DNA of 45,127 bases, taken from the IMG/VR virus record IMGVR_UViG_3300037808_001512, positions 1 through 45,127 of that record; one strand, given 5' to 3'. Under the pieces are notes generated by a model. The model was not told the origin of the DNA, searched no databases, and worked only from the letters and a program-made list of their open reading frames with translations. Every line of letters starts with the position of its first letter. Position 1 is the first letter of the stretch. Source of the stretch: a virus. The position numbers and the translations under genes are program-made. Shown one piece after another: positions 1 to 45,127 of this stretch.

Positions 1-70
1 TAATAAGAGGGATAAGTTTGTTCTTGCTTCCGAGATATCGGACACCCTTTGTTTCAATTTTGGTTGTCAT
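1..70 (-). CDS. D12-class DNA adenine methyltransferase, N-terminus only (3' end outside window)
   Basis: Only the first 23 codons are visible. The reading starts at an ATG at 70 that overlaps the TGA of the upstream nuclease gene (ATGA, 70-67), so the two are translationally coupled. The peptide contains GVRYLGSKNKLIPLI. This matches the N-terminal RYxGSKxKLIP block of D12-class N6-adenine methyltransferases, where it leads into the FxGxG-type SAM-binding loop. In family terms the enzyme would methylate adenine in a short duplex site. Its coupling to a PD-(D/E)XK nuclease suggests it is the protective half of a restriction-modification pair. The catalytic DPPY motif lies outside the window, so activity cannot be judged. 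Confidence 0.72.
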   Translation of the reverse strand, partial: MTTKIETKGVRYLGSKNKLIPLI

Positions 71-573
71 CGTAGCAACTTCTTCATTTTTCTAACCCAC
101 TTGTTAAAACCATCATTTGTGGTGGCGAATACTACTTCAACAGGAAGCTTTTCTTTCTTGACCTTATCGCGAAAAACATAAGCCCAGCAGCGGCCGGTTG
201 TTTTCGTGCCCGGTACCTCTGGCGTGCCCCAGAAGAAATATACCAAGGGATATTTTGAGCCATACACTCCGTCTCGAATCTTCTCAAGGTCGACTATAGC
301 TTTTTCTTCGGTTGAGCCATGCTTCTCGCCGTATTTGATTTCAACGATTATTCCCAACTCAGGAATAAAGCCATCAGATTGGAATGTCCCATCGTCATAT
401 GGCGATGGAAAGGTTATAGTACCCTTGTATGGATGCGAAATGTTCTTAAAGTGCTCCTTCTTTTTTAGTAAAGTAAGTCCATGCTCAGATAATGCTTCTC
501 TGAGAATTCTCTCACCTTTAACACCGTTTTTAGCGGCGTTGTGCTCGTCAGTTTTATTCTTCTTTTTAGGCAC
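67..573 (-). CDS. PD-(D/E)XK endonuclease, probable type II restriction enzyme
   Basis: A 168-aa protein starting at a GTG (573) with a strong AAGGAGG ribosome binding site five bases upstream. The core looks like a PD-(D/E)XK nuclease fold: D67 in QSDGFIP, then a hydrophobic strand carrying E78-I-K80 (VEIKYG), then GSTEEK at 86-91 leading into a helix with D95 and K98. The GTxxEK-like step after the ExK strand is common in type II restriction enzymes. The N-terminus is lysine-rich. The methyltransferase start overlaps its stop codon, which fits an R-M operon. A nearly consensus promoter lies just upstream (597-625). Recognition site and cleavage pattern cannot be read from sequence. It could instead be a host-DNA-degrading nuclease, but the coupled methylase argues for restriction. 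Confidence 0.68.
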   Translation of the reverse strand: MPKKKNKTDEHNAAKNGVKGERILREALSEHGLTLLKKKEHFKNISHPYKGTITFPSPYDDGTFQSDGFIPELGIIVEIKYGEKHGSTEEKAIVDLEKIRDGVYGSKYPLVYFFWGTPEVPGTKTTGRCWAYVFRDKVKKEKLPVEVVFATTNDGFNKWVRKMKKLLR

Positions 574-596
574 TTTTCCCTCCTTGGGATGCTATT

Positions 597-625
597 AGCA
601 TAACACCCCACCTATGAGATGTCAA
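597..625 (-). promoter_or_regulatory. sigma70-type promoter for the R-M operon
   Basis: On the minus strand TTGACA (625-620) is followed after exactly 17 bases by TATGCT (602-597). The -35 is perfect and the -10 matches TATAAT at four of six positions. Transcription would start near 590, a few bases before the AAGGAGG of the nuclease gene. It sits between the DUF262 stop and the nuclease start and differs from the ACTATTTA motif used before the structural genes. The implied use of host vegetative RNA polymerase is inference. Confidence 0.65.
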
Positions 626-646
626 GCAATTGCAGCAAACTTTTTA

Positions 647-1789
647 TTAAGCTGCTTCTTTTTGTTCGAACGTTCGACTTAACAGTTCTAAAAGCTGCTT
701 ACATCGCTCTGGGGCGCCCTGCCAGTTAACTCTTGCTAACTCGCGGTAACCTTCCCCCGATGCATCCGCCTTTTTAAGTGCTGTATCTGCTGCAGATACC
801 TTTCTAAGAAAGTTGTGTTCATTAAGTCCTAAATCTGCCGCAGTTTTGCCATCAGCCCAAAGGCGGGCCTGAAGCCACATGGACAGCAGCAAGTTGGAAA
901 GGTCTCCTGCCGAGCTATCGCCTGGGGGCTTAAAGTGTCCGAGTGCCTTCTTATGGAAGCTCATTGCTGAATCTAACCATGTTAGTTCATCTCCATAGGC
1001 AGACATTGACCTATCCGAAAACGTTTCCTGTGCTAACTCAAACGTATCGATACCCTTTTTATAGTATTCATCTAAGTTGCTCTTCGCCTTCTTTGGTGTC
1101 TTGGCCGGATTGTCCTTTAGTTCTCTTGCATAGACAAGAAACTTGACAATATGCTCTGAATCAGTCATTCTGCTACGCGCGTTTTCTTTGAAACATGAGC
1201 CCATGGCCCCATAATAGGCGCCCTTTGTGCCGGATCGGGTGCGCACCCATTCTGCGATATACGTCTGCTCTGAGTTTCGGACCTCTTGTGGGTTCAGTGA
1301 TATACCTGCGTTCAGGCGACGAAAGATAGTTGGCAGTTTCTCAAAGGCCAAGTTGCTATATTCCTGAATGACAATGGTTGCGTCCAGGAAAGCGAACCGG
1401 GCAGCAGGGGCTAGATCTTTGAAAAAGCTGTTTTTGTATTCGTATGTTTCTCCACGATCTACAATGGTGCCGGTGAAAGTAATTATGTTGTTATAAAAAC
1501 TCCATAAAGTTTCAGCCCTGTTCTGACCATCCATCGAGATAAAGCGGACCTTAAAACCATCCAAGATAACATCGTAGTTCTTGGAGGGGTGCGACTCAGC
1601 ACACGACATCACATCTGCCAAAACAATCGGTGTGGTGGCGAAGTTATCAAAGACGCTTTCAAGATACTTGATCTGCGTTTTACGGTTCCATACACTATTT
1701 CGTTGGAACCATTTTGGTACCAAGATCTTGCTATAAATATCGAGCAGTGCTTGGACTGTTGTTGTTTTTGTATTAAAATTCGTTGACAT
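647..1789 (-). CDS. DUF262 / GmrSD-N-like (ParB-fold) protein
   Basis: A 380-aa protein. I place the start at ATG 1789, not the upstream in-frame ATG at 1816, because AAAGGAG sits just before it and the upstream ATG lies inside a hairpin. The DUF262 landmarks are present in order: Q29-R30 in KWFQRNSVW, DGQNR at 87-91 (family DGQQR), and RLNAGISLNPQEVRN at 158-172 (family RLNxGxxLxxQExRN). Family members are ParB/Srx-fold NTP-dependent nucleases or regulators and form the GmrS part of type IV restriction enzymes. No HNH (GmrD) motif is visible in the C-terminal half, so this is a stand-alone GmrS-like unit. It lies next to the R-M operon. A role in excluding competing phages or attacking host DNA is inference. 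Confidence 0.75.
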   Translation of the reverse strand: MSTNFNTKTTTVQALLDIYSKILVPKWFQRNSVWNRKTQIKYLESVFDNFATTPIVLADVMSCAESHPSKNYDVILDGFKVRFISMDGQNRAETLWSFYNNIITFTGTIVDRGETYEYKNSFFKDLAPAARFAFLDATIVIQEYSNLAFEKLPTIFRRLNAGISLNPQEVRNSEQTYIAEWVRTRSGTKGAYYGAMGSCFKENARSRMTDSEHIVKFLVYARELKDNPAKTPKKAKSNLDEYYKKGIDTFELAQETFSDRSMSAYGDELTWLDSAMSFHKKALGHFKPPGDSSAGDLSNLLLSMWLQARLWADGKTAADLGLNEHNFLRKVSAADTALKKADASGEGYRELARVNWQGAPERCKQLLELLSRTFEQKEAA

Positions 1790-1810
1790 ATTTTCTCCTT
1801 TTGTAATATG

Positions 1811-1846
1811 ATTCAAAGCTATCTGTTTTAGAAGATAGCTTTGAAT
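1811..1846 (-). promoter_or_regulatory. perfect 14-bp inverted repeat upstream of the DUF262 gene
   Basis: ATTCAAAGCTATCT (1811-1824) and its exact reverse complement (1833-1846) enclose an 8-base loop. The right arm in RNA ends only a few bases before the AAAGGAG of the DUF262 gene. There is no U-tract after it, so it is unlikely to be a terminator. As DNA it could be a dimeric repressor operator. As RNA it would be a very stable leader stem that could hide or expose the ribosome binding site. Confidence 0.6.
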
Positions 1847-1859
1847 ATTGAATATAAGT

Positions 1860-1882
1860 GCGCCTCAGTTTTTAAGAGGCGG
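1860..1882 (-). terminator. hairpin at the end of the histone-like gene
   Basis: On the minus strand CGCCTC and GAGGCG pair around a loop that contains the TAA stop (1874-1872) of the Hc1-like gene. The following bases (ACTTATATT) are AT-rich but not a clean U-tract, so this may be a weak terminator or a 3'-end stabiliser. It is followed directly by the 14-bp hairpin of the next gene. Confidence 0.45.
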
Positions 1883-2063
1883 TATTTTTTGTTTCTTGGA
1901 TATGAAGTCGCAAGTCTTGAGCATCTGTTTTGATCTCTTGCATAACTTTACGGACGCGAGTGCCTGCAGCGTTGTTGCCATCCTCATAAAACTTAGCGTA
2001 ATCCGTACGGATACACTCAAGTCTGTTGATCATCTCTTCTAAAATATTAATTCCATCAGCCAT
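1872..2063 (-). CDS. Hc1/histone H1-like DNA-binding protein
   Basis: A 63-aa protein resembling the N-terminal domain of bacterial Hc1-type histone H1-like proteins (PF07432-type), as found in chlamydiae and Bacteroidota. The diagnostic stretch is at about residues 24-55: KFYEDGNNAAGTRVRKVMQE followed by IKTDAQDLRLHIQETKN. It matches the family pattern GNKAAGxRVRKxxQxLKxxAQxxR. The lysine/alanine-rich tail that condenses DNA in Hc1 is absent, leaving only the helical head. It could bend or bridge phage DNA, or modify host nucleoid proteins; both are inference. It is the last of a string of short genes after the SSB, each followed by a hairpin. Confidence 0.72.
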   Translation of the reverse strand: MADGINILEEMINRLECIRTDYAKFYEDGNNAAGTRVRKVMQEIKTDAQDLRLHIQETKNTAS

Positions 2064-2094
2064 TTGTTAATTCCTTGTTTGTGTTTAAAAATGC

Positions 2095-2119
2095 GGCACC
2101 CAATTTCAGCCGGGGTGCC
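2095..2119 (-). terminator. intercistronic hairpin 1 (GGCACCC/GGGTGCC)
   Basis: A perfect 7-bp stem between the lipoprotein stop and the Hc1-like start. On the minus strand it is flanked by GCCGTT on the left and GCATTTTTAAAC on the right. It is one of three related hairpins (see 2283-2305 and 2596-2620). Of the three, this one has the best U-run and could terminate partly. Confidence 0.6.
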
Positions 2120-2136
2120 AACGGCTTTTTGTTATA

Positions 2137-2250
2137 CTACTCTGCTGCAGTGTCTTCTACGGTTGCGGCCGTATCGGCTGCAGTATCATCTTCTTTGTCG
2201 TCGCAAGCGCTTAGCACCATTACGGCAAAGATCGGTAAGATAAACTTCAT
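2137..2250 (-). CDS. 37-aa lipoprotein
   Basis: I place the start at ATG 2250, which has a GAGGAGG ribosome binding site; the longer frame to 2319 has none. The peptide has a short hydrophobic signal with a canonical lipobox, VLSAC, with the cysteine at residue 16. After it comes an acidic Asp/Thr/Ala tail (DDKEDDTAADTAATVEDTAA). Asp at +2 is the inner-membrane retention signal in enteric bacteria. Small phage lipoproteins often act in superinfection exclusion or envelope modification, but nothing here proves a role. It is flanked on both sides by the covarying hairpins. Confidence 0.7.
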   Translation of the reverse strand: MKFILPIFAVMVLSACDDKEDDTAADTAATVEDTAAE

Positions 2251-2282
2251 TATTTCCTCCTCTTTTGAAAGTCTTAAAATGC

Positions 2283-2305
2283 GGCAGACTTTTAACCGGT
2301 CTGCC
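2283..2305 (-). terminator. intercistronic hairpin 2 (GGCAGAC/GTCTGCC)
   Basis: Same layout and flanks as the hairpins at 2095 and 2596, but three stem pairs differ and each change is compensated on the opposite arm. It lies between the Thr-rich membrane protein and the lipoprotein gene. The U-run after it is short (GCATTTTAAG). Confidence 0.6.
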
Positions 2306-2318
2306 AGCGGCTTTTGCA

Positions 2319-2567
2319 CTACTCTGTCGTAGTTGTAGCGGTCGTGGCGCCAGTTGTGGTTGTGGTCTCTGGTGAGGCCACCGTCTCAACTGGCGTTGTG
2401 GTTGTCGTTGCAGAAACTTCAACAGTATCTGTCGGGCCGGTCGTACTTGTCGAAACGGCCTCCGGATCAACTGAACAAGTCCCGTATGCGGTCGCGATGA
2501 CTAATACACCACCCACCACACTAACATGGACCTTCCATTTGGCCCATAACGATTTTAACAATTCCAT
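2319..2567 (-). CDS. small membrane-anchored protein with Thr-rich stalk
   Basis: An 82-aa protein. ATG 2567 is chosen because AAAAGGAGAT precedes it; an earlier frame start at 2600 lies inside a hairpin. Residues about 13-30 (VSVVGGVLVIATAYGTC) form one membrane segment after a short basic N-terminus. The rest is an almost pure Thr/Val/Glu/Pro stalk with runs such as ETTTTTGATTATTTTE. The predicted topology is N-in with an extended periplasmic tail. A cysteine follows the membrane segment but the lipobox is poor. No family recognised. It shares the low-complexity, Thr/Asp-rich style of the neighbouring lipoprotein, so both may act at the envelope. Confidence 0.62.
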   Translation of the reverse strand: MELLKSLWAKWKVHVSVVGGVLVIATAYGTCSVDPEAVSTSTTGPTDTVEVSATTTTTPVETVASPETTTTTGATTATTTTE

Positions 2568-2595
2568 AACATCTCCTTTTCGTATAGAATAATGC

Positions 2596-2620
2596 GGCAC
2601 CCATTTTATGCCGGGGTGCC
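2596..2620 (-). terminator. intercistronic hairpin 3 (GGCACCC/GGGTGCC)
   Basis: Lies between the SSB stop (2650) and the Thr-rich membrane protein. The flanks match the other two copies (GCCGCT before, GCATTATTC after on the minus strand). With little U-run, it looks more like an RNA processing or stability element than a strong terminator. Confidence 0.58.
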
Positions 2621-2649
2621 AGCGGCATCAAACGAACCTATTTATATTG

Positions 2650-3417
2650 TTATTTGTTCGACATCAGTTCGTCAAACGCTCGGTCCACATCATTTTTATT
2701 GCCATTGCTATAACGTGTTGTTTCCTTCGAACGCGACTCGGCGCTTCCATCGCCGGCTAATTGCTCGTCTAAGATTGCATTGATCTGCTCTGGAGTTTGA
2801 CGCTCGAATAGAGAGTCAATGTCTGGCATGCTATCAAGGAGGGCAGCGATAGCGTCCGTGTCCTCCAAGAGCGAGGAAGTATTTCGACGCATCTTTAGGT
2901 TTGTTTGGGGGTATGCACCAGCCTGTGTAGGCTTAGTGTATGTGAGAGCGATGTCAGTGCCCTCTAGAGTATCGGTGATATCACCGTAATCGGGATCTAG
3001 AATATATCCCAGAAGGTTCTCATAGGCACGCTTACCGTAGCCGTAGATCTTGATTCCTTCATCTTCTCGGCCTCGCACCACCACTGGTGAAAAGAACCGG
3101 TTTCGGACAAAGAGTGACTTAGCAAGCTTCTTGCTCTCTTCATCGTTGGTGTTTGTTCCCTCATGCCATAACGACGAGGCAAACTCGCAAATCGGGCAGT
3201 CATCGCCAAAGTTGCGCTTGGGGCACACAATGCCTCCACGGTGATTTCCAACATTATAGTGGAAATACATCTCCTTAAGGGGGTCACCATCAGGCGCGGG
3301 CACGATTCGGATATCTTGATCTCCTTCATCGGGCTTAAACCATACTGATTGTTCCCTTGTTCCCTCACCACGTAGTGTGGCAAGCTTCTTTCGCATTAGT
3401 TCCATGTTAATTGACAT
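2650..3417 (-). CDS. 32: single-stranded DNA-binding protein, T4 gp32-like
   Basis: A 255-aa protein with the gp32 layout. A short N-terminal arm (MSINMELMRKKLATLRG) would carry cooperative contacts. A zinc-binding stretch follows with H59, C65, C74 and C77 (VCPKRNFGDDCPICEF), equivalent to the His-Cys3 site of T4 gp32. An OB-fold core runs to about residue 190. The C-terminal tail includes acidic patches (DVDRAFDELMSNK) of the kind that recruit replication partners. The GGAG site before ATG 3417 is strong. It would coat single-stranded DNA during replication and recombination and lies next to the polymerase and FtsZ-like genes. Slightly shorter than T4 gp32 (301 aa). Confidence 0.88.
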   Translation of the reverse strand: MSINMELMRKKLATLRGEGTREQSVWFKPDEGDQDIRIVPAPDGDPLKEMYFHYNVGNHRGGIVCPKRNFGDDCPICEFASSLWHEGTNTNDEESKKLAKSLFVRNRFFSPVVVRGREDEGIKIYGYGKRAYENLLGYILDPDYGDITDTLEGTDIALTYTKPTQAGAYPQTNLKMRRNTSSLLEDTDAIAALLDSMPDIDSLFERQTPEQINAILDEQLAGDGSAESRSKETTRYSNGNKNDVDRAFDELMSNK

Positions 3418-3438
3418 TTTTTGTCTCCTTTATTGTTT

Positions 3439-3467
3439 ATGGTAAAGTATGCTGAGCGGTTCCTCAA
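3439..3467 (-). promoter_or_regulatory. possible sigma70-like promoter before the SSB gene
   Basis: TTGAGG (3467-3462), a 17-base spacer, then TACCAT (3444-3439), each four of six to consensus. It sits in the only sizeable gap (67 bases) between the FtsZ-like and SSB genes. The match is weak and could be chance. Confidence 0.3.
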
Positions 3468-3484
3468 CACCTAATGTAACACTC

Positions 3485-4342
3485 TTAATCTACTTTGTCA
3501 AGAGTTATTTGTTGTTGTATCGTGTTTGTGTGGGCCACGACGTACCCAAAATCTTTGTGAGGGGTCTCATAAATTGCATATGAAATCTTGCGAAATGCAT
3601 TTGACGGTTTCTTCTTAAGAATGTCAACCAGTTTCCTGTGCAATGTGCCCTCCGTTGCTAACCTTTCTTCATTCACACATATATAATAACACAGTTCACG
3701 CTCGGTGTCAAGTTGAAATAACCAGTTTTCTTGAAGATTTTTTGGGTCTAGGACTGCTATGCTGCGGATTCTATTGATTTCTGATGGTTTTGCAACTTGC
3801 CCAATTTCGGGCTCTGAATGAGTGAAATAGTTAAGATAGTGAACAGCGGAGAAGATCGCAGTGTTGAGAGTATTGTAATAGCTCTTGATGGGTGCGTCTC
3901 CTAGAGTCTTCTCGATCTCAAGATTGGAAAATAGGGTTAATGAGCTAAAGAGTCCCGAACGAGCGTATTCTTGTAGTACGCCAAAAGTCATATTCTCAAT
4001 AAGCAGTCGTTCGCCGTTAACAAGCTCGATATCTGGTTTAATATAAAAAACGTCTACCTTCTTATCTTGGATCTGTTCTAGAATCCCAAGAGAGTAGTTC
4101 GAACTGTATGATGTCCCAATAATAAACACCTGAACGTGATCTTTTAGATCTTTAAAAAACGTCTTAAGATTTGGGACGTTATCTTCATATTCTTCTGGTC
4201 TTTCAAACTTCTTTAGCTTTCTCTTTTGCTTGCTATTTTTTTCAAAGGTGTCATTCAGTTCATACACATCATATTGTGATATGTCGCCAAACTTCTTAGC
4301 AATAGCAGAGGCTCCGGTGCCGATACCCACAATAGAAATCAT
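3485..4342 (-). CDS. FtsZ/tubulin-like GTPase-fold protein (divergent)
   Basis: A 285-aa protein starting at an ATG that overlaps the polymerase stop (ATGA). The N-terminus MISIVGIGTGASAIAKKF matches the first strand and T1 nucleotide loop of FtsZ/TubZ proteins. Strand 2 follows (YDVYELN). At 70-92 a hydrophobic strand leads into GTSYSSNYSLGILEQI, placed where FtsZ has GGGTGTG. Then come VDVFYIKPDIELVNGERLLIEN and a segment ending in LTLFSN, the order of FtsZ S5, H5 and the xIVIPN strand. The T4 glycines are largely replaced, so GTP binding may be altered. Phage tubulins (PhuZ, TubZ) centre or segregate phage DNA. Coupling to the polymerase suggests a replication role, by inference. A Rossmann-fold protein of another kind is the main alternative. 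Confidence 0.58.
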   Translation of the reverse strand: MISIVGIGTGASAIAKKFGDISQYDVYELNDTFEKNSKQKRKLKKFERPEEYEDNVPNLKTFFKDLKDHVQVFIIGTSYSSNYSLGILEQIQDKKVDVFYIKPDIELVNGERLLIENMTFGVLQEYARSGLFSSLTLFSNLEIEKTLGDAPIKSYYNTLNTAIFSAVHYLNYFTHSEPEIGQVAKPSEINRIRSIAVLDPKNLQENWLFQLDTERELCYYICVNEERLATEGTLHRKLVDILKKKPSNAFRKISYAIYETPHKDFGYVVAHTNTIQQQITLDKVD

Positions 4343-5523
4343 AAAACAAGGTTATCCAAGTCATAGTAGTTCTTTCCCGCCTTTAAATTGACTCCATACT
4401 TCCCAAGTCGGTTTTTAGCAAATGCATCTTTAATCTCAACAATCATCTCTCTTTCCTCATCAGCAAAATCAATAACCACCTCGTCATGAACGATATGTGA
4501 TATAAATGACTTTTTGCCCTCCAGCATTTTGTCTATTGCAATTGCTCTTTCAATCACCAAGTCTGCGGTTGTGCTCTGAACTAAGTAATTCAACGCCTTC
4601 CAGTCGTTGACTGCAATGTGCCTTCCAAATACAGTAGTAATATATTCACCGTCATAGTATCTGTCAAGTACTTTTTTGCGATCATAGTGATTAGTTTTAA
4701 GATCTGGCGAGTCTGGGTTGTATAGCCACGCGAAAAACATAGTTTTTGCCTCTTCTCTATGCATGTCTGGGTTTTTAAAAACATTAACGATATTCCAATT
4801 ATGAATGTCGTCTTCGGGCTGATGTTGCTCAGAAAGCGCCAGCACGGTGCGCGCCTCCGCACCGTTATAGTCCATGGATATAAACCAGTCATTATATGGC
4901 TTTATAAGGCGCCTCAGTTCCCTTTTCATAGTTAAGATAGGGAAAGACCCACATTGTGTTGTAAGACGCCCTGTGACGGTGCCGAAGAGGTTATAATTAA
5001 TATAGGGCGCGCCAGACATTATCTTCTTTGAGCCATCGCGTAGTTTTGTGCTTGTGAATAGGCTGCGGCAGTCTGAACTATCGAGTTTTAAGTCCTGATA
5101 CTTTATCTTGTAAAGTAGTTTTTCTGCTTCCACGAGATATTCATAGTTCGGTGGCTTTTCGTTGTTTTCAAATATGTGTGAAGTGATTTGGTTCTTAATA
5201 TCGCAAAAAGAAACCAAACTATCGTGTGGCACCAGATCGAAAAAACAATGATTCCGCAAGTTTATCTTAGCAATATCAAAAGACTTTTTGTATGCAGTCA
5301 TCCTTTTTGATACTTTATCCCATTCGTCCTTCAGGTGTTCTGGGCATGCGTCAGACATATTCTTGCCCTGAGTATAGATCCATGCATACTCAATATTATC
5401 GCCATAGTCAGCGCTCGGGCGCCATGTGCGAGTCAGGTTCTTGGGAATGTCTTCAAAGTGAAGAGTACCACCGGCATACACACCAACGCATTCTTGTTTA
5501 TCATCTATAGGTTGAAACAGCAT
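4339..5523 (-). CDS. family A DNA polymerase, polymerase domain only
   Basis: A 394-aa protein with the family A motifs in order: GTVTGRLTT (181-189), motif A DYNGAEAR (218-225, metal-binding Asp218), an O-helix-like stretch REEAKTMFFAWLYN (256-269) with the conserved Arg, Lys and Tyr, QSTTAD near 316-321, and motif C VHDEVV (345-350). The usual RxxxKxxxFGxxYG reads FA..YN here, so both glycines are lost. There is no room for a 5' nuclease or a 3'-5' exonuclease domain, so proofreading would need a separate protein. T4-type phages normally use family B gp43. As I recall, the far-T4 Rhodothermus phage RM378 also has a split family A enzyme. It overlaps both neighbours. Confidence 0.85.
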   Translation of the reverse strand: MLFQPIDDKQECVGVYAGGTLHFEDIPKNLTRTWRPSADYGDNIEYAWIYTQGKNMSDACPEHLKDEWDKVSKRMTAYKKSFDIAKINLRNHCFFDLVPHDSLVSFCDIKNQITSHIFENNEKPPNYEYLVEAEKLLYKIKYQDLKLDSSDCRSLFTSTKLRDGSKKIMSGAPYINYNLFGTVTGRLTTQCGSFPILTMKRELRRLIKPYNDWFISMDYNGAEARTVLALSEQHQPEDDIHNWNIVNVFKNPDMHREEAKTMFFAWLYNPDSPDLKTNHYDRKKVLDRYYDGEYITTVFGRHIAVNDWKALNYLVQSTTADLVIERAIAIDKMLEGKKSFISHIVHDEVVIDFADEEREMIVEIKDAFAKNRLGKYGVNLKAGKNYYDLDNLVL

Positions 5524-6751
5524 TGTCTAGATCTTCCTCACGAAGTGCATCCTCTTTTCTTAATTTAGCACCTTTTCTTCTGTTTGTCAAGGAGCCGCTG
5601 TAATCAAATGTCTTTCCAATGACTCTTTCGAAGGCCATTAGAGCTTTGTCGGGCCTACCGGCGAGGTATACATCCATCGTTTCTTGTATCAATTGCTGTT
5701 TTTCGTTTTTTTGTAATTTTGATTCTTCTTCCATCATCCTAATCTCTAAATACATTTTTAAAAAGTATGTTTCTCCGAACTTTTTCAGAAGATCTCCAGA
5801 TGGATAAACTATTGGCGTTACTAACTTGGTTCTTGTTGAACCATCCTGGCAGTAATCGACTTCAACATAGTTATCGGTCTTTAAAAATTTGTATGCTGTT
5901 TCGATCATCGAAACAAACTGCTTATAATAAGAAATATGAGCAGCATAATATGCATTACCCAAAATGAATTCTGTATTATAGAGAGAGTATTTAGATGCAT
6001 AGCCTACCATCACTTGAGTACCTATATCTGCGATTAGGCGCCAGGGTGCGTGCATATCAACCGAAAACCCATAGCTTCTGCATGCGTTTAAATAGAACTT
6101 CCAGTTTGGGCTATTAACAAAATTATCTATTTTGTCTAAATCCTTTGAAAAGTCTCCAGACGAAATCTCTATCACAAGTCCTGTGGCAGTTATAGGGCAT
6201 AGGCGGTGTTTCATAAAGGCGGGCAGAGTGTATGGAAGGAGTTCTGTCACTGACTGCAGGGCATTTATAAACAATGGTATAAACTCCTCGAAGGTTCTGT
6301 ATCTAATGTTGTCGATCCTAAAAGCGTCTCGAATTCCAAGCAGTAGAGAGTTCATGTGAGCAGCGTACAGCTTTTTCGGGTTTTCATACGCCCTCACTGC
6401 ACGGATGGTACTAAGAAATTTATCTGATGTATTGAGTTTGCCCGCTACACGGCTCTTTTGAAATTGAAGCGATAGGTCAGCGAACGCATCAGCTACAAAA
6501 GGTAGTGCTAATAGTGTTGGGCTTAGACCATCCCCCATTTGAATTGACTTCGGAGTCTGCGACATCTCATTTAAAATTATTGGGACGTAGTTTCTGTCTA
6601 CCCTGCCATAAAGAAACTTTTCCCCACGTGTGAAGTCTTTAAGGTTATCATACCCTGCCGACATTCTTTCTATACTAAATTTGTAATTAAACTTTTTATA
6701 GAACAAGTCAATCGATGACTCGCTGTTCCCAAGTGTGTAATACGTTGACAT
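5501..6751 (-). CDS. unknown 416-aa protein between baseplate and polymerase genes
   Basis: Not recognised. It starts at ATG 6751 (GGAG upstream) with MSTYYTLGNSE and overlaps the polymerase start by 23 bases. It is mostly helical and has many aromatic residues. Notable stretches are DFTRGEKFLYGRVDRNYVPI (40-59), PWRLIADIGTQVMVGYASKY (near 240) and a charged C-terminal third ending RRKGAKLRKEDALREEDLD. No signal peptide, membrane segment or nuclease motif is seen. Its place just after the large baseplate gene favours a virion protein. The coupling to the polymerase keeps a replication role open. Confidence 0.6.
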   Translation of the reverse strand: MSTYYTLGNSESSIDLFYKKFNYKFSIERMSAGYDNLKDFTRGEKFLYGRVDRNYVPIILNEMSQTPKSIQMGDGLSPTLLALPFVADAFADLSLQFQKSRVAGKLNTSDKFLSTIRAVRAYENPKKLYAAHMNSLLLGIRDAFRIDNIRYRTFEEFIPLFINALQSVTELLPYTLPAFMKHRLCPITATGLVIEISSGDFSKDLDKIDNFVNSPNWKFYLNACRSYGFSVDMHAPWRLIADIGTQVMVGYASKYSLYNTEFILGNAYYAAHISYYKQFVSMIETAYKFLKTDNYVEVDYCQDGSTRTKLVTPIVYPSGDLLKKFGETYFLKMYLEIRMMEEESKLQKNEKQQLIQETMDVYLAGRPDKALMAFERVIGKTFDYSGSLTNRRKGAKLRKEDALREEDLDNAVSTYR

Positions 6752-6775
6752 ATTATATGTAGCTCCTATTTTTAA

Positions 6776-9700
6776 TTAGCGGGTGCACTTCTTGATGGGT
6801 CGGCGTTTGGTTGAATCTTTCGTGCCAGAGCTAGAGCCCAATTCTGCAACCCATTTTGCTTTTATCTCTGTCTCACACTTCCCGGGACCAAATGTGTTCT
6901 CTGCACGTATAACCATATAATAACCGCCAATGCCCATCTTTGTCAAGAACCCTTTTGAAGATTCTGAACCCTCTTTCCCAAAGTCTAGGTTAAGTCCGCC
7001 GGATGCGGGGGCAAAGCCGCGTGGATCGATATAAATATAGGTACCCGGTACAACGTTTGGGGCCCCATAACACGTTATGGTCGCGTCATAAACCTCTCTT
7101 AGCTGCATTAAACCATTATAGCCCTCTTGTTCGAACCTTACCTCTTTAAGGCCGGGAGAATCTGTTTTGCTAAGCTGGATATTCTTAACAATACCTCTAT
7201 CTTTTCCCAACACATAATGAAAGATGCCGGCAGCCGCATCTTGGCCGACATCGCCCCTCATCAGTTCTTGCGGTTGTGTACGGCCGGCATAAAATATTGC
7301 ATAGTTATAGGTTCGGTCTGGTCCTCTAGAATTTATGGGAGAGTCCCTTTCACCCATGACACGTAACACCGGGATTTTATTACTTGTGGCGATGGCTCTC
7401 ATATTTAGCTTTCCGTTTTTGCCATAGCCCTCGGTGACGTCACTTCCTTGCTGATCTATCAAGAATGTTATATCATCCAGACTCTTGCTCTTTCCATAAG
7501 AAGTTACACTGGACTGGAACATCCTGATTCGTTGTTTAATATTAATATCAAAACACCTATCCTCATTCAAAAATTCTTTGATAAGGTTATTTACGAGGTC
7601 TTTTAAAAATATTGGTAAGCTATAAACCACATTGTCTCTTTTAAGTGTTTTGTCTGTGAGCCAATCCATGAAGTATGCTGTCGATATCGGTAAATCTCCA
7701 ATATTGGCAGTGTAATATTCTCGTGTTGCGACATCTATTAACTCAATCGGGCCTAGAAGGGCACGGAACTTTTTAAAGTTATTATGAATTCTGCCTATCC
7801 TAAACTTTTCGATTTTAATTGCATCATTCCAGACGCCGGCTGGGACACCATCGGGTGCACTTCCAAAGCCGGCGTCACCCTCCTTTAGCGCGCCGTCGAT
7901 ATTGTTCAAAATTATATCAACCAAATCGCTCAAATAAAAGAAAGCTATGTACTCTTTCATATTAATGTCAGCAACACTCGTCTCAGACAGATCGGTTTTC
8001 TTCTTGTCTTTACCAGTAGTGGTCGCTTTATGTTTGGTATCGGCTCGGACTCCCTCGGCTTGTGCGGCAGAGTCATCTGTTTTACTGATGGCGTTATCGG
8101 ATCCGACAGCATCTGAAAATAGGTCGAATTTCCAATATGGTCCCTGACTGTTAAACGCCCTTAAACTTTCATACGGGATTGCTTTAAAATATACCTTTTT
8201 CTGACTTAAAAGCTGTGAAATAATGGAAGCCAATTGAGTTCTCTTATCATTGTCGATTTCTTCTGCCATCTCTTCTTGTATCTTTTTCGTCTCCTCCTCA
8301 TCTGTAGAACATTTGTTATGTAGAGCAGCCATTATCTGTGTTCTCTTAAATATCTTTTTTTGTATCTCGGGGTTGCTAAATATATTAAAGGAAATTTCAT
8401 CAAAGAATTCATCTACATAAGCCAGATAGTTTATATGAAAAATAACTCTTCCGTCTTCTTGTATCTCAAATTCATGAATTGTGGGAGTTAAGTTTAACGT
8501 AACGAAAGAGTTGTTGATTGAATCTGTTAATAAAGTAGTTTCTGCGTCTGTGGCGCCTTTGAGACGAAGTGGTTTGGCCCACCCAACCACCGCTTTAAGC
8601 CTAAAGTTTAGTTTTGCCAAGTTATTGAAGGCAACCTCAGAGTTATTATCACCGATATGGCCATATTTAGAACCGGTTTTTAAAGCAAGGTCAGCATATC
8701 TATATTCTTTGCCTGGTGCGCCGCGGGGCTTTAATAGGTCGTCAAAAGAACTGGCAAAAATAGACAGTTTTGCTTTTATACTCTTCTTTACCGAGAACGG
8801 GTCAGAACCTTCGTATGAGAACGTAAAGTTCTGTATTCCGACACCGAAACCTCTCTTGTCTGAACTGCGAAGAACACCATCAAAACTTTCATTATAGGTT
8901 CCATCAAAAGTCACCTCAACTTCTTTTTCTTCTACATCATCGGAATCCTTGTTATTTGTTGAGATCTTATACAAACGTATCATCGGTTGTAACTGCGACA
9001 GGAACTGTGGTTTTATATCGAAAAAGCTGGCGAATGATGGGTCTTGAACCATCTGGTTCATGAAGCCCCATGGTTGCCTGTCCGCCATAACACATGCGTT
9101 TGAATTGATGGAGCCGCTGGTGGTGTTGTACTCAACATATGGCTTTCTTTTGCCTGTTTCAGAAAGTAACACTGTTCTATATTCCACGAAATGCACAATA
9201 TTGGACAATAAGAGGCATTGTTCTTTGAACGTTCTTTTTGTTGGCTCTTGTGAGGCAGCGATGGCGGTGCCGACGTTGCCAAGCTTGCCGGCGCCGGAAA
9301 GACCAGCGCCTTTGACGTTTATGAGTCCCTGTAGTCTTGCCACTTCCTCGGGAGTGAGACCGTCTTCGCACCATTCTTTGTAGGTGTAGGTTTTCTCGCC
9401 ATATGACTCCGCATACCAATCAGCAGCTTCAGTAGTGGAGCCAAAGACAGCGTCCCATGTGGGGCTATAGACGCTACCGTCGCCATAGGTTTTCGTTTTT
9501 TCAGGAATGGGCATTGTGGTGTCGGCAATTGAGGCGTCATTTTCGATTTCCTGGCATGCGCGTTGTTTAAACGAAAGCTCGGCAAGTTCGTTTTTGGTGG
9601 CTTCGGAAACCTCCCTGCTTACCTCTTCGTATTCTTTTTGGTATTCTTCTAGAATTTTTAATTCTTTGTCCAGCTTATTGGCCTGCCCAACCAAATCAGT

Positions 9701-10207
9701 CATGGACGCTAAAATCTGGCGCCTGTCGTCATCGGTGAGCGGCGGGCCCAGAAGGAAGCCTAGGGTCGTCTGGTTGGCCGCTATAAAGGAGGATGCTTCT
9801 GCAGCAAGTGTATTGACGCCGGTTTGTGCTGCCCGGGCATCTTTGCGACTTTTCGCATATGCAGTGATCTTCCCTAAATTTTTGTCATCAAATTTGGGCG
9901 GCAGTGCTTGGACTCGATCATATGTCCTGTTCATAACGCCGCCATCTACGTCGACCCTAAGGTCCTCCAAATCTATGAACATTTCGGAATAATTAAGATA
10001 TGTACGATCACCAACCGTGAATCTTTTGGCGGAGCCGAGTTGATGTGTTTCAAGTTCGCCCAAGATTTTATTGGCTTTAGTGCTAGCCGCGGCAATTTCA
10101 GCGCACTTCGATGCTCCAGATCCGTTCGTTCCTGGCTGACACAACCATTCCACCACCTTTGGCATCAGGCCAGGGGAGTCTAATACACATTTACATGTAG
10201 TAGCCAC
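6776..10207 (-). CDS. large tail/baseplate structural protein, hub-like C-terminus
   Basis: A 1143-aa protein starting at GTG 10207, the largest gene here. The N-terminus is Cys-rich (TCKC, WLCQPG, SKC within 35 residues), followed by a helical, coiled-coil-prone stretch at 165-220 (KELKILEEYQKEYEEVSREV). The middle is rich in beta strands. The C-terminal third (from about 770) has strands and loops like the hub or tail-spike-base proteins of contractile tails: NYAIFYAGRTQPQELMRGD, then VPGTYIYIDPRGFAP, then GYYMVIRAENTFGPGKCET near the end. That ending recalls proteins that cap the tube or form the central hub. It is flanked by gp53-like and unknown genes. Best reading: a baseplate hub or wedge protein. 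A precise T4 equivalent is not assigned. Confidence 0.6.
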   Translation of the reverse strand: MATTCKCVLDSPGLMPKVVEWLCQPGTNGSGASKCAEIAAASTKANKILGELETHQLGSAKRFTVGDRTYLNYSEMFIDLEDLRVDVDGGVMNRTYDRVQALPPKFDDKNLGKITAYAKSRKDARAAQTGVNTLAAEASSFIAANQTTLGFLLGPPLTDDDRRQILASMTDLVGQANKLDKELKILEEYQKEYEEVSREVSEATKNELAELSFKQRACQEIENDASIADTTMPIPEKTKTYGDGSVYSPTWDAVFGSTTEAADWYAESYGEKTYTYKEWCEDGLTPEEVARLQGLINVKGAGLSGAGKLGNVGTAIAASQEPTKRTFKEQCLLLSNIVHFVEYRTVLLSETGKRKPYVEYNTTSGSINSNACVMADRQPWGFMNQMVQDPSFASFFDIKPQFLSQLQPMIRLYKISTNNKDSDDVEEKEVEVTFDGTYNESFDGVLRSSDKRGFGVGIQNFTFSYEGSDPFSVKKSIKAKLSIFASSFDDLLKPRGAPGKEYRYADLALKTGSKYGHIGDNNSEVAFNNLAKLNFRLKAVVGWAKPLRLKGATDAETTLLTDSINNSFVTLNLTPTIHEFEIQEDGRVIFHINYLAYVDEFFDEISFNIFSNPEIQKKIFKRTQIMAALHNKCSTDEEETKKIQEEMAEEIDNDKRTQLASIISQLLSQKKVYFKAIPYESLRAFNSQGPYWKFDLFSDAVGSDNAISKTDDSAAQAEGVRADTKHKATTTGKDKKKTDLSETSVADINMKEYIAFFYLSDLVDIILNNIDGALKEGDAGFGSAPDGVPAGVWNDAIKIEKFRIGRIHNNFKKFRALLGPIELIDVATREYYTANIGDLPISTAYFMDWLTDKTLKRDNVVYSLPIFLKDLVNNLIKEFLNEDRCFDINIKQRIRMFQSSVTSYGKSKSLDDITFLIDQQGSDVTEGYGKNGKLNMRAIATSNKIPVLRVMGERDSPINSRGPDRTYNYAIFYAGRTQPQELMRGDVGQDAAAGIFHYVLGKDRGIVKNIQLSKTDSPGLKEVRFEQEGYNGLMQLREVYDATITCYGAPNVVPGTYIYIDPRGFAPASGGLNLDFGKEGSESSKGFLTKMGIGGYYMVIRAENTFGPGKCETEIKAKWVAELGSSSGTKDSTKRRPIKKCTR

Positions 10208-10208
10208 T

Positions 10209-10547
10209 CTACAACCCCAGTACTGTCAGCGCATCTGCCAAATCTATCGGAATATCGATTACGGCGCCTTTTTTGATGTCACCCTCAGTTGGGTATCCGT
10301 TGTACCACGCGATCACCCACCAATACCTTGAATCATCGTAATATTTGTGGGCTAGCTTATAAAAGTGGTCGCCGACGCTCCATATGTGTGGCTCTGTGGT
10401 GACAGCTATGCGCTGCCTTATGGTCGGGTGGTGCATCGGGACCGTTGGCATCTGCTTAAGTTGTTTTAAGCCTCTCTTCTTGCGCAGAGATTCATAGTGC
10501 TTTGAGTCGTTGATTATCGGGTCTATTGAATTGTATCTTGACGCCAT
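10209..10547 (-). CDS. 53: baseplate wedge protein, gp53/LysM-like
   Basis: A 112-aa protein whose C-terminal half is a LysM-like fold typical of baseplate gp53: WSVGDHFYKLAHKYYDDSRY at about 57-76, then WWVIAWYNGYPTEGDIKKG and IDIPIDL. It is shorter than T4 gp53 (196 aa), keeping little more than the LysM part. In the tail this type of protein joins wedge units around the hub. Its neighbours (tube-cap-like gene upstream, large hub-like gene downstream) support the call. Confidence 0.75.
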   Translation of the reverse strand: MASRYNSIDPIINDSKHYESLRKKRGLKQLKQMPTVPMHHPTIRQRIAVTTEPHIWSVGDHFYKLAHKYYDDSRYWWVIAWYNGYPTEGDIKKGAVIDIPIDLADALTVLGL

Positions 10548-10585
10548 TTGTGTGTTTTCCTTATGTAGTGTTTGTAACCAATATT

Positions 10586-11785
10586 CTATGAATCGACGAA
10601 ATCCTTAATATAATCTGTGGCATCGTAGATTGCTTCCGGGCGGCCATGGACATCTTTGGAATACCCGCTGAGGTCGAAACCGGTTGCCTCGACACGATCA
10701 CGGGCGCCCTGGAAGTGTGCTTTATCGGCGCCCCAATCAGACTTGGCCACCATCGCATTGAAGACGTCATGTTTTATACTATGGCCTTTACCAGATGTAT
10801 AATATGCAACGCCTGCGGCCCGGGAGGCCTGGTTTGCTGCTGCATGGTCGGCGCCGGCCGGTGCTGTCTCGGGAGGTGGTGGGCCGGCGGCGTCGGGGTT
10901 GCCGTTGCCCGCGGGTATCTCTGCCGCTGCGTCTTGATTCTTCCACGGCATGTCGACGGTAAGTTCTGCCGCTGCCGCTTCCTCGGCCGCTTCCTTCGCG
11001 GCGGCATCCATTAACTGTTTGTTTGACTTTGTGACGGCGCCATATGGGAAACTTTCAACACTGAATGAATCATCGTCCCATCCTAAAACATCTTCATGAA
11101 TGACTGTAAAATCTATATTAATCTCCATCATCGTTGATAGAATTGTGTTATGACCATGGTGCAATAAACCAATATCGCTTGTCTCTAAGTTGTGGTTGAC
11201 ACTCAAGCTTGTTATAATGCCCATCAAACCCATAGATGAATCAGAGTCGGATCCATAAGATGCTAGATCTTCGGCTCCCACTGAGACAGGGCCGATGGCA
11301 TCGTGGCGTGTCATCTTTCTAATCAGGTTCATGACTTTCATTCTTAATACTGGGCCCTGACTCAGTGTGTTGGTTTGCCCATTGAGACTTTTATAACTTG
11401 GATATAAGAACTGTGTTAGTTTTCCGACTCTCGCCAGATTGTCAAATGCTTCTCCGGCAGTTTCGGCTGGAACCTTCAGTCCCAACGTAATTCGGCGTGT
11501 TGTCTGTTTAAAAAGCTGAATTGGGTCGGTTCTACCATATACCTGCTCTTCGGTCCAATCACTGTTATATGATTCATTCAGCGTTGTGATAAAAGCCTTG
11601 AAGAACACGTCTTGGCCGCTTGGTTCATGAAAGAATGACACAACCATCGCGGCGCCGCCATCGATGTTGGCCATCGAATCTGATGGGGATACATATGCGG
11701 TTGAGCCGCCTTCAGCGGTGGCGCCGCCGGCGCCTGGTGAAGTATATTTGTGTACATTGAAGTATCCGTCATTATTCTCAGCCAT
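10586..11785 (-). CDS. baseplate/tube-initiator-like protein (gp48/gp54 type)
   Basis: A 399-aa protein that starts in a one-base TAATG overlap with the tape measure stop. Residues about 60-140 (FKAFITTLNESYNSDWTEEQ, then GRTDPI, RRITLGLKVPAET, LTQFLYPSY) show the beta-rich pattern of proteins that cap or initiate the tail tube on the baseplate. The region 270-330 is an Ala/Pro-rich linker (TAPAGADHAAANQ). A C-terminal segment follows. In T4-type gene order the gene after the tape measure is usually gp54 or gp48. I am sure it is a tail protein and less sure which one. Confidence 0.6.
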   Translation of the reverse strand: MAENNDGYFNVHKYTSPGAGGATAEGGSTAYVSPSDSMANIDGGAAMVVSFFHEPSGQDVFFKAFITTLNESYNSDWTEEQVYGRTDPIQLFKQTTRRITLGLKVPAETAGEAFDNLARVGKLTQFLYPSYKSLNGQTNTLSQGPVLRMKVMNLIRKMTRHDAIGPVSVGAEDLASYGSDSDSSMGLMGIITSLSVNHNLETSDIGLLHHGHNTILSTMMEINIDFTVIHEDVLGWDDDSFSVESFPYGAVTKSNKQLMDAAAKEAAEEAAAAELTVDMPWKNQDAAAEIPAGNGNPDAAGPPPPETAPAGADHAAANQASRAAGVAYYTSGKGHSIKHDVFNAMVAKSDWGADKAHFQGARDRVEATGFDLSGYSKDVHGRPEAIYDATDYIKDFVDS

Positions 11786-14421
11786 TAGTTTGTGTTCCTC
11801 GCGCCATCACGGGTTACTTCACCAAGTTTGTTTTTAACAAAGGTGCCCATTTTCTGGCCGCCCACAATAAGGTCGCCGAGTTCAACCTTAACCTTGATTT
11901 CTTTGTCCTCTCTAGCTTTGCGGTCTTGCGAGAAAGCATTATCCATCACACCCGATAGCAGCGCTGCCGTGCCAGACACCCCTACTACTGCGGCGGTGGT
12001 GGTTGCCATGGCCATCGTGGCTGATAGCGCTGTTGTCTTCTTCTCTGGTAGTGCTGTAAGCTCCGTGTTGACCTTGCGAATACCTTCAGCTATGAGTTTC
12101 ATGTTAGTTGTGTCTATCGATGCAACGGAGTTAAAGAATTGAGTGAATTTTTCCATACCGCCTGTTGGTGCAAGAGTCAATATGGCAGCAAAAACAAGTA
12201 TGGCCCCTCCAAGGGTGGCGAGAGCGTATGCACCCCCGACCATGGCGGGAGCCATCCACACCAGCGCGCCAACAAAGATAGTGAATGCTAACATCTTAGC
12301 CGGGTCCATTGCGGTAAACATCACTGCTAAGCCTTTTGCCATCTCACCTATCCCCAGAGCAGCGAGGGCTACAGCGCCCCCGATCAGCAAGGCGGCGCCG
12401 CCGACGGCCAATAGTACTCCTATAGCTGCAGCGGTTGCTACTGCTTGTGGGCCGGCTACTAACGCTACTAATAAGATCATCATTGCGCCAAATGCCACAG
12501 TAAATCCAATCAATCCGAGGGTGGCCCATGGGGCGGCGTCACCTAGTCCCATAAACGACTTGACAAGTTCTGCGGCGCCTAGGGCGGCTAGATAGAAACC
12601 TCCACCAATCATCATTACGGAAGCTCCCAGTGCCAGCAAGCCCTCTGCGCTGGCCGTGGCTGACGCCCCGATCGTTTTGATAGTGCCAGCTATTGCTCCA
12701 CCAGAGGCGGTTACCTCGCCGGATGCAACTACAGTAGAGGTACCGACTGCCGCGATAGATCCGGATATAGTTTTAAGTGTCATAAGGAAGCTCGCAGCCT
12801 GGAAGATGGCCCAGGCGCCCAATAAAATATACCAGTGTTTAGCACACCATATTAACACGTTGCCTAGGGTCAGAAGACCGTCTGCTAAGGTTTTGACTTG
12901 CTTCTTTATTTCGGCAATCTTTTTCTCATCTAAACTCTTCATCCAGTCCCGTATATCATCTACCATTTCTGTCATAATGGGGATCATATCGATCATCAGT
13001 GTCTTAAATTGTTCTGTGATGCTTTGAATATCTTTTGTTCTTTCTGCAAGTTTCGCGTATTCCGCGGATGACTTTCGGGTGGCGCCTTCTAGGTTGCTCA
13101 TGTCGCCAGATAGCATACCAGCCAAATCGCTAACATCGCTCAAGCCAAGAGCGTCTGTGTAGAACTTTCTCTGGTAGTATGACATGTCATCGAATGTCAA
13201 GCCTGTATCCAGAATTGAGTCCCGAATCATGCCAAAACGTTCCGCGGGGTCTGTTGCCATCATGAGGTCCATGGCATTGACAAAGTTTCCACCCAAAGCT
13301 GCATTTAGCTTGCCGGCTTGTTCAGCGGCGCCTTCGAATGTATCAAATTTATCGGTGATAGCTAGAATCTTGCTCATTTCAAGACCGGTTGTCTTAGAAA
13401 CGATCGCGAGGTCTTTAAACGCTCGAATTCCCTGATCTCCCATCTTTGCAAGTGAACCGCCCATATTTGCGAAGTCTGCACCAAGCTGTTGTGGGGCCAC
13501 ACCAATGATGGTTGCGAAATCAGCGATGTCTCTCGCCGCGGTCGCAGCACCTTCGGCGGTTTGACCGAATGCCTTTGTTGAAGTCTGCATTCCCTTGGCA
13601 AAGTCAGCGCTGCTGACACCAACCTCACCCAATAGTGCGCCGGTTTTTGCAATGCTCTTTTGAGCAGATTCGTTAATCATCGTGAAGTCAGTGTAAGTAC
13701 CATATAACGACTCCATCGTGGCGCTCATTTCTTTTAGCTCAACACCATACAAACGTGTTTGTTCGTAGTTTTCTGTCATGCTGCGGGCCATCTTATCGCC
13801 GGCGCCGGTTGCTCGTTTAAAGCCAGATTCGGCTTCATCGGCGGCAATTGCGACTTCTATGAGCTTTTGCACAAAAGAAGTTAGAAGACCGGCGCCGAGT
13901 GATGTGACAAAACTGCCAATAGAAGCAGATCCACCTCTAAATGCCTTTATCATATTCTTCATGGTCTTGACATTGAAGATCGACATTAAGTCTCCTCCAA
14001 CAAGCCCAGAACTCAGTGTATCTCCCAATTCTTTGGCTGCTACTCGGCCTTCTCGTATCGCTTCTGTTGCGTTATTGAGTTTTTTAAGGAGGTGATCGGC
14101 TTCTTTAACTTGTGCCGCTTGCAGCTTAAGCAGTTTCATTGCTTCTTCGCCGGAGACCTCACCAGCGTCAATCTGTTCTTTAAGTACCCTTAGCTTCTCT
14201 TCTTCTATGGCAAGGGCATTCGTGGCCCGAAGAATTTTTGCATCGTCTGATTTACCAAGGGCGTCATATATCTTGGCTTGGTCCTGCAAGTCTTTGAGGG
14301 ATTGTTTTCTCTTGCCAGAAAGTGCTTCTTCAATAGTTTTAAGGGTGTTTGCATGATCAATCTGTTTCTGTTTCTCTGCAGTTACGTCCTGTTCGTTTTT
14401 TACGTCTTTATCGTCAGCCAT
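11785..14421 (-). CDS. tail tape measure protein
   Basis: An 878-aa protein. The charged, coiled-coil N-terminal region (about 1-120) is Lys/Glu/Leu-rich. Segments 120-500 have the helical, Ala/Gly-rich repeats of tape measures (for example GYGVELKEM-like stretches and FGQTAEGAATAARDIADFAT). From about 515 to 775 there are several strongly hydrophobic helices (LLGAWAIFQAASFLMTL, GFTVAFGAMMILLVALVAG, FVGALVWMAPAMVGGAYALA) that could line or breach the membrane at ejection. The C-terminus is basic. Length sets the tail length by family rule. It follows the gp26-like/chaperone pair and has its own terminator and ACTATTTA motif upstream. Confidence 0.85.
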   Translation of the reverse strand: MADDKDVKNEQDVTAEKQKQIDHANTLKTIEEALSGKRKQSLKDLQDQAKIYDALGKSDDAKILRATNALAIEEEKLRVLKEQIDAGEVSGEEAMKLLKLQAAQVKEADHLLKKLNNATEAIREGRVAAKELGDTLSSGLVGGDLMSIFNVKTMKNMIKAFRGGSASIGSFVTSLGAGLLTSFVQKLIEVAIAADEAESGFKRATGAGDKMARSMTENYEQTRLYGVELKEMSATMESLYGTYTDFTMINESAQKSIAKTGALLGEVGVSSADFAKGMQTSTKAFGQTAEGAATAARDIADFATIIGVAPQQLGADFANMGGSLAKMGDQGIRAFKDLAIVSKTTGLEMSKILAITDKFDTFEGAAEQAGKLNAALGGNFVNAMDLMMATDPAERFGMIRDSILDTGLTFDDMSYYQRKFYTDALGLSDVSDLAGMLSGDMSNLEGATRKSSAEYAKLAERTKDIQSITEQFKTLMIDMIPIMTEMVDDIRDWMKSLDEKKIAEIKKQVKTLADGLLTLGNVLIWCAKHWYILLGAWAIFQAASFLMTLKTISGSIAAVGTSTVVASGEVTASGGAIAGTIKTIGASATASAEGLLALGASVMMIGGGFYLAALGAAELVKSFMGLGDAAPWATLGLIGFTVAFGAMMILLVALVAGPQAVATAAAIGVLLAVGGAALLIGGAVALAALGIGEMAKGLAVMFTAMDPAKMLAFTIFVGALVWMAPAMVGGAYALATLGGAILVFAAILTLAPTGGMEKFTQFFNSVASIDTTNMKLIAEGIRKVNTELTALPEKKTTALSATMAMATTTAAVVGVSGTAALLSGVMDNAFSQDRKAREDKEIKVKVELGDLIVGGQKMGTFVKNKLGEVTRDGARNTN

Positions 14422-14442
14422 AAATAAACCCTCGCTATGAAG

Positions 14443-14450
14443 TAAATAGT
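14443..14450 (-). promoter_or_regulatory. late-promoter-like motif before the tape measure gene
   Basis: ACTATTTA on the coding strand, 22 bases before the ATG and directly downstream of a terminator hairpin. It is one of eight intergenic copies in the window. Confidence 0.5.
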
Positions 14451-14456
14451 TTTATA

Positions 14457-14485
14457 TAGAAAAAGACAAGGTTCTAAACCTTGTC
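14457..14485 (-). terminator. rho-independent terminator after the chaperone gene
   Basis: A perfect 9-bp stem (GACAAGGTT/AACCTTGTC) with a three-base loop, followed by CTTTTTCT, on the minus strand. It overlaps the last bases of the upstream gene and separates the tube/gp26 unit from the tape measure unit. Confidence 0.8.
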
Positions 14486-14717
14486 AATATTTCTTAGAAA
14501 ATGTCTTTGGAACTTGCGGCTGATTTTGCGAAGTTAAGGTTTGTGATTTGCTGCCGCCCTTCGAGGCATTTTCTACTGCTTCATTCTCTTGCTCTATCTG
14601 TGTTAAGAGCCTATCAACAAACCATTTTCGCAAACCAACAGGTAGGTTATATGCCTCAATGAATGACCAGCCACCAGAATACTTTAAAAAGAAGAACTGC
14701 TCATATATGTTCTCCAT
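14484..14717 (-). CDS. tail assembly chaperone-like second frame (gpGT-type position)
   Basis: A 77-aa protein from ATG 14717, starting four bases after the stop of the gp26-like gene and with no ribosome binding site of its own. The open frame runs on upstream at least to a GTG at 14792, inside the gp26-like gene, in the +1 (equally -2) frame. The two frames are joined at a run of seven T. The peptide (YEQFFFLKYSGGWSFIEAY, then LPVGLRKWFVDRLLTQIEQE) is helical and resembles small phage tail chaperones. Its place directly before the tape measure gene is that of lambda gpGT, where a frameshift makes the fusion. Either reinitiation or frameshifting could produce it. Confidence 0.6.
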   Translation of the reverse strand: MENIYEQFFFLKYSGGWSFIEAYNLPVGLRKWFVDRLLTQIEQENEAVENASKGGSKSQTLTSQNQPQVPKTFSKKY

Positions 14718-14721
14718 GTAA

Positions 14722-15588
14722 TCAGCTGTCAGGCCAAAAAAACTCCGCACCAAGCGGAACCTCCATGTCCTGACTATGACCACATTCTCCACACTCGAAA
14801 TATTGTGTTAAATCAACATTTGGTGCGGCTATCTTGTACGCCATTCTCAAGTGTCTTGAATCTAATGACGGGATGTTGTTAATGAGATAGTTTATTGCTT
14901 CGGCGGTGCCATCTTCATTAACTGATATTAATATATTAGCTAACTGTGACGTAACGTTTCTTTCAACTGCGTTTTTGCGCTTTCTTGCGTTGGTGACCGC
15001 ACTTACCATGCCTTTCTCATCTCTTCCACAAAGAAGCCTAAAACGTATATCAAGCTGAGTTTTTGGAAGCTTTGTTGTAAATGTTCCGTCCTCATGATCT
15101 GTAACGTCTAACGCTTCGAGGTTGTCACCTTCGTAAATAGACGCTTCATTCAAGTCAAATGAGTATTTTGACAGTTCGCCGCAACCGGGACAACTCACAT
15201 TTGTGGTGTATTCACTTCCATATCCTGAGACACGGGTTGCAATTATAATCGCATTTCTATCGCCAATTAGCAAGGAATCCGCGTCGATTGACCGGTCTAC
15301 GATAATGCTCTCAACAACTCTGTCGAGGGCTACTCCCTTTTTAAGAAGTGTCCTTGATGTAAGGATATCCTCTTCTTTGGCCGTCATTTGTTTTAGCTCA
15401 ATACAGTCTTTCCCGTGAAGTGGGTGACCTTCTTGATAGAACCTGCCTTTAGACGGCAAATCCACAAATTCGGTAGGGACCACAAATGACAGCATTGGGC
15501 CGCTTTCGTTATTATCAGCTACCTGCTGATGTATTGGGCTTGTGTCGGTATTGTTCTTCGAACCGACGCGCCCCTTATTTCTCGACAA
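14722..15588 (-). CDS. 26: baseplate hub/tail chaperone protein, T4 gp26-like
   Basis: A 288-aa protein from a TTG start (15588) preceded by AGAGGTG. Residues 37-90 match the T4 baseplate-hub domain (PF12322 type): VPTEFVDLPSKGRFY, HPLHGK, then ELKQMTAKEEDILTSRTLL. Two CxxC pairs, C133/C136 (CPGCGE) and C266/C269 (CGECG), look like a zinc ribbon split by about 130 residues. The stop codon follows a TTTTTTT run that allows slipping into the next frame. In T4 gp26 belongs to hub assembly; here its position just before the tape measure also fits a tail chaperone. Confidence 0.78.
   Translation of the reverse strand: MSRNKGRVGSKNNTDTSPIHQQVADNNESGPMLSFVVPTEFVDLPSKGRFYQEGHPLHGKDCIELKQMTAKEEDILTSRTLLKKGVALDRVVESIIVDRSIDADSLLIGDRNAIIIATRVSGYGSEYTTNVSCPGCGELSKYSFDLNEASIYEGDNLEALDVTDHEDGTFTTKLPKTQLDIRFRLLCGRDEKGMVSAVTNARKRKNAVERNVTSQLANILISVNEDGTAEAINYLINNIPSLDSRHLRMAYKIAAPNVDLTQYFECGECGHSQDMEVPLGAEFFWPDS
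14736..14742 (-). promoter_or_regulatory. candidate frameshift site (T7 run)
   Basis: Seven T on the coding strand, read as GAG TTT TTT TGG in the gp26-like frame, four codons before its TGA. A +1 or -2 slip here would keep TTT pairing and continue into the downstream chaperone frame. Confidence 0.45.
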
Positions 15589-15617
15589 TGTACACCTCTT
15601 TTATGTTATGTAAGTTT

Positions 15618-16208
15618 TTAGCTGTTTGTACCAAAGAATTCTTTGCTTCCTGCGCCGGCGGTAGTCACAGAACCATCGGTGGTAACCTCGCAACGAGCCC
15701 AGTCGTACTTAAGAGTCATAGTTAACTCTGTAAGGTCATCTGAACCGTACTCAAGGTCTCCGTATTTAAGGTCTGAAATAAATGCATTCCACAGTGTCCA
15801 GGTCTCAAGTGCGTTTCCGTCACCATCAAGCTGGGTGATCTGAATGGCGCCAAGTCCGGTGGCTGCTTTAGCCTTGGACATAGTACCAAGATCGTTTGAT
15901 GTCGTTGGTGGACTATAGCCAGAGTTAGCAACGATTTGTGATAATGTAGCAGTAGCGTCTGGCTTAACAGGATCAACTAGAGTCAGGCTAATTTCGTTCC
16001 AGGTAACTGAACCTGGATAGTAGAAAGTATGGTTTAGATACTTGTGCTCGGCTGCAGCAATTGTGAAAGAGGGCTTATTCACTGTTTTTGCCCACCATAA
16101 AACTGCGTTGTCGCTATCAAGTCCATTAAGTTGAACTGTGAATCTAAATTTTCTTTTCGGATCTTTGAGGGTTGAATCCTCTCCGAAGTTTTCTGCCCAA
16201 AATGCCAT
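15618..16208 (-). CDS. 19: tail tube protein
   Basis: A 196-aa protein with the T4 gp19 fold signature: N-terminal LKDPKRKFRFTVQLNG, then PSFTIAAAEHKYLNHTFYYPG and VTWNEISLTLVDPV, ending in a strand with ELTMTLKYDWARCEVT. T4 gp19 is 163 aa, so this is slightly longer. It would stack as hexamers inside the sheath to make the DNA channel. The start has CAGGAG upstream. It follows the sheath gene with a short gap that carries an ACTATTTA motif. Confidence 0.9.
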   Translation of the reverse strand: MAFWAENFGEDSTLKDPKRKFRFTVQLNGLDSDNAVLWWAKTVNKPSFTIAAAEHKYLNHTFYYPGSVTWNEISLTLVDPVKPDATATLSQIVANSGYSPPTTSNDLGTMSKAKAATGLGAIQITQLDGDGNALETWTLWNAFISDLKYGDLEYGSDDLTELTMTLKYDWARCEVTTDGSVTTAGAGSKEFFGTNS

Positions 16209-16241
16209 TTTTTGTTTACTCCTGTTAAGTGTGCTCTATTT

Positions 16242-16249
16242 TAAATAGT
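16242..16249 (-). promoter_or_regulatory. late-promoter-like motif before the tube gene
   Basis: ACTATTTA on the coding strand in the 53-base gap between sheath stop and tube start, about 34 bases before the ATG. Confidence 0.5.
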
Positions 16250-16261
16250 TGCTAAAGACGT

Positions 16262-19192
16262 TTAGTCCTCGAAAGATGCCCCAGTATTTGTAATTGCAAA
16301 GTCAATTGCAATATACTCAATGGAACGTGCTGGCTGAATAGCAATCTTAGCATATAGGATGTTCTGGTCAATCAGATCATCTGTTGTTGTTGTTTCATCC
16401 AAGATTAAGCTATAGTTGGTAATACCAAATTGTGTCAGTACGTTTGACAAGAACGGCTCTGCTAGCCCTTTAAAGCGGTTCCATGTTGACTGGACATTCT
16501 GATCGAAGATAATCTGGTTCGATATGATCGAGATTTGCTTCTTCAAGTAGATGACTAGTCTGCGTACGTTAATTCTATCCAAGGCCGAGGGTGTCTGTTG
16601 CAGAGTCTTCTGTCCAAATACTACGATACCACTAGAGGGGAAGGAAGCGATTGGGTTAATATTAGACTCGTACAATGTGTCTCTGTTCTTGGATGTCAGA
16701 CGCTCTGTAATGTTGAGAATCGGAATTCCGGCTGCTCCATCTGATAATCCACCGCGGTTAAAGCCGGCCGGAGCGAACCATAGTTTGGAACGTTTCTCGG
16801 AACTTGCTAAGACACCCATCATTGCGACACTTGGTGGTACCCACACAAGCTGGCCGGTTCTGCCATCTGTGGTTTGGACCCATGGATAGAATGTACATCC
16901 ATAACTTGAGTCAAGGCCACGGGCCCGAAGGTCGTTTGCAGCATTCACTGGCGTTGTTCCAATCCTATTCGCTTTATCAGCTTTAAATGCTTCGTGAGGC
17001 GGGATGTAGATGCTTGGGAGGTCGATGATAGAAAGTGCATCGCCTCTTTGCTCGCACAAGTCGATCATGTGACTAGTGAGAGTGTTGTTTGTCAATCCTG
17101 GTGCTGCCAACATGTTCATATCATTTGCCTCGGGGTCAGCCACTGTATCAATGGCTTTCTTCCACGAGTAGTAGATCGAACTGTTTAGGTCTGTTGGACT
17201 TGCTGGGATACCATTGTTATACAGTGGATCAGGAAGTCTGATGTCAAATCCATCAAATGCACCCCAAAATGGAGCAGTAAAGGAATCATATCCTGCATCC
17301 AATAGGCTCTTATATGTATTGGAGCCTGTTGAAGACACACTGGTACTACCAGAGCGCGATCCGGAAATATATATATAGTTACTTCCGGTCGTGGCGACAA
17401 GTGTGTTAACAACATCGTCCATAGAGAAGATATAAGAGTATCCGTCAAAACCAGGTGTGGCGGCAGCTGTCGGATCGTCCGGGAAAGACGCGTAAGGAAG
17501 GCGATGGAAGTCAGCTATACTCACATCGTTTCGAGTTGAGCCGGAGGCGCGTGTGGTTTGCATTCCAAATGATGCCCTGGTTGCGTCACTAAGGCCGCCG
17601 TCCGATGCAGAGTTGCGCAGTCTGACGGATGGGAAAGTAAGAGAGCAAGTAAGAGCGGTGAGCCCTGTCGCCGTGCCCGCGGCGGAGGAAACCACCAGAT
17701 TGCAAGTGGCTGTTGACCACCACCCCGGAACTTCTTCACCAAGGACTGCGAATTTAGTCGCTTCGTCGCCGCTTCGAGATGTGGTCGAACCGGTGAGAGT
17801 AAAATCTGTGGCCTTCGGTGGTCCATAATAACCAAACGGAAGTAATGTTTCCATGCCGGATGCGCCGGCTTCAACATCTAGATTCATATCGATTCGAATA
17901 TATTTTGAGCGAGTGGGGAAATCGGTTGCGTAGTCTTTTAGCCTTCTCTCGGTAGCATCCCACTGTACGTAAGCGGTACCGATCTTTTTAGCGATGAAAC
18001 TCGGAGAAGTCGGATCAAGTGTACAACCATCAAATCTTTCAACTATTTCGATTGAGTTGTCAGTATCTGAAATTCTGCGCAAGACGAGGGAGAAGGACCC
18101 ATATTGGTTTGCGTCTGTCGTTGATTGCCTGATTCTTTCAATTGAGACCTTTAGGTTTCGTTGCAACCATTCACCATGCCCAAGTCCAAGTACACGAAAT
18201 AGTTTTTGATTATTCAGCGGGTTGTAAGAGGCTGGTGAGCCTACGTCTTGACCAATAAACCACCCTGCGGTTGCTTCTCTGGCTTTCTGACCTTTCATGA
18301 GGTTTGGTGCTACAGTAGTCTCCGAGCCACTCAAAGCGATTCCTGCGATAAGCCCGACCAAGTTGCCACTGGTTAAATTTGCATCTCGAAGATCTTGTTC
18401 ATAACTTTCTCCAAGCCAGTAATCTCTCTCAGATGTGGTTGTGTAAAAAGCTCCAGCGGCCCGCAGTTGGGGGTTTGTGTTGAATTTCTTTCTAAGGAAG
18501 TTTTCGTTCGCATCATTAAAACCGAATGTTACAACATCGGTTCTACTAGTATCGGTTCCTACAATCTCTACTGTAAACTCACCCTGAGCATTGGAGTTAA
18601 CAAGCGTGCCTGCGCTCTTTACTACTGTGGGTGTGGTGGAACCGGTTGAGTAGACGCTTCCTGAAAGTTTGATGGTACCATTGTCTAAATACCATACAGC
18701 TGCTAGTTTTCCGGCAGAAGAACCTGTAAACGCCACCTTAAGATCGGCGCCACCTGAACCAGAGGGGAAGACCCAAAGGCCGATGGCTCCACCGGTGCCA
18801 CCATCACCTAAAGTATTGTCTGTCTTCCATCCAGCTTGGCCAACGCCTGTGCTAGCGTTTGAATCTTGTTCTCCCAAAACTCTAATATAAGTAAGGGGTG
18901 CGACATTAGATTTCAGGAAGGCTTTCGCGGCGTATGTTCCATACATCGGTGATTGCATATCGTTACCGGAGCGGTAGATATCTCCTCCACCGTTTCCAGC
19001 AACTGTGTCACCAAACATATCTATAAAATCTGAGTATGACTGTAGTTTCATCGGGCGCATGGCGATGCCTTTGCGCGCGCGACCAATTATAACTGGTCCT
19101 ATATCATCGGCTTTTTGTGGCCTTGCGGAGTTATCAATTTCTTTGATTTGTACACCTGGGGAGACAAATCTAAAGTTTTTAAATTCTGGCAT
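16262..19192 (-). CDS. 18: contractile tail sheath protein, enlarged
   Basis: A 976-aa protein. The N-terminus (FVSPGVQIKEIDNS, then GPVIIGRARKG and YSDFIDMFGD) and the C-terminal third (YPWVQTTDGRTGQLVWVPPS, SIEYIAIDFAITN) are those of T4-type sheath proteins. T4 gp18 is 659 aa, so about 300 extra residues sit in the middle. Ser/Gly/Thr-rich beta segments at about 130-240 and 470-670 probably form outward-facing domains. During infection the sheath contracts to drive the tube into the cell. It lies upstream of the tube gene, as in T4. Confidence 0.92.
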   Translation of the reverse strand: MPEFKNFRFVSPGVQIKEIDNSARPQKADDIGPVIIGRARKGIAMRPMKLQSYSDFIDMFGDTVAGNGGGDIYRSGNDMQSPMYGTYAAKAFLKSNVAPLTYIRVLGEQDSNASTGVGQAGWKTDNTLGDGGTGGAIGLWVFPSGSGGADLKVAFTGSSAGKLAAVWYLDNGTIKLSGSVYSTGSTTPTVVKSAGTLVNSNAQGEFTVEIVGTDTSRTDVVTFGFNDANENFLRKKFNTNPQLRAAGAFYTTTSERDYWLGESYEQDLRDANLTSGNLVGLIAGIALSGSETTVAPNLMKGQKAREATAGWFIGQDVGSPASYNPLNNQKLFRVLGLGHGEWLQRNLKVSIERIRQSTTDANQYGSFSLVLRRISDTDNSIEIVERFDGCTLDPTSPSFIAKKIGTAYVQWDATERRLKDYATDFPTRSKYIRIDMNLDVEAGASGMETLLPFGYYGPPKATDFTLTGSTTSRSGDEATKFAVLGEEVPGWWSTATCNLVVSSAAGTATGLTALTCSLTFPSVRLRNSASDGGLSDATRASFGMQTTRASGSTRNDVSIADFHRLPYASFPDDPTAAATPGFDGYSYIFSMDDVVNTLVATTGSNYIYISGSRSGSTSVSSTGSNTYKSLLDAGYDSFTAPFWGAFDGFDIRLPDPLYNNGIPASPTDLNSSIYYSWKKAIDTVADPEANDMNMLAAPGLTNNTLTSHMIDLCEQRGDALSIIDLPSIYIPPHEAFKADKANRIGTTPVNAANDLRARGLDSSYGCTFYPWVQTTDGRTGQLVWVPPSVAMMGVLASSEKRSKLWFAPAGFNRGGLSDGAAGIPILNITERLTSKNRDTLYESNINPIASFPSSGIVVFGQKTLQQTPSALDRINVRRLVIYLKKQISIISNQIIFDQNVQSTWNRFKGLAEPFLSNVLTQFGITNYSLILDETTTTDDLIDQNILYAKIAIQPARSIEYIAIDFAITNTGASFED

Positions 19193-19250
19193 TGTTTATT
19201 TCCTTTCTTAAATCTATATCTTTTGGACTAAATGTCGTCGCAATCAACTG

Positions 19251-19258
19251 TAAATAGT
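19251..19258 (-). promoter_or_regulatory. late-promoter-like motif before the sheath gene
   Basis: ACTATTTA on the coding strand, 59 bases upstream of the sheath ATG in a 160-base gap. The rest of that gap shows only a weak CCTGAA/TTCAGG stem and a short in-frame extension of the preceding gene. Confidence 0.5.
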
Positions 19259-19352
19259 ATTTCGGTATTCAAAAGTCTCTAAAAATCCTGAAGTATCCGA
19301 TCAAAACGCCAAATGGTTCAGGAAGCTCTCTATCATATATCAATATTTGTAT

Positions 19353-20240
19353 TTAATCGTTTGGAATAAGACTTTTTTGTCCCGGCCATGCGCTCGTTGC
19401 TGTTTCTCGCGGGTATGTCACGGTGACAGCATTTTCTGTTACTTTAACAAGCTGCCTATCATCGTTGGGACCTTCACCTATAAGATAGCCTAATATCTTT
19501 ATACTGAATTCGGTTGTGAAGAGTCTGGAGTCCTCTTGCATGTCAGCGACGTTGTTGGAGTGGCTAAAGCTTTGGTCTATAAAGGCTTCATATAAATGTC
19601 CGTTTCTTCGCAACAAAAAAGAGTTAATCTGTCCCGTCCGAGTCAGGAACGGAATTGTAAGTTCATTGATCTGTTGCTGGTATTCTGCTTTTATCACTAT
19701 TTTATAGTCAACGTTTATATATATCGGGATCGGGATCGAAAGTGTTTGAATAACCACTTTGGAATTCACTCGTGGAGACCATTTCTGTCTGGATGCAGCT
19801 TCTGTGGTTGTTCTGGTTCCGTTGGCCACTGCAAAGTTTCTTGTTTTGTCTTCTACTATTCTCTTTGCAACCACAAGTCTTCCGGAACGGCCGTTCCCCT
19901 TACTTGAATATATTTGTGCTTGAAATGCGCCTTTTCTGGTTGGGTCTTTGACGATTCCTGTTCTTTCAATACTTAGGAATGGCAGCTTAAACGCTCCACC
20001 ATCATCTCTAAGGCTAAGGTCGTCTTTTATTTGGAAAGCTCTTTCAGGGGTCTGCCAAAGCACAGGAACCATAGTGAATCCTTCGTTGGTTCGTGAGCTT
20101 AACTTTAGATTCTCCTTTAACCATGAAGTTATTGAATAATCTATATTCTCTATGTCTGAGGATAGCATACCAAGCTCTTTTAGAGTAGTCTCGGTGGCGC
20201 CTTCTGGTAGCATCGCAAAATCAAAGTCACTAGGTAGCAT
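19353..20240 (-). CDS. 15: tail sheath stabilisation/completion protein, gp15-like
   Basis: A 295-aa protein if the ATG at 20240 (GAGGG upstream) is used. An in-frame ATG at 20291 would add 17 residues and overlap the upstream gene by 62 bases. The protein has the gp15 sequence of parts: FTMVPVLWQTPERAF, a basic middle, paired strands SIPIPIYINVDYKIVIKAEY, then FTTEFSIKILGYLIGEGP. T4 gp15 is 272 aa and caps the top of the tail before head joining. Position after gp13/gp14-like genes and before the sheath supports this. Overall identity looks low, so the call is by layout plus pattern. Confidence 0.62.
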   Translation of the reverse strand: MLPSDFDFAMLPEGATETTLKELGMLSSDIENIDYSITSWLKENLKLSSRTNEGFTMVPVLWQTPERAFQIKDDLSLRDDGGAFKLPFLSIERTGIVKDPTRKGAFQAQIYSSKGNGRSGRLVVAKRIVEDKTRNFAVANGTRTTTEAASRQKWSPRVNSKVVIQTLSIPIPIYINVDYKIVIKAEYQQQINELTIPFLTRTGQINSFLLRRNGHLYEAFIDQSFSHSNNVADMQEDSRLFTTEFSIKILGYLIGEGPNDDRQLVKVTENAVTVTYPRETATSAWPGQKSLIPND

Positions 20241-20718
20241 CGAATAGCCCTCTTCTTGCTCGCCGGCAGCGAGCGGAAATTTCAAATCCATGATGGACTT
20301 GGCCGAATAGTTTTGTATCTTCGGTTAACTTAACTATCTCGTAATAATAATCTCCGTACAAAACAAAGTCACCTTCACGAACATACATGTCTTGATCTTC
20401 TTCAAGGCGCCTTTTGTGGAAATGAATATTAATTTCCCAAGTCTTGTCAATCCCACCGCTAGCTAAATATTCTGTTGAAAGATCTGTAAATTCTACCAAA
20501 GCGTATACACGAACAGGCGGCAGATATGTTTTTTCAATTGCTTCTCCATATAAATCATGGAAATCGGTTGTCTTCATATCAATTGAATAATACAGAATCT
20601 GCTGGCCAATGACCTTCTCAATAAGTTCGTCATTGACTTGTTTTACTAAGTCACGTTCTTTCTTACCTAAGAAAAGTGGCGGTGGTGGGGCTGCGGGTTT
20701 ATTCCATTCATTAGACAT
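20230..20718 (-). CDS. 14: neck protein, gp14-like (short)
   Basis: A 162-aa protein. The C-terminal half holds the recognisable part: WEINIHFHKRRLEE, then VREGDFVLYGDYYYEIVKLT and KLFGQVHHGFEI. This matches the T4 gp14 run of a strand, EGDLIYF, an EI-strand and a Q-G-containing strand. T4 gp14 is 256 aa, and this version lacks its C-terminal tail. The N-terminus has a proline run (PAAPPPPLF). It follows gp13-like closely (six bases) and overlaps the gp15-like start. It would form the head-tail connector with gp13. Confidence 0.62.
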   Translation of the reverse strand: MSNEWNKPAAPPPPLFLGKKERDLVKQVNDELIEKVIGQQILYYSIDMKTTDFHDLYGEAIEKTYLPPVRVYALVEFTDLSTEYLASGGIDKTWEINIHFHKRRLEEDQDMYVREGDFVLYGDYYYEIVKLTEDTKLFGQVHHGFEISARCRRARRGLFDAT

Positions 20719-20724
20719 TTATAT

Positions 20725-21999
20725 TTATCCCACAAATATCGGTAGTGGTGATCCCTTATAAACTGTGGCTGTTGCTTCAGTTGTTTCCGAGTCGTATTTG
20801 ACCAATTCCTTGTATTCAACTTCTTTGAGCATCTCGTGTAACTTATCTCTAAGCTGTTGTTGCTCTTCTTTAGCTTGTGATAATAATTCTGAATGGTTGA
20901 GGGTTACACTCTCGCCTGGGATCGGTATCGTGGTAAACTTACCTCGAATCTGTCCCAACATTTCTTTTGACAAAGCTAGCGCATACTTTCTAATCCATTG
21001 TTTACCCATTGAGTTGATATTTTGAAAAGGAATATTATCAAAAGGAATTGTATTCAAGTTGTTTATTCCCTGTGTGCCGTCCGTGTAAGCGGAGTTCTCA
21101 TCCCAAGCATTCTGGTCATCAACGTAAAACCTAACCCATACACGATCAACATTCGAAAAGTCCCAATAACCAGGGTTTGGATATAACCTTAGTTTATTGT
21201 CTATAACCTCATATGAGAAGTGCGATGTTCGAGTCCAGATATTGTCTTCATACATCATTGCTTGCATCTTGTTTTGCCAAGCTGGAATTATCTCGAATGT
21301 GGAGTCATCCGAAAACTGGCCATAAGTGCTCATGTTGCCGACGGCTCCAATTCCACCATAATATCCATAGAATCTCCACATTGCGCGGGGTGATTTATAA
21401 AATACTTGTGTTATTATTACTCTCTTTCCATCTACAAGGCCAGAATATGGCACAGCGGTGCCGGATGAGTCGACTCCTGATGTAGAGGCGTCATTTATTA
21501 TCTCTTGTAAGTCGTAGTCTTGCTTGTTCGTTTCCGGCTGGAAAGATGCGGAGAATTGAGGTAGAGTACCACCAAAGCCACCAATAGCCGACATATTGTC
21601 TGCAACTTTCTTGGCATATCCCACCTGAAACCTTGGATATTTTAAGTTTACGCTGGCCGGCCCTGATTTAAGCTCGCCTTTATGATCGAACGTGCCGGTT
21701 GTGTTTCCAAGCACGCTAGATAAAACATTTTTACCTTGATGCAGGTTGACAATATATGAATACTCTAGAACTGCCTCTTCATATGCCGAATAAACGTTTG
21801 CTGTTGTTAGCTCGATGTCAACAACATCACCACCAAGCTTTCTATAAGTATATGCGACCTGCGTGGAGGCGCCGGTGATGAAGTCTGCTGAGCCAGTGTA
21901 TATCCCAAAGGGGACCGCGGCGGTAACGTCTGATGTGGAACCGGTGGAAGTTAATACAACTGCACTTTGTGTAGATTTTGGATCAAGATTAGTTGGCAC
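20725..21999 (-). CDS. 13: neck protein, gp13-like
   Basis: A 424-aa protein from GTG 21999, preceded by AGGGGGG. Strong gp13 hallmarks are YSAYEEAVLEYSYIVNLHQG near 70-90, the strand VWVRFYVDD, and WIRKYALALSKEMLGQIRGK then FTTIPIPGESVTLN near 340-375. It is longer than T4 gp13 (309 aa), with extra residues mostly at the N-terminus. It would build the neck ring between portal and tail. An ACTATTTA motif lies 20 bases upstream. Confidence 0.82.
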   Translation of the reverse strand: MPTNLDPKSTQSAVVLTSTGSTSDVTAAVPFGIYTGSADFITGASTQVAYTYRKLGGDVVDIELTTANVYSAYEEAVLEYSYIVNLHQGKNVLSSVLGNTTGTFDHKGELKSGPASVNLKYPRFQVGYAKKVADNMSAIGGFGGTLPQFSASFQPETNKQDYDLQEIINDASTSGVDSSGTAVPYSGLVDGKRVIITQVFYKSPRAMWRFYGYYGGIGAVGNMSTYGQFSDDSTFEIIPAWQNKMQAMMYEDNIWTRTSHFSYEVIDNKLRLYPNPGYWDFSNVDRVWVRFYVDDQNAWDENSAYTDGTQGINNLNTIPFDNIPFQNINSMGKQWIRKYALALSKEMLGQIRGKFTTIPIPGESVTLNHSELLSQAKEEQQQLRDKLHEMLKEVEYKELVKYDSETTEATATVYKGSPLPIFVG

Positions 22000-22018
22000 A
22001 CGTAAGCCCCCCTATTAT

Positions 22019-22026
22019 TAAATAGT
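22019..22026 (-). promoter_or_regulatory. late-promoter-like motif before the gp13-like gene
   Basis: ACTATTTA on the coding strand, 20 bases before the GTG start, in the 64-base gap after the basic small protein. Confidence 0.5.
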
Positions 22027-22063
22027 TTTGCAACAAACAAACAACGTCGTTGTTAACACTTTA

Positions 22064-22291
22064 TTAAGACGTTGTTGCATCTCTCTTCGTCTTTGAGGTG
22101 GTGGACTTCTTTTTGATGCCTGATGTTGTCTTCTTGGCAGCTGTCGCTACTTTTTCAGTCACCCGTACTTTGGGGGTGCCTTTGGGTGCAACAGTCGCTA
22201 CAACCTCTTGTGTCTCGACCGGTGCGGCGGCAACTTCTACAGCTTCTGCCTTCTTGTTAAGACGTTTCCATTTTTTCCATGATTTACCCAT
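22064..22291 (-). CDS. small Lys/Ala-rich histone-H1-tail-like protein
   Basis: A 75-aa protein. ATG 22291 is chosen over an upstream start at 22345 because AAAGGAG lies just before it. It has a basic head (MGKSWKKWKRLNKKAE), an Ala/Val/Thr-rich middle with a proline (VAPKGTPKVRVTE), and a strongly basic tail (KKTTSGIKKKSTTSKTKRD). The composition resembles the tails of histone H1 and Hc1-type proteins and phage internal DNA-binding proteins. It is located between the capsid and neck genes, each with separate control. Packaging with DNA is inference. Confidence 0.68.
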   Translation of the reverse strand: MGKSWKKWKRLNKKAEAVEVAAAPVETQEVVATVAPKGTPKVRVTEKVATAAKKTTSGIKKKSTTSKTKRDATTS

Positions 22292-22323
22292 TGTGTTCTC
22301 CTTTATAGAATTGAGTGTTATTA

Positions 22324-22331
22324 TATATAGT
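22324..22331 (-). promoter_or_regulatory. variant late-promoter-like motif before the basic protein
   Basis: ACTATATA, one base off the ACTATTTA seen elsewhere, 33 bases before ATG 22291 and downstream of a terminator. Confidence 0.35.
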
Positions 22332-22426
22332 TTTCTGAGTATCAAAACAACAAAAACAAAATCTCAAAATTTGCTTGGCGAAAAAATCAAGCAGATGTTG
22401 CTTTTAAGCCTTGTTACTCAAAGCAA

Positions 22427-22456
22427 AGAGCCCCCTCGTCGAAACGAGGGGACTCT
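22427..22456 (-). terminator. terminator hairpin after the major capsid gene
   Basis: CCCCTCGT and ACGAGGGG pair around a TTCG tetraloop on the minus strand, extended by AGAG/CTCT with small bulges. The tract after it (CTCTTTGCTTTG) is only moderately U-rich. A stable UUCG-type loop suits a strong end for the most expressed gene. Confidence 0.7.
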
Positions 22457-22490
22457 TTATTGTTGATTAATACTGTTTAGTACTGATTAT

Positions 22491-24266
22491 TTAGCTAGTA
22501 GCACCTGCATCACTAATCAATCCGCGGACGACAACCAAGCCGTACATATCAGGACGCACCATCTTCTTGGCATAGCGCGTCATGACGCCCTTACGGGGCA
22601 CGAAGTCTTCCGGTCCGAAGATTGTGGGTGTAGTCTGTAGCGGCACATAGGGTGCGTATACATAACCTGACTCAAGGAAACTTGAACCACGGCGACCGAC
22701 GAGAATCACATTACGAAGGAAGTAAGGATCGACGTAAACATCGAACTTCTTAGTAAGTGCACCGACCTTCACAGCACCAATGGAACCACGCTCATCGTCA
22801 GCAGTGACGGAAGCACGGAAGCCAGCGGTAAACTCAAGGATGTTGGCAACTTCAGGTCCGCAGACAATAAAGTTAGCACCACCACGCAGAGTCTTGCGAT
22901 GGATCTGGGCGGAGACATCGTTGATAGTTTCAACAAGAGTCTCATACCACTCGGATACGGTACCGGTGAAGTCTGGCGCCTTGGTAGAGGCTCCAATTTC
23001 TGCACCTGTATCGCGGTTGACAAAGAGGCCGGGTGAACGAGACCAGAACTTAGTACCAGCAGTTGCACCGCGAATGAGGTCCTCAAGGATCTCACGGTCA
23101 ATCTCAAGAGCGATCTGCTCAGAGAGAATGCTTGTCAACTCAACCTCGGCATCAAGGTTGTGGTAGGCGTTGAGGTCTTGACCCAACTCCGGTGTCCACT
23201 TAGCCTTGAGCTTCTTGGTTACCGCGGTGACAGCAATGCTGTCGACCTTGATGTCGATCTCAGGGATCTTCTCGTTGTTCTCCAAGCCCCAGGGATCGTC
23301 ACCGACCACAGAACCGAGAGCGCCGCCGTTGACGAAGTCGTCAGTGATAGTCCAAGATGCGCCGTTTACTGAGCCGGTAAGACCAGCAGCCAGATCCGTG
23401 GCGCCCGTTGAACCGTCATAGGATATCGCAACAACAATGGCGTGAGTTGTAGCAGAACCTGTTATGCGTGTTAAGCGTTTAGCCTGAACACCAACGCGGT
23501 CTGCATGATCGCCAGTTCTACCAAATCCTGCCGTACCAACAGTACCGGACAAGACAATCGTTGATAGGTTTCTGTTACCTAAACTAGCGTCAAAGTCAGA
23601 TAGATCGCTTAGTAAAATGCGTCCAACAGCAACGGTGGCGGTACCTGACTGGGACTCAAGCTCGGCATCATACTCACAAAGCTTCGGAATGTCGCCAGCA
23701 GATGAACTGTAAACACTCGCAGTAATGAATGAGATAGCGAGTGTACTCGACGAGCCAGTGGGGGAAGCATAACCATTGTTAAGGTTATAAGGTCCTTCCT
23801 CAGCGTTGGTTGTCCCTAGAAGGATACCATCGACGATGCCCTTACCAACACGACCGCCACCATAGAGTGACTCTTCATCACCTTGAGGGTTACCGTAACC
23901 TAGACGCGGAACACCCGCACCATTAGTTGAGACAGTAAAGTCAAGGAAGAAGATGAGACCACTCGGTAGGCTCATCGGTTGGACAGAGACAAGATCGTTT
24001 GCGATCAGTCCCGCGAATACACGACGAACGATGGGGAACGCGACGGCAGCAAAGCCCTCAACATCTCCACCAGCCATTGTGCTACTCTCGCGAAGTAGTT
24101 CTTTTGCTTGGTTCTCAAGCAGGCGGGCCATGGCATTGCGGCGTTTATCGCCGTCAAGGCCTTCGAGAAGACCAGTCTTCTCCCATTTATTTAAAAGCGC
24201 ATTCCCTTCGGCGCGCATATCTCGATTGACAATACCTTCAGTCAACCTTTCTACAATACTAGACAT
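22491..24266 (-). CDS. 23: major capsid protein, gp23-like
   Basis: A 591-aa protein with an AGGAGG site. The N-terminal prosegment is helical and charged; LRE at 58-60 (LLRE then SSTMAG) is a plausible cut site for the gp21 protease, near the cleavage at residue 65 in T4. The HK97-fold core follows with FAAVAFPIVRRVFAGLIAND at 72-91 and GLIFFLDFTVSTNG near 103-116. Residues about 130-330 form a Ser/Gly/Thr-rich insertion longer than in T4. The C-terminal half has KKLKAKWTPELGQDLNAYH and VDPYFLRNVILVGRRGSS. T4 gp23 is 521 aa. It is followed by a strong terminator. Confidence 0.93.
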   Translation of the reverse strand: MSSIVERLTEGIVNRDMRAEGNALLNKWEKTGLLEGLDGDKRRNAMARLLENQAKELLRESSTMAGGDVEGFAAVAFPIVRRVFAGLIANDLVSVQPMSLPSGLIFFLDFTVSTNGAGVPRLGYGNPQGDEESLYGGGRVGKGIVDGILLGTTNAEEGPYNLNNGYASPTGSSSTLAISFITASVYSSSAGDIPKLCEYDAELESQSGTATVAVGRILLSDLSDFDASLGNRNLSTIVLSGTVGTAGFGRTGDHADRVGVQAKRLTRITGSATTHAIVVAISYDGSTGATDLAAGLTGSVNGASWTITDDFVNGGALGSVVGDDPWGLENNEKIPEIDIKVDSIAVTAVTKKLKAKWTPELGQDLNAYHNLDAEVELTSILSEQIALEIDREILEDLIRGATAGTKFWSRSPGLFVNRDTGAEIGASTKAPDFTGTVSEWYETLVETINDVSAQIHRKTLRGGANFIVCGPEVANILEFTAGFRASVTADDERGSIGAVKVGALTKKFDVYVDPYFLRNVILVGRRGSSFLESGYVYAPYVPLQTTPTIFGPEDFVPRKGVMTRYAKKMVRPDMYGLVVVRGLISDAGATS

Positions 24267-24296
24267 TTTAAAATACCTCCTTTATATTTTGTTTGA

Positions 24297-25436
24297 TTAT
24301 TTTATTCCAGCTAGTTTTTTCATACGATCTTGGAAAGGATCGGATGCCGTGGTCTCATTACGAGATGCACGGATAACAGAAGTGCGGTTACGAGTGATGG
24401 CTTCGCTTAGTGATTGTGGTCCACGTTTTGGTGTAGACTCCACTGTGCTTTGAAGCGTATCAAAAATAGTACGTGCTTCTGCTACAGAACCGGCGCCGGA
24501 AATAGCTTCGACAATTTTTGTCTTTTGTCGCTCATTTAGGGAGGTATTTCTCAATACACGGTTCGTATAAAGCAAACGAGCATTAGAAAAGTTCACATCT
24601 TGTAAACCCTCTTTAAGCTCTTGTGTTACTTGCTTATATTTTTCAATTTGCTCTTTAAGTTGGCTATTTTCTTCAGCCAACTCTTTTTGAGCTTTATTCA
24701 AATCTTCTAATTCTTCTTTTACATCGTCACTTTGTTCGCCGGCAAGTTCTCTTTCTTGCTCTTGCTTTAATTGTGATGTGGGGCGGCCGGCCCAGCCAGA
24801 TATTTCACTGGCAGTGTCGACTTTAAGTTTTTCTGTAATGGCGTCAACAAGAGAATCAATGTCAATGCCGGCACTTTCATTGGTGCCACCATAACCAGAT
24901 GCCTTGTCCTGGGAGGACGCGGCTTCAACCGGACTCTCTCCCTCTTCGCCTTCAACCTCGTCGTCTTCCTCAATAATTTCTTCATCTACAGTTTTTGTTG
25001 TCTCAGATATATCTGATAAATCAACCTCGACTTCTTCATTTTCTTGAAGTTCTTTAAGTGCTTCTTGTAAGGCACCTAAGTCAATAGAAACTTCGAGTTC
25101 CTCGTTGGAAGAAGGAAAGCTGTCTAAATTTTTGCCGTCTGCGTCTGAAAGGTCATTGGTGGCGGCGTATGGAAGGTCATCTTCATTCTCAACCACCTCT
25201 TCGACTTCCACCGTTTCTTCCATGTTCATCGGGTCGCCGGAAGGAACTTCGGGTGCGTCCATGGCTGGCTCTTCAATAGCGGGTTCAAGGCCAAGTTCAT
25301 CTTGTTCTAAAATGTGTTCTATGGTTTTCCGTACCTCATCAGAGTATTTTTTGATAACAACGTTTTCAGCATTCTTTAATGCACTCTCTCTCAATGCTTT
25401 TGCATCGACGATTGCTTCTTTCAGCATATTAGACAT
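24297..25436 (-). CDS. 22: prohead core scaffold, gp22-like
   Basis: A 379-aa protein from ATG 25436 (AGGAG seven bases upstream; the frame opens earlier at 25466). The N-terminus is helical (MLKEAIVDAKALRESALKNA). Residues 50-190 are highly acidic (runs such as EETVEVEEVVENEDD). Residues about 235-275 are a coiled coil (KAQKELAEENSQLKEQIEKY). The C-terminal part (NTSLNERQKTKIVEAISGAG) resembles the end of gp22. T4 gp22 is 269 aa. It would assemble the inner core and be degraded by the protease. Gene order protease, fibres, scaffold, capsid is unusual. Confidence 0.8.
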   Translation of the reverse strand: MSNMLKEAIVDAKALRESALKNAENVVIKKYSDEVRKTIEHILEQDELGLEPAIEEPAMDAPEVPSGDPMNMEETVEVEEVVENEDDLPYAATNDLSDADGKNLDSFPSSNEELEVSIDLGALQEALKELQENEEVEVDLSDISETTKTVDEEIIEEDDEVEGEEGESPVEAASSQDKASGYGGTNESAGIDIDSLVDAITEKLKVDTASEISGWAGRPTSQLKQEQERELAGEQSDDVKEELEDLNKAQKELAEENSQLKEQIEKYKQVTQELKEGLQDVNFSNARLLYTNRVLRNTSLNERQKTKIVEAISGAGSVAEARTIFDTLQSTVESTPKRGPQSLSEAITRNRTSVIRASRNETTASDPFQDRMKKLAGIK

Positions 25437-25468
25437 AAATTGACTCCTAAAATTGCTACAATTCAAAA

Positions 25469-25476
25469 TAAATAGT
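25469..25476 (-). promoter_or_regulatory. late-promoter-like motif before the scaffold gene
   Basis: ACTATTTA on the coding strand, 33 bases before ATG 25436, directly after a palindromic terminator-like element. Confidence 0.5.
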
Positions 25477-25495
25477 ATAAATTAAGACCAAAGAC

Positions 25496-25515
25496 CCTTT
25501 TTAATATTAAAAAGG
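25496..25515 (-). terminator. 20-bp perfect palindrome, probable terminator of the fibre unit
   Basis: CCTTTTTAATATTAAAAAGG reads the same on both strands. It lies 40 bases after the fibre stop and 20 bases before the scaffold promoter motif. The stem is AT-rich and there is no long U-run, so termination is likely but weak. Confidence 0.45.
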
Positions 25516-25557
25516 CTTGACCATCAAACATTCACCAAATAATCAGGACTCGTATGT

Positions 25558-27354
25558 TTACCAAGTACCAATAGCTACTCTCTTCCATGTGTCTGTTGCG
25601 ACACAAACATAAATATAATCTGCATCCCATCGAATCTCACCTTGAGCGCCTATGTCGCTTGCGCTCGAAGGCGTTCCTGGGGTTCTAACGCGGATAGTAT
25701 TGTCGTTAATATCCAACTTTACGATAGGAGCGTCAGTATTGATTCCTATCTTGTCCGCTGAACCATCAACAAATAACATATGCGTATTGTTATCACTCTC
25801 TACTCGGAAGTCAACAAGCGAATCAGACGTTTGGTTTACTACAACCTCTGGTACGGCGCCGTCTATACGGAGACCTTCTTTGATTGTACCGTTATCGTTG
25901 GTTTTAAAAACTATGTGTTGATTATTGAAGTTATTTTGCAGAACAAGGTTGTTGGCAGAATTATATCCGATTTGCCCCAACACCGCGCCGGCGCTGCCGC
26001 TAAAGTAAATGTTAGGTTCTACGTCTTTAAGGCGTACGCTGCCGGATATATAGGTTTCACCGCTAGCACTTACATAGAAAGCAACTCCCCGAGATGTTCC
26101 AGCAGCCGAGATTAGTTTATCTGTATCAGAACCACTAACATTTAACTTGGCGTCAAGGTGTAAGCCGCCTACGAGTACGTTGCCAGAACCGGTTGCCGCC
26201 AAGAGAATCTCATTACCTGGGGTTTTGACCAAGAGGGGAACACTGTTGTCTGTAATAGTGGAGATCTTAACTGTAACTCCTGTGCCGACTTCTTCGTGGC
26301 CTACTTGTAGTGTTCCATTGGCCAGATTATATAAGCCCATCGAGCCGGTTAATGATGGCGCTGTTATAGCGCCGGTAACCGACAATGTGTTCCCAAGGGT
26401 GGTGGCACCCACAGCTTGAAGCGTACTGGATGCAGAGATCGAGGTTGCCTTGATTGCTGCAGCTGTGATAGGAACGCCGGCAATAATTGTGGTTGTGCCG
26501 CCATCTAAGGTGAGATAAGTGGTTGAAACGCCGCCAGGCTTCGCTTTAAGTAGAAGATCTCCACCGGTCGCATCTTGAGCTAACACGATATTACCGCCAG
26601 AGCCCAACTTAAGATATCCCTTTTCTGTTCCTGCGGTGGCCAGTTTAAGATAAGCATCTGCGCCGGAGCCGCCGTCAATCGTCGCGACTGTCACACCGGC
26701 GCCATTAACATGTAAATCATACAAGGGAGTCGCGGTACCTATTCCAACGTTTCCTGAGAAGTGGCTTTCGCCGCTAGCACTCAGGGATGTGATTGTAAGT
26801 GTTCCCGAGCCAGATATCGATCCCGTAACTACGATATCGGACAAAGAGCCTGTGCCTGTCATTGTGGTGGCGCCTAATGTGGAAGAGCCGCTTACTTTTA
26901 AATAACCCGAAGTCTCAACACCGGTTGTCAACTGAGCCACGGTACCCGAGCTTTCGATAGTGACCTTATCTGTCGCACCACCAGTTGTAGTAATACCGGC
27001 GCCGGCTTCGATAAAGATTGTGTTACCTTGCGCAATAGTTTGAGTAGCTCCAGATGAGCCTCGCAAGCCTATTGAGGTCATTGAGCCGACTCCGGTAAGA
27101 GTAGATCCATCTCCGTAAAATGCCGCGGCGTGTATGGTGCCGCTAATCGCAATGTCTCCGGATCCACTAAGGGAGCCGGCCGTTCTAAAAATTCCGGATG
27201 CAGATAATTCTGTGTTGGTAACATTAACGCGAGGGGCGCCACCGGTTTTTAATATGATTTGATCATTTTCGAAATCGATCTGGACATCATTGGGGTCGCC
27301 TTCGTATTGGATATCGCCTGTGTGTTGTGAGCCTTTTTTGGTATTATACGCCAT
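25558..27354 (-). CDS. tail fibre-like virion protein A (598 aa)
   Basis: The protein starts MAYNTKKGSQH and continues with Ser/Gly/Thr/Ile-rich beta repeats typical of trimeric fibres (SGIFRTAGSLSGSGDIAISG, TGSISGSGTLTITSLSASG). A module IHAAAFYGDGSTLTGVG near residue 80 and GVETSGYLKVSGSSTLG near 145 recur in the 254-aa fibre gene, a sign of duplication or recombination. Residues 195-215 (SHFSGNVGIGTATPLYDLHV) are a common fibre motif. The C-terminus (IRWDADYIYVCVATDTWKRV) is a compact tip. It is the last of six fibre-like genes. Receptor binding or capsid decoration are both possible. Confidence 0.72.
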   Translation of the reverse strand: MAYNTKKGSQHTGDIQYEGDPNDVQIDFENDQIILKTGGAPRVNVTNTELSASGIFRTAGSLSGSGDIAISGTIHAAAFYGDGSTLTGVGSMTSIGLRGSSGATQTIAQGNTIFIEAGAGITTTGGATDKVTIESSGTVAQLTTGVETSGYLKVSGSSTLGATTMTGTGSLSDIVVTGSISGSGTLTITSLSASGESHFSGNVGIGTATPLYDLHVNGAGVTVATIDGGSGADAYLKLATAGTEKGYLKLGSGGNIVLAQDATGGDLLLKAKPGGVSTTYLTLDGGTTTIIAGVPITAAAIKATSISASSTLQAVGATTLGNTLSVTGAITAPSLTGSMGLYNLANGTLQVGHEEVGTGVTVKISTITDNSVPLLVKTPGNEILLAATGSGNVLVGGLHLDAKLNVSGSDTDKLISAAGTSRGVAFYVSASGETYISGSVRLKDVEPNIYFSGSAGAVLGQIGYNSANNLVLQNNFNNQHIVFKTNDNGTIKEGLRIDGAVPEVVVNQTSDSLVDFRVESDNNTHMLFVDGSADKIGINTDAPIVKLDINDNTIRVRTPGTPSSASDIGAQGEIRWDADYIYVCVATDTWKRVAIGTW

Positions 27355-27385
27355 TAAATTATTTCCTTTTTATGTAAGTAGGTTT

Positions 27386-28513
27386 TCAACTTCCTTTAGC
27401 TCCGATAACCCACCAATTCTCTCCATCGGATTGAAATGTGCGAGAAGAGTAATTCATTTTAATATTGACAGTATCATTTAGATCAATTACACCTTCTTCC
27501 ACTTTCACTCTAACTTCATTAGAATTATTCTTGTATTTGTCAGCGTTGGCTTTCTTAACTGTCAGTACTCTTCCAGTGTTGTTACATGCCGGAGGGAGCA
27601 TCACGGTTATTATACTCTGTTTTGTATCACATAAAACCGTATAGTCTGTATCCTGTACCTGATAAACCTTATCTTGAGTCTTCCTGATATTTTTGAACAC
27701 GGCGCCGCGGCAATGAAGGTTGCTATCGACTTTTAAGTTGACCGTTGAGACGGTCCCTTCTGCTCTTAAGGTGTTATCGACTGTGTTATATGTTAATTTT
27801 GCAGAAGAGTCAAAACCTTTTTTGGCCTTTAATTGAATAGCACCAATGTCACCTGAGGAGTGTGGCATTTTTGCATCAATATAGCTATCATAAAAGTTTG
27901 ACAGAGTGGTGCTACAAACAGTCCCCCTTGATTCATCAAAAATTGAGAAAACATCGTTATCGCTTAAGCTTTGTCCTTCTGAGTTTACCGGCGGTGCTTT
28001 GGGGGGGTCTGCCGTCAAAACTCCATCTCGCACTGAAAGTCCACACAAAGGGTTTAAATTAACCGAAAGGGCACCGTCTTCCATGGCAATGCCGGTACCG
28101 GGTTTAATTTGTAGGAAGCCTCTAACTTCATGCAGGCCGCGGCCATAATTAATATCATTCGCGGAGATCTTGCCTGTAAATCTATCAGTGGGAATATTCG
28201 TTAGCCCTTCTGCCGATCCAGCAAAGCGATCTGCTCTTATATTTTTAGTAGATAATTCTTCTCCGTTAAAGGTTAAATTGTGATGTGAACGCACCGAAGT
28301 ACCCTCATCAAAAATTAATAATGAATTTTTTGATTTACCTTTTATCTTAGTAATAGCAACGTCTTTAAAAGTTGCACAAGCACTCTGTGCGTCAGTGTCA
28401 TAAAAAACACTTGCGCTAATTGTATTCTTGAATACTTTTACTCCGCTTATCTCTTGATCTGCATGCTGATCAACCGAACCTTCGACTACTCCTTTTAATA
28501 CATTATACGCCAT
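27386..28513 (-). CDS. tail fibre-like virion protein B (375 aa)
   Basis: Starts MAYNVLKGVVEGSVDQHADQ, closely related at the N-terminus to the 72-aa gene just upstream, with which it overlaps by 11 bases. The middle has fibre-like strands (FAGSAEGLTNIPTDRFTGKI). The C-terminus ends in a compact domain (NYSSRTFQSDGENWWVIGAK) like the tip of the other fibre genes, preceded by YTVLCDTKQSIITVMLPPAC, a strand pair also seen in phage fibre tips. It contains more charge than fibre A. Confidence 0.68.
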   Translation of the reverse strand: MAYNVLKGVVEGSVDQHADQEISGVKVFKNTISASVFYDTDAQSACATFKDVAITKIKGKSKNSLLIFDEGTSVRSHHNLTFNGEELSTKNIRADRFAGSAEGLTNIPTDRFTGKISANDINYGRGLHEVRGFLQIKPGTGIAMEDGALSVNLNPLCGLSVRDGVLTADPPKAPPVNSEGQSLSDNDVFSIFDESRGTVCSTTLSNFYDSYIDAKMPHSSGDIGAIQLKAKKGFDSSAKLTYNTVDNTLRAEGTVSTVNLKVDSNLHCRGAVFKNIRKTQDKVYQVQDTDYTVLCDTKQSIITVMLPPACNNTGRVLTVKKANADKYKNNSNEVRVKVEEGVIDLNDTVNIKMNYSSRTFQSDGENWWVIGAKGS

Positions 28514-28721
28514 TGTGTGCTCTTACAGACACAGCAACACCAGAGCCCCCAACTGTGATACCATCACCCCCTTTCACAGTTAGTTTCTCTGCTGAAGCTG
28601 CTAAACCGTTTGTTTTTACACCCGCTACTGTTTGTGTTGACCTCTCATCCGTCATGCTTTCAAATGAACCAGCTATCGCATCGGAGAATTCAATTGTTCC
28701 CCTTAATACATTATATGTCAT
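28503..28721 (-). CDS. short fibre-N-terminus-like protein (72 aa)
   Basis: Starts MTYNVLRGTIEFSDAIAGS and ends after only 72 residues, in KGGDGITVGGSGVAVSVRAH plus three residues. Its first 12 residues mirror those of fibre B and fibre E, but it lacks shaft and tip. It may be a truncated fibre gene reduced to its docking domain, or a small cap or adaptor. Its stop lies inside the next gene's start region. An ACTATTTA-like motif (GCTATTTA) sits 19 bases upstream. Confidence 0.6.
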   Translation of the reverse strand: MTYNVLRGTIEFSDAIAGSFESMTDERSTQTVAGVKTNGLAASAEKLTVKGGDGITVGGSGVAVSVRAHNGV

Positions 28722-28739
28722 ATTTTACCTCTTCACCAA

Positions 28740-28747
28740 TAAATAGC
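28740..28747 (-). promoter_or_regulatory. late-promoter-like motif before the short fibre gene
   Basis: GCTATTTA, one base off the consensus, 19 bases before ATG 28721 and directly after the 28766-28803 terminator. Confidence 0.45.
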
Positions 28748-28765
28748 TTGTTTTTCTGTTAACCT

Positions 28766-28803
28766 CCACAAAAAAGAGGATGCCTCCCAAAAGGGAGGCA
28801 TCC
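28766..28803 (-). terminator. strong rho-independent terminator after fibre C
   Basis: An 11-bp perfect stem (GGATGCCTCCC/GGGAGGCATCC) around TTTT, then TCTTTTTTG, on the minus strand. This is the clearest intrinsic terminator in the window. Confidence 0.92.
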
Positions 28804-28843
28804 AAGGTTTAAATACAAAGTATTCAAGCCACTTGGGGATATC

Positions 28844-30427
28844 CTAGGAGATCGCCCACTTGTCACTACCAAGGTAGGTAAGTGTAATAGCACCATTATC
28901 GGAATTCATAACAACTACGACTTCACCATCAATTGTTTGTGAGCCCGCGCGAAGAACTGTAAGTGCATACGCGCTAGCGTTCGAAGGAGCCTTGACTACG
29001 ACCTTGTCACCTGCGTCTGGGCTTGCTGGACATGTCCAGGTGCGCACTGCATCAAAAACAACAGAAGAATAGTTAAACCCTTCAACCATGCTTGCGCTGG
29101 CGTTGCCAATATTGTTCGGTGTTGGTGAGGCGTCTGAAGACAGAACACCATTGGTAGCGGTAATACCGGCACCAGCTATAGCAGCAACAAAATCAACGAT
29201 GCTTTCCTTCTTGGAAATGTTACTGTCGTTGGCATCTACGATAGCAAAGCTATCATTAGCGACGTCAACAACACCAGCAGATAGTTCGTCAAGGGAAAGA
29301 GCTAAGGCACCAGCAGAGGCGACAAGACCGACGCCTGCAATAGCGGCCGCATAATCGACCATTGATTCTCTTTTCATGAGACCATCGGAATCAAGGAAGT
29401 ACAAGCTATCGCTAGCAACTGCAGCAGCAGTATCAGGTACACCAGCAAGTTTTACCGAGCCAGAAGTATCTAAGTTACCTACGATAGTGGCAGAACCCAC
29501 TGTAGTGAAGGCACCAGAGCCAGACACGGTAGTGAATTCAGCAGCTGCTTGTGCAGCGGCGCCGATAACAGTTCCATCGATAGAACCACCGTTAAGGTCC
29601 ATCGTAGTGACGATACCCATGTCGGCAACAGTACGACTAGCGTTGGTCCAGTTGGAAGCCATGCTAGCGATACCGAGAGCACCGAGACCGGTTGCGCCGG
29701 CTGAGCCATCAAGCACAAGTGCTTTGTTGTTGGCAGCAGTACCATTGGTAATACCGTCAAGCTTCTCCATATCAACCTCGTTGAGATCAGCGGAGCCAAT
29801 GATGAAAGATGTACCAGCGGTGATAGAACCCGAAGCAGCGACAGTGTCAGCAAATGTAGCGCTTACGGTGTGAAGTGTACTAGAACCAGACAGGGTTGTG
29901 AACTTACCGGAAGACTGCGCAGCAGCACCGATAGTTGCACCATCAACAGAACCGCCGTTGATGTCAACGGTAGTAACAGTTCCAAGGTCGGTGAAAGTGA
30001 TTGCTGAAGCATCCAGGTTCGCGGAACCATCAGCCACTAGTGCCTTGGTGGCCGCGGCAGTACCAAGAGTGGTAATGTCGAGATAGTTGAGTTCAGCAGC
30101 AGTTGATGTAACATCAGCAAGCTTTTGAAGATCGGCGGCCGTAAGGTCGTCGTTATCGAGATAGTTAAGCTCCGCAGCAGTAGCAGTTAGAGCAGCTAGT
30201 TTTGTGATATCGGCGGCTGTTAGGTCGTCGTTATCGAGATAGTTAAGTTCTGCTGGGGTAGCAGTAATTAAAGTACCATTGTAGTTGATTGCATCGAGGT
30301 ACGCGGTACCATCAATATACAAGTCTTTCCATTTAGCACCGGAAACACCAAGGTCGAACGTGTCGTCGTTGCTTGGGGCCATAGAACCTGATGCGGTGAA
30401 ATCACCCTTTTGAAATTTATAAGCCAT
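28844..30427 (-). CDS. tail fibre-like virion protein C with AELNYLD repeats (527 aa)
   Basis: Starts MAYKFQKGDFTASGSMAPSN. Residues about 55-120 hold three copies of a repeat, TPAELNYLDNDDLTAADITK, TAAELNYLDNDDLTAADLQK and a shortened TAAELNYLDITTL, spaced 26 residues apart. Many phage fibres carry AELNYLDG-type repeats that form a triple-helical shaft. From residue 130 there are Gly/Ser/Ala-rich beta segments with repeated VDINGGSVDGATIGAAAQ-type units (near 150 and 285). The C-terminus NGAITLTYLGSDKWAIS resembles the tips of the other fibre genes. It is followed by a strong terminator. Confidence 0.75.
   Translation of the reverse strand: MAYKFQKGDFTASGSMAPSNDDTFDLGVSGAKWKDLYIDGTAYLDAINYNGTLITATPAELNYLDNDDLTAADITKLAALTATAAELNYLDNDDLTAADLQKLADVTSTAAELNYLDITTLGTAAATKALVADGSANLDASAITFTDLGTVTTVDINGGSVDGATIGAAAQSSGKFTTLSGSSTLHTVSATFADTVAASGSITAGTSFIIGSADLNEVDMEKLDGITNGTAANNKALVLDGSAGATGLGALGIASMASNWTNASRTVADMGIVTTMDLNGGSIDGTVIGAAAQAAAEFTTVSGSGAFTTVGSATIVGNLDTSGSVKLAGVPDTAAAVASDSLYFLDSDGLMKRESMVDYAAAIAGVGLVASAGALALSLDELSAGVVDVANDSFAIVDANDSNISKKESIVDFVAAIAGAGITATNGVLSSDASPTPNNIGNASASMVEGFNYSSVVFDAVRTWTCPASPDAGDKVVVKAPSNASAYALTVLRAGSQTIDGEVVVVMNSDNGAITLTYLGSDKWAIS
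30144..30247 (-). repeat. 78-bp direct repeat inside fibre C
   Basis: A near-identical 26-base core occurs at 30144-30169 and again at 30222-30247, 78 bases apart. It encodes LNYLDNDDLT in both copies. The nucleotide identity is higher than the coding constraint needs, suggesting recent duplication or gene conversion. Confidence 0.7.
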
Positions 30428-30499
30428 TTTTAAAAACCCTCCATATTATTAGTTTTAATTTGGTTTGTGTGGATAAGATAAAGCACAGCTATTCACCAC

Positions 30500-30529
30500 C
30501 TTGCTAAAAGCAAGCTTGCTAAAAGCAAG
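30500..30529 (-). repeat. tandem pair of 15-bp hairpins
   Basis: CTTGCTAAAAGCAAG occurs twice in direct succession (30500-30514, 30515-30529). Each copy folds on itself (CTTGC/GCAAG). It lies in the 154-base gap between fibre D and fibre C. It may act as a double attenuator or arise from slippage. The rest of the gap holds a variant ACTACTTA (about 30550) and the ribosome binding site. Confidence 0.55.
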
Positions 30530-30581
30530 AGCAATGCCAAGCCCATCCGCTTATAAGTAGTGCATTTACATCTCTTGATCT

Positions 30582-31346
30582 CTAGCAAATAAAGTATTTA
30601 TTCGTGCCGTTGCAATAAAGCGAGATCGCTGCATAGGGTGATTGTAAAAGTACTTGATTTTGGCCGTCGATTGTATCCGAGGCTGAGCCGGAAATTGTAA
30701 TATTGTGTACGTCCGAGGCCCCTCCTTCGTCCTTCACCACCACTGTTTGTCCATCGAGAAGAGAAGTGGCAACCGGCAATGTTAGCTTTACGGTGTTGCC
30801 GGTAGTGTCCACTCCAATATAATAATCGTTGACACTAACTGAGTAATTCGAACTTACAGTTCTTCTTTTGTGAGTGACAGCGCCAGCAAATGTGGCGGAG
30901 CCAGAGACTTTCAGGTATCCAGATGTTTCTATCCCAGTTGAGCTATAGATCCGGACTGAACCGGAAACACTGACTGCAGCAATTCCTGTCAGGTTGGAGC
31001 CGTTGCCGTAGTATGCAGTGGCATGTATATTACCGGTCACTGCCAAATCGCCGGAAGAAGAAACTGAGTTAGCGACCGTAACCGCTCCCGAACCAGACAG
31101 GCCTCCGACAAGACCCAATGTCGTCCCGTCAAACGTCAGGTTAGTTTCACAGGTTAAGGTATTAGCGTTCCCACCCACATTCGTGATCAAAGAGTTGTTC
31201 GTCGCATTTGAAACACGAGGAACATTGATAACATCGGCTCCGTCAGACGTGCTAAGATTACCTGAAATAATACCTGCGCTTACGCCTTCTATCTTCAGTA
31301 ATTCTTCTGGCAGTATAACAGTGCCTGATAGATTATTATACGCCAT
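30582..31346 (-). CDS. tail fibre-like virion protein D (254 aa)
   Basis: Starts MAYNNLSGTVILPEELLK. Near residue 105 it has IHATAYYGNGSNLTGI and then GIETSGYLKVSGSATFAG, close copies of modules in fibre A. The C-terminal domain runs LTLPVATSLLDGQTVVVKDE, then SDTIDGQNQVLLQSPYAAI and SLYCNGTNKYFIC. This tip is homologous to that of the next gene upstream. GGAGG precedes the ATG. Likely a short trimeric fibre. Confidence 0.72.
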   Translation of the reverse strand: MAYNNLSGTVILPEELLKIEGVSAGIISGNLSTSDGADVINVPRVSNATNNSLITNVGGNANTLTCETNLTFDGTTLGLVGGLSGSGAVTVANSVSSSGDLAVTGNIHATAYYGNGSNLTGIAAVSVSGSVRIYSSTGIETSGYLKVSGSATFAGAVTHKRRTVSSNYSVSVNDYYIGVDTTGNTVKLTLPVATSLLDGQTVVVKDEGGASDVHNITISGSASDTIDGQNQVLLQSPYAAISLYCNGTNKYFIC

Positions 31347-31367
31347 GTGGTTTACCTCCTAAGTTAA

Positions 31368-32063
31368 TTAGAAGACGAACCAGTTATTGCCGTTCGAATA
31401 TAAACTAATTGCCGGCATCGTACCCGTCAAGATATATGAGGCGTCACCATCGATCGTATAAGTGTCGGTAACCGATCGAGTTAATGTAATGTTAGAAAGG
31501 CCGCGAGGGGTGGTGACTTGGTCCTTAACCACCAAAATTGCGCCGGCGCTGAAGAGTGTCGCACTTGGTATTGTAATATAGATATTGCTCGGTGCACTTA
31601 TAGTCGCGGTGACACCCAATATATGTTCACTGGTAGAAGCAGTATGATGACTACTTGTCACATTGATGTAGCCGGCGCCGAAGCCTCTTACAAATGTCTG
31701 GTGACTGATGGCGCTGGATGTGAGGATGGGAGTGGTCCCGGCCCATATTTCTAGACTACCTGTGCGGGAATGGATATCATCGTTTGTGTTTCCAAAAAAT
31801 GTTGAACCGGTTGCATCGATGACGGCTATATCTTCATAGTTGATAACGCTGGCACTCAATGTGCCGGTGATAACCATGTTGCCGGAAAGCACTAACGTGT
31901 TAGAAAGATGCTCTCCCAAAGAAGTCGTGTGGAAGAGCAGATATGCCGATCCGCTGGTGGCGTTCGCGCCCGTCAGAAATTGTACCGATCCAGTAGGACC
32001 AGCGGCCTGACCGCCGCCGCCTGCAGTTGCGCAGTCTATATATGCCCAGCCAAAGTTTGCCAT
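31368..32063 (-). CDS. tail fibre-like virion protein E (231 aa)
   Basis: Starts MANFGWAYIDCATAGGGGQ, so it lacks the MAYN N-terminus and may attach differently. The Ser/Thr-rich middle (LVLSGNMVITGTLSASVINY) is shaft-like. The tip (ATLFSAGAILVVKDQVTTP, DTYTIDGDASYILTGTMPAI, SLYSNGNNWFVF) is clearly related to that of fibre D. It starts four bases after the stop of the 132-aa gene, whose end supplies its ribosome binding site. Confidence 0.7.
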   Translation of the reverse strand: MANFGWAYIDCATAGGGGQAAGPTGSVQFLTGANATSGSAYLLFHTTSLGEHLSNTLVLSGNMVITGTLSASVINYEDIAVIDATGSTFFGNTNDDIHSRTGSLEIWAGTTPILTSSAISHQTFVRGFGAGYINVTSSHHTASTSEHILGVTATISAPSNIYITIPSATLFSAGAILVVKDQVTTPRGLSNITLTRSVTDTYTIDGDASYILTGTMPAISLYSNGNNWFVF

Positions 32064-32067
32064 GGGT

Positions 32068-32466
32068 TTATCCTACTCCTGACGAACCTGACCAGTTTGG
32101 ACCCGATTCTGTCCGAGTGCGGATTGTTGGGATCCCTGTTAGACCGGCCACAACGTCGACACTGTTCGAGCCCGATACCCATATCGAAGATACCTTCAAT
32201 TCCAGTCGTTCAGAGGTGGTTCCATCTTTTACGGTAAAGTAATTATATGATCCGGTCATTCCCGACAACGAAAAGGATACCTTGCAGTTTCCGCCACTGC
32301 TGCCGGCGATAACTTGAAACCACCTTGTAACATACGGAAACACGATCTCGAACCCGCCTGGGCGCCCTCCATCCATGCCGTCGACGCTGCCGGTAGCGAA
32401 AGGCGCCCCGCTGGCTTGATATGCACCTACGTGGTTTAAGCCTGGTTCTAGATTCCAAGTTCCCAT
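32068..32466 (-). CDS. small beta-rich virion protein F (132 aa)
   Basis: Starts MGTWNLEPGLNHVGAYQASG. The protein is Gly/Ser-rich with alternating hydrophobic strands (FEIVFPYVTRWFQVIAGSSG, CKVSFSLSGMTGSYNYFTV). No family recognised. Its size and strand pattern suit a jelly-roll or fibre-tip/cap protein. It opens the fibre cassette, with an ACTATTTA motif 31 bases upstream. Confidence 0.6.
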   Translation of the reverse strand: MGTWNLEPGLNHVGAYQASGAPFATGSVDGMDGGRPGGFEIVFPYVTRWFQVIAGSSGGNCKVSFSLSGMTGSYNYFTVKDGTTSERLELKVSSIWVSGSNSVDVVAGLTGIPTIRTRTESGPNWSGSSGVG

Positions 32467-32496
32467 TATAAAACTCCTAATTTTTTGTTTACACTA

Positions 32497-32504
32497 TAAA
32501 TAGT
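32497..32504 (-). promoter_or_regulatory. late-promoter-like motif before the fibre cassette
   Basis: ACTATTTA on the coding strand, 31 bases before ATG 32466, directly abutting the stop of the bS21 gene. Confidence 0.5.
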
Positions 32505-32752
32505 CATTTGTTTTTTCTAACGCGGGTTTCTTCTGCTCTTTGACGTTTTCGTTGTTCCTTCATGCGAAACCTTTCAGCTTTAATTCTTTTTTCCTTCTTC
32601 TTAACCGAAGGTTTTTTGTAATGCTTTCGGTCGCGACACTGTTCAACGATTTTCTCTTTCTTTACTTTTTTTAGAAATCTCCTGATGAGCTTTTCTACAT
32701 TCCCTCTTGTTTCTTTGATATGCACTGAAACATGTGCTGGTTTGTTTTTCAC
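32504..32752 (-). CDS. rpsU: ribosomal protein bS21 homologue
   Basis: An 82-aa protein if the GTG at 32752 (CAGGA upstream) is used; a TTG at 32779 would overlap the previous gene. It has the bS21 pattern: VHIKETRGNVEKLIRRFLKK, then KEKIVEQCRDRKHYKKPSVK and KKEKRIKAERFRMKEQRKRQ, matching the family xLRRFKRxxxKxGixxExRxRxxYEKPSxKRKxK. bS21 binds the 30S platform near the anti-Shine-Dalgarno and influences initiation. Phage bS21 genes are known in marine phages and are thought to bias ribosomes toward phage messages. Here it sits between head genes and the fibre cassette, in late-gene context. Confidence 0.82.
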   Translation of the reverse strand: MKNKPAHVSVHIKETRGNVEKLIRRFLKKVKKEKIVEQCRDRKHYKKPSVKKKEKRIKAERFRMKEQRKRQRAEETRVRKNK

Positions 32753-32754
32753 AT

Positions 32755-33156
32755 TTAATCCTGTTTCATGTTCTGCCAAATTTTCGATGCATTACCCATC
32801 AAAGAAGATATGTCAACACCTGAGTCTCCTGGTACACCAAGATCGGGGTGGCCCGGGGCTGAGCGTTCATTGAGCGGGGCGGTGCCCTCAAATAAGTCGA
32901 CGCCGTTATAAGCGTTTTTTCCTACTGCATCTAACATCTTTTTACGATGTTCAGACAAATTCTTTTTCACTATTTCATTATCGTTATTCGATACGCGTTT
33001 GGTTGTTGGCGTCTTGGTTTCCAACAATGGCGCGGTGTTCATTCCTTTCACCACTTCAGAAACCACGTTAGATAATAAGCCTTCTTCTAATAAAACCTCA
33101 TGTATACATTCTTTTACTACAGGCTTGATTAGTTTTTTTAATTCATTTTTGTTCAT
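32755..33156 (-). CDS. unknown head-region protein with helical N-terminal tag (133 aa)
   Basis: ATG 33156 overlaps the end of the upstream gene. The N-terminus MNKNELKKLIKPVVKECIHE is an amphipathic helix ending in VLLEEGLL, like the tags of three other unknown genes here. The remainder is polar and likely disordered, with a Gly/Pro stretch (SAPGHPDLGVPGDSG). No family recognised. Its position beside the protease suggests a core or internal head protein, by inference. Confidence 0.55.
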   Translation of the reverse strand: MNKNELKKLIKPVVKECIHEVLLEEGLLSNVVSEVVKGMNTAPLLETKTPTTKRVSNNDNEIVKKNLSEHRKKMLDAVGKNAYNGVDLFEGTAPLNERSAPGHPDLGVPGDSGVDISSLMGNASKIWQNMKQD

Positions 33157-34000
33157 CAACAGTCTCTTCTGATTCTCTTAGTTTAATATTTGTACCCTGC
33201 AAATATTGTTGCAGGTGGGGTTTTACTATTTTCATTATAATCACTTTCAAATCTTGTTGGATGTCCGATGTTACCATTTTACGCAGGTCGCGGTCATCCC
33301 CATCGCCGATGCCGGCGGCTTGACCAACTAAGGCAACGATCTTCCCTCCGACGGCTCGGCCGGCGTCGACTTGACCTTGCTTCGGTGCTACGCGGGCACC
33401 GGTGGCTGTTTTGTTCCCACCATCAGAACCAGCTGTTTGGGCGCTTGTATATTGTGCTTCTAAGATATTAGCGTTTTCAAGCTCTTCCATAATTAAATCT
33501 GCCATTGTTGGAATATGGGATTCTTGCACTTTCATTCCGGAGGCGCGCAATTGGGCTGACAGATCTTTTAAAATCTGTTTTACAGTGTTTTGAACCTGTG
33601 CTTTGTCGAGCTTTATTTTCTGGCCTTGAATGCTCTTGTTGTTAAACCGAGACATAATTGTACTAAAAAGTTTAGAATATAAAGAGTTCTGGCCCGTGAA
33701 CAAGTTGACCGGTTTTGCCGGGCCTGCCGCGGCGGTGGCATCGGTGGCGTCGGTGGCATCGGTGGCACTTGAGCGGCCTTTGCCACCCATGCCTTGTGTT
33801 ACACTGTCTACTTCTCCACCCAAAGTTCTTTTAGCATCTCGGGCGGCTGACCGGCCGGCTACTTTAGCGCCCCTATAAGCTTGTGTGCCGGCTCTTACTC
33901 CGGTTTTGATGTTATCCCATACACCCTCTTCAAGGAACTCTCTCCAGGCGTCTGTGAACTCTTCATCTTCTTCGAAACTTGACCACTTACTTTTATCCAT
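33143..34000 (-). CDS. unknown head-region protein, possible core protein (285 aa)
   Basis: Begins with an acidic helix (SFEEDEEFTDAWREFLEEGV), then a basic Gly/Ala-rich stretch (GAKVAGRSAARDAKRTLGG) and four ATD-type repeats (33734-33769). A central helical domain (KIKLDKAQVQNTVKQILKDL) and a C-terminal helix (IQQDLKVIIMKIVKPHLQQY) follow. No family recognised. The charge pattern and gene position recall prohead core proteins such as gp67/gp68, but no direct match is visible. Confidence 0.55.
   Translation of the reverse strand: MDKSKWSSFEEDEEFTDAWREFLEEGVWDNIKTGVRAGTQAYRGAKVAGRSAARDAKRTLGGEVDSVTQGMGGKGRSSATDATDATDATAAAGPAKPVNLFTGQNSLYSKLFSTIMSRFNNKSIQGQKIKLDKAQVQNTVKQILKDLSAQLRASGMKVQESHIPTMADLIMEELENANILEAQYTSAQTAGSDGGNKTATGARVAPKQGQVDAGRAVGGKIVALVGQAAGIGDGDDRDLRKMVTSDIQQDLKVIIMKIVKPHLQQYLQGTNIKLRESEETVDEQK
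33734..33769 (-). repeat. four tandem 9-bp repeats
   Basis: GGTGGCATC-type units repeat four times on the plus strand, encoding SATDATDATDAT in the unknown 285-aa protein. This is a slippage-prone microsatellite that keeps frame. Confidence 0.8.
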
Positions 34001-34601
34001 CTTCTAAAACCTCGTTTAATAATCTATTTAGCTTGTCTGCTCTCGTTATAATATTGGGCACAGCCAAGTCTTTCGCTTCTTTCATCATGAATGCATTTGG
34101 TGTTGACGGCTCAGATACAAAGTCGAAGCAAATCAGTTGGAAGTCTTCCTCAACAACGGTTTGTCCTTTGTTCTCACTCACAGAACCCATGCCACGAGAA
34201 GAGATACCCAACTTAACACCATCGTTAACTAGCTCACGAAGAATCTTTCCAGATGGGGTGTTCAAAACTTGAACCTTCCCCATCACTGCATGCCCTTCCA
34301 TCCATACGGAAGTAACCATATGGGAGCAGTTCCTTAAATTTATAACAGAGTCATCTGGATGGTCTAGCTCTCCAAGCGCGCGGCGCTCTTTCACCAGTTT
34401 TTGGTAGTTCCTCACTTCTCTTTCTAAAATTTGCGGAGGATACATACGACCATTTCCATTTACAACGCCGCCTTCTTGCAGCTTGCCGGTGAGGATCATT
34501 CCGCCTTCGGCGACATATCTCTTTTCGTCTTCAGTCAGTAGGTCTTGACAAACGCCACCTTCGCAAAGCTCGTAATATTCTCTGAGAAGTTTTTTACCCA
34601 T
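33993..34601 (-). CDS. 21: prohead protease, gp21-like
   Basis: A 202-aa protein from ATG 34601; a TTG two codons earlier is in frame but has a poorer context. In numbering from that TTG, His83 lies in LGELDHPDD and Ser136/Ser137 in KLGISSRGMG, the two catalytic spots of T4-type prohead proteases. GGVVNGNGRMYPPQILEREV at 46-65 is the family substrate-binding stretch. T4 gp21 is 212 aa. It should trim scaffold, capsid and internal proteins after (L/I)xE. It overlaps the next gene by eight bases. Confidence 0.9.
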   Translation of the reverse strand: MGKKLLREYYELCEGGVCQDLLTEDEKRYVAEGGMILTGKLQEGGVVNGNGRMYPPQILEREVRNYQKLVKERRALGELDHPDDSVINLRNCSHMVTSVWMEGHAVMGKVQVLNTPSGKILRELVNDGVKLGISSRGMGSVSENKGQTVVEEDFQLICFDFVSEPSTPNAFMMKEAKDLAVPNIITRADKLNRLLNEVLEDG

Positions 34602-34613
34602 TGTCAACTACCC

Positions 34614-34955
34614 TTACAACAATGTCTTACTGGTTGCAGCATCCATTTTGTTGTCCAAATGTTTGTGTTCATGTTTTATTCCTTCATCCCCAAATACCAT
34701 GTTGAGGATATATGATGTTCCTGATGACAGCCACCCTAAAAGAAGAGCGTTTACAACTGTAGCATCAAAACTAAATAGTTCTGTATATGGGGAAAGTAGC
34801 ATTAAAAACCAACCCACATGAAAACCCATGCACATTGGACACTTGAATAGTTCTCCAAGAGTTCCTTTTGTCGGCCTTATCCTGTTCAAAACTTTGCCGT
34901 ATACAAGAATTTGTGTGAGCCCGTAGGCACACAATATGAATGTTAGTAATTCCAT
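34614..34955 (-). CDS. DUF1360-like membrane protein (113 aa)
   Basis: Two or three membrane segments: residues 1-20 (MELLTFILCAYGLTQILVYG), about 45-62 and about 66-88. Between the first two lies KCPMCMGFHVGWFLML, matching the CPxCxxxWxxxxL-type core of DUF1360 proteins. Those occur in phages and bacteria with unknown function. The C-terminus is His/Lys-rich and probably cytoplasmic. It lies directly before the protease gene, an odd place for a membrane protein unless prohead assembly starts at the membrane, as T4 proheads do. Confidence 0.6.
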   Translation of the reverse strand: MELLTFILCAYGLTQILVYGKVLNRIRPTKGTLGELFKCPMCMGFHVGWFLMLLSPYTELFSFDATVVNALLLGWLSSGTSYILNMVFGDEGIKHEHKHLDNKMDAATSKTLL

Positions 34956-34967
34956 TTTATCCTTTTG

Positions 34968-35582
34968 TTAAAATCCTGTTCCCATGCCTTGGGCCGCTAA
35001 TTGATTAGTTAAACAAGTCAGTGTTAGATTACTTGCACACTCGCCGGCTACCAGAGTAAGAGCAGCTTTAAGAGGGGTTCCTCCCTTATCCACTATTTTC
35101 TTGATGAGCGGTACATCCAGCAGGTCACCATTGGCTATCGTATTCATGGCTTCAAACTCTGATTGTTCAGCTTCCTGTTTGAAAAGTTCTTTTGCTTCAT
35201 CATATAGTTTTCTCTGTTCTGATGTAAAATCTTTCATTTTAATTCCAGCCACACCGGCGCGGTCTTTAATTTTTTGTGTATATTCTTGTCGTTGTCTCTT
35301 CAGTCTTTTCTTGCGCCGGCGCGATTTTGAGCCGGGCACTTCGTGTAGCTGTTGGGCCAACTCTTCATCTTGTTCTTCACCGGCATCGTTAGAGGCATCA
35401 GCCAATACTGCAATGCTTTTTATAAAATCTTGAACAAGTTTAATCTGTTCTGCTGTGGGTTCTTCAGTAGTATCGGGGGCACCATCTCCGGTGGTTGTCG
35501 CGGCGGTTGGTGCTGTACCACCAATTTCAGCTTCTGCGACATACGCGCTCCAATTTTCCATTATCAAATGCATGTCGGACAT
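34968..35582 (-). CDS. unknown head-region protein (204 aa)
   Basis: ATG 35582 has TAGGAG upstream. Residues 15-45 are Ala/Thr-rich linker. Residues 80-100 are very basic (SKSRRRKKRLKRQRQEYTQK), suiting nucleic acid or scaffold binding. The C-terminal third is helical with Cys residues (GECASNLTLTCLTN). No family recognised. Neighbours are head genes. Confidence 0.55.
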   Translation of the reverse strand: MSDMHLIMENWSAYVAEAEIGGTAPTAATTTGDGAPDTTEEPTAEQIKLVQDFIKSIAVLADASNDAGEEQDEELAQQLHEVPGSKSRRRKKRLKRQRQEYTQKIKDRAGVAGIKMKDFTSEQRKLYDEAKELFKQEAEQSEFEAMNTIANGDLLDVPLIKKIVDKGGTPLKAALTLVAGECASNLTLTCLTNQLAAQGMGTGF

Positions 35583-35591
35583 CGAGGACTC

Positions 35592-36131
35592 CTAGATTGT
35601 ATACAAGTAATTCATTGAATATGGATCACGGATGTATCCCTTTCTAATAGAACCCTTCTCCGTGGATTGTGGCACCTCACCTAGTTCGGTGGAGTGCTCC
35701 TTATCTGGATGGGCATATTCATCGTCTGCCATCGAGATGATAGCGTCGACATGTTCAAAGTATGGACGTTCATCATCGATAAACTTACTAATATTTACCA
35801 AAGCCAGCTTGGGCGCTGATATTGCTTCATTTGTTGGAGTGAGAAGTGTGCTCTCTATGGAGCCGTAGAATGCACCGGATTGAATTGACTCTGCCACCAC
35901 TAAGCCTTTCTTGTTAAGGTACGTCATTAATCTATTTTGGGCTCCATAAACTAAATCGCTCATCGCCTCTTTTGGAAAAGCTATAACTTTATTATTTGTA
36001 GGGGATAAAACAATATCGATGTCACCATGGTCGAATATCATTAAATCTCCACTTAAACTCTTTCTTATATTAAGCTCAAGTGTGATTTTCTTTTCGTTAG
36101 CTACTGGGCCAACTTTAATTACTATCGACAT
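35592..36131 (-). CDS. unknown conserved-type protein (179 aa)
   Basis: The N-terminal half alternates strands (MSIVIKVGPVANEKKITLEL, DGD-like loop IFDHGDIDIVLSPTNNKVIA). The C-terminal half is acidic and ends in RKGYIRDPYSMNYLYTI. No motif recognised. It overlaps its upstream neighbour by 17 bases. Probably a small head or connector factor. Confidence 0.5.
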   Translation of the reverse strand: MSIVIKVGPVANEKKITLELNIRKSLSGDLMIFDHGDIDIVLSPTNNKVIAFPKEAMSDLVYGAQNRLMTYLNKKGLVVAESIQSGAFYGSIESTLLTPTNEAISAPKLALVNISKFIDDERPYFEHVDAIISMADDEYAHPDKEHSTELGEVPQSTEKGSIRKGYIRDPYSMNYLYTI

Positions 36132-36948
36132 TATTATAAATTTCCCGAACTAATCTTTGAGTTTTCATAACCGTTAACAAAACTTCATCATCGATATTTA
36201 CTTCCGAAAAGGAATCTAGTTTTTCAACAATCTGCTTCGCCTTTGAGGACATTTCAGAATCATTCTCAAAGTCTTCCATTTGTGCGGCGGAATGGACCTT
36301 TGTTTTCAACCTCTGTATTTCTTCGTTTAAAAATGTTTTCAATTCTACCGAGTTATCCAGAAAAGAAGAGATATAATAAGATAGCAGTTCCTTTTGCTCA
36401 TCGAGTAAGTCACCGGCATATTTCTCATTAAACTTGTTTATAAATGTGCTTATGATTACACCATCAACATCTTTGGCTTTTTCATCAGTAGCGTTGTTGG
36501 CGCACATGTTTACTATGATTTGACTTTCCAGAACAATAGATTTTTTTGGCGACATCTTACCAGAAAATATCTGCGAGATGCTCGCTAGTGTCTTATAGTT
36601 TGGAACGTAATTATTAAAAATGGATGGTGTTAACTCTTTGTTTACGTCGTCAATTAGCCTTGTTTGCTTCTTAAAGAGTCCATCCGGGTCTATTAACCTT
36701 TGAGCGATCTTGGCCTCTCTTATTATTTTTTCGGATGTTTTGGTTGTTAATTTTTGATTCTCATATAGAGAAGTATAACATTCCAGATCCCTGCGTAACA
36801 GACTTCCGTTTTTAAAATGTTTCTTTATAAGGTTTAAAGCTGTGTTTCTTGTTTTCGTATCTTTTCTCATCGCTGATACGGTTGCTTCTCTTAACAAAGC
36901 CTCATAAACAAAAGCTGTGTTTCTCTTTTTATTGTGTTTAATCTTCAT
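36115..36948 (-). CDS. unknown helical protein after the portal (277 aa)
   Basis: Almost wholly helical and charged: MKIKHNKKRNTAFVYEALLR at the start, LKTFLNEEIQRLKTKVHSAA near 200. It overlaps the portal stop by 11 bases. I recall similar proteins after the portal in marine T4-like phages but no function. It may be a scaffold or core partner. Confidence 0.55.
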   Translation of the reverse strand: MKIKHNKKRNTAFVYEALLREATVSAMRKDTKTRNTALNLIKKHFKNGSLLRRDLECYTSLYENQKLTTKTSEKIIREAKIAQRLIDPDGLFKKQTRLIDDVNKELTPSIFNNYVPNYKTLASISQIFSGKMSPKKSIVLESQIIVNMCANNATDEKAKDVDGVIISTFINKFNEKYAGDLLDEQKELLSYYISSFLDNSVELKTFLNEEIQRLKTKVHSAAQMEDFENDSEMSSKAKQIVEKLDSFSEVNIDDEVLLTVMKTQRLVREIYNNVDSN

Positions 36949-38914
36949 CTTGTTGTTCCGTTAATAATTTGTTTTTCTCCATACCCTGCAAAAGACTACG
37001 AATAGAATCATTAATTTCAAAAAGCTTTGCTTCTTCGCTTTTATCTATCAAAGTATAAATAGACTCTTCTTGCTCATAAATCCCTTTAGCAATTGGTGGA
37101 ATAGTATTCTTGATCATTGTTTCGGAGCCTGGGAGCGTACTCCTGGGAGTATTGCTACTCATCTCGGCGCTTCTCTTTCCAGCATATGAGCGGGTTCGGG
37201 GGCCAGCTGTTTTTCTCTTATCAGTTTTTACTGGATAATATTTTTCTTTACGGCCATACGTTCTTGGTGCGTTCCTTGAGCCAGGTGGAACTGCTAATAA
37301 CGATGATTCGTCGCCGCCGGGGGCCTCTGGCTCGGTACCGACATCAGCGGCTGGTATTTCTTCTGGTCCAAGATCAAAGTCTCCTTCCATATCCCCACCC
37401 AGTTCGCCGCCTAGGTCACCTTCTAATCCACCATCGAGGGCGCCGGCGGTTTCGCCGGCTGCCGCGGCTTCTGCAACTTGTTGTAGTGCAGCATCGTGTT
37501 TGCGGTCGAAGTACATCTCGCGCTGATTGCGTGCGAATTCTTCATGCGATAACCCGAATACTTTTTCTGAGACCCAGCGACGTGAGAAGTATCCTTCGGT
37601 TGCGGATGCCGCGATGTCGAATTTTTGCTTCCAATGTTCAAGCTCTTGAAGTTCTGCTATCTTCGACGGGTTGTTAAGCGCGAGGTTAAATGCCAGTAGG
37701 TCGTCGCCGCGGAAGCCTAGAGTATAAAGATGGATAATACCGATTTTCTCTAACTCTGATACTACTACTCGTTGCAGCCTTTGAATAGTTCTTGCAAAAC
37801 GAATGTCTTTCTGTGCTAGCGTTGTTTTGTCTTCTGATGCATCCTCACCCATGGAAAGATATGCCTGTGGTACTTTGAGTGCAGAGAACAACTTGTCACG
37901 GAGGTATTTAACATCGTCGATAGCTGTGATGTTCTGAGCACCGGGGAGAGAAGTAATGTCGGTGACAGAACCCTGGCGCACGGGAATAAAATAGTCTTCT
38001 TCAATACTCATTGGGTTATAACGTAAGTCAACTCTTCCGGTTTCTGCATCTACAACTGAGTGTCTTTTTAACTGAGTTACAATCTTCTGCATATATTGCT
38101 CCACCTCATTTGGTGGGATAGCTCCGACATCGATTTTGAATACACGACGTTCAGATGAACGAACCACGCGATAAGCCATCATAGCATCTTCCATGAGAGT
38201 TAGTTGCCTCCAGATACGGCGCGCCGGTTCAAGAATAGATGTTCCGTAAGGAGCATATTTATCGTTTCCTAGAATACGAAAGTGAGAAACTTGCCAGTTT
38301 TCAAATGTAAGGCCGGCGGTGTTCCACTGATATTGAATATAATTTGGGTTGGTGGAGTCTAAGCCTTCGAGTCTTTCCACTTCTGCAGGGGGGAGGGCGA
38401 TGACAGACTGAATGCCATACTTTTCGTCGATGTCCAAATAAAGAAAGAAGTCACCATATTTGCACATGGTGCGGGCCCAACCAAACATGTTGTACTGAAC
38501 ATTTAAGATGTTGTCATAAAGGATTCCCAGTACTGCTTTGATCTCTTCATTGGAGCATTTGATGTTTAACATCGGACGAAGATCGGAATATGTCGTCATT
38601 TCATCTGCATAGATGTCGAGTGAAGAGGCTATCTCTGGCATGTACTCCATCTGGTCGAAATCAACATACCGCTCGGAGCGGCGCTGGTTTTGAATAGCAT
38701 TCGTTGCTATTGTATCTAATGGATTATATTGAGACTTTTTAAACTGTTGACCAGAGGCAGTTTTAAAACGCGAAGAGAATTTGTCTAGATGTTGTCTTCT
38801 AATCCTTCGTCCGGATTGGGACCGATAATTAATTATAGGTCCGGAAAATAATCTAGTTAAAGCCTTAAAAAGACTGGCTTCTTGATTTTTGGGGTTTTTA
38901 TCTTTGGGTGGCAT
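36938..38914 (-). CDS. 20: portal protein, gp20-like
   Basis: A 658-aa protein. T4 gp20 hallmarks: SLDIYADEMTTYSDLRPMLN near 97-116, DFFLYLDIDEKYGIQSVIAL near 155, YRVVRSSERRVFKIDVGAIP near 245 and YLSMGEDASEDKTTLAQKDI near 355. Residues about 490-560 form a low-complexity acidic/Gly tail (GGLEGDLGGELGGDMEGDFD) not found in T4 gp20 (524 aa). It forms the packaging vertex ring and is the docking point for terminase. It lies eight bases downstream of the terminase gene. Confidence 0.92.
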   Translation of the reverse strand: MPPKDKNPKNQEASLFKALTRLFSGPIINYRSQSGRRIRRQHLDKFSSRFKTASGQQFKKSQYNPLDTIATNAIQNQRRSERYVDFDQMEYMPEIASSLDIYADEMTTYSDLRPMLNIKCSNEEIKAVLGILYDNILNVQYNMFGWARTMCKYGDFFLYLDIDEKYGIQSVIALPPAEVERLEGLDSTNPNYIQYQWNTAGLTFENWQVSHFRILGNDKYAPYGTSILEPARRIWRQLTLMEDAMMAYRVVRSSERRVFKIDVGAIPPNEVEQYMQKIVTQLKRHSVVDAETGRVDLRYNPMSIEEDYFIPVRQGSVTDITSLPGAQNITAIDDVKYLRDKLFSALKVPQAYLSMGEDASEDKTTLAQKDIRFARTIQRLQRVVVSELEKIGIIHLYTLGFRGDDLLAFNLALNNPSKIAELQELEHWKQKFDIAASATEGYFSRRWVSEKVFGLSHEEFARNQREMYFDRKHDAALQQVAEAAAAGETAGALDGGLEGDLGGELGGDMEGDFDLGPEEIPAADVGTEPEAPGGDESSLLAVPPGSRNAPRTYGRKEKYYPVKTDKRKTAGPRTRSYAGKRSAEMSSNTPRSTLPGSETMIKNTIPPIAKGIYEQEESIYTLIDKSEEAKLFEINDSIRSLLQGMEKNKLLTEQQDED

Positions 38915-38922
38915 TTATTTTC

Positions 38923-40509
38923 TCACTTTAAAATCCATTTATGTTGACTATAAATTTGCTCTGCTTCAGACATTTTATCAAAGATATTATCTTTTTTGTA
39001 GCCCTGTTGTCCTCTAATTTGTGTATTCATGGTAGTTTTTGTTGTGTATATCGCATCAACAAACGCTTTTTGATAGTTTAAGTCTCTTGCGTTTACTTGT
39101 AAGGCAGTATCTCTAACCCAACACGCGATTGCCAAAGCCATTATTAAATCATCGTTATAGCCTTTCATTGCTTGTGGGCGACCATTCCTCCATATAAACG
39201 TTTTCATCTCGTTAGTCAAGCGAGAAGAATACACCTTAATTAGTTTGTTTCTTATAAACTCTTCTAATTTCGCGATAATGAGTGGTCGAGTTTTCATGGA
39301 AGTGGTAAAACCAGGCACGGCGCTATTCATATATTCGGCTTGATGCTGCTCAACATACTCGTGTGTTGACTTAATTGAGTGATAAACATTTGGATATTGA
39401 TATTCATTTATTAATTTTTCTAATACCGAGTATCCAATATTGTTATTCTCGACCACCACCATCGCAGTTCCAAATTCTCGCCCAACACTATTGAGCATAT
39501 TGGCATACATGTCAAGTGTTGGCTTTCCTTGATACTCTCCGATAACTTGTAGTGTTTCAAGCTTTAGAATATGAAACGTGGAGAAGTCGGCACCATCGCC
39601 TCTGGATACATCTGCTACCATAAGATAGTTGCAAGTCGGATCGAATTCTTCCCAGATCCAAAAGTTGCGATCAAAACCAGTTCTATGTTTTGGCTCACAT
39701 ACCATCGACAATAACCAATTCATTTCTTCGGGATCAATAACTGTTTCGCCGGATGTGTTGAAATTACATTCAAGCTCTTGAGCAATCTGTCGTTTTGACA
39801 TGTTCTTAGTTTCTTTTTTAAACCAAGTAGGGTTTCTATCCGGATGGACATCCCAAGGCAACGTTGTTAAATGAAAGTTGTTTGCTCCAGCTTCGGAGTC
39901 TGTGCATGTTTTATGGAACCAATTTCCAACACCATTAGGTGTGGATAACGCGATGCATCGACCACCGGTTGATAGTGTGGGATATAGGCCGGTCCACAAC
40001 TCATCTAGTCCCTCGATGTGTGCTGCCTCATCTAACACAAGTAAAGACAGCGCTTCAGAACGACCTGCATCGCCGGAAGTGGAAGTGGCCTTGATGGAAG
40101 AACCATTTGACAATTCAAATGATGTTCTGTTATCGACACTGATAGTCGCAATCTTCAACCATTCTGGTAGGTTGCGCATAATATTCTTGACTTTCTTTAC
40201 CAAGTTTCCTGCTGTCGCGAACTTGGTTGCCATAACAAGGATCGCTTTATCGCGGTGAAACAACATCATCCAGACAACATAGCCTGCAGTGATGGTTGAT
40301 ATTCCCAACTGGCGTGCTTTTAAGATGACGTTAAAACGGTAGTCATTAAAGTCTTTTAGAAGTTCATCTTGGAAGTCGTATGTATCAAACAAGATTAACC
40401 CGTGTAATGGGTGTGATATTCGTGCGTAAGTCTTTAGAAAATACGATGGGTCTTTGCCACATTTTAGTATTTCTTTAACGCGTTGTTTCTTATCTAATTG
40501 AAAACTCAT
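38923..40509 (-). CDS. 17: terminase large subunit, gp17-like
   Basis: A 528-aa protein. ATPase: Walker A-like KARQLGIST (64-72), Walker B LLVLDEAAH (156-164) with Glu161. Nuclease: metal-binding Asp300 in YLMVADVSRGDGADFSTFHI, then MVVVENNNIGYSVLEKLINE and KGYNDDLIMALAIACWV with the final Asp pair. T4 gp17 is 610 aa; the C-terminal tail is shorter here. It pumps DNA into the prohead and makes the cuts. It starts in an ATGA overlap with the upstream unknown gene. Confidence 0.95.
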   Translation of the reverse strand: MSFQLDKKQRVKEILKCGKDPSYFLKTYARISHPLHGLILFDTYDFQDELLKDFNDYRFNVILKARQLGISTITAGYVVWMMLFHRDKAILVMATKFATAGNLVKKVKNIMRNLPEWLKIATISVDNRTSFELSNGSSIKATSTSGDAGRSEALSLLVLDEAAHIEGLDELWTGLYPTLSTGGRCIALSTPNGVGNWFHKTCTDSEAGANNFHLTTLPWDVHPDRNPTWFKKETKNMSKRQIAQELECNFNTSGETVIDPEEMNWLLSMVCEPKHRTGFDRNFWIWEEFDPTCNYLMVADVSRGDGADFSTFHILKLETLQVIGEYQGKPTLDMYANMLNSVGREFGTAMVVVENNNIGYSVLEKLINEYQYPNVYHSIKSTHEYVEQHQAEYMNSAVPGFTTSMKTRPLIIAKLEEFIRNKLIKVYSSRLTNEMKTFIWRNGRPQAMKGYNDDLIMALAIACWVRDTALQVNARDLNYQKAFVDAIYTTKTTMNTQIRGQQGYKKDNIFDKMSEAEQIYSQHKWILK

Positions 40510-41195
40510 ACATTTTTCAGGGCCGCTATGACATCTTTTCTATTGATTAGTCCGCCTTCGCCATCGCGAATGATCATGTCCTCCATACCATCTGCGTGCA
40601 CGGCATCTATTAATTCATGATCTGACATCTTATCGAATCCGTGAGGGTCAAGTGCGTCGTACATCTCATCCTCATCGCCCATGTCATGGTAGTGGCCCTC
40701 ATCAAGAACCTCCCGAATAAGCCCCATAAGTTCTTCAAGCTGGAATCCCGCGACTGGTCGACCTTCAGCGCCGGGAGAATAAAGGGTCTTTGGAGCTTCT
40801 TCTGCAGCATCTCCCATTTCAACTCCGGGGATCTTTTCAAAAACAGATTGAAATAGTTCAGCCACCGCTTCAGGATCCATACCATGGATTAATGCTGCTA
40901 TTTGATCCTCAACTGGTTGGCCCGAGTCATTTTGGAAACCACTATATTCGCTCTCCGGAGCGTCGTCATGTGGGATATCCATTGGATATGTGTCACTATC
41001 ATCTCTCTCTTCTGGTTTGGGGACGGCCGGGGGCGGTGGTATCTTGCGCCCATCAGCGTCCATCCAGTCGGGTCGAGGTCCGCCCTTAATATGAGCGATC
41101 AAATCATCAACTTTGCTCTCGCTGATTTGAAGACCACCTTCTTTAAGATACTCTTCTAGAATAATTCGATAAAGAATATTTTTGGTAATCTTCAT
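40506..41195 (-). CDS. unknown acidic protein before terminase, tag MKITKN (229 aa)
   Basis: Starts MKITKNILYRIILEEYLKEG, one of the shared helical N-terminal tags. The middle is Pro/Asp-rich and acidic (PPPPAVPKPEERDDSDTYPM). The C-terminal region (FDKMSDHELIDAVHADGMED) is helical. It occupies the place of gp16 (small terminase) but has no helix-turn-helix I can see and is too acidic to call it one. The ATGA overlap with the terminase gene means coupled translation. Confidence 0.5.
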   Translation of the reverse strand: MKITKNILYRIILEEYLKEGGLQISESKVDDLIAHIKGGPRPDWMDADGRKIPPPPAVPKPEERDDSDTYPMDIPHDDAPESEYSGFQNDSGQPVEDQIAALIHGMDPEAVAELFQSVFEKIPGVEMGDAAEEAPKTLYSPGAEGRPVAGFQLEELMGLIREVLDEGHYHDMGDEDEMYDALDPHGFDKMSDHELIDAVHADGMEDMIIRDGEGGLINRKDVIAALKNV

Positions 41196-41196
41196 T

Positions 41197-41760
41197 CTAT
41201 TTCTCAGAATTCTTGGGGCGAGTGTCGTTTTTGGGGCGCTTGCCTTTCCAGCCGCCTTGATCGAGGAAAGACTTCCAACCCTTATCGAGCGTGTCTTTCG
41301 ACTCTGCGTCGATTTGCATTGCCTCTTCTAAACCACCGACTTTGTAATGTTTCTTGGCTGTCACCCAAGAGCGGACGTTAGACGTGCTTTCAACAAAGAC
41401 ATCGACTTCACCTTCTTCTGTAAGTGTAATGGACTTTCCGGTCACCTTACGATATTCTTTTTTGAGCCACTTTGATATGTCAGTTAGTTGCTGTTCAATA
41501 CCACTTTCAAAGCCATTAGCGTGTGCCTCTTTAAGTTGTATTTCTGACTGATATGTGAGACACATCATGTTGCCATAAAATTTTACGTTAAAACCATCCA
41601 TCACTCTTTTATCAAGAATTGGGTGACCCTCTTCTCTCTGGAGACCTGCCTTGATGGGTTCGCCGTCTTCTGTTAACGCGCCGTCAAATGCATTTGCAGC
41701 GGCTTGTGAAAGTCCTTGAACTATATCATAGACTGTTGCTGCTTCTTTTTTCTTGGCCAT
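41197..41760 (-). CDS. unknown protein (187 aa)
   Basis: Basic start (MAKKKEAATVYDIVQGLSQA), mixed alpha/beta middle (VMDGFNVKFYGNMMCLTYQS, GKSITLTEEGEVDVFVESTS), and a Lys/Trp-rich end (DQGGWKGKRPKNDTRPKN). No family recognised. It shares TAATG with the previous gene and sits in the packaging-proximal operon. Confidence 0.5.
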   Translation of the reverse strand: MAKKKEAATVYDIVQGLSQAAANAFDGALTEDGEPIKAGLQREEGHPILDKRVMDGFNVKFYGNMMCLTYQSEIQLKEAHANGFESGIEQQLTDISKWLKKEYRKVTGKSITLTEEGEVDVFVESTSNVRSWVTAKKHYKVGGLEEAMQIDAESKDTLDKGWKSFLDQGGWKGKRPKNDTRPKNSEK

Positions 41761-42077
41761 TATTGTTTAACTCCTTTTGTCGCTTCTGCAACTGCCAGGT
41801 TAATATACTTAAGAAGCGTGGACGAAGCTTGTTCACCCGGTTGTGATAAATCTGTTTGTATTTTCTGGAGATCTCCTAGAGCTTTGCGCTCGCGGGGGGT
41901 GAGGTTGCCTATTTCTTTTGCGGCGTCTGTCGATCTCGCTTGTTTTCTAAGGTCCATGGCGCTAGCGGTCTTCTTAACCACGGGGGCCGAGGTTTCCGGA
42001 TCCGGCGGTGGAGGCACGTTGAGTTCTTTTAATGCCTCATGAATTGCCTCTTTAAGTGTTTCTTTATTTATTTTCAT
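41760..42077 (-). CDS. unknown protein with helical tag (105 aa)
   Basis: ATG 42077 is chosen because it overlaps the upstream stop as ATGA. The N-terminus MKINKETLKEAIHEALKELN is the shared amphipathic tag, followed by a Pro-rich break (VPPPPDPETS). The rest is helical and polar. No function recognised. Confidence 0.5.
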   Translation of the reverse strand: MKINKETLKEAIHEALKELNVPPPPDPETSAPVVKKTASAMDLRKQARSTDAAKEIGNLTPRERKALGDLQKIQTDLSQPGEQASSTLLKYINLAVAEATKGVKQ

Positions 42078-42454
42078 TTTTTTGGTCTCCATCCTTTTAA
42101 CCATTTTTCCTCTCTATCCTCAATATATTTAATGTAGCAGTAATGACAACATTCAAATTTTGTGAGGCAGACATCATCCATTGATTTCTTTGGCAAAGAT
42201 CCACAGACAGAACAATATCTTAGAGATTCTCTACTAAATAGTTTTTTCGATACCTTTATGCCATTAATATCAATTTTCTCTTGATACTCTTCATTTTTCT
42301 TTGTTTTTTGATAAAACTCTTTCATCTGCTGAAGGTATTCTTTTTCTTTTTCCTCATCCCAGTTGGCTCTTGGGTTTACCACAGCTTCCTGTCCATACTT
42401 CTCAGCAATTGCTTTTTCAACGGCGGCAATTCTATTTAGATCTTTATCTTTCAT
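42074..42454 (-). CDS. small zinc-finger-like protein (126 aa)
   Basis: The N-terminal half is a charged helix (KEKEYLQQMKEFYQKTKKNE). The C-terminal half has CSVCG (81-85) and FECCHYCYIKY (near 101), giving two C-x2-C pairs, a plausible single zinc site. No family named. It is coupled by ATGA at both ends. Confidence 0.55.
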   Translation of the reverse strand: MKDKDLNRIAAVEKAIAEKYGQEAVVNPRANWDEEKEKEYLQQMKEFYQKTKKNEEYQEKIDINGIKVSKKLFSRESLRYCSVCGSLPKKSMDDVCLTKFECCHYCYIKYIEDREEKWLKGWRPKK

Positions 42455-42867
42455 TTTAAGACTTTATATGCTCCATATGAGGCTGCAGTACCAATGAGGA
42501 TCCCACCAGCAAAATATAACCATTTGTGCCGGGGAGAGGTTTTTTTTAGCGAGTCTACAAGAATGTTAATCTCTATATCCTTCTGCATTATAAACAAATC
42601 GTATTCATCTGTTAAGGCTTTATGTTCTATTTTTAAGTTCTCTAACTTAAACTCATATTCTTCTTTTTGAAACTTAAGTTGGTAATCTATCTTTATATCG
42701 CAAGAATATAGAGCAAGATCATAACCTGCCAACATTTTGGCCATGGCACCCTCGTCGAACAAAACGCCAGCAAATGGTGCGGGGGCCTTATATTCTAGAA
42801 TAGTGAACTGGGCTGGCTCTGTCGCGCCGGCTGAAAGGGTGAGCATTAGAAGAAGTTTAAGGAACAT
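42451..42867 (-). CDS. signal-peptide/coiled-coil/membrane protein of the lysis cassette (138 aa)
   Basis: ATG 42867 lies inside the upstream spanin-like gene; a TTG four codons earlier is the alternative. The N-terminus FLKLLLMLTLSAGATEP is a signal peptide. Residues about 45-105 are a coiled coil (KFQKEEYEFKLENLKIEHKA). The C-terminus (WLYFAGGILIGTAASYGAYK) is a membrane anchor. It sits partly within the i-spanin-like gene, as outer spanins often do, but it has no lipobox. It may be a unimolecular-spanin-like or envelope-spanning partner. Confidence 0.5.
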   Translation of the reverse strand: MFLKLLLMLTLSAGATEPAQFTILEYKAPAPFAGVLFDEGAMAKMLAGYDLALYSCDIKIDYQLKFQKEEYEFKLENLKIEHKALTDEYDLFIMQKDIEINILVDSLKKTSPRHKWLYFAGGILIGTAASYGAYKVLK

Positions 42868-43240
42868 ATTCAATACCAAATTTAGTTTCTATATCTTTAA
42901 TTAGTGTTTCCTTGTCATGTCTGAACTTTCTTTTGTATTCGTTATTCTTTTTCTCACGAAACATATCAAGCTCTTCTTGAGCCTTTTCATATTCTTCTTC
43001 GAGCGCGGCGATTGATTCTAAGAAACTTTCCATCAACAATCGTTTCTCTTCAGTCTCTCGCTTGTGTATTTCTTTTAAACCTTCGATTTGTGCTTCATGA
43101 GATTCTATTTGAGTTTCATATGCAGTTTGCATAAGCTTATAGTCGCGGCCATTTTTAAGAGCTATAACGACTAAAAGCAACACGATTAGTATTGCTTTCC
43201 AATTACTGATAACAAATTCTAATATCTTCTTCTTAATCAT
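42857..43240 (-). CDS. inner spanin (Rz-like) candidate (127 aa)
   Basis: ATG 43240 has GAGGAT upstream. One N-terminal membrane segment (WKAILIVLLLVVIALKNGRD, about 14-33) is followed by a long charged coiled coil (ETQIESHEAQIEGLKEIHKR onward) in the periplasm, the Rz architecture. It overlaps the holin-like gene before it and the signal-peptide gene after it. In lysis it would help disrupt the outer membrane. Confidence 0.6.
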   Translation of the reverse strand: MIKKKILEFVISNWKAILIVLLLVVIALKNGRDYKLMQTAYETQIESHEAQIEGLKEIHKRETEEKRLLMESFLESIAALEEEYEKAQEELDMFREKKNNEYKRKFRHDKETLIKDIETKFGIEYVP

Positions 43241-43433
43241 TATATCCTCGCAGCCTAGCGATGGCATCGATCACTGTTTGGCCGCCGATATAGATGGCAG
43301 AAATGATCACCCAGTCTTCGCTTGTAACGTGGTTTGTTAAAGCTAACGCTGTCGCCGTTAACCACACCATCAACTTGCGTGATGTCAGTTTAGCCAACCA
43401 TGTATCTATAAATGCGTGTGCTTTTACCATCAT
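43233..43433 (-). CDS. holin-like small membrane protein (66 aa)
   Basis: Two hydrophobic stretches, KLMVWLTATALALTN (20-34) and DWVIISAIYIGGQTVIDAI (40-58), separated by a polar turn, with a basic N-terminal part. The C-terminus RLRGYND is charged. This matches small class II-type phage holins. It starts in an ATGA overlap with the upstream gene. No endolysin is next to it. Confidence 0.6.
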   Translation of the reverse strand: MMVKAHAFIDTWLAKLTSRKLMVWLTATALALTNHVTSEDWVIISAIYIGGQTVIDAIARLRGYND

Positions 43434-43867
43434 TTTTTACCTCTCTTTGCTTTTGATATCTCAACAGCCGCTAGTTGTGCTTGTGCAGCTTTCTTTGTTT
43501 TTGGCTTTTTAGATAGTTCGCGGCCGCTTTTAGATGTTGCTTTATATCCGCCTTTAGCTTTCACTATCTTCTCTTCTATCGCTTCTTCACCTTCTTCAGC
43601 TGTATCGATTTTTGGTACCATATCCATTACCGAGACAAGATCGGGGATTGCAATGTTCCTCACAAAAACAAGACTTACTTTTTGCTCAATTCCTAAGTTC
43701 ATGAAGAACTCGACTGCTCTCGACTGTATTTCTGAATCTGATGCGTTTTCGATGGGGGCGCGTTCGGGCCGCGTTTGAGCAAGGTTTCCTGTTACTCCAC
43801 CAAATTCTATTATTGATTCAAGTTCTTCTTTGATAACCTGTTTGAGTTGGGACTTGGTGATTTTCAT
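43430..43867 (-). CDS. unknown protein with MKITKSQL tag and basic tail (145 aa)
   Basis: The first residues MKITKSQLKQVIKEELESII are the clearest copy of the shared amphipathic tag, with several (L/I)xE sites that a T4-type prohead protease could cut. The middle is acidic. The C-terminus is Lys/Ala-rich (KPKTKKAAQAQLAAVEISKA, then KRGKK), as in DNA-binding internal head proteins. Packaging into the prohead is inference. Confidence 0.5.
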   Translation of the reverse strand: MKITKSQLKQVIKEELESIIEFGGVTGNLAQTRPERAPIENASDSEIQSRAVEFFMNLGIEQKVSLVFVRNIAIPDLVSVMDMVPKIDTAEEGEEAIEEKIVKAKGGYKATSKSGRELSKKPKTKKAAQAQLAAVEISKAKRGKK

Positions 43868-44155
43868 TCAAAGCTTTCCTGCCATTTTAGCTGCAATCAC
43901 AGGATAGGCTACTTTAAAATCAGCTATAGAAGCACATATACTTTCTTCATTACAGGGCCCATCGTACCACTCTTCAAAAAGTTCTAATCCATTAACTTTC
44001 TTAACATGCTTCGAGCAGCCGGCCTCTTGCAACACATGCAGAAAGATCTCTGCGCAGCATCCATCTTCTTCCTCCACAACAACAGCCGTAACTGTAGCGG
44101 TGGTTGTCATGGTGTTGCCACTTATCCATCCTGTTATTGTATTCCATAAACTCAT
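43868..44155 (-). CDS. unknown Cys-rich small protein (95 aa)
   Basis: A hydrophobic N-terminal half with a Thr/Val stretch (NTMTTTATVTAVVVEEEDG), then CCAEIF and further Cys at HVLQEAGCSKH, GPCNEES and ICAS. Six Cys could bind metal or form bonds. No family recognised. Confidence 0.45.
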   Translation of the reverse strand: MSLWNTITGWISGNTMTTTATVTAVVVEEEDGCCAEIFLHVLQEAGCSKHVKKVNGLELFEEWYDGPCNEESICASIADFKVAYPVIAAKMAGKL

Positions 44156-44156
44156 T

Positions 44157-44591
44157 TTATTGTTTTCCTTTAAGCTCTTCTAAACCAAACATTCCTTTTA
44201 TCTTGCCCATGGTTGTGAGGGGTTCCGGTCGTTGAGCAACCATGGTTGCCAAGGTTAGCCAAGCCGTGGGGGTTCTGGGATTAGCCATCTTGGTGGCACG
44301 TTGAAGTTGTTGCGCAGTATATTTTCCGCTGTTGATTGCTTCGATTGCTACGGCTACTTCCTCTTGCTGTTCTTGCCAAATCTCATACGGACCCACACCG
44401 TCGCGCTTTCCAAATTTACTTTGGGGTGGCGGTGTGTCTGGATCAAATTTAAAGGAACCAAGCCCAGCAACTATTCTTATAAGCCACGCATCTATGTGCC
44501 CGGATGAATCGGTGCCCTCTTTAATAATATCTGTCTTCTCGTCCATAAAGTAACGAGGATCAAATCTTCTTGTGTTTTTTCTTATAGCCAT
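44157..44591 (-). CDS. unknown protein, RRFDPRYF motif (144 aa)
   Basis: Starts MAIRKNTRRFDPRYFMDEKT, a motif I associate with marine T4-like phage proteins of unknown role. The rest is helical (YTAQQLQRATKMANPRTPTA, GKIKGMFGLEELKG). An ACTATTTA motif lies 70 bases upstream. Confidence 0.5.
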   Translation of the reverse strand: MAIRKNTRRFDPRYFMDEKTDIIKEGTDSSGHIDAWLIRIVAGLGSFKFDPDTPPPQSKFGKRDGVGPYEIWQEQQEEVAVAIEAINSGKYTAQQLQRATKMANPRTPTAWLTLATMVAQRPEPLTTMGKIKGMFGLEELKGKQ

Positions 44592-44660
44592 TATATTATT
44601 CCTTTTAAGTTGCTAATCCATTCATACTTAGTATCGCAATCAGGCGATCATTCGTTACAA

Positions 44661-44668
44661 TAAATAGT
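44661..44668 (-). promoter_or_regulatory. late-promoter-like motif
   Basis: ACTATTTA on the coding strand, overlapping the end of the upstream gene and 70 bases before ATG 44591. The gap also holds a small ATCGC/GCGAT stem. Confidence 0.45.
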
Positions 44669-44974
44669 TTATTTCTTTTCTTTTACTCTCTTTAATCTCG
44701 CAGTTTTTGCTGCTCTTGATCTTCCGTTGGCTGAGATGTAAACAGTGTCTTCTTCGATTTCGAAGAACCTATCTCGATAGTCGTCACAAAGTTCAATCAC
44801 AAATGATTTTCCTGCATTTTCTGGTGCGATTCTGTCTTCCAGCCAATCAAGCCGATCGCTGCACTCTTTCCAGCAGTGATTCGCCGTTGCAAGTTCTTCT
44901 TCTAGTTCTTTGATTCTTAGTTCCAAACTATCCTCACTTGGCTCTATGTGGTTACCTTTTGTATCTTTACTCAT
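44669..44974 (-). CDS. unknown coiled-coil protein (101 aa)
   Basis: Residues 15-50 form a Leu/Glu-rich coiled coil (LELRIKELEEELATANHCWK). The second half mixes strands and a basic end (NGRSRAAKTARLKRVKEKK). No family recognised. Its ATG overlaps the previous stop (ATGA). Confidence 0.5.
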   Translation of the reverse strand: MSKDTKGNHIEPSEDSLELRIKELEEELATANHCWKECSDRLDWLEDRIAPENAGKSFVIELCDDYRDRFFEIEEDTVYISANGRSRAAKTARLKRVKEKK

Positions 44975-45127
44975 TTCTCTTCTCCATCTTCCCCAAATTC
45001 TTCTTGATACTCTCTCATCATTTCTGAAGGATCGAAAACCTCAAGAGAATCAATAAACCAGCGATATCGTTTATAAACCTCTTTCATCTTGTCAAAAGCA
45101 GGATAAGCAACATTTTCGTCCAAGCAA
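44971..45127 (-). CDS. partial gene at window edge, C-terminal 51 residues
   Basis: An open frame entering from beyond 45127 and ending in a TGA at 44973-44971 that overlaps the next start. The visible end includes YPAFDKMKEVYKRYRWFIDS and an acidic tail (MREYQEEFGEDGEEK). Not recognised. Coupling by ATGA supports it as a real gene. Confidence 0.6.
   Translation of the reverse strand, partial: CLDENVAYPAFDKMKEVYKRYRWFIDSLEVFDPSEMMREYQEEFGEDGEEK

Follow-up and report, generated by a model that had tools for sequence, protein, structure and literature searches.

In the virus record analysed here (45,127 bases, referred to as the window), the gene of Z, a protein that almost certainly belongs to the tubulin/FtsZ superfamily judging by its predicted fold, overlaps the end of the gene of P, a minimal family A DNA polymerase. 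The overlap measures exactly 4 nt in all 195 distinct viral loci where both gene ends could be scored (184 ATGA, 7 TTGA, and 4 GTGA). Our tentative proposal, which we rate slightly below an even chance, is that P has in Z an obligate tubulin partner, co-translated and pseudo-enzymatic.

The P-Z gene pair

The window includes a T4-type terminase gene (PF03237). The P-Z pair and its neighbors are the following:

2650-3417, minus strand, gp32-like single-strand DNA binding protein (SSB; PF08804, E 1.9e-16; synteny)
3485-4342, minus strand, Z, 285-aa ORF with an ATG start, predicted divergent tubulin/FtsZ-fold protein
4339-4342, minus strand, ATGA overlap, the 4 nt shared by the stop of P and the start of Z (from the sequence)
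4339-5523, minus strand, P, 394-aa ORF with an ATG start, minimal family A DNA polymerase (thumb, palm, and fingers)
5501-6751, minus strand, conserved 416-aa protein upstream of P, function not known (ORF and synteny)

Synteny in the relatives shows that the gp32-like SSB gene always comes after Z, and the genes past P-Z-SSB include RecA/UvsX, a 5'-3' exonuclease, and a DnaB helicase. Profile searches with the 416-aa protein gave no confident family match. Elsewhere in the window, the product of 647-1816 (minus strand; 389 aa, containing a DGQNR motif) matches PHROGs of unknown function; a similar gene in a 190-kb relative (G002) shows weak resemblance to the GmrSD_N domain.

The uncultured viruses of the P-Z lineage form a large group, infect microbes, and are mostly marine; the lineage is widespread, with at least 567 matching stretches in a scan of IMG/VR. 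The annotated phage collection gave no match (tblastn of Z against 50,697 phage records, E 10), and one scan of cellular genomes found no relatives. Polymerase matches in gut "phage" contigs were rejected as relatives, the two contigs inspected resembling chromosomal loci of bacterial Pol I, in which a coaE-like gene comes after polA.

The preliminary description of this DNA had noted that Z overlaps the polymerase stop by ATGA; the overlap proved to be invariant, and its retention in 195 of 195 loci implies that the observation is not due to chance. At the control junctions, 15 different spacings were found upstream of P and 25 after Z. In a junction control of 48 loci, two deviated from -4 at P-Z; we attribute one (L050) to an alternative start further upstream and the other (L022) to a break in the reading frame of P. 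Neither P without Z nor Z without P was found where the contig leaves room, in a search for P seeded from P's own family, so that more distant P genes without Z could exist. P and Z have diverged equally fast (mean identity 58% each, distance correlation r 0.79), which would follow from linkage alone. Purifying selection acts on Z (dN 0.09; dS about 2, saturated).

The conserved overlap proves linked expression of P and Z, not binding. Overlaps of 4 nt are common in tightly packed phage genes, and the genes of an SbcCD-like protein and of a second FtsZ-like protein (FtsZ2) overlap alike in G002; the P-Z overlap might accordingly set just the dose and timing of a Z whose role is unrelated to P. 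Such a reading is made unlikely by the constancy of this overlap over 195 loci, in contrast to the drifting flanking junctions, and by P and Z never having been seen apart.

Fold and nucleotide pocket of Z

The AlphaFold2 model of Z (pLDDT 83, pTM 0.85), for which the input alignment consisted of Z and 36 relatives with 57-86% identity, displays the elements S1-H1-S2, S4-T4-H4, S5-T5-H5, and S6-H6-H7 and a C-terminal domain. In VIA-align, CetZ is the best match (VIA Z 22.4, 3.3 Å over 263 residues), CetZ, TubZ, and FtsZ score about 21-22, and the best 50 rows are all tubulin, FtsZ, TubZ, or CetZ, matched across the whole model. Foldseek ranks TubZ and FtsZ first (E about 1e-11; TubZ 1.6e-11), and the clear matches among viral predicted structures are phage FtsZ-like and PhuZ proteins (PhuZ of phage Noxifer, E 1.4e-6). 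The model, Foldseek, and VIA all indicate a two-domain tubulin/FtsZ fold over the full length of Z. These matches bear out the preliminary description, which had proposed an FtsZ/tubulin-like protein from the order of its elements and suggested a structural comparison with TubZ, PhuZ, and FtsZ; an ordinary Rossmann oxidoreductase, the result that would contradict it, is ruled out by the fold (Foldseek, VIA). A T4-type clamp is likewise excluded by the fold. At the level of sequence, Z had no match in Pfam, NCBIfam (including PF00091 and TIGR00065), or PDB and matched a PHROG at chance level only, and its similarity to E. coli FtsZ and to FtsZ2 was not significant either in profile comparison (hhalign P 0.024-0.067) or pairwise (shuffle z -0.4 to 2.6); the assignment of homology rests therefore on structure.

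Motif equivalences were set by the order of secondary-structure elements, not by superposed coordinates, and conservation was scored over 64 clusters at 80% identity:

4307-4327, minus strand, T1-equivalent, residues 6-12, GIGTGAS; G6 and G8 invariant
4094-4117, minus strand, T4-equivalent, residues 76-83, GTSYSSNY; a serine-rich loop replaces the glycine box
3923-3925, minus strand, N140 in the S6-H6 turn, 63/64 clusters; equivalence by element order
3863-3865, minus strand, N160 in H7, 64/64 clusters; equivalence by element order
3770-3817, minus strand, H7-S7 segment, residues 176-191, at the position of T7 and H8 in FtsZ; no helix in the model

Across these clusters, the GxG of T1 is invariant, while its further glycines and the Asn are largely replaced. 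The T4 signature GGGTG(S/T)G is missing, with GxSxSSNY in its place, so that the loss of most T4 glycines, remarked upon earlier for the single sequence, extends to all the clusters; G76, where T4 begins, as well as P103 and D104 in T5, are kept in every one. Asn residues are present at the guanine-contact positions, with equivalence by element order: N140 (guanine/ribose in FtsZ) and N160 (guanine). The T7 motif NxDxx(D/E) was not found in the 64 clusters, and the H7-S7 segment has no invariant acidic residue (E/D at 177 in 55/64, and at 188 in 52/64). Helix H8 is absent from the model, in a region of moderate confidence (pLDDT 68 at residues 181-190).

In the TubZ of phiKZ, T7, which bears the catalytic aspartate, and the base of H8 form the protofilament contact (PMC3678025). 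The loss of both the T4 box and the T7 signature makes canonical assembly-driven hydrolysis by Z implausible, and the loss of NxDxxD, and of H8 in the model, argues against Z being an ordinary dynamic filament. As far as the conserved residues tell, Z may bind a nucleotide, probably without hydrolyzing it in canonical filaments. The strongly conserved residues Q124, Y126, and R128 (after H5) and H168, N171, F173, and G181 (end of H7), for which we know of no tubulin counterpart, are candidate contact sites.

Z shares with CetZ, TubZ, and FtsZ the two-domain fold, the T1 GxG, and the Asn at the S6-H6 and H7 positions, but is shorter (285 aa), lacks the T4 box, a conserved T7 acid, and (in the model) H8, has no significant sequence similarity to them, and does not belong to a division or partition cassette. 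Members of the tubulin superfamily with some functional motifs absent or unidentifiable have already been described, e.g., FtsZl (PMC2875224); however, the FtsZl families were found through the T4 signature, which Z has lost, and their genome context links them to membrane remodeling (PMC2875224), whereas that of Z is a DNA polymerase.

A polymerase without an exonuclease domain

P matches DNA polymerase family A (PF00476, E 1.6e-14). Its AlphaFold2 model (pLDDT 90.6) comprises a Klenow-type polymerase domain with a short N-terminal extension, which compares to the polymerase domain of Bacillus Pol I with a VIA Z of 24.4. The catalytic residues, invariant in the alignment, lie in three motifs:

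4855-4872, minus strand, motif A, D218-E223, DYNGAE
4720-4758, minus strand, O-helix motif, R256...K260...Y268
4480-4488, minus strand, motif C, H346-D347-E348

P matches the Pol I/Klenow type in its polymerase domain and in the invariant residues of motif A, the O-helix, and motif C (HDE), but at 394 aa it is missing the 3'-5' exonuclease domain (AlphaFold2 model, VIA). No gene for DNA_pol_A_exo1 or RNase_T was detected elsewhere in the large relatives, nor PF01612 in eight of them. The T4-type clamp PF02916 was not found in the large relatives by a weak search, in which control genomes barely score. Of the seven large relatives tested, six encode a DnaE-type Pol III alpha, and the five longest (187-196 kb) are all among these six; this implies that P is probably not the main replicase there, and we judge it unlikely as the main polymerase. 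The DNA polymerase of the preliminary description is confirmed as a member of family A and corrected to a minimal, exonuclease-less PolA. We regard P as probably accessory, a Pol I-like enzyme that may act in gap filling or repair.

In G002, the 190-kb relative, the minimal PolA is accompanied by a complete DnaE-type Pol III alpha. This genome also encodes a B12-dependent ribonucleotide reductase and a homologue of PurA, whose score as adenylosuccinate synthase exceeds its score as PurZ:

L234 16573-19998, DnaE
L234 10869-12836, B12-dependent ribonucleotide reductase
L235 770-1753, PurA homologue

A second tubulin-fold protein and the role of Z

Wherever the reach of the contig permits assessment, genomes of the P-Z lineage encode two tubulin-fold proteins. 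The second, FtsZ2, has 380-383 aa in the relatives, scores above the cut-off of Pfam Tubulin (PF00091) and matches TIGR00065 with E 2.8e-13, though under that model's cut-off, and has an intact T4 (GGGGGTGSS) and an acidic T7 (SFDSKDL). No match to it was found in the phage collection searched. Its gene is located as follows:

L142 1042-2184, minus strand, FtsZ2
L143 1297-2448, plus strand, FtsZ2
L144-L223, FtsZ2 in further relatives

In the relatives, the FtsZ2 gene is about 39-45 kb away from Z on the upstream side, and structural genes lie in the interval. P and Z were present in 10/10 FtsZ2-selected contigs of sufficient reach, and FtsZ2 or its end in 6/6 Z-selected contigs that reach far enough upstream; two Z-selected contigs without an FtsZ2 match stop at about 32 and 37 kb. 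In the virus of the window, FtsZ2 would be expected just past position 45127, and this expected location outside the window explains why the preliminary description missed it. The single match within the window, of 12 codons (44608-44643, with no Rfam match), is a repeat copy and not a gene. In G002 the start of FtsZ2 sits within the stop of the SbcCD-like gene, with a 4-nt overlap; this is not so in L142.

Small gene cassettes are arrayed downstream of FtsZ2 in the relatives, several of them preceded by an element of 30-40 nt with a match to the final codons of FtsZ2 (TACTAAGTATGAATGGATTAGCAACAT). The element is present in 4-5 copies per locus, and in one copy in the window. The array looks like recombination-driven gene gain. 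Unrelated small proteins have recurrent N-termini (MKITKxxLKxIIKEEL, MKxLFENWRKHLNE, MAIRKNKKRIDPRYFMDEK), which could be targeting or propeptide tags. These features are found at:

44618-44640 of the window, minus strand, cassette array/element
L223 7104-8494, L211 7127-8540, and L196 7115-9321, cassette array/element
43430-43867 and 44157-44591 of the window, minus strand, small proteins with recurrent N-termini
L223 7056-9420, small proteins with recurrent N-termini

The presence of FtsZ2 together with P-Z in every long-enough contig (10/10 via FtsZ2, 6/6 via Z) raises the question of whether Z could be an end subunit, a γ-tubulin-like cap or seed for FtsZ2 filaments that ties the polymerase or the replicating DNA to the filament. 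FtsZ2 has an intact T4 and an acidic T7, while Z retains much of the nucleotide face without the T7 signature and so could sit at one filament end only. The co-occurrence may, however, reflect only one viral lineage, the two genes are 39-45 kb apart, and the similarity of the two sequences is not significant; we consider this rather unlikely.

A full FtsZ-like fold minus the catalytic T7 signature is also what a dominant-negative subunit would have, and Z might be a decoy of host FtsZ that poisons the host filaments and halts division during infection. Phage inhibitors of FtsZ are known, e.g., Kil of lambda (PMC3961180). The invariant coupling to a DNA polymerase and the site beside the SSB gene suit a DNA role better, and a decoy should retain the interface of the host protein, whereas the similarity of Z to cellular FtsZ is not significant, which renders this role quite unlikely.

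It is equally doubtful that Z forms filaments of its own through an altered interface and positions DNA like PhuZ/TubZ, the link between replication and positioning suggested in the preliminary description. The fold of Z does match TubZ and phage PhuZ, and the phiKZ-type proteins, like Z tubulin-fold proteins of large phages, are thought to center phage material (PMC3678025). Theirs are canonical protofilaments, however, with the known contact needing T7 and the base of H8 (PMC3678025), whereas in Z the T4 box and T7 acids are not conserved and H8 is absent from the model; moreover, Z is tied to a polymerase gene, and the structural genes here are of the T4 type (terminase PF03237). A two-component tubulin system, in which a γ-tubulin-like Z, co-made with the polymerase, ties DNA synthesis to the end of FtsZ2 filaments, is improbable; if true, it would mean that a virus has a cytoskeleton in physical connection with the replication or repair of DNA.

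According to the preferred proposal of Z as the partner of P, ribosomes finishing P would reinitiate on Z at the observed 4-nt overlap, so that P and Z would probably be made in similar amounts and adjacent to each other. Given the motif losses, the pocket of Z, although remodeled, most likely still binds a nucleotide, whereas Z would be unable to build the catalytic interface between T4 and T7 that dynamic filaments have. The gene of Z adjoins that of the gp32-like SSB in a replication gene cluster, and the protein may serve as a non-hydrolyzing, nucleotide-sensing scaffold or accessory subunit of a P complex. The full-length fold, the invariant -4 junction, the constant company of P and Z, the retention of T1, N140, and N160 with the loss of T4 and T7, the replication context, the invariant catalytic residues of P, its missing exonuclease, and the correlated divergence (r 0.79) speak for this partnership; against it, equal divergence is explained by linkage, the overlap is a link of expression only, the model is moderate at T7/H8, and 4-nt overlaps are common.

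Jumbo-phage tubulins have been linked to compartment and segregation functions (PMC7824862; PMC3678025). The part of the literature that was searched contained no report of the Z family, nor of any tubulin fold in a phage that is linked to a polymerase. The function of the phage tubulins known so far is to position DNA or the phage nucleus; a fold of this type without the catalytic signatures, always overlapping a polymerase gene, would be a new use, as a fixed accessory of DNA synthesis. P-Z would be a simple two-gene system for testing a cytoskeletal fold as a possible regulator or anchor of a polymerase, and its invariant overlap hints at an undescribed partnership of a tubulin-type protein and DNA synthesis.
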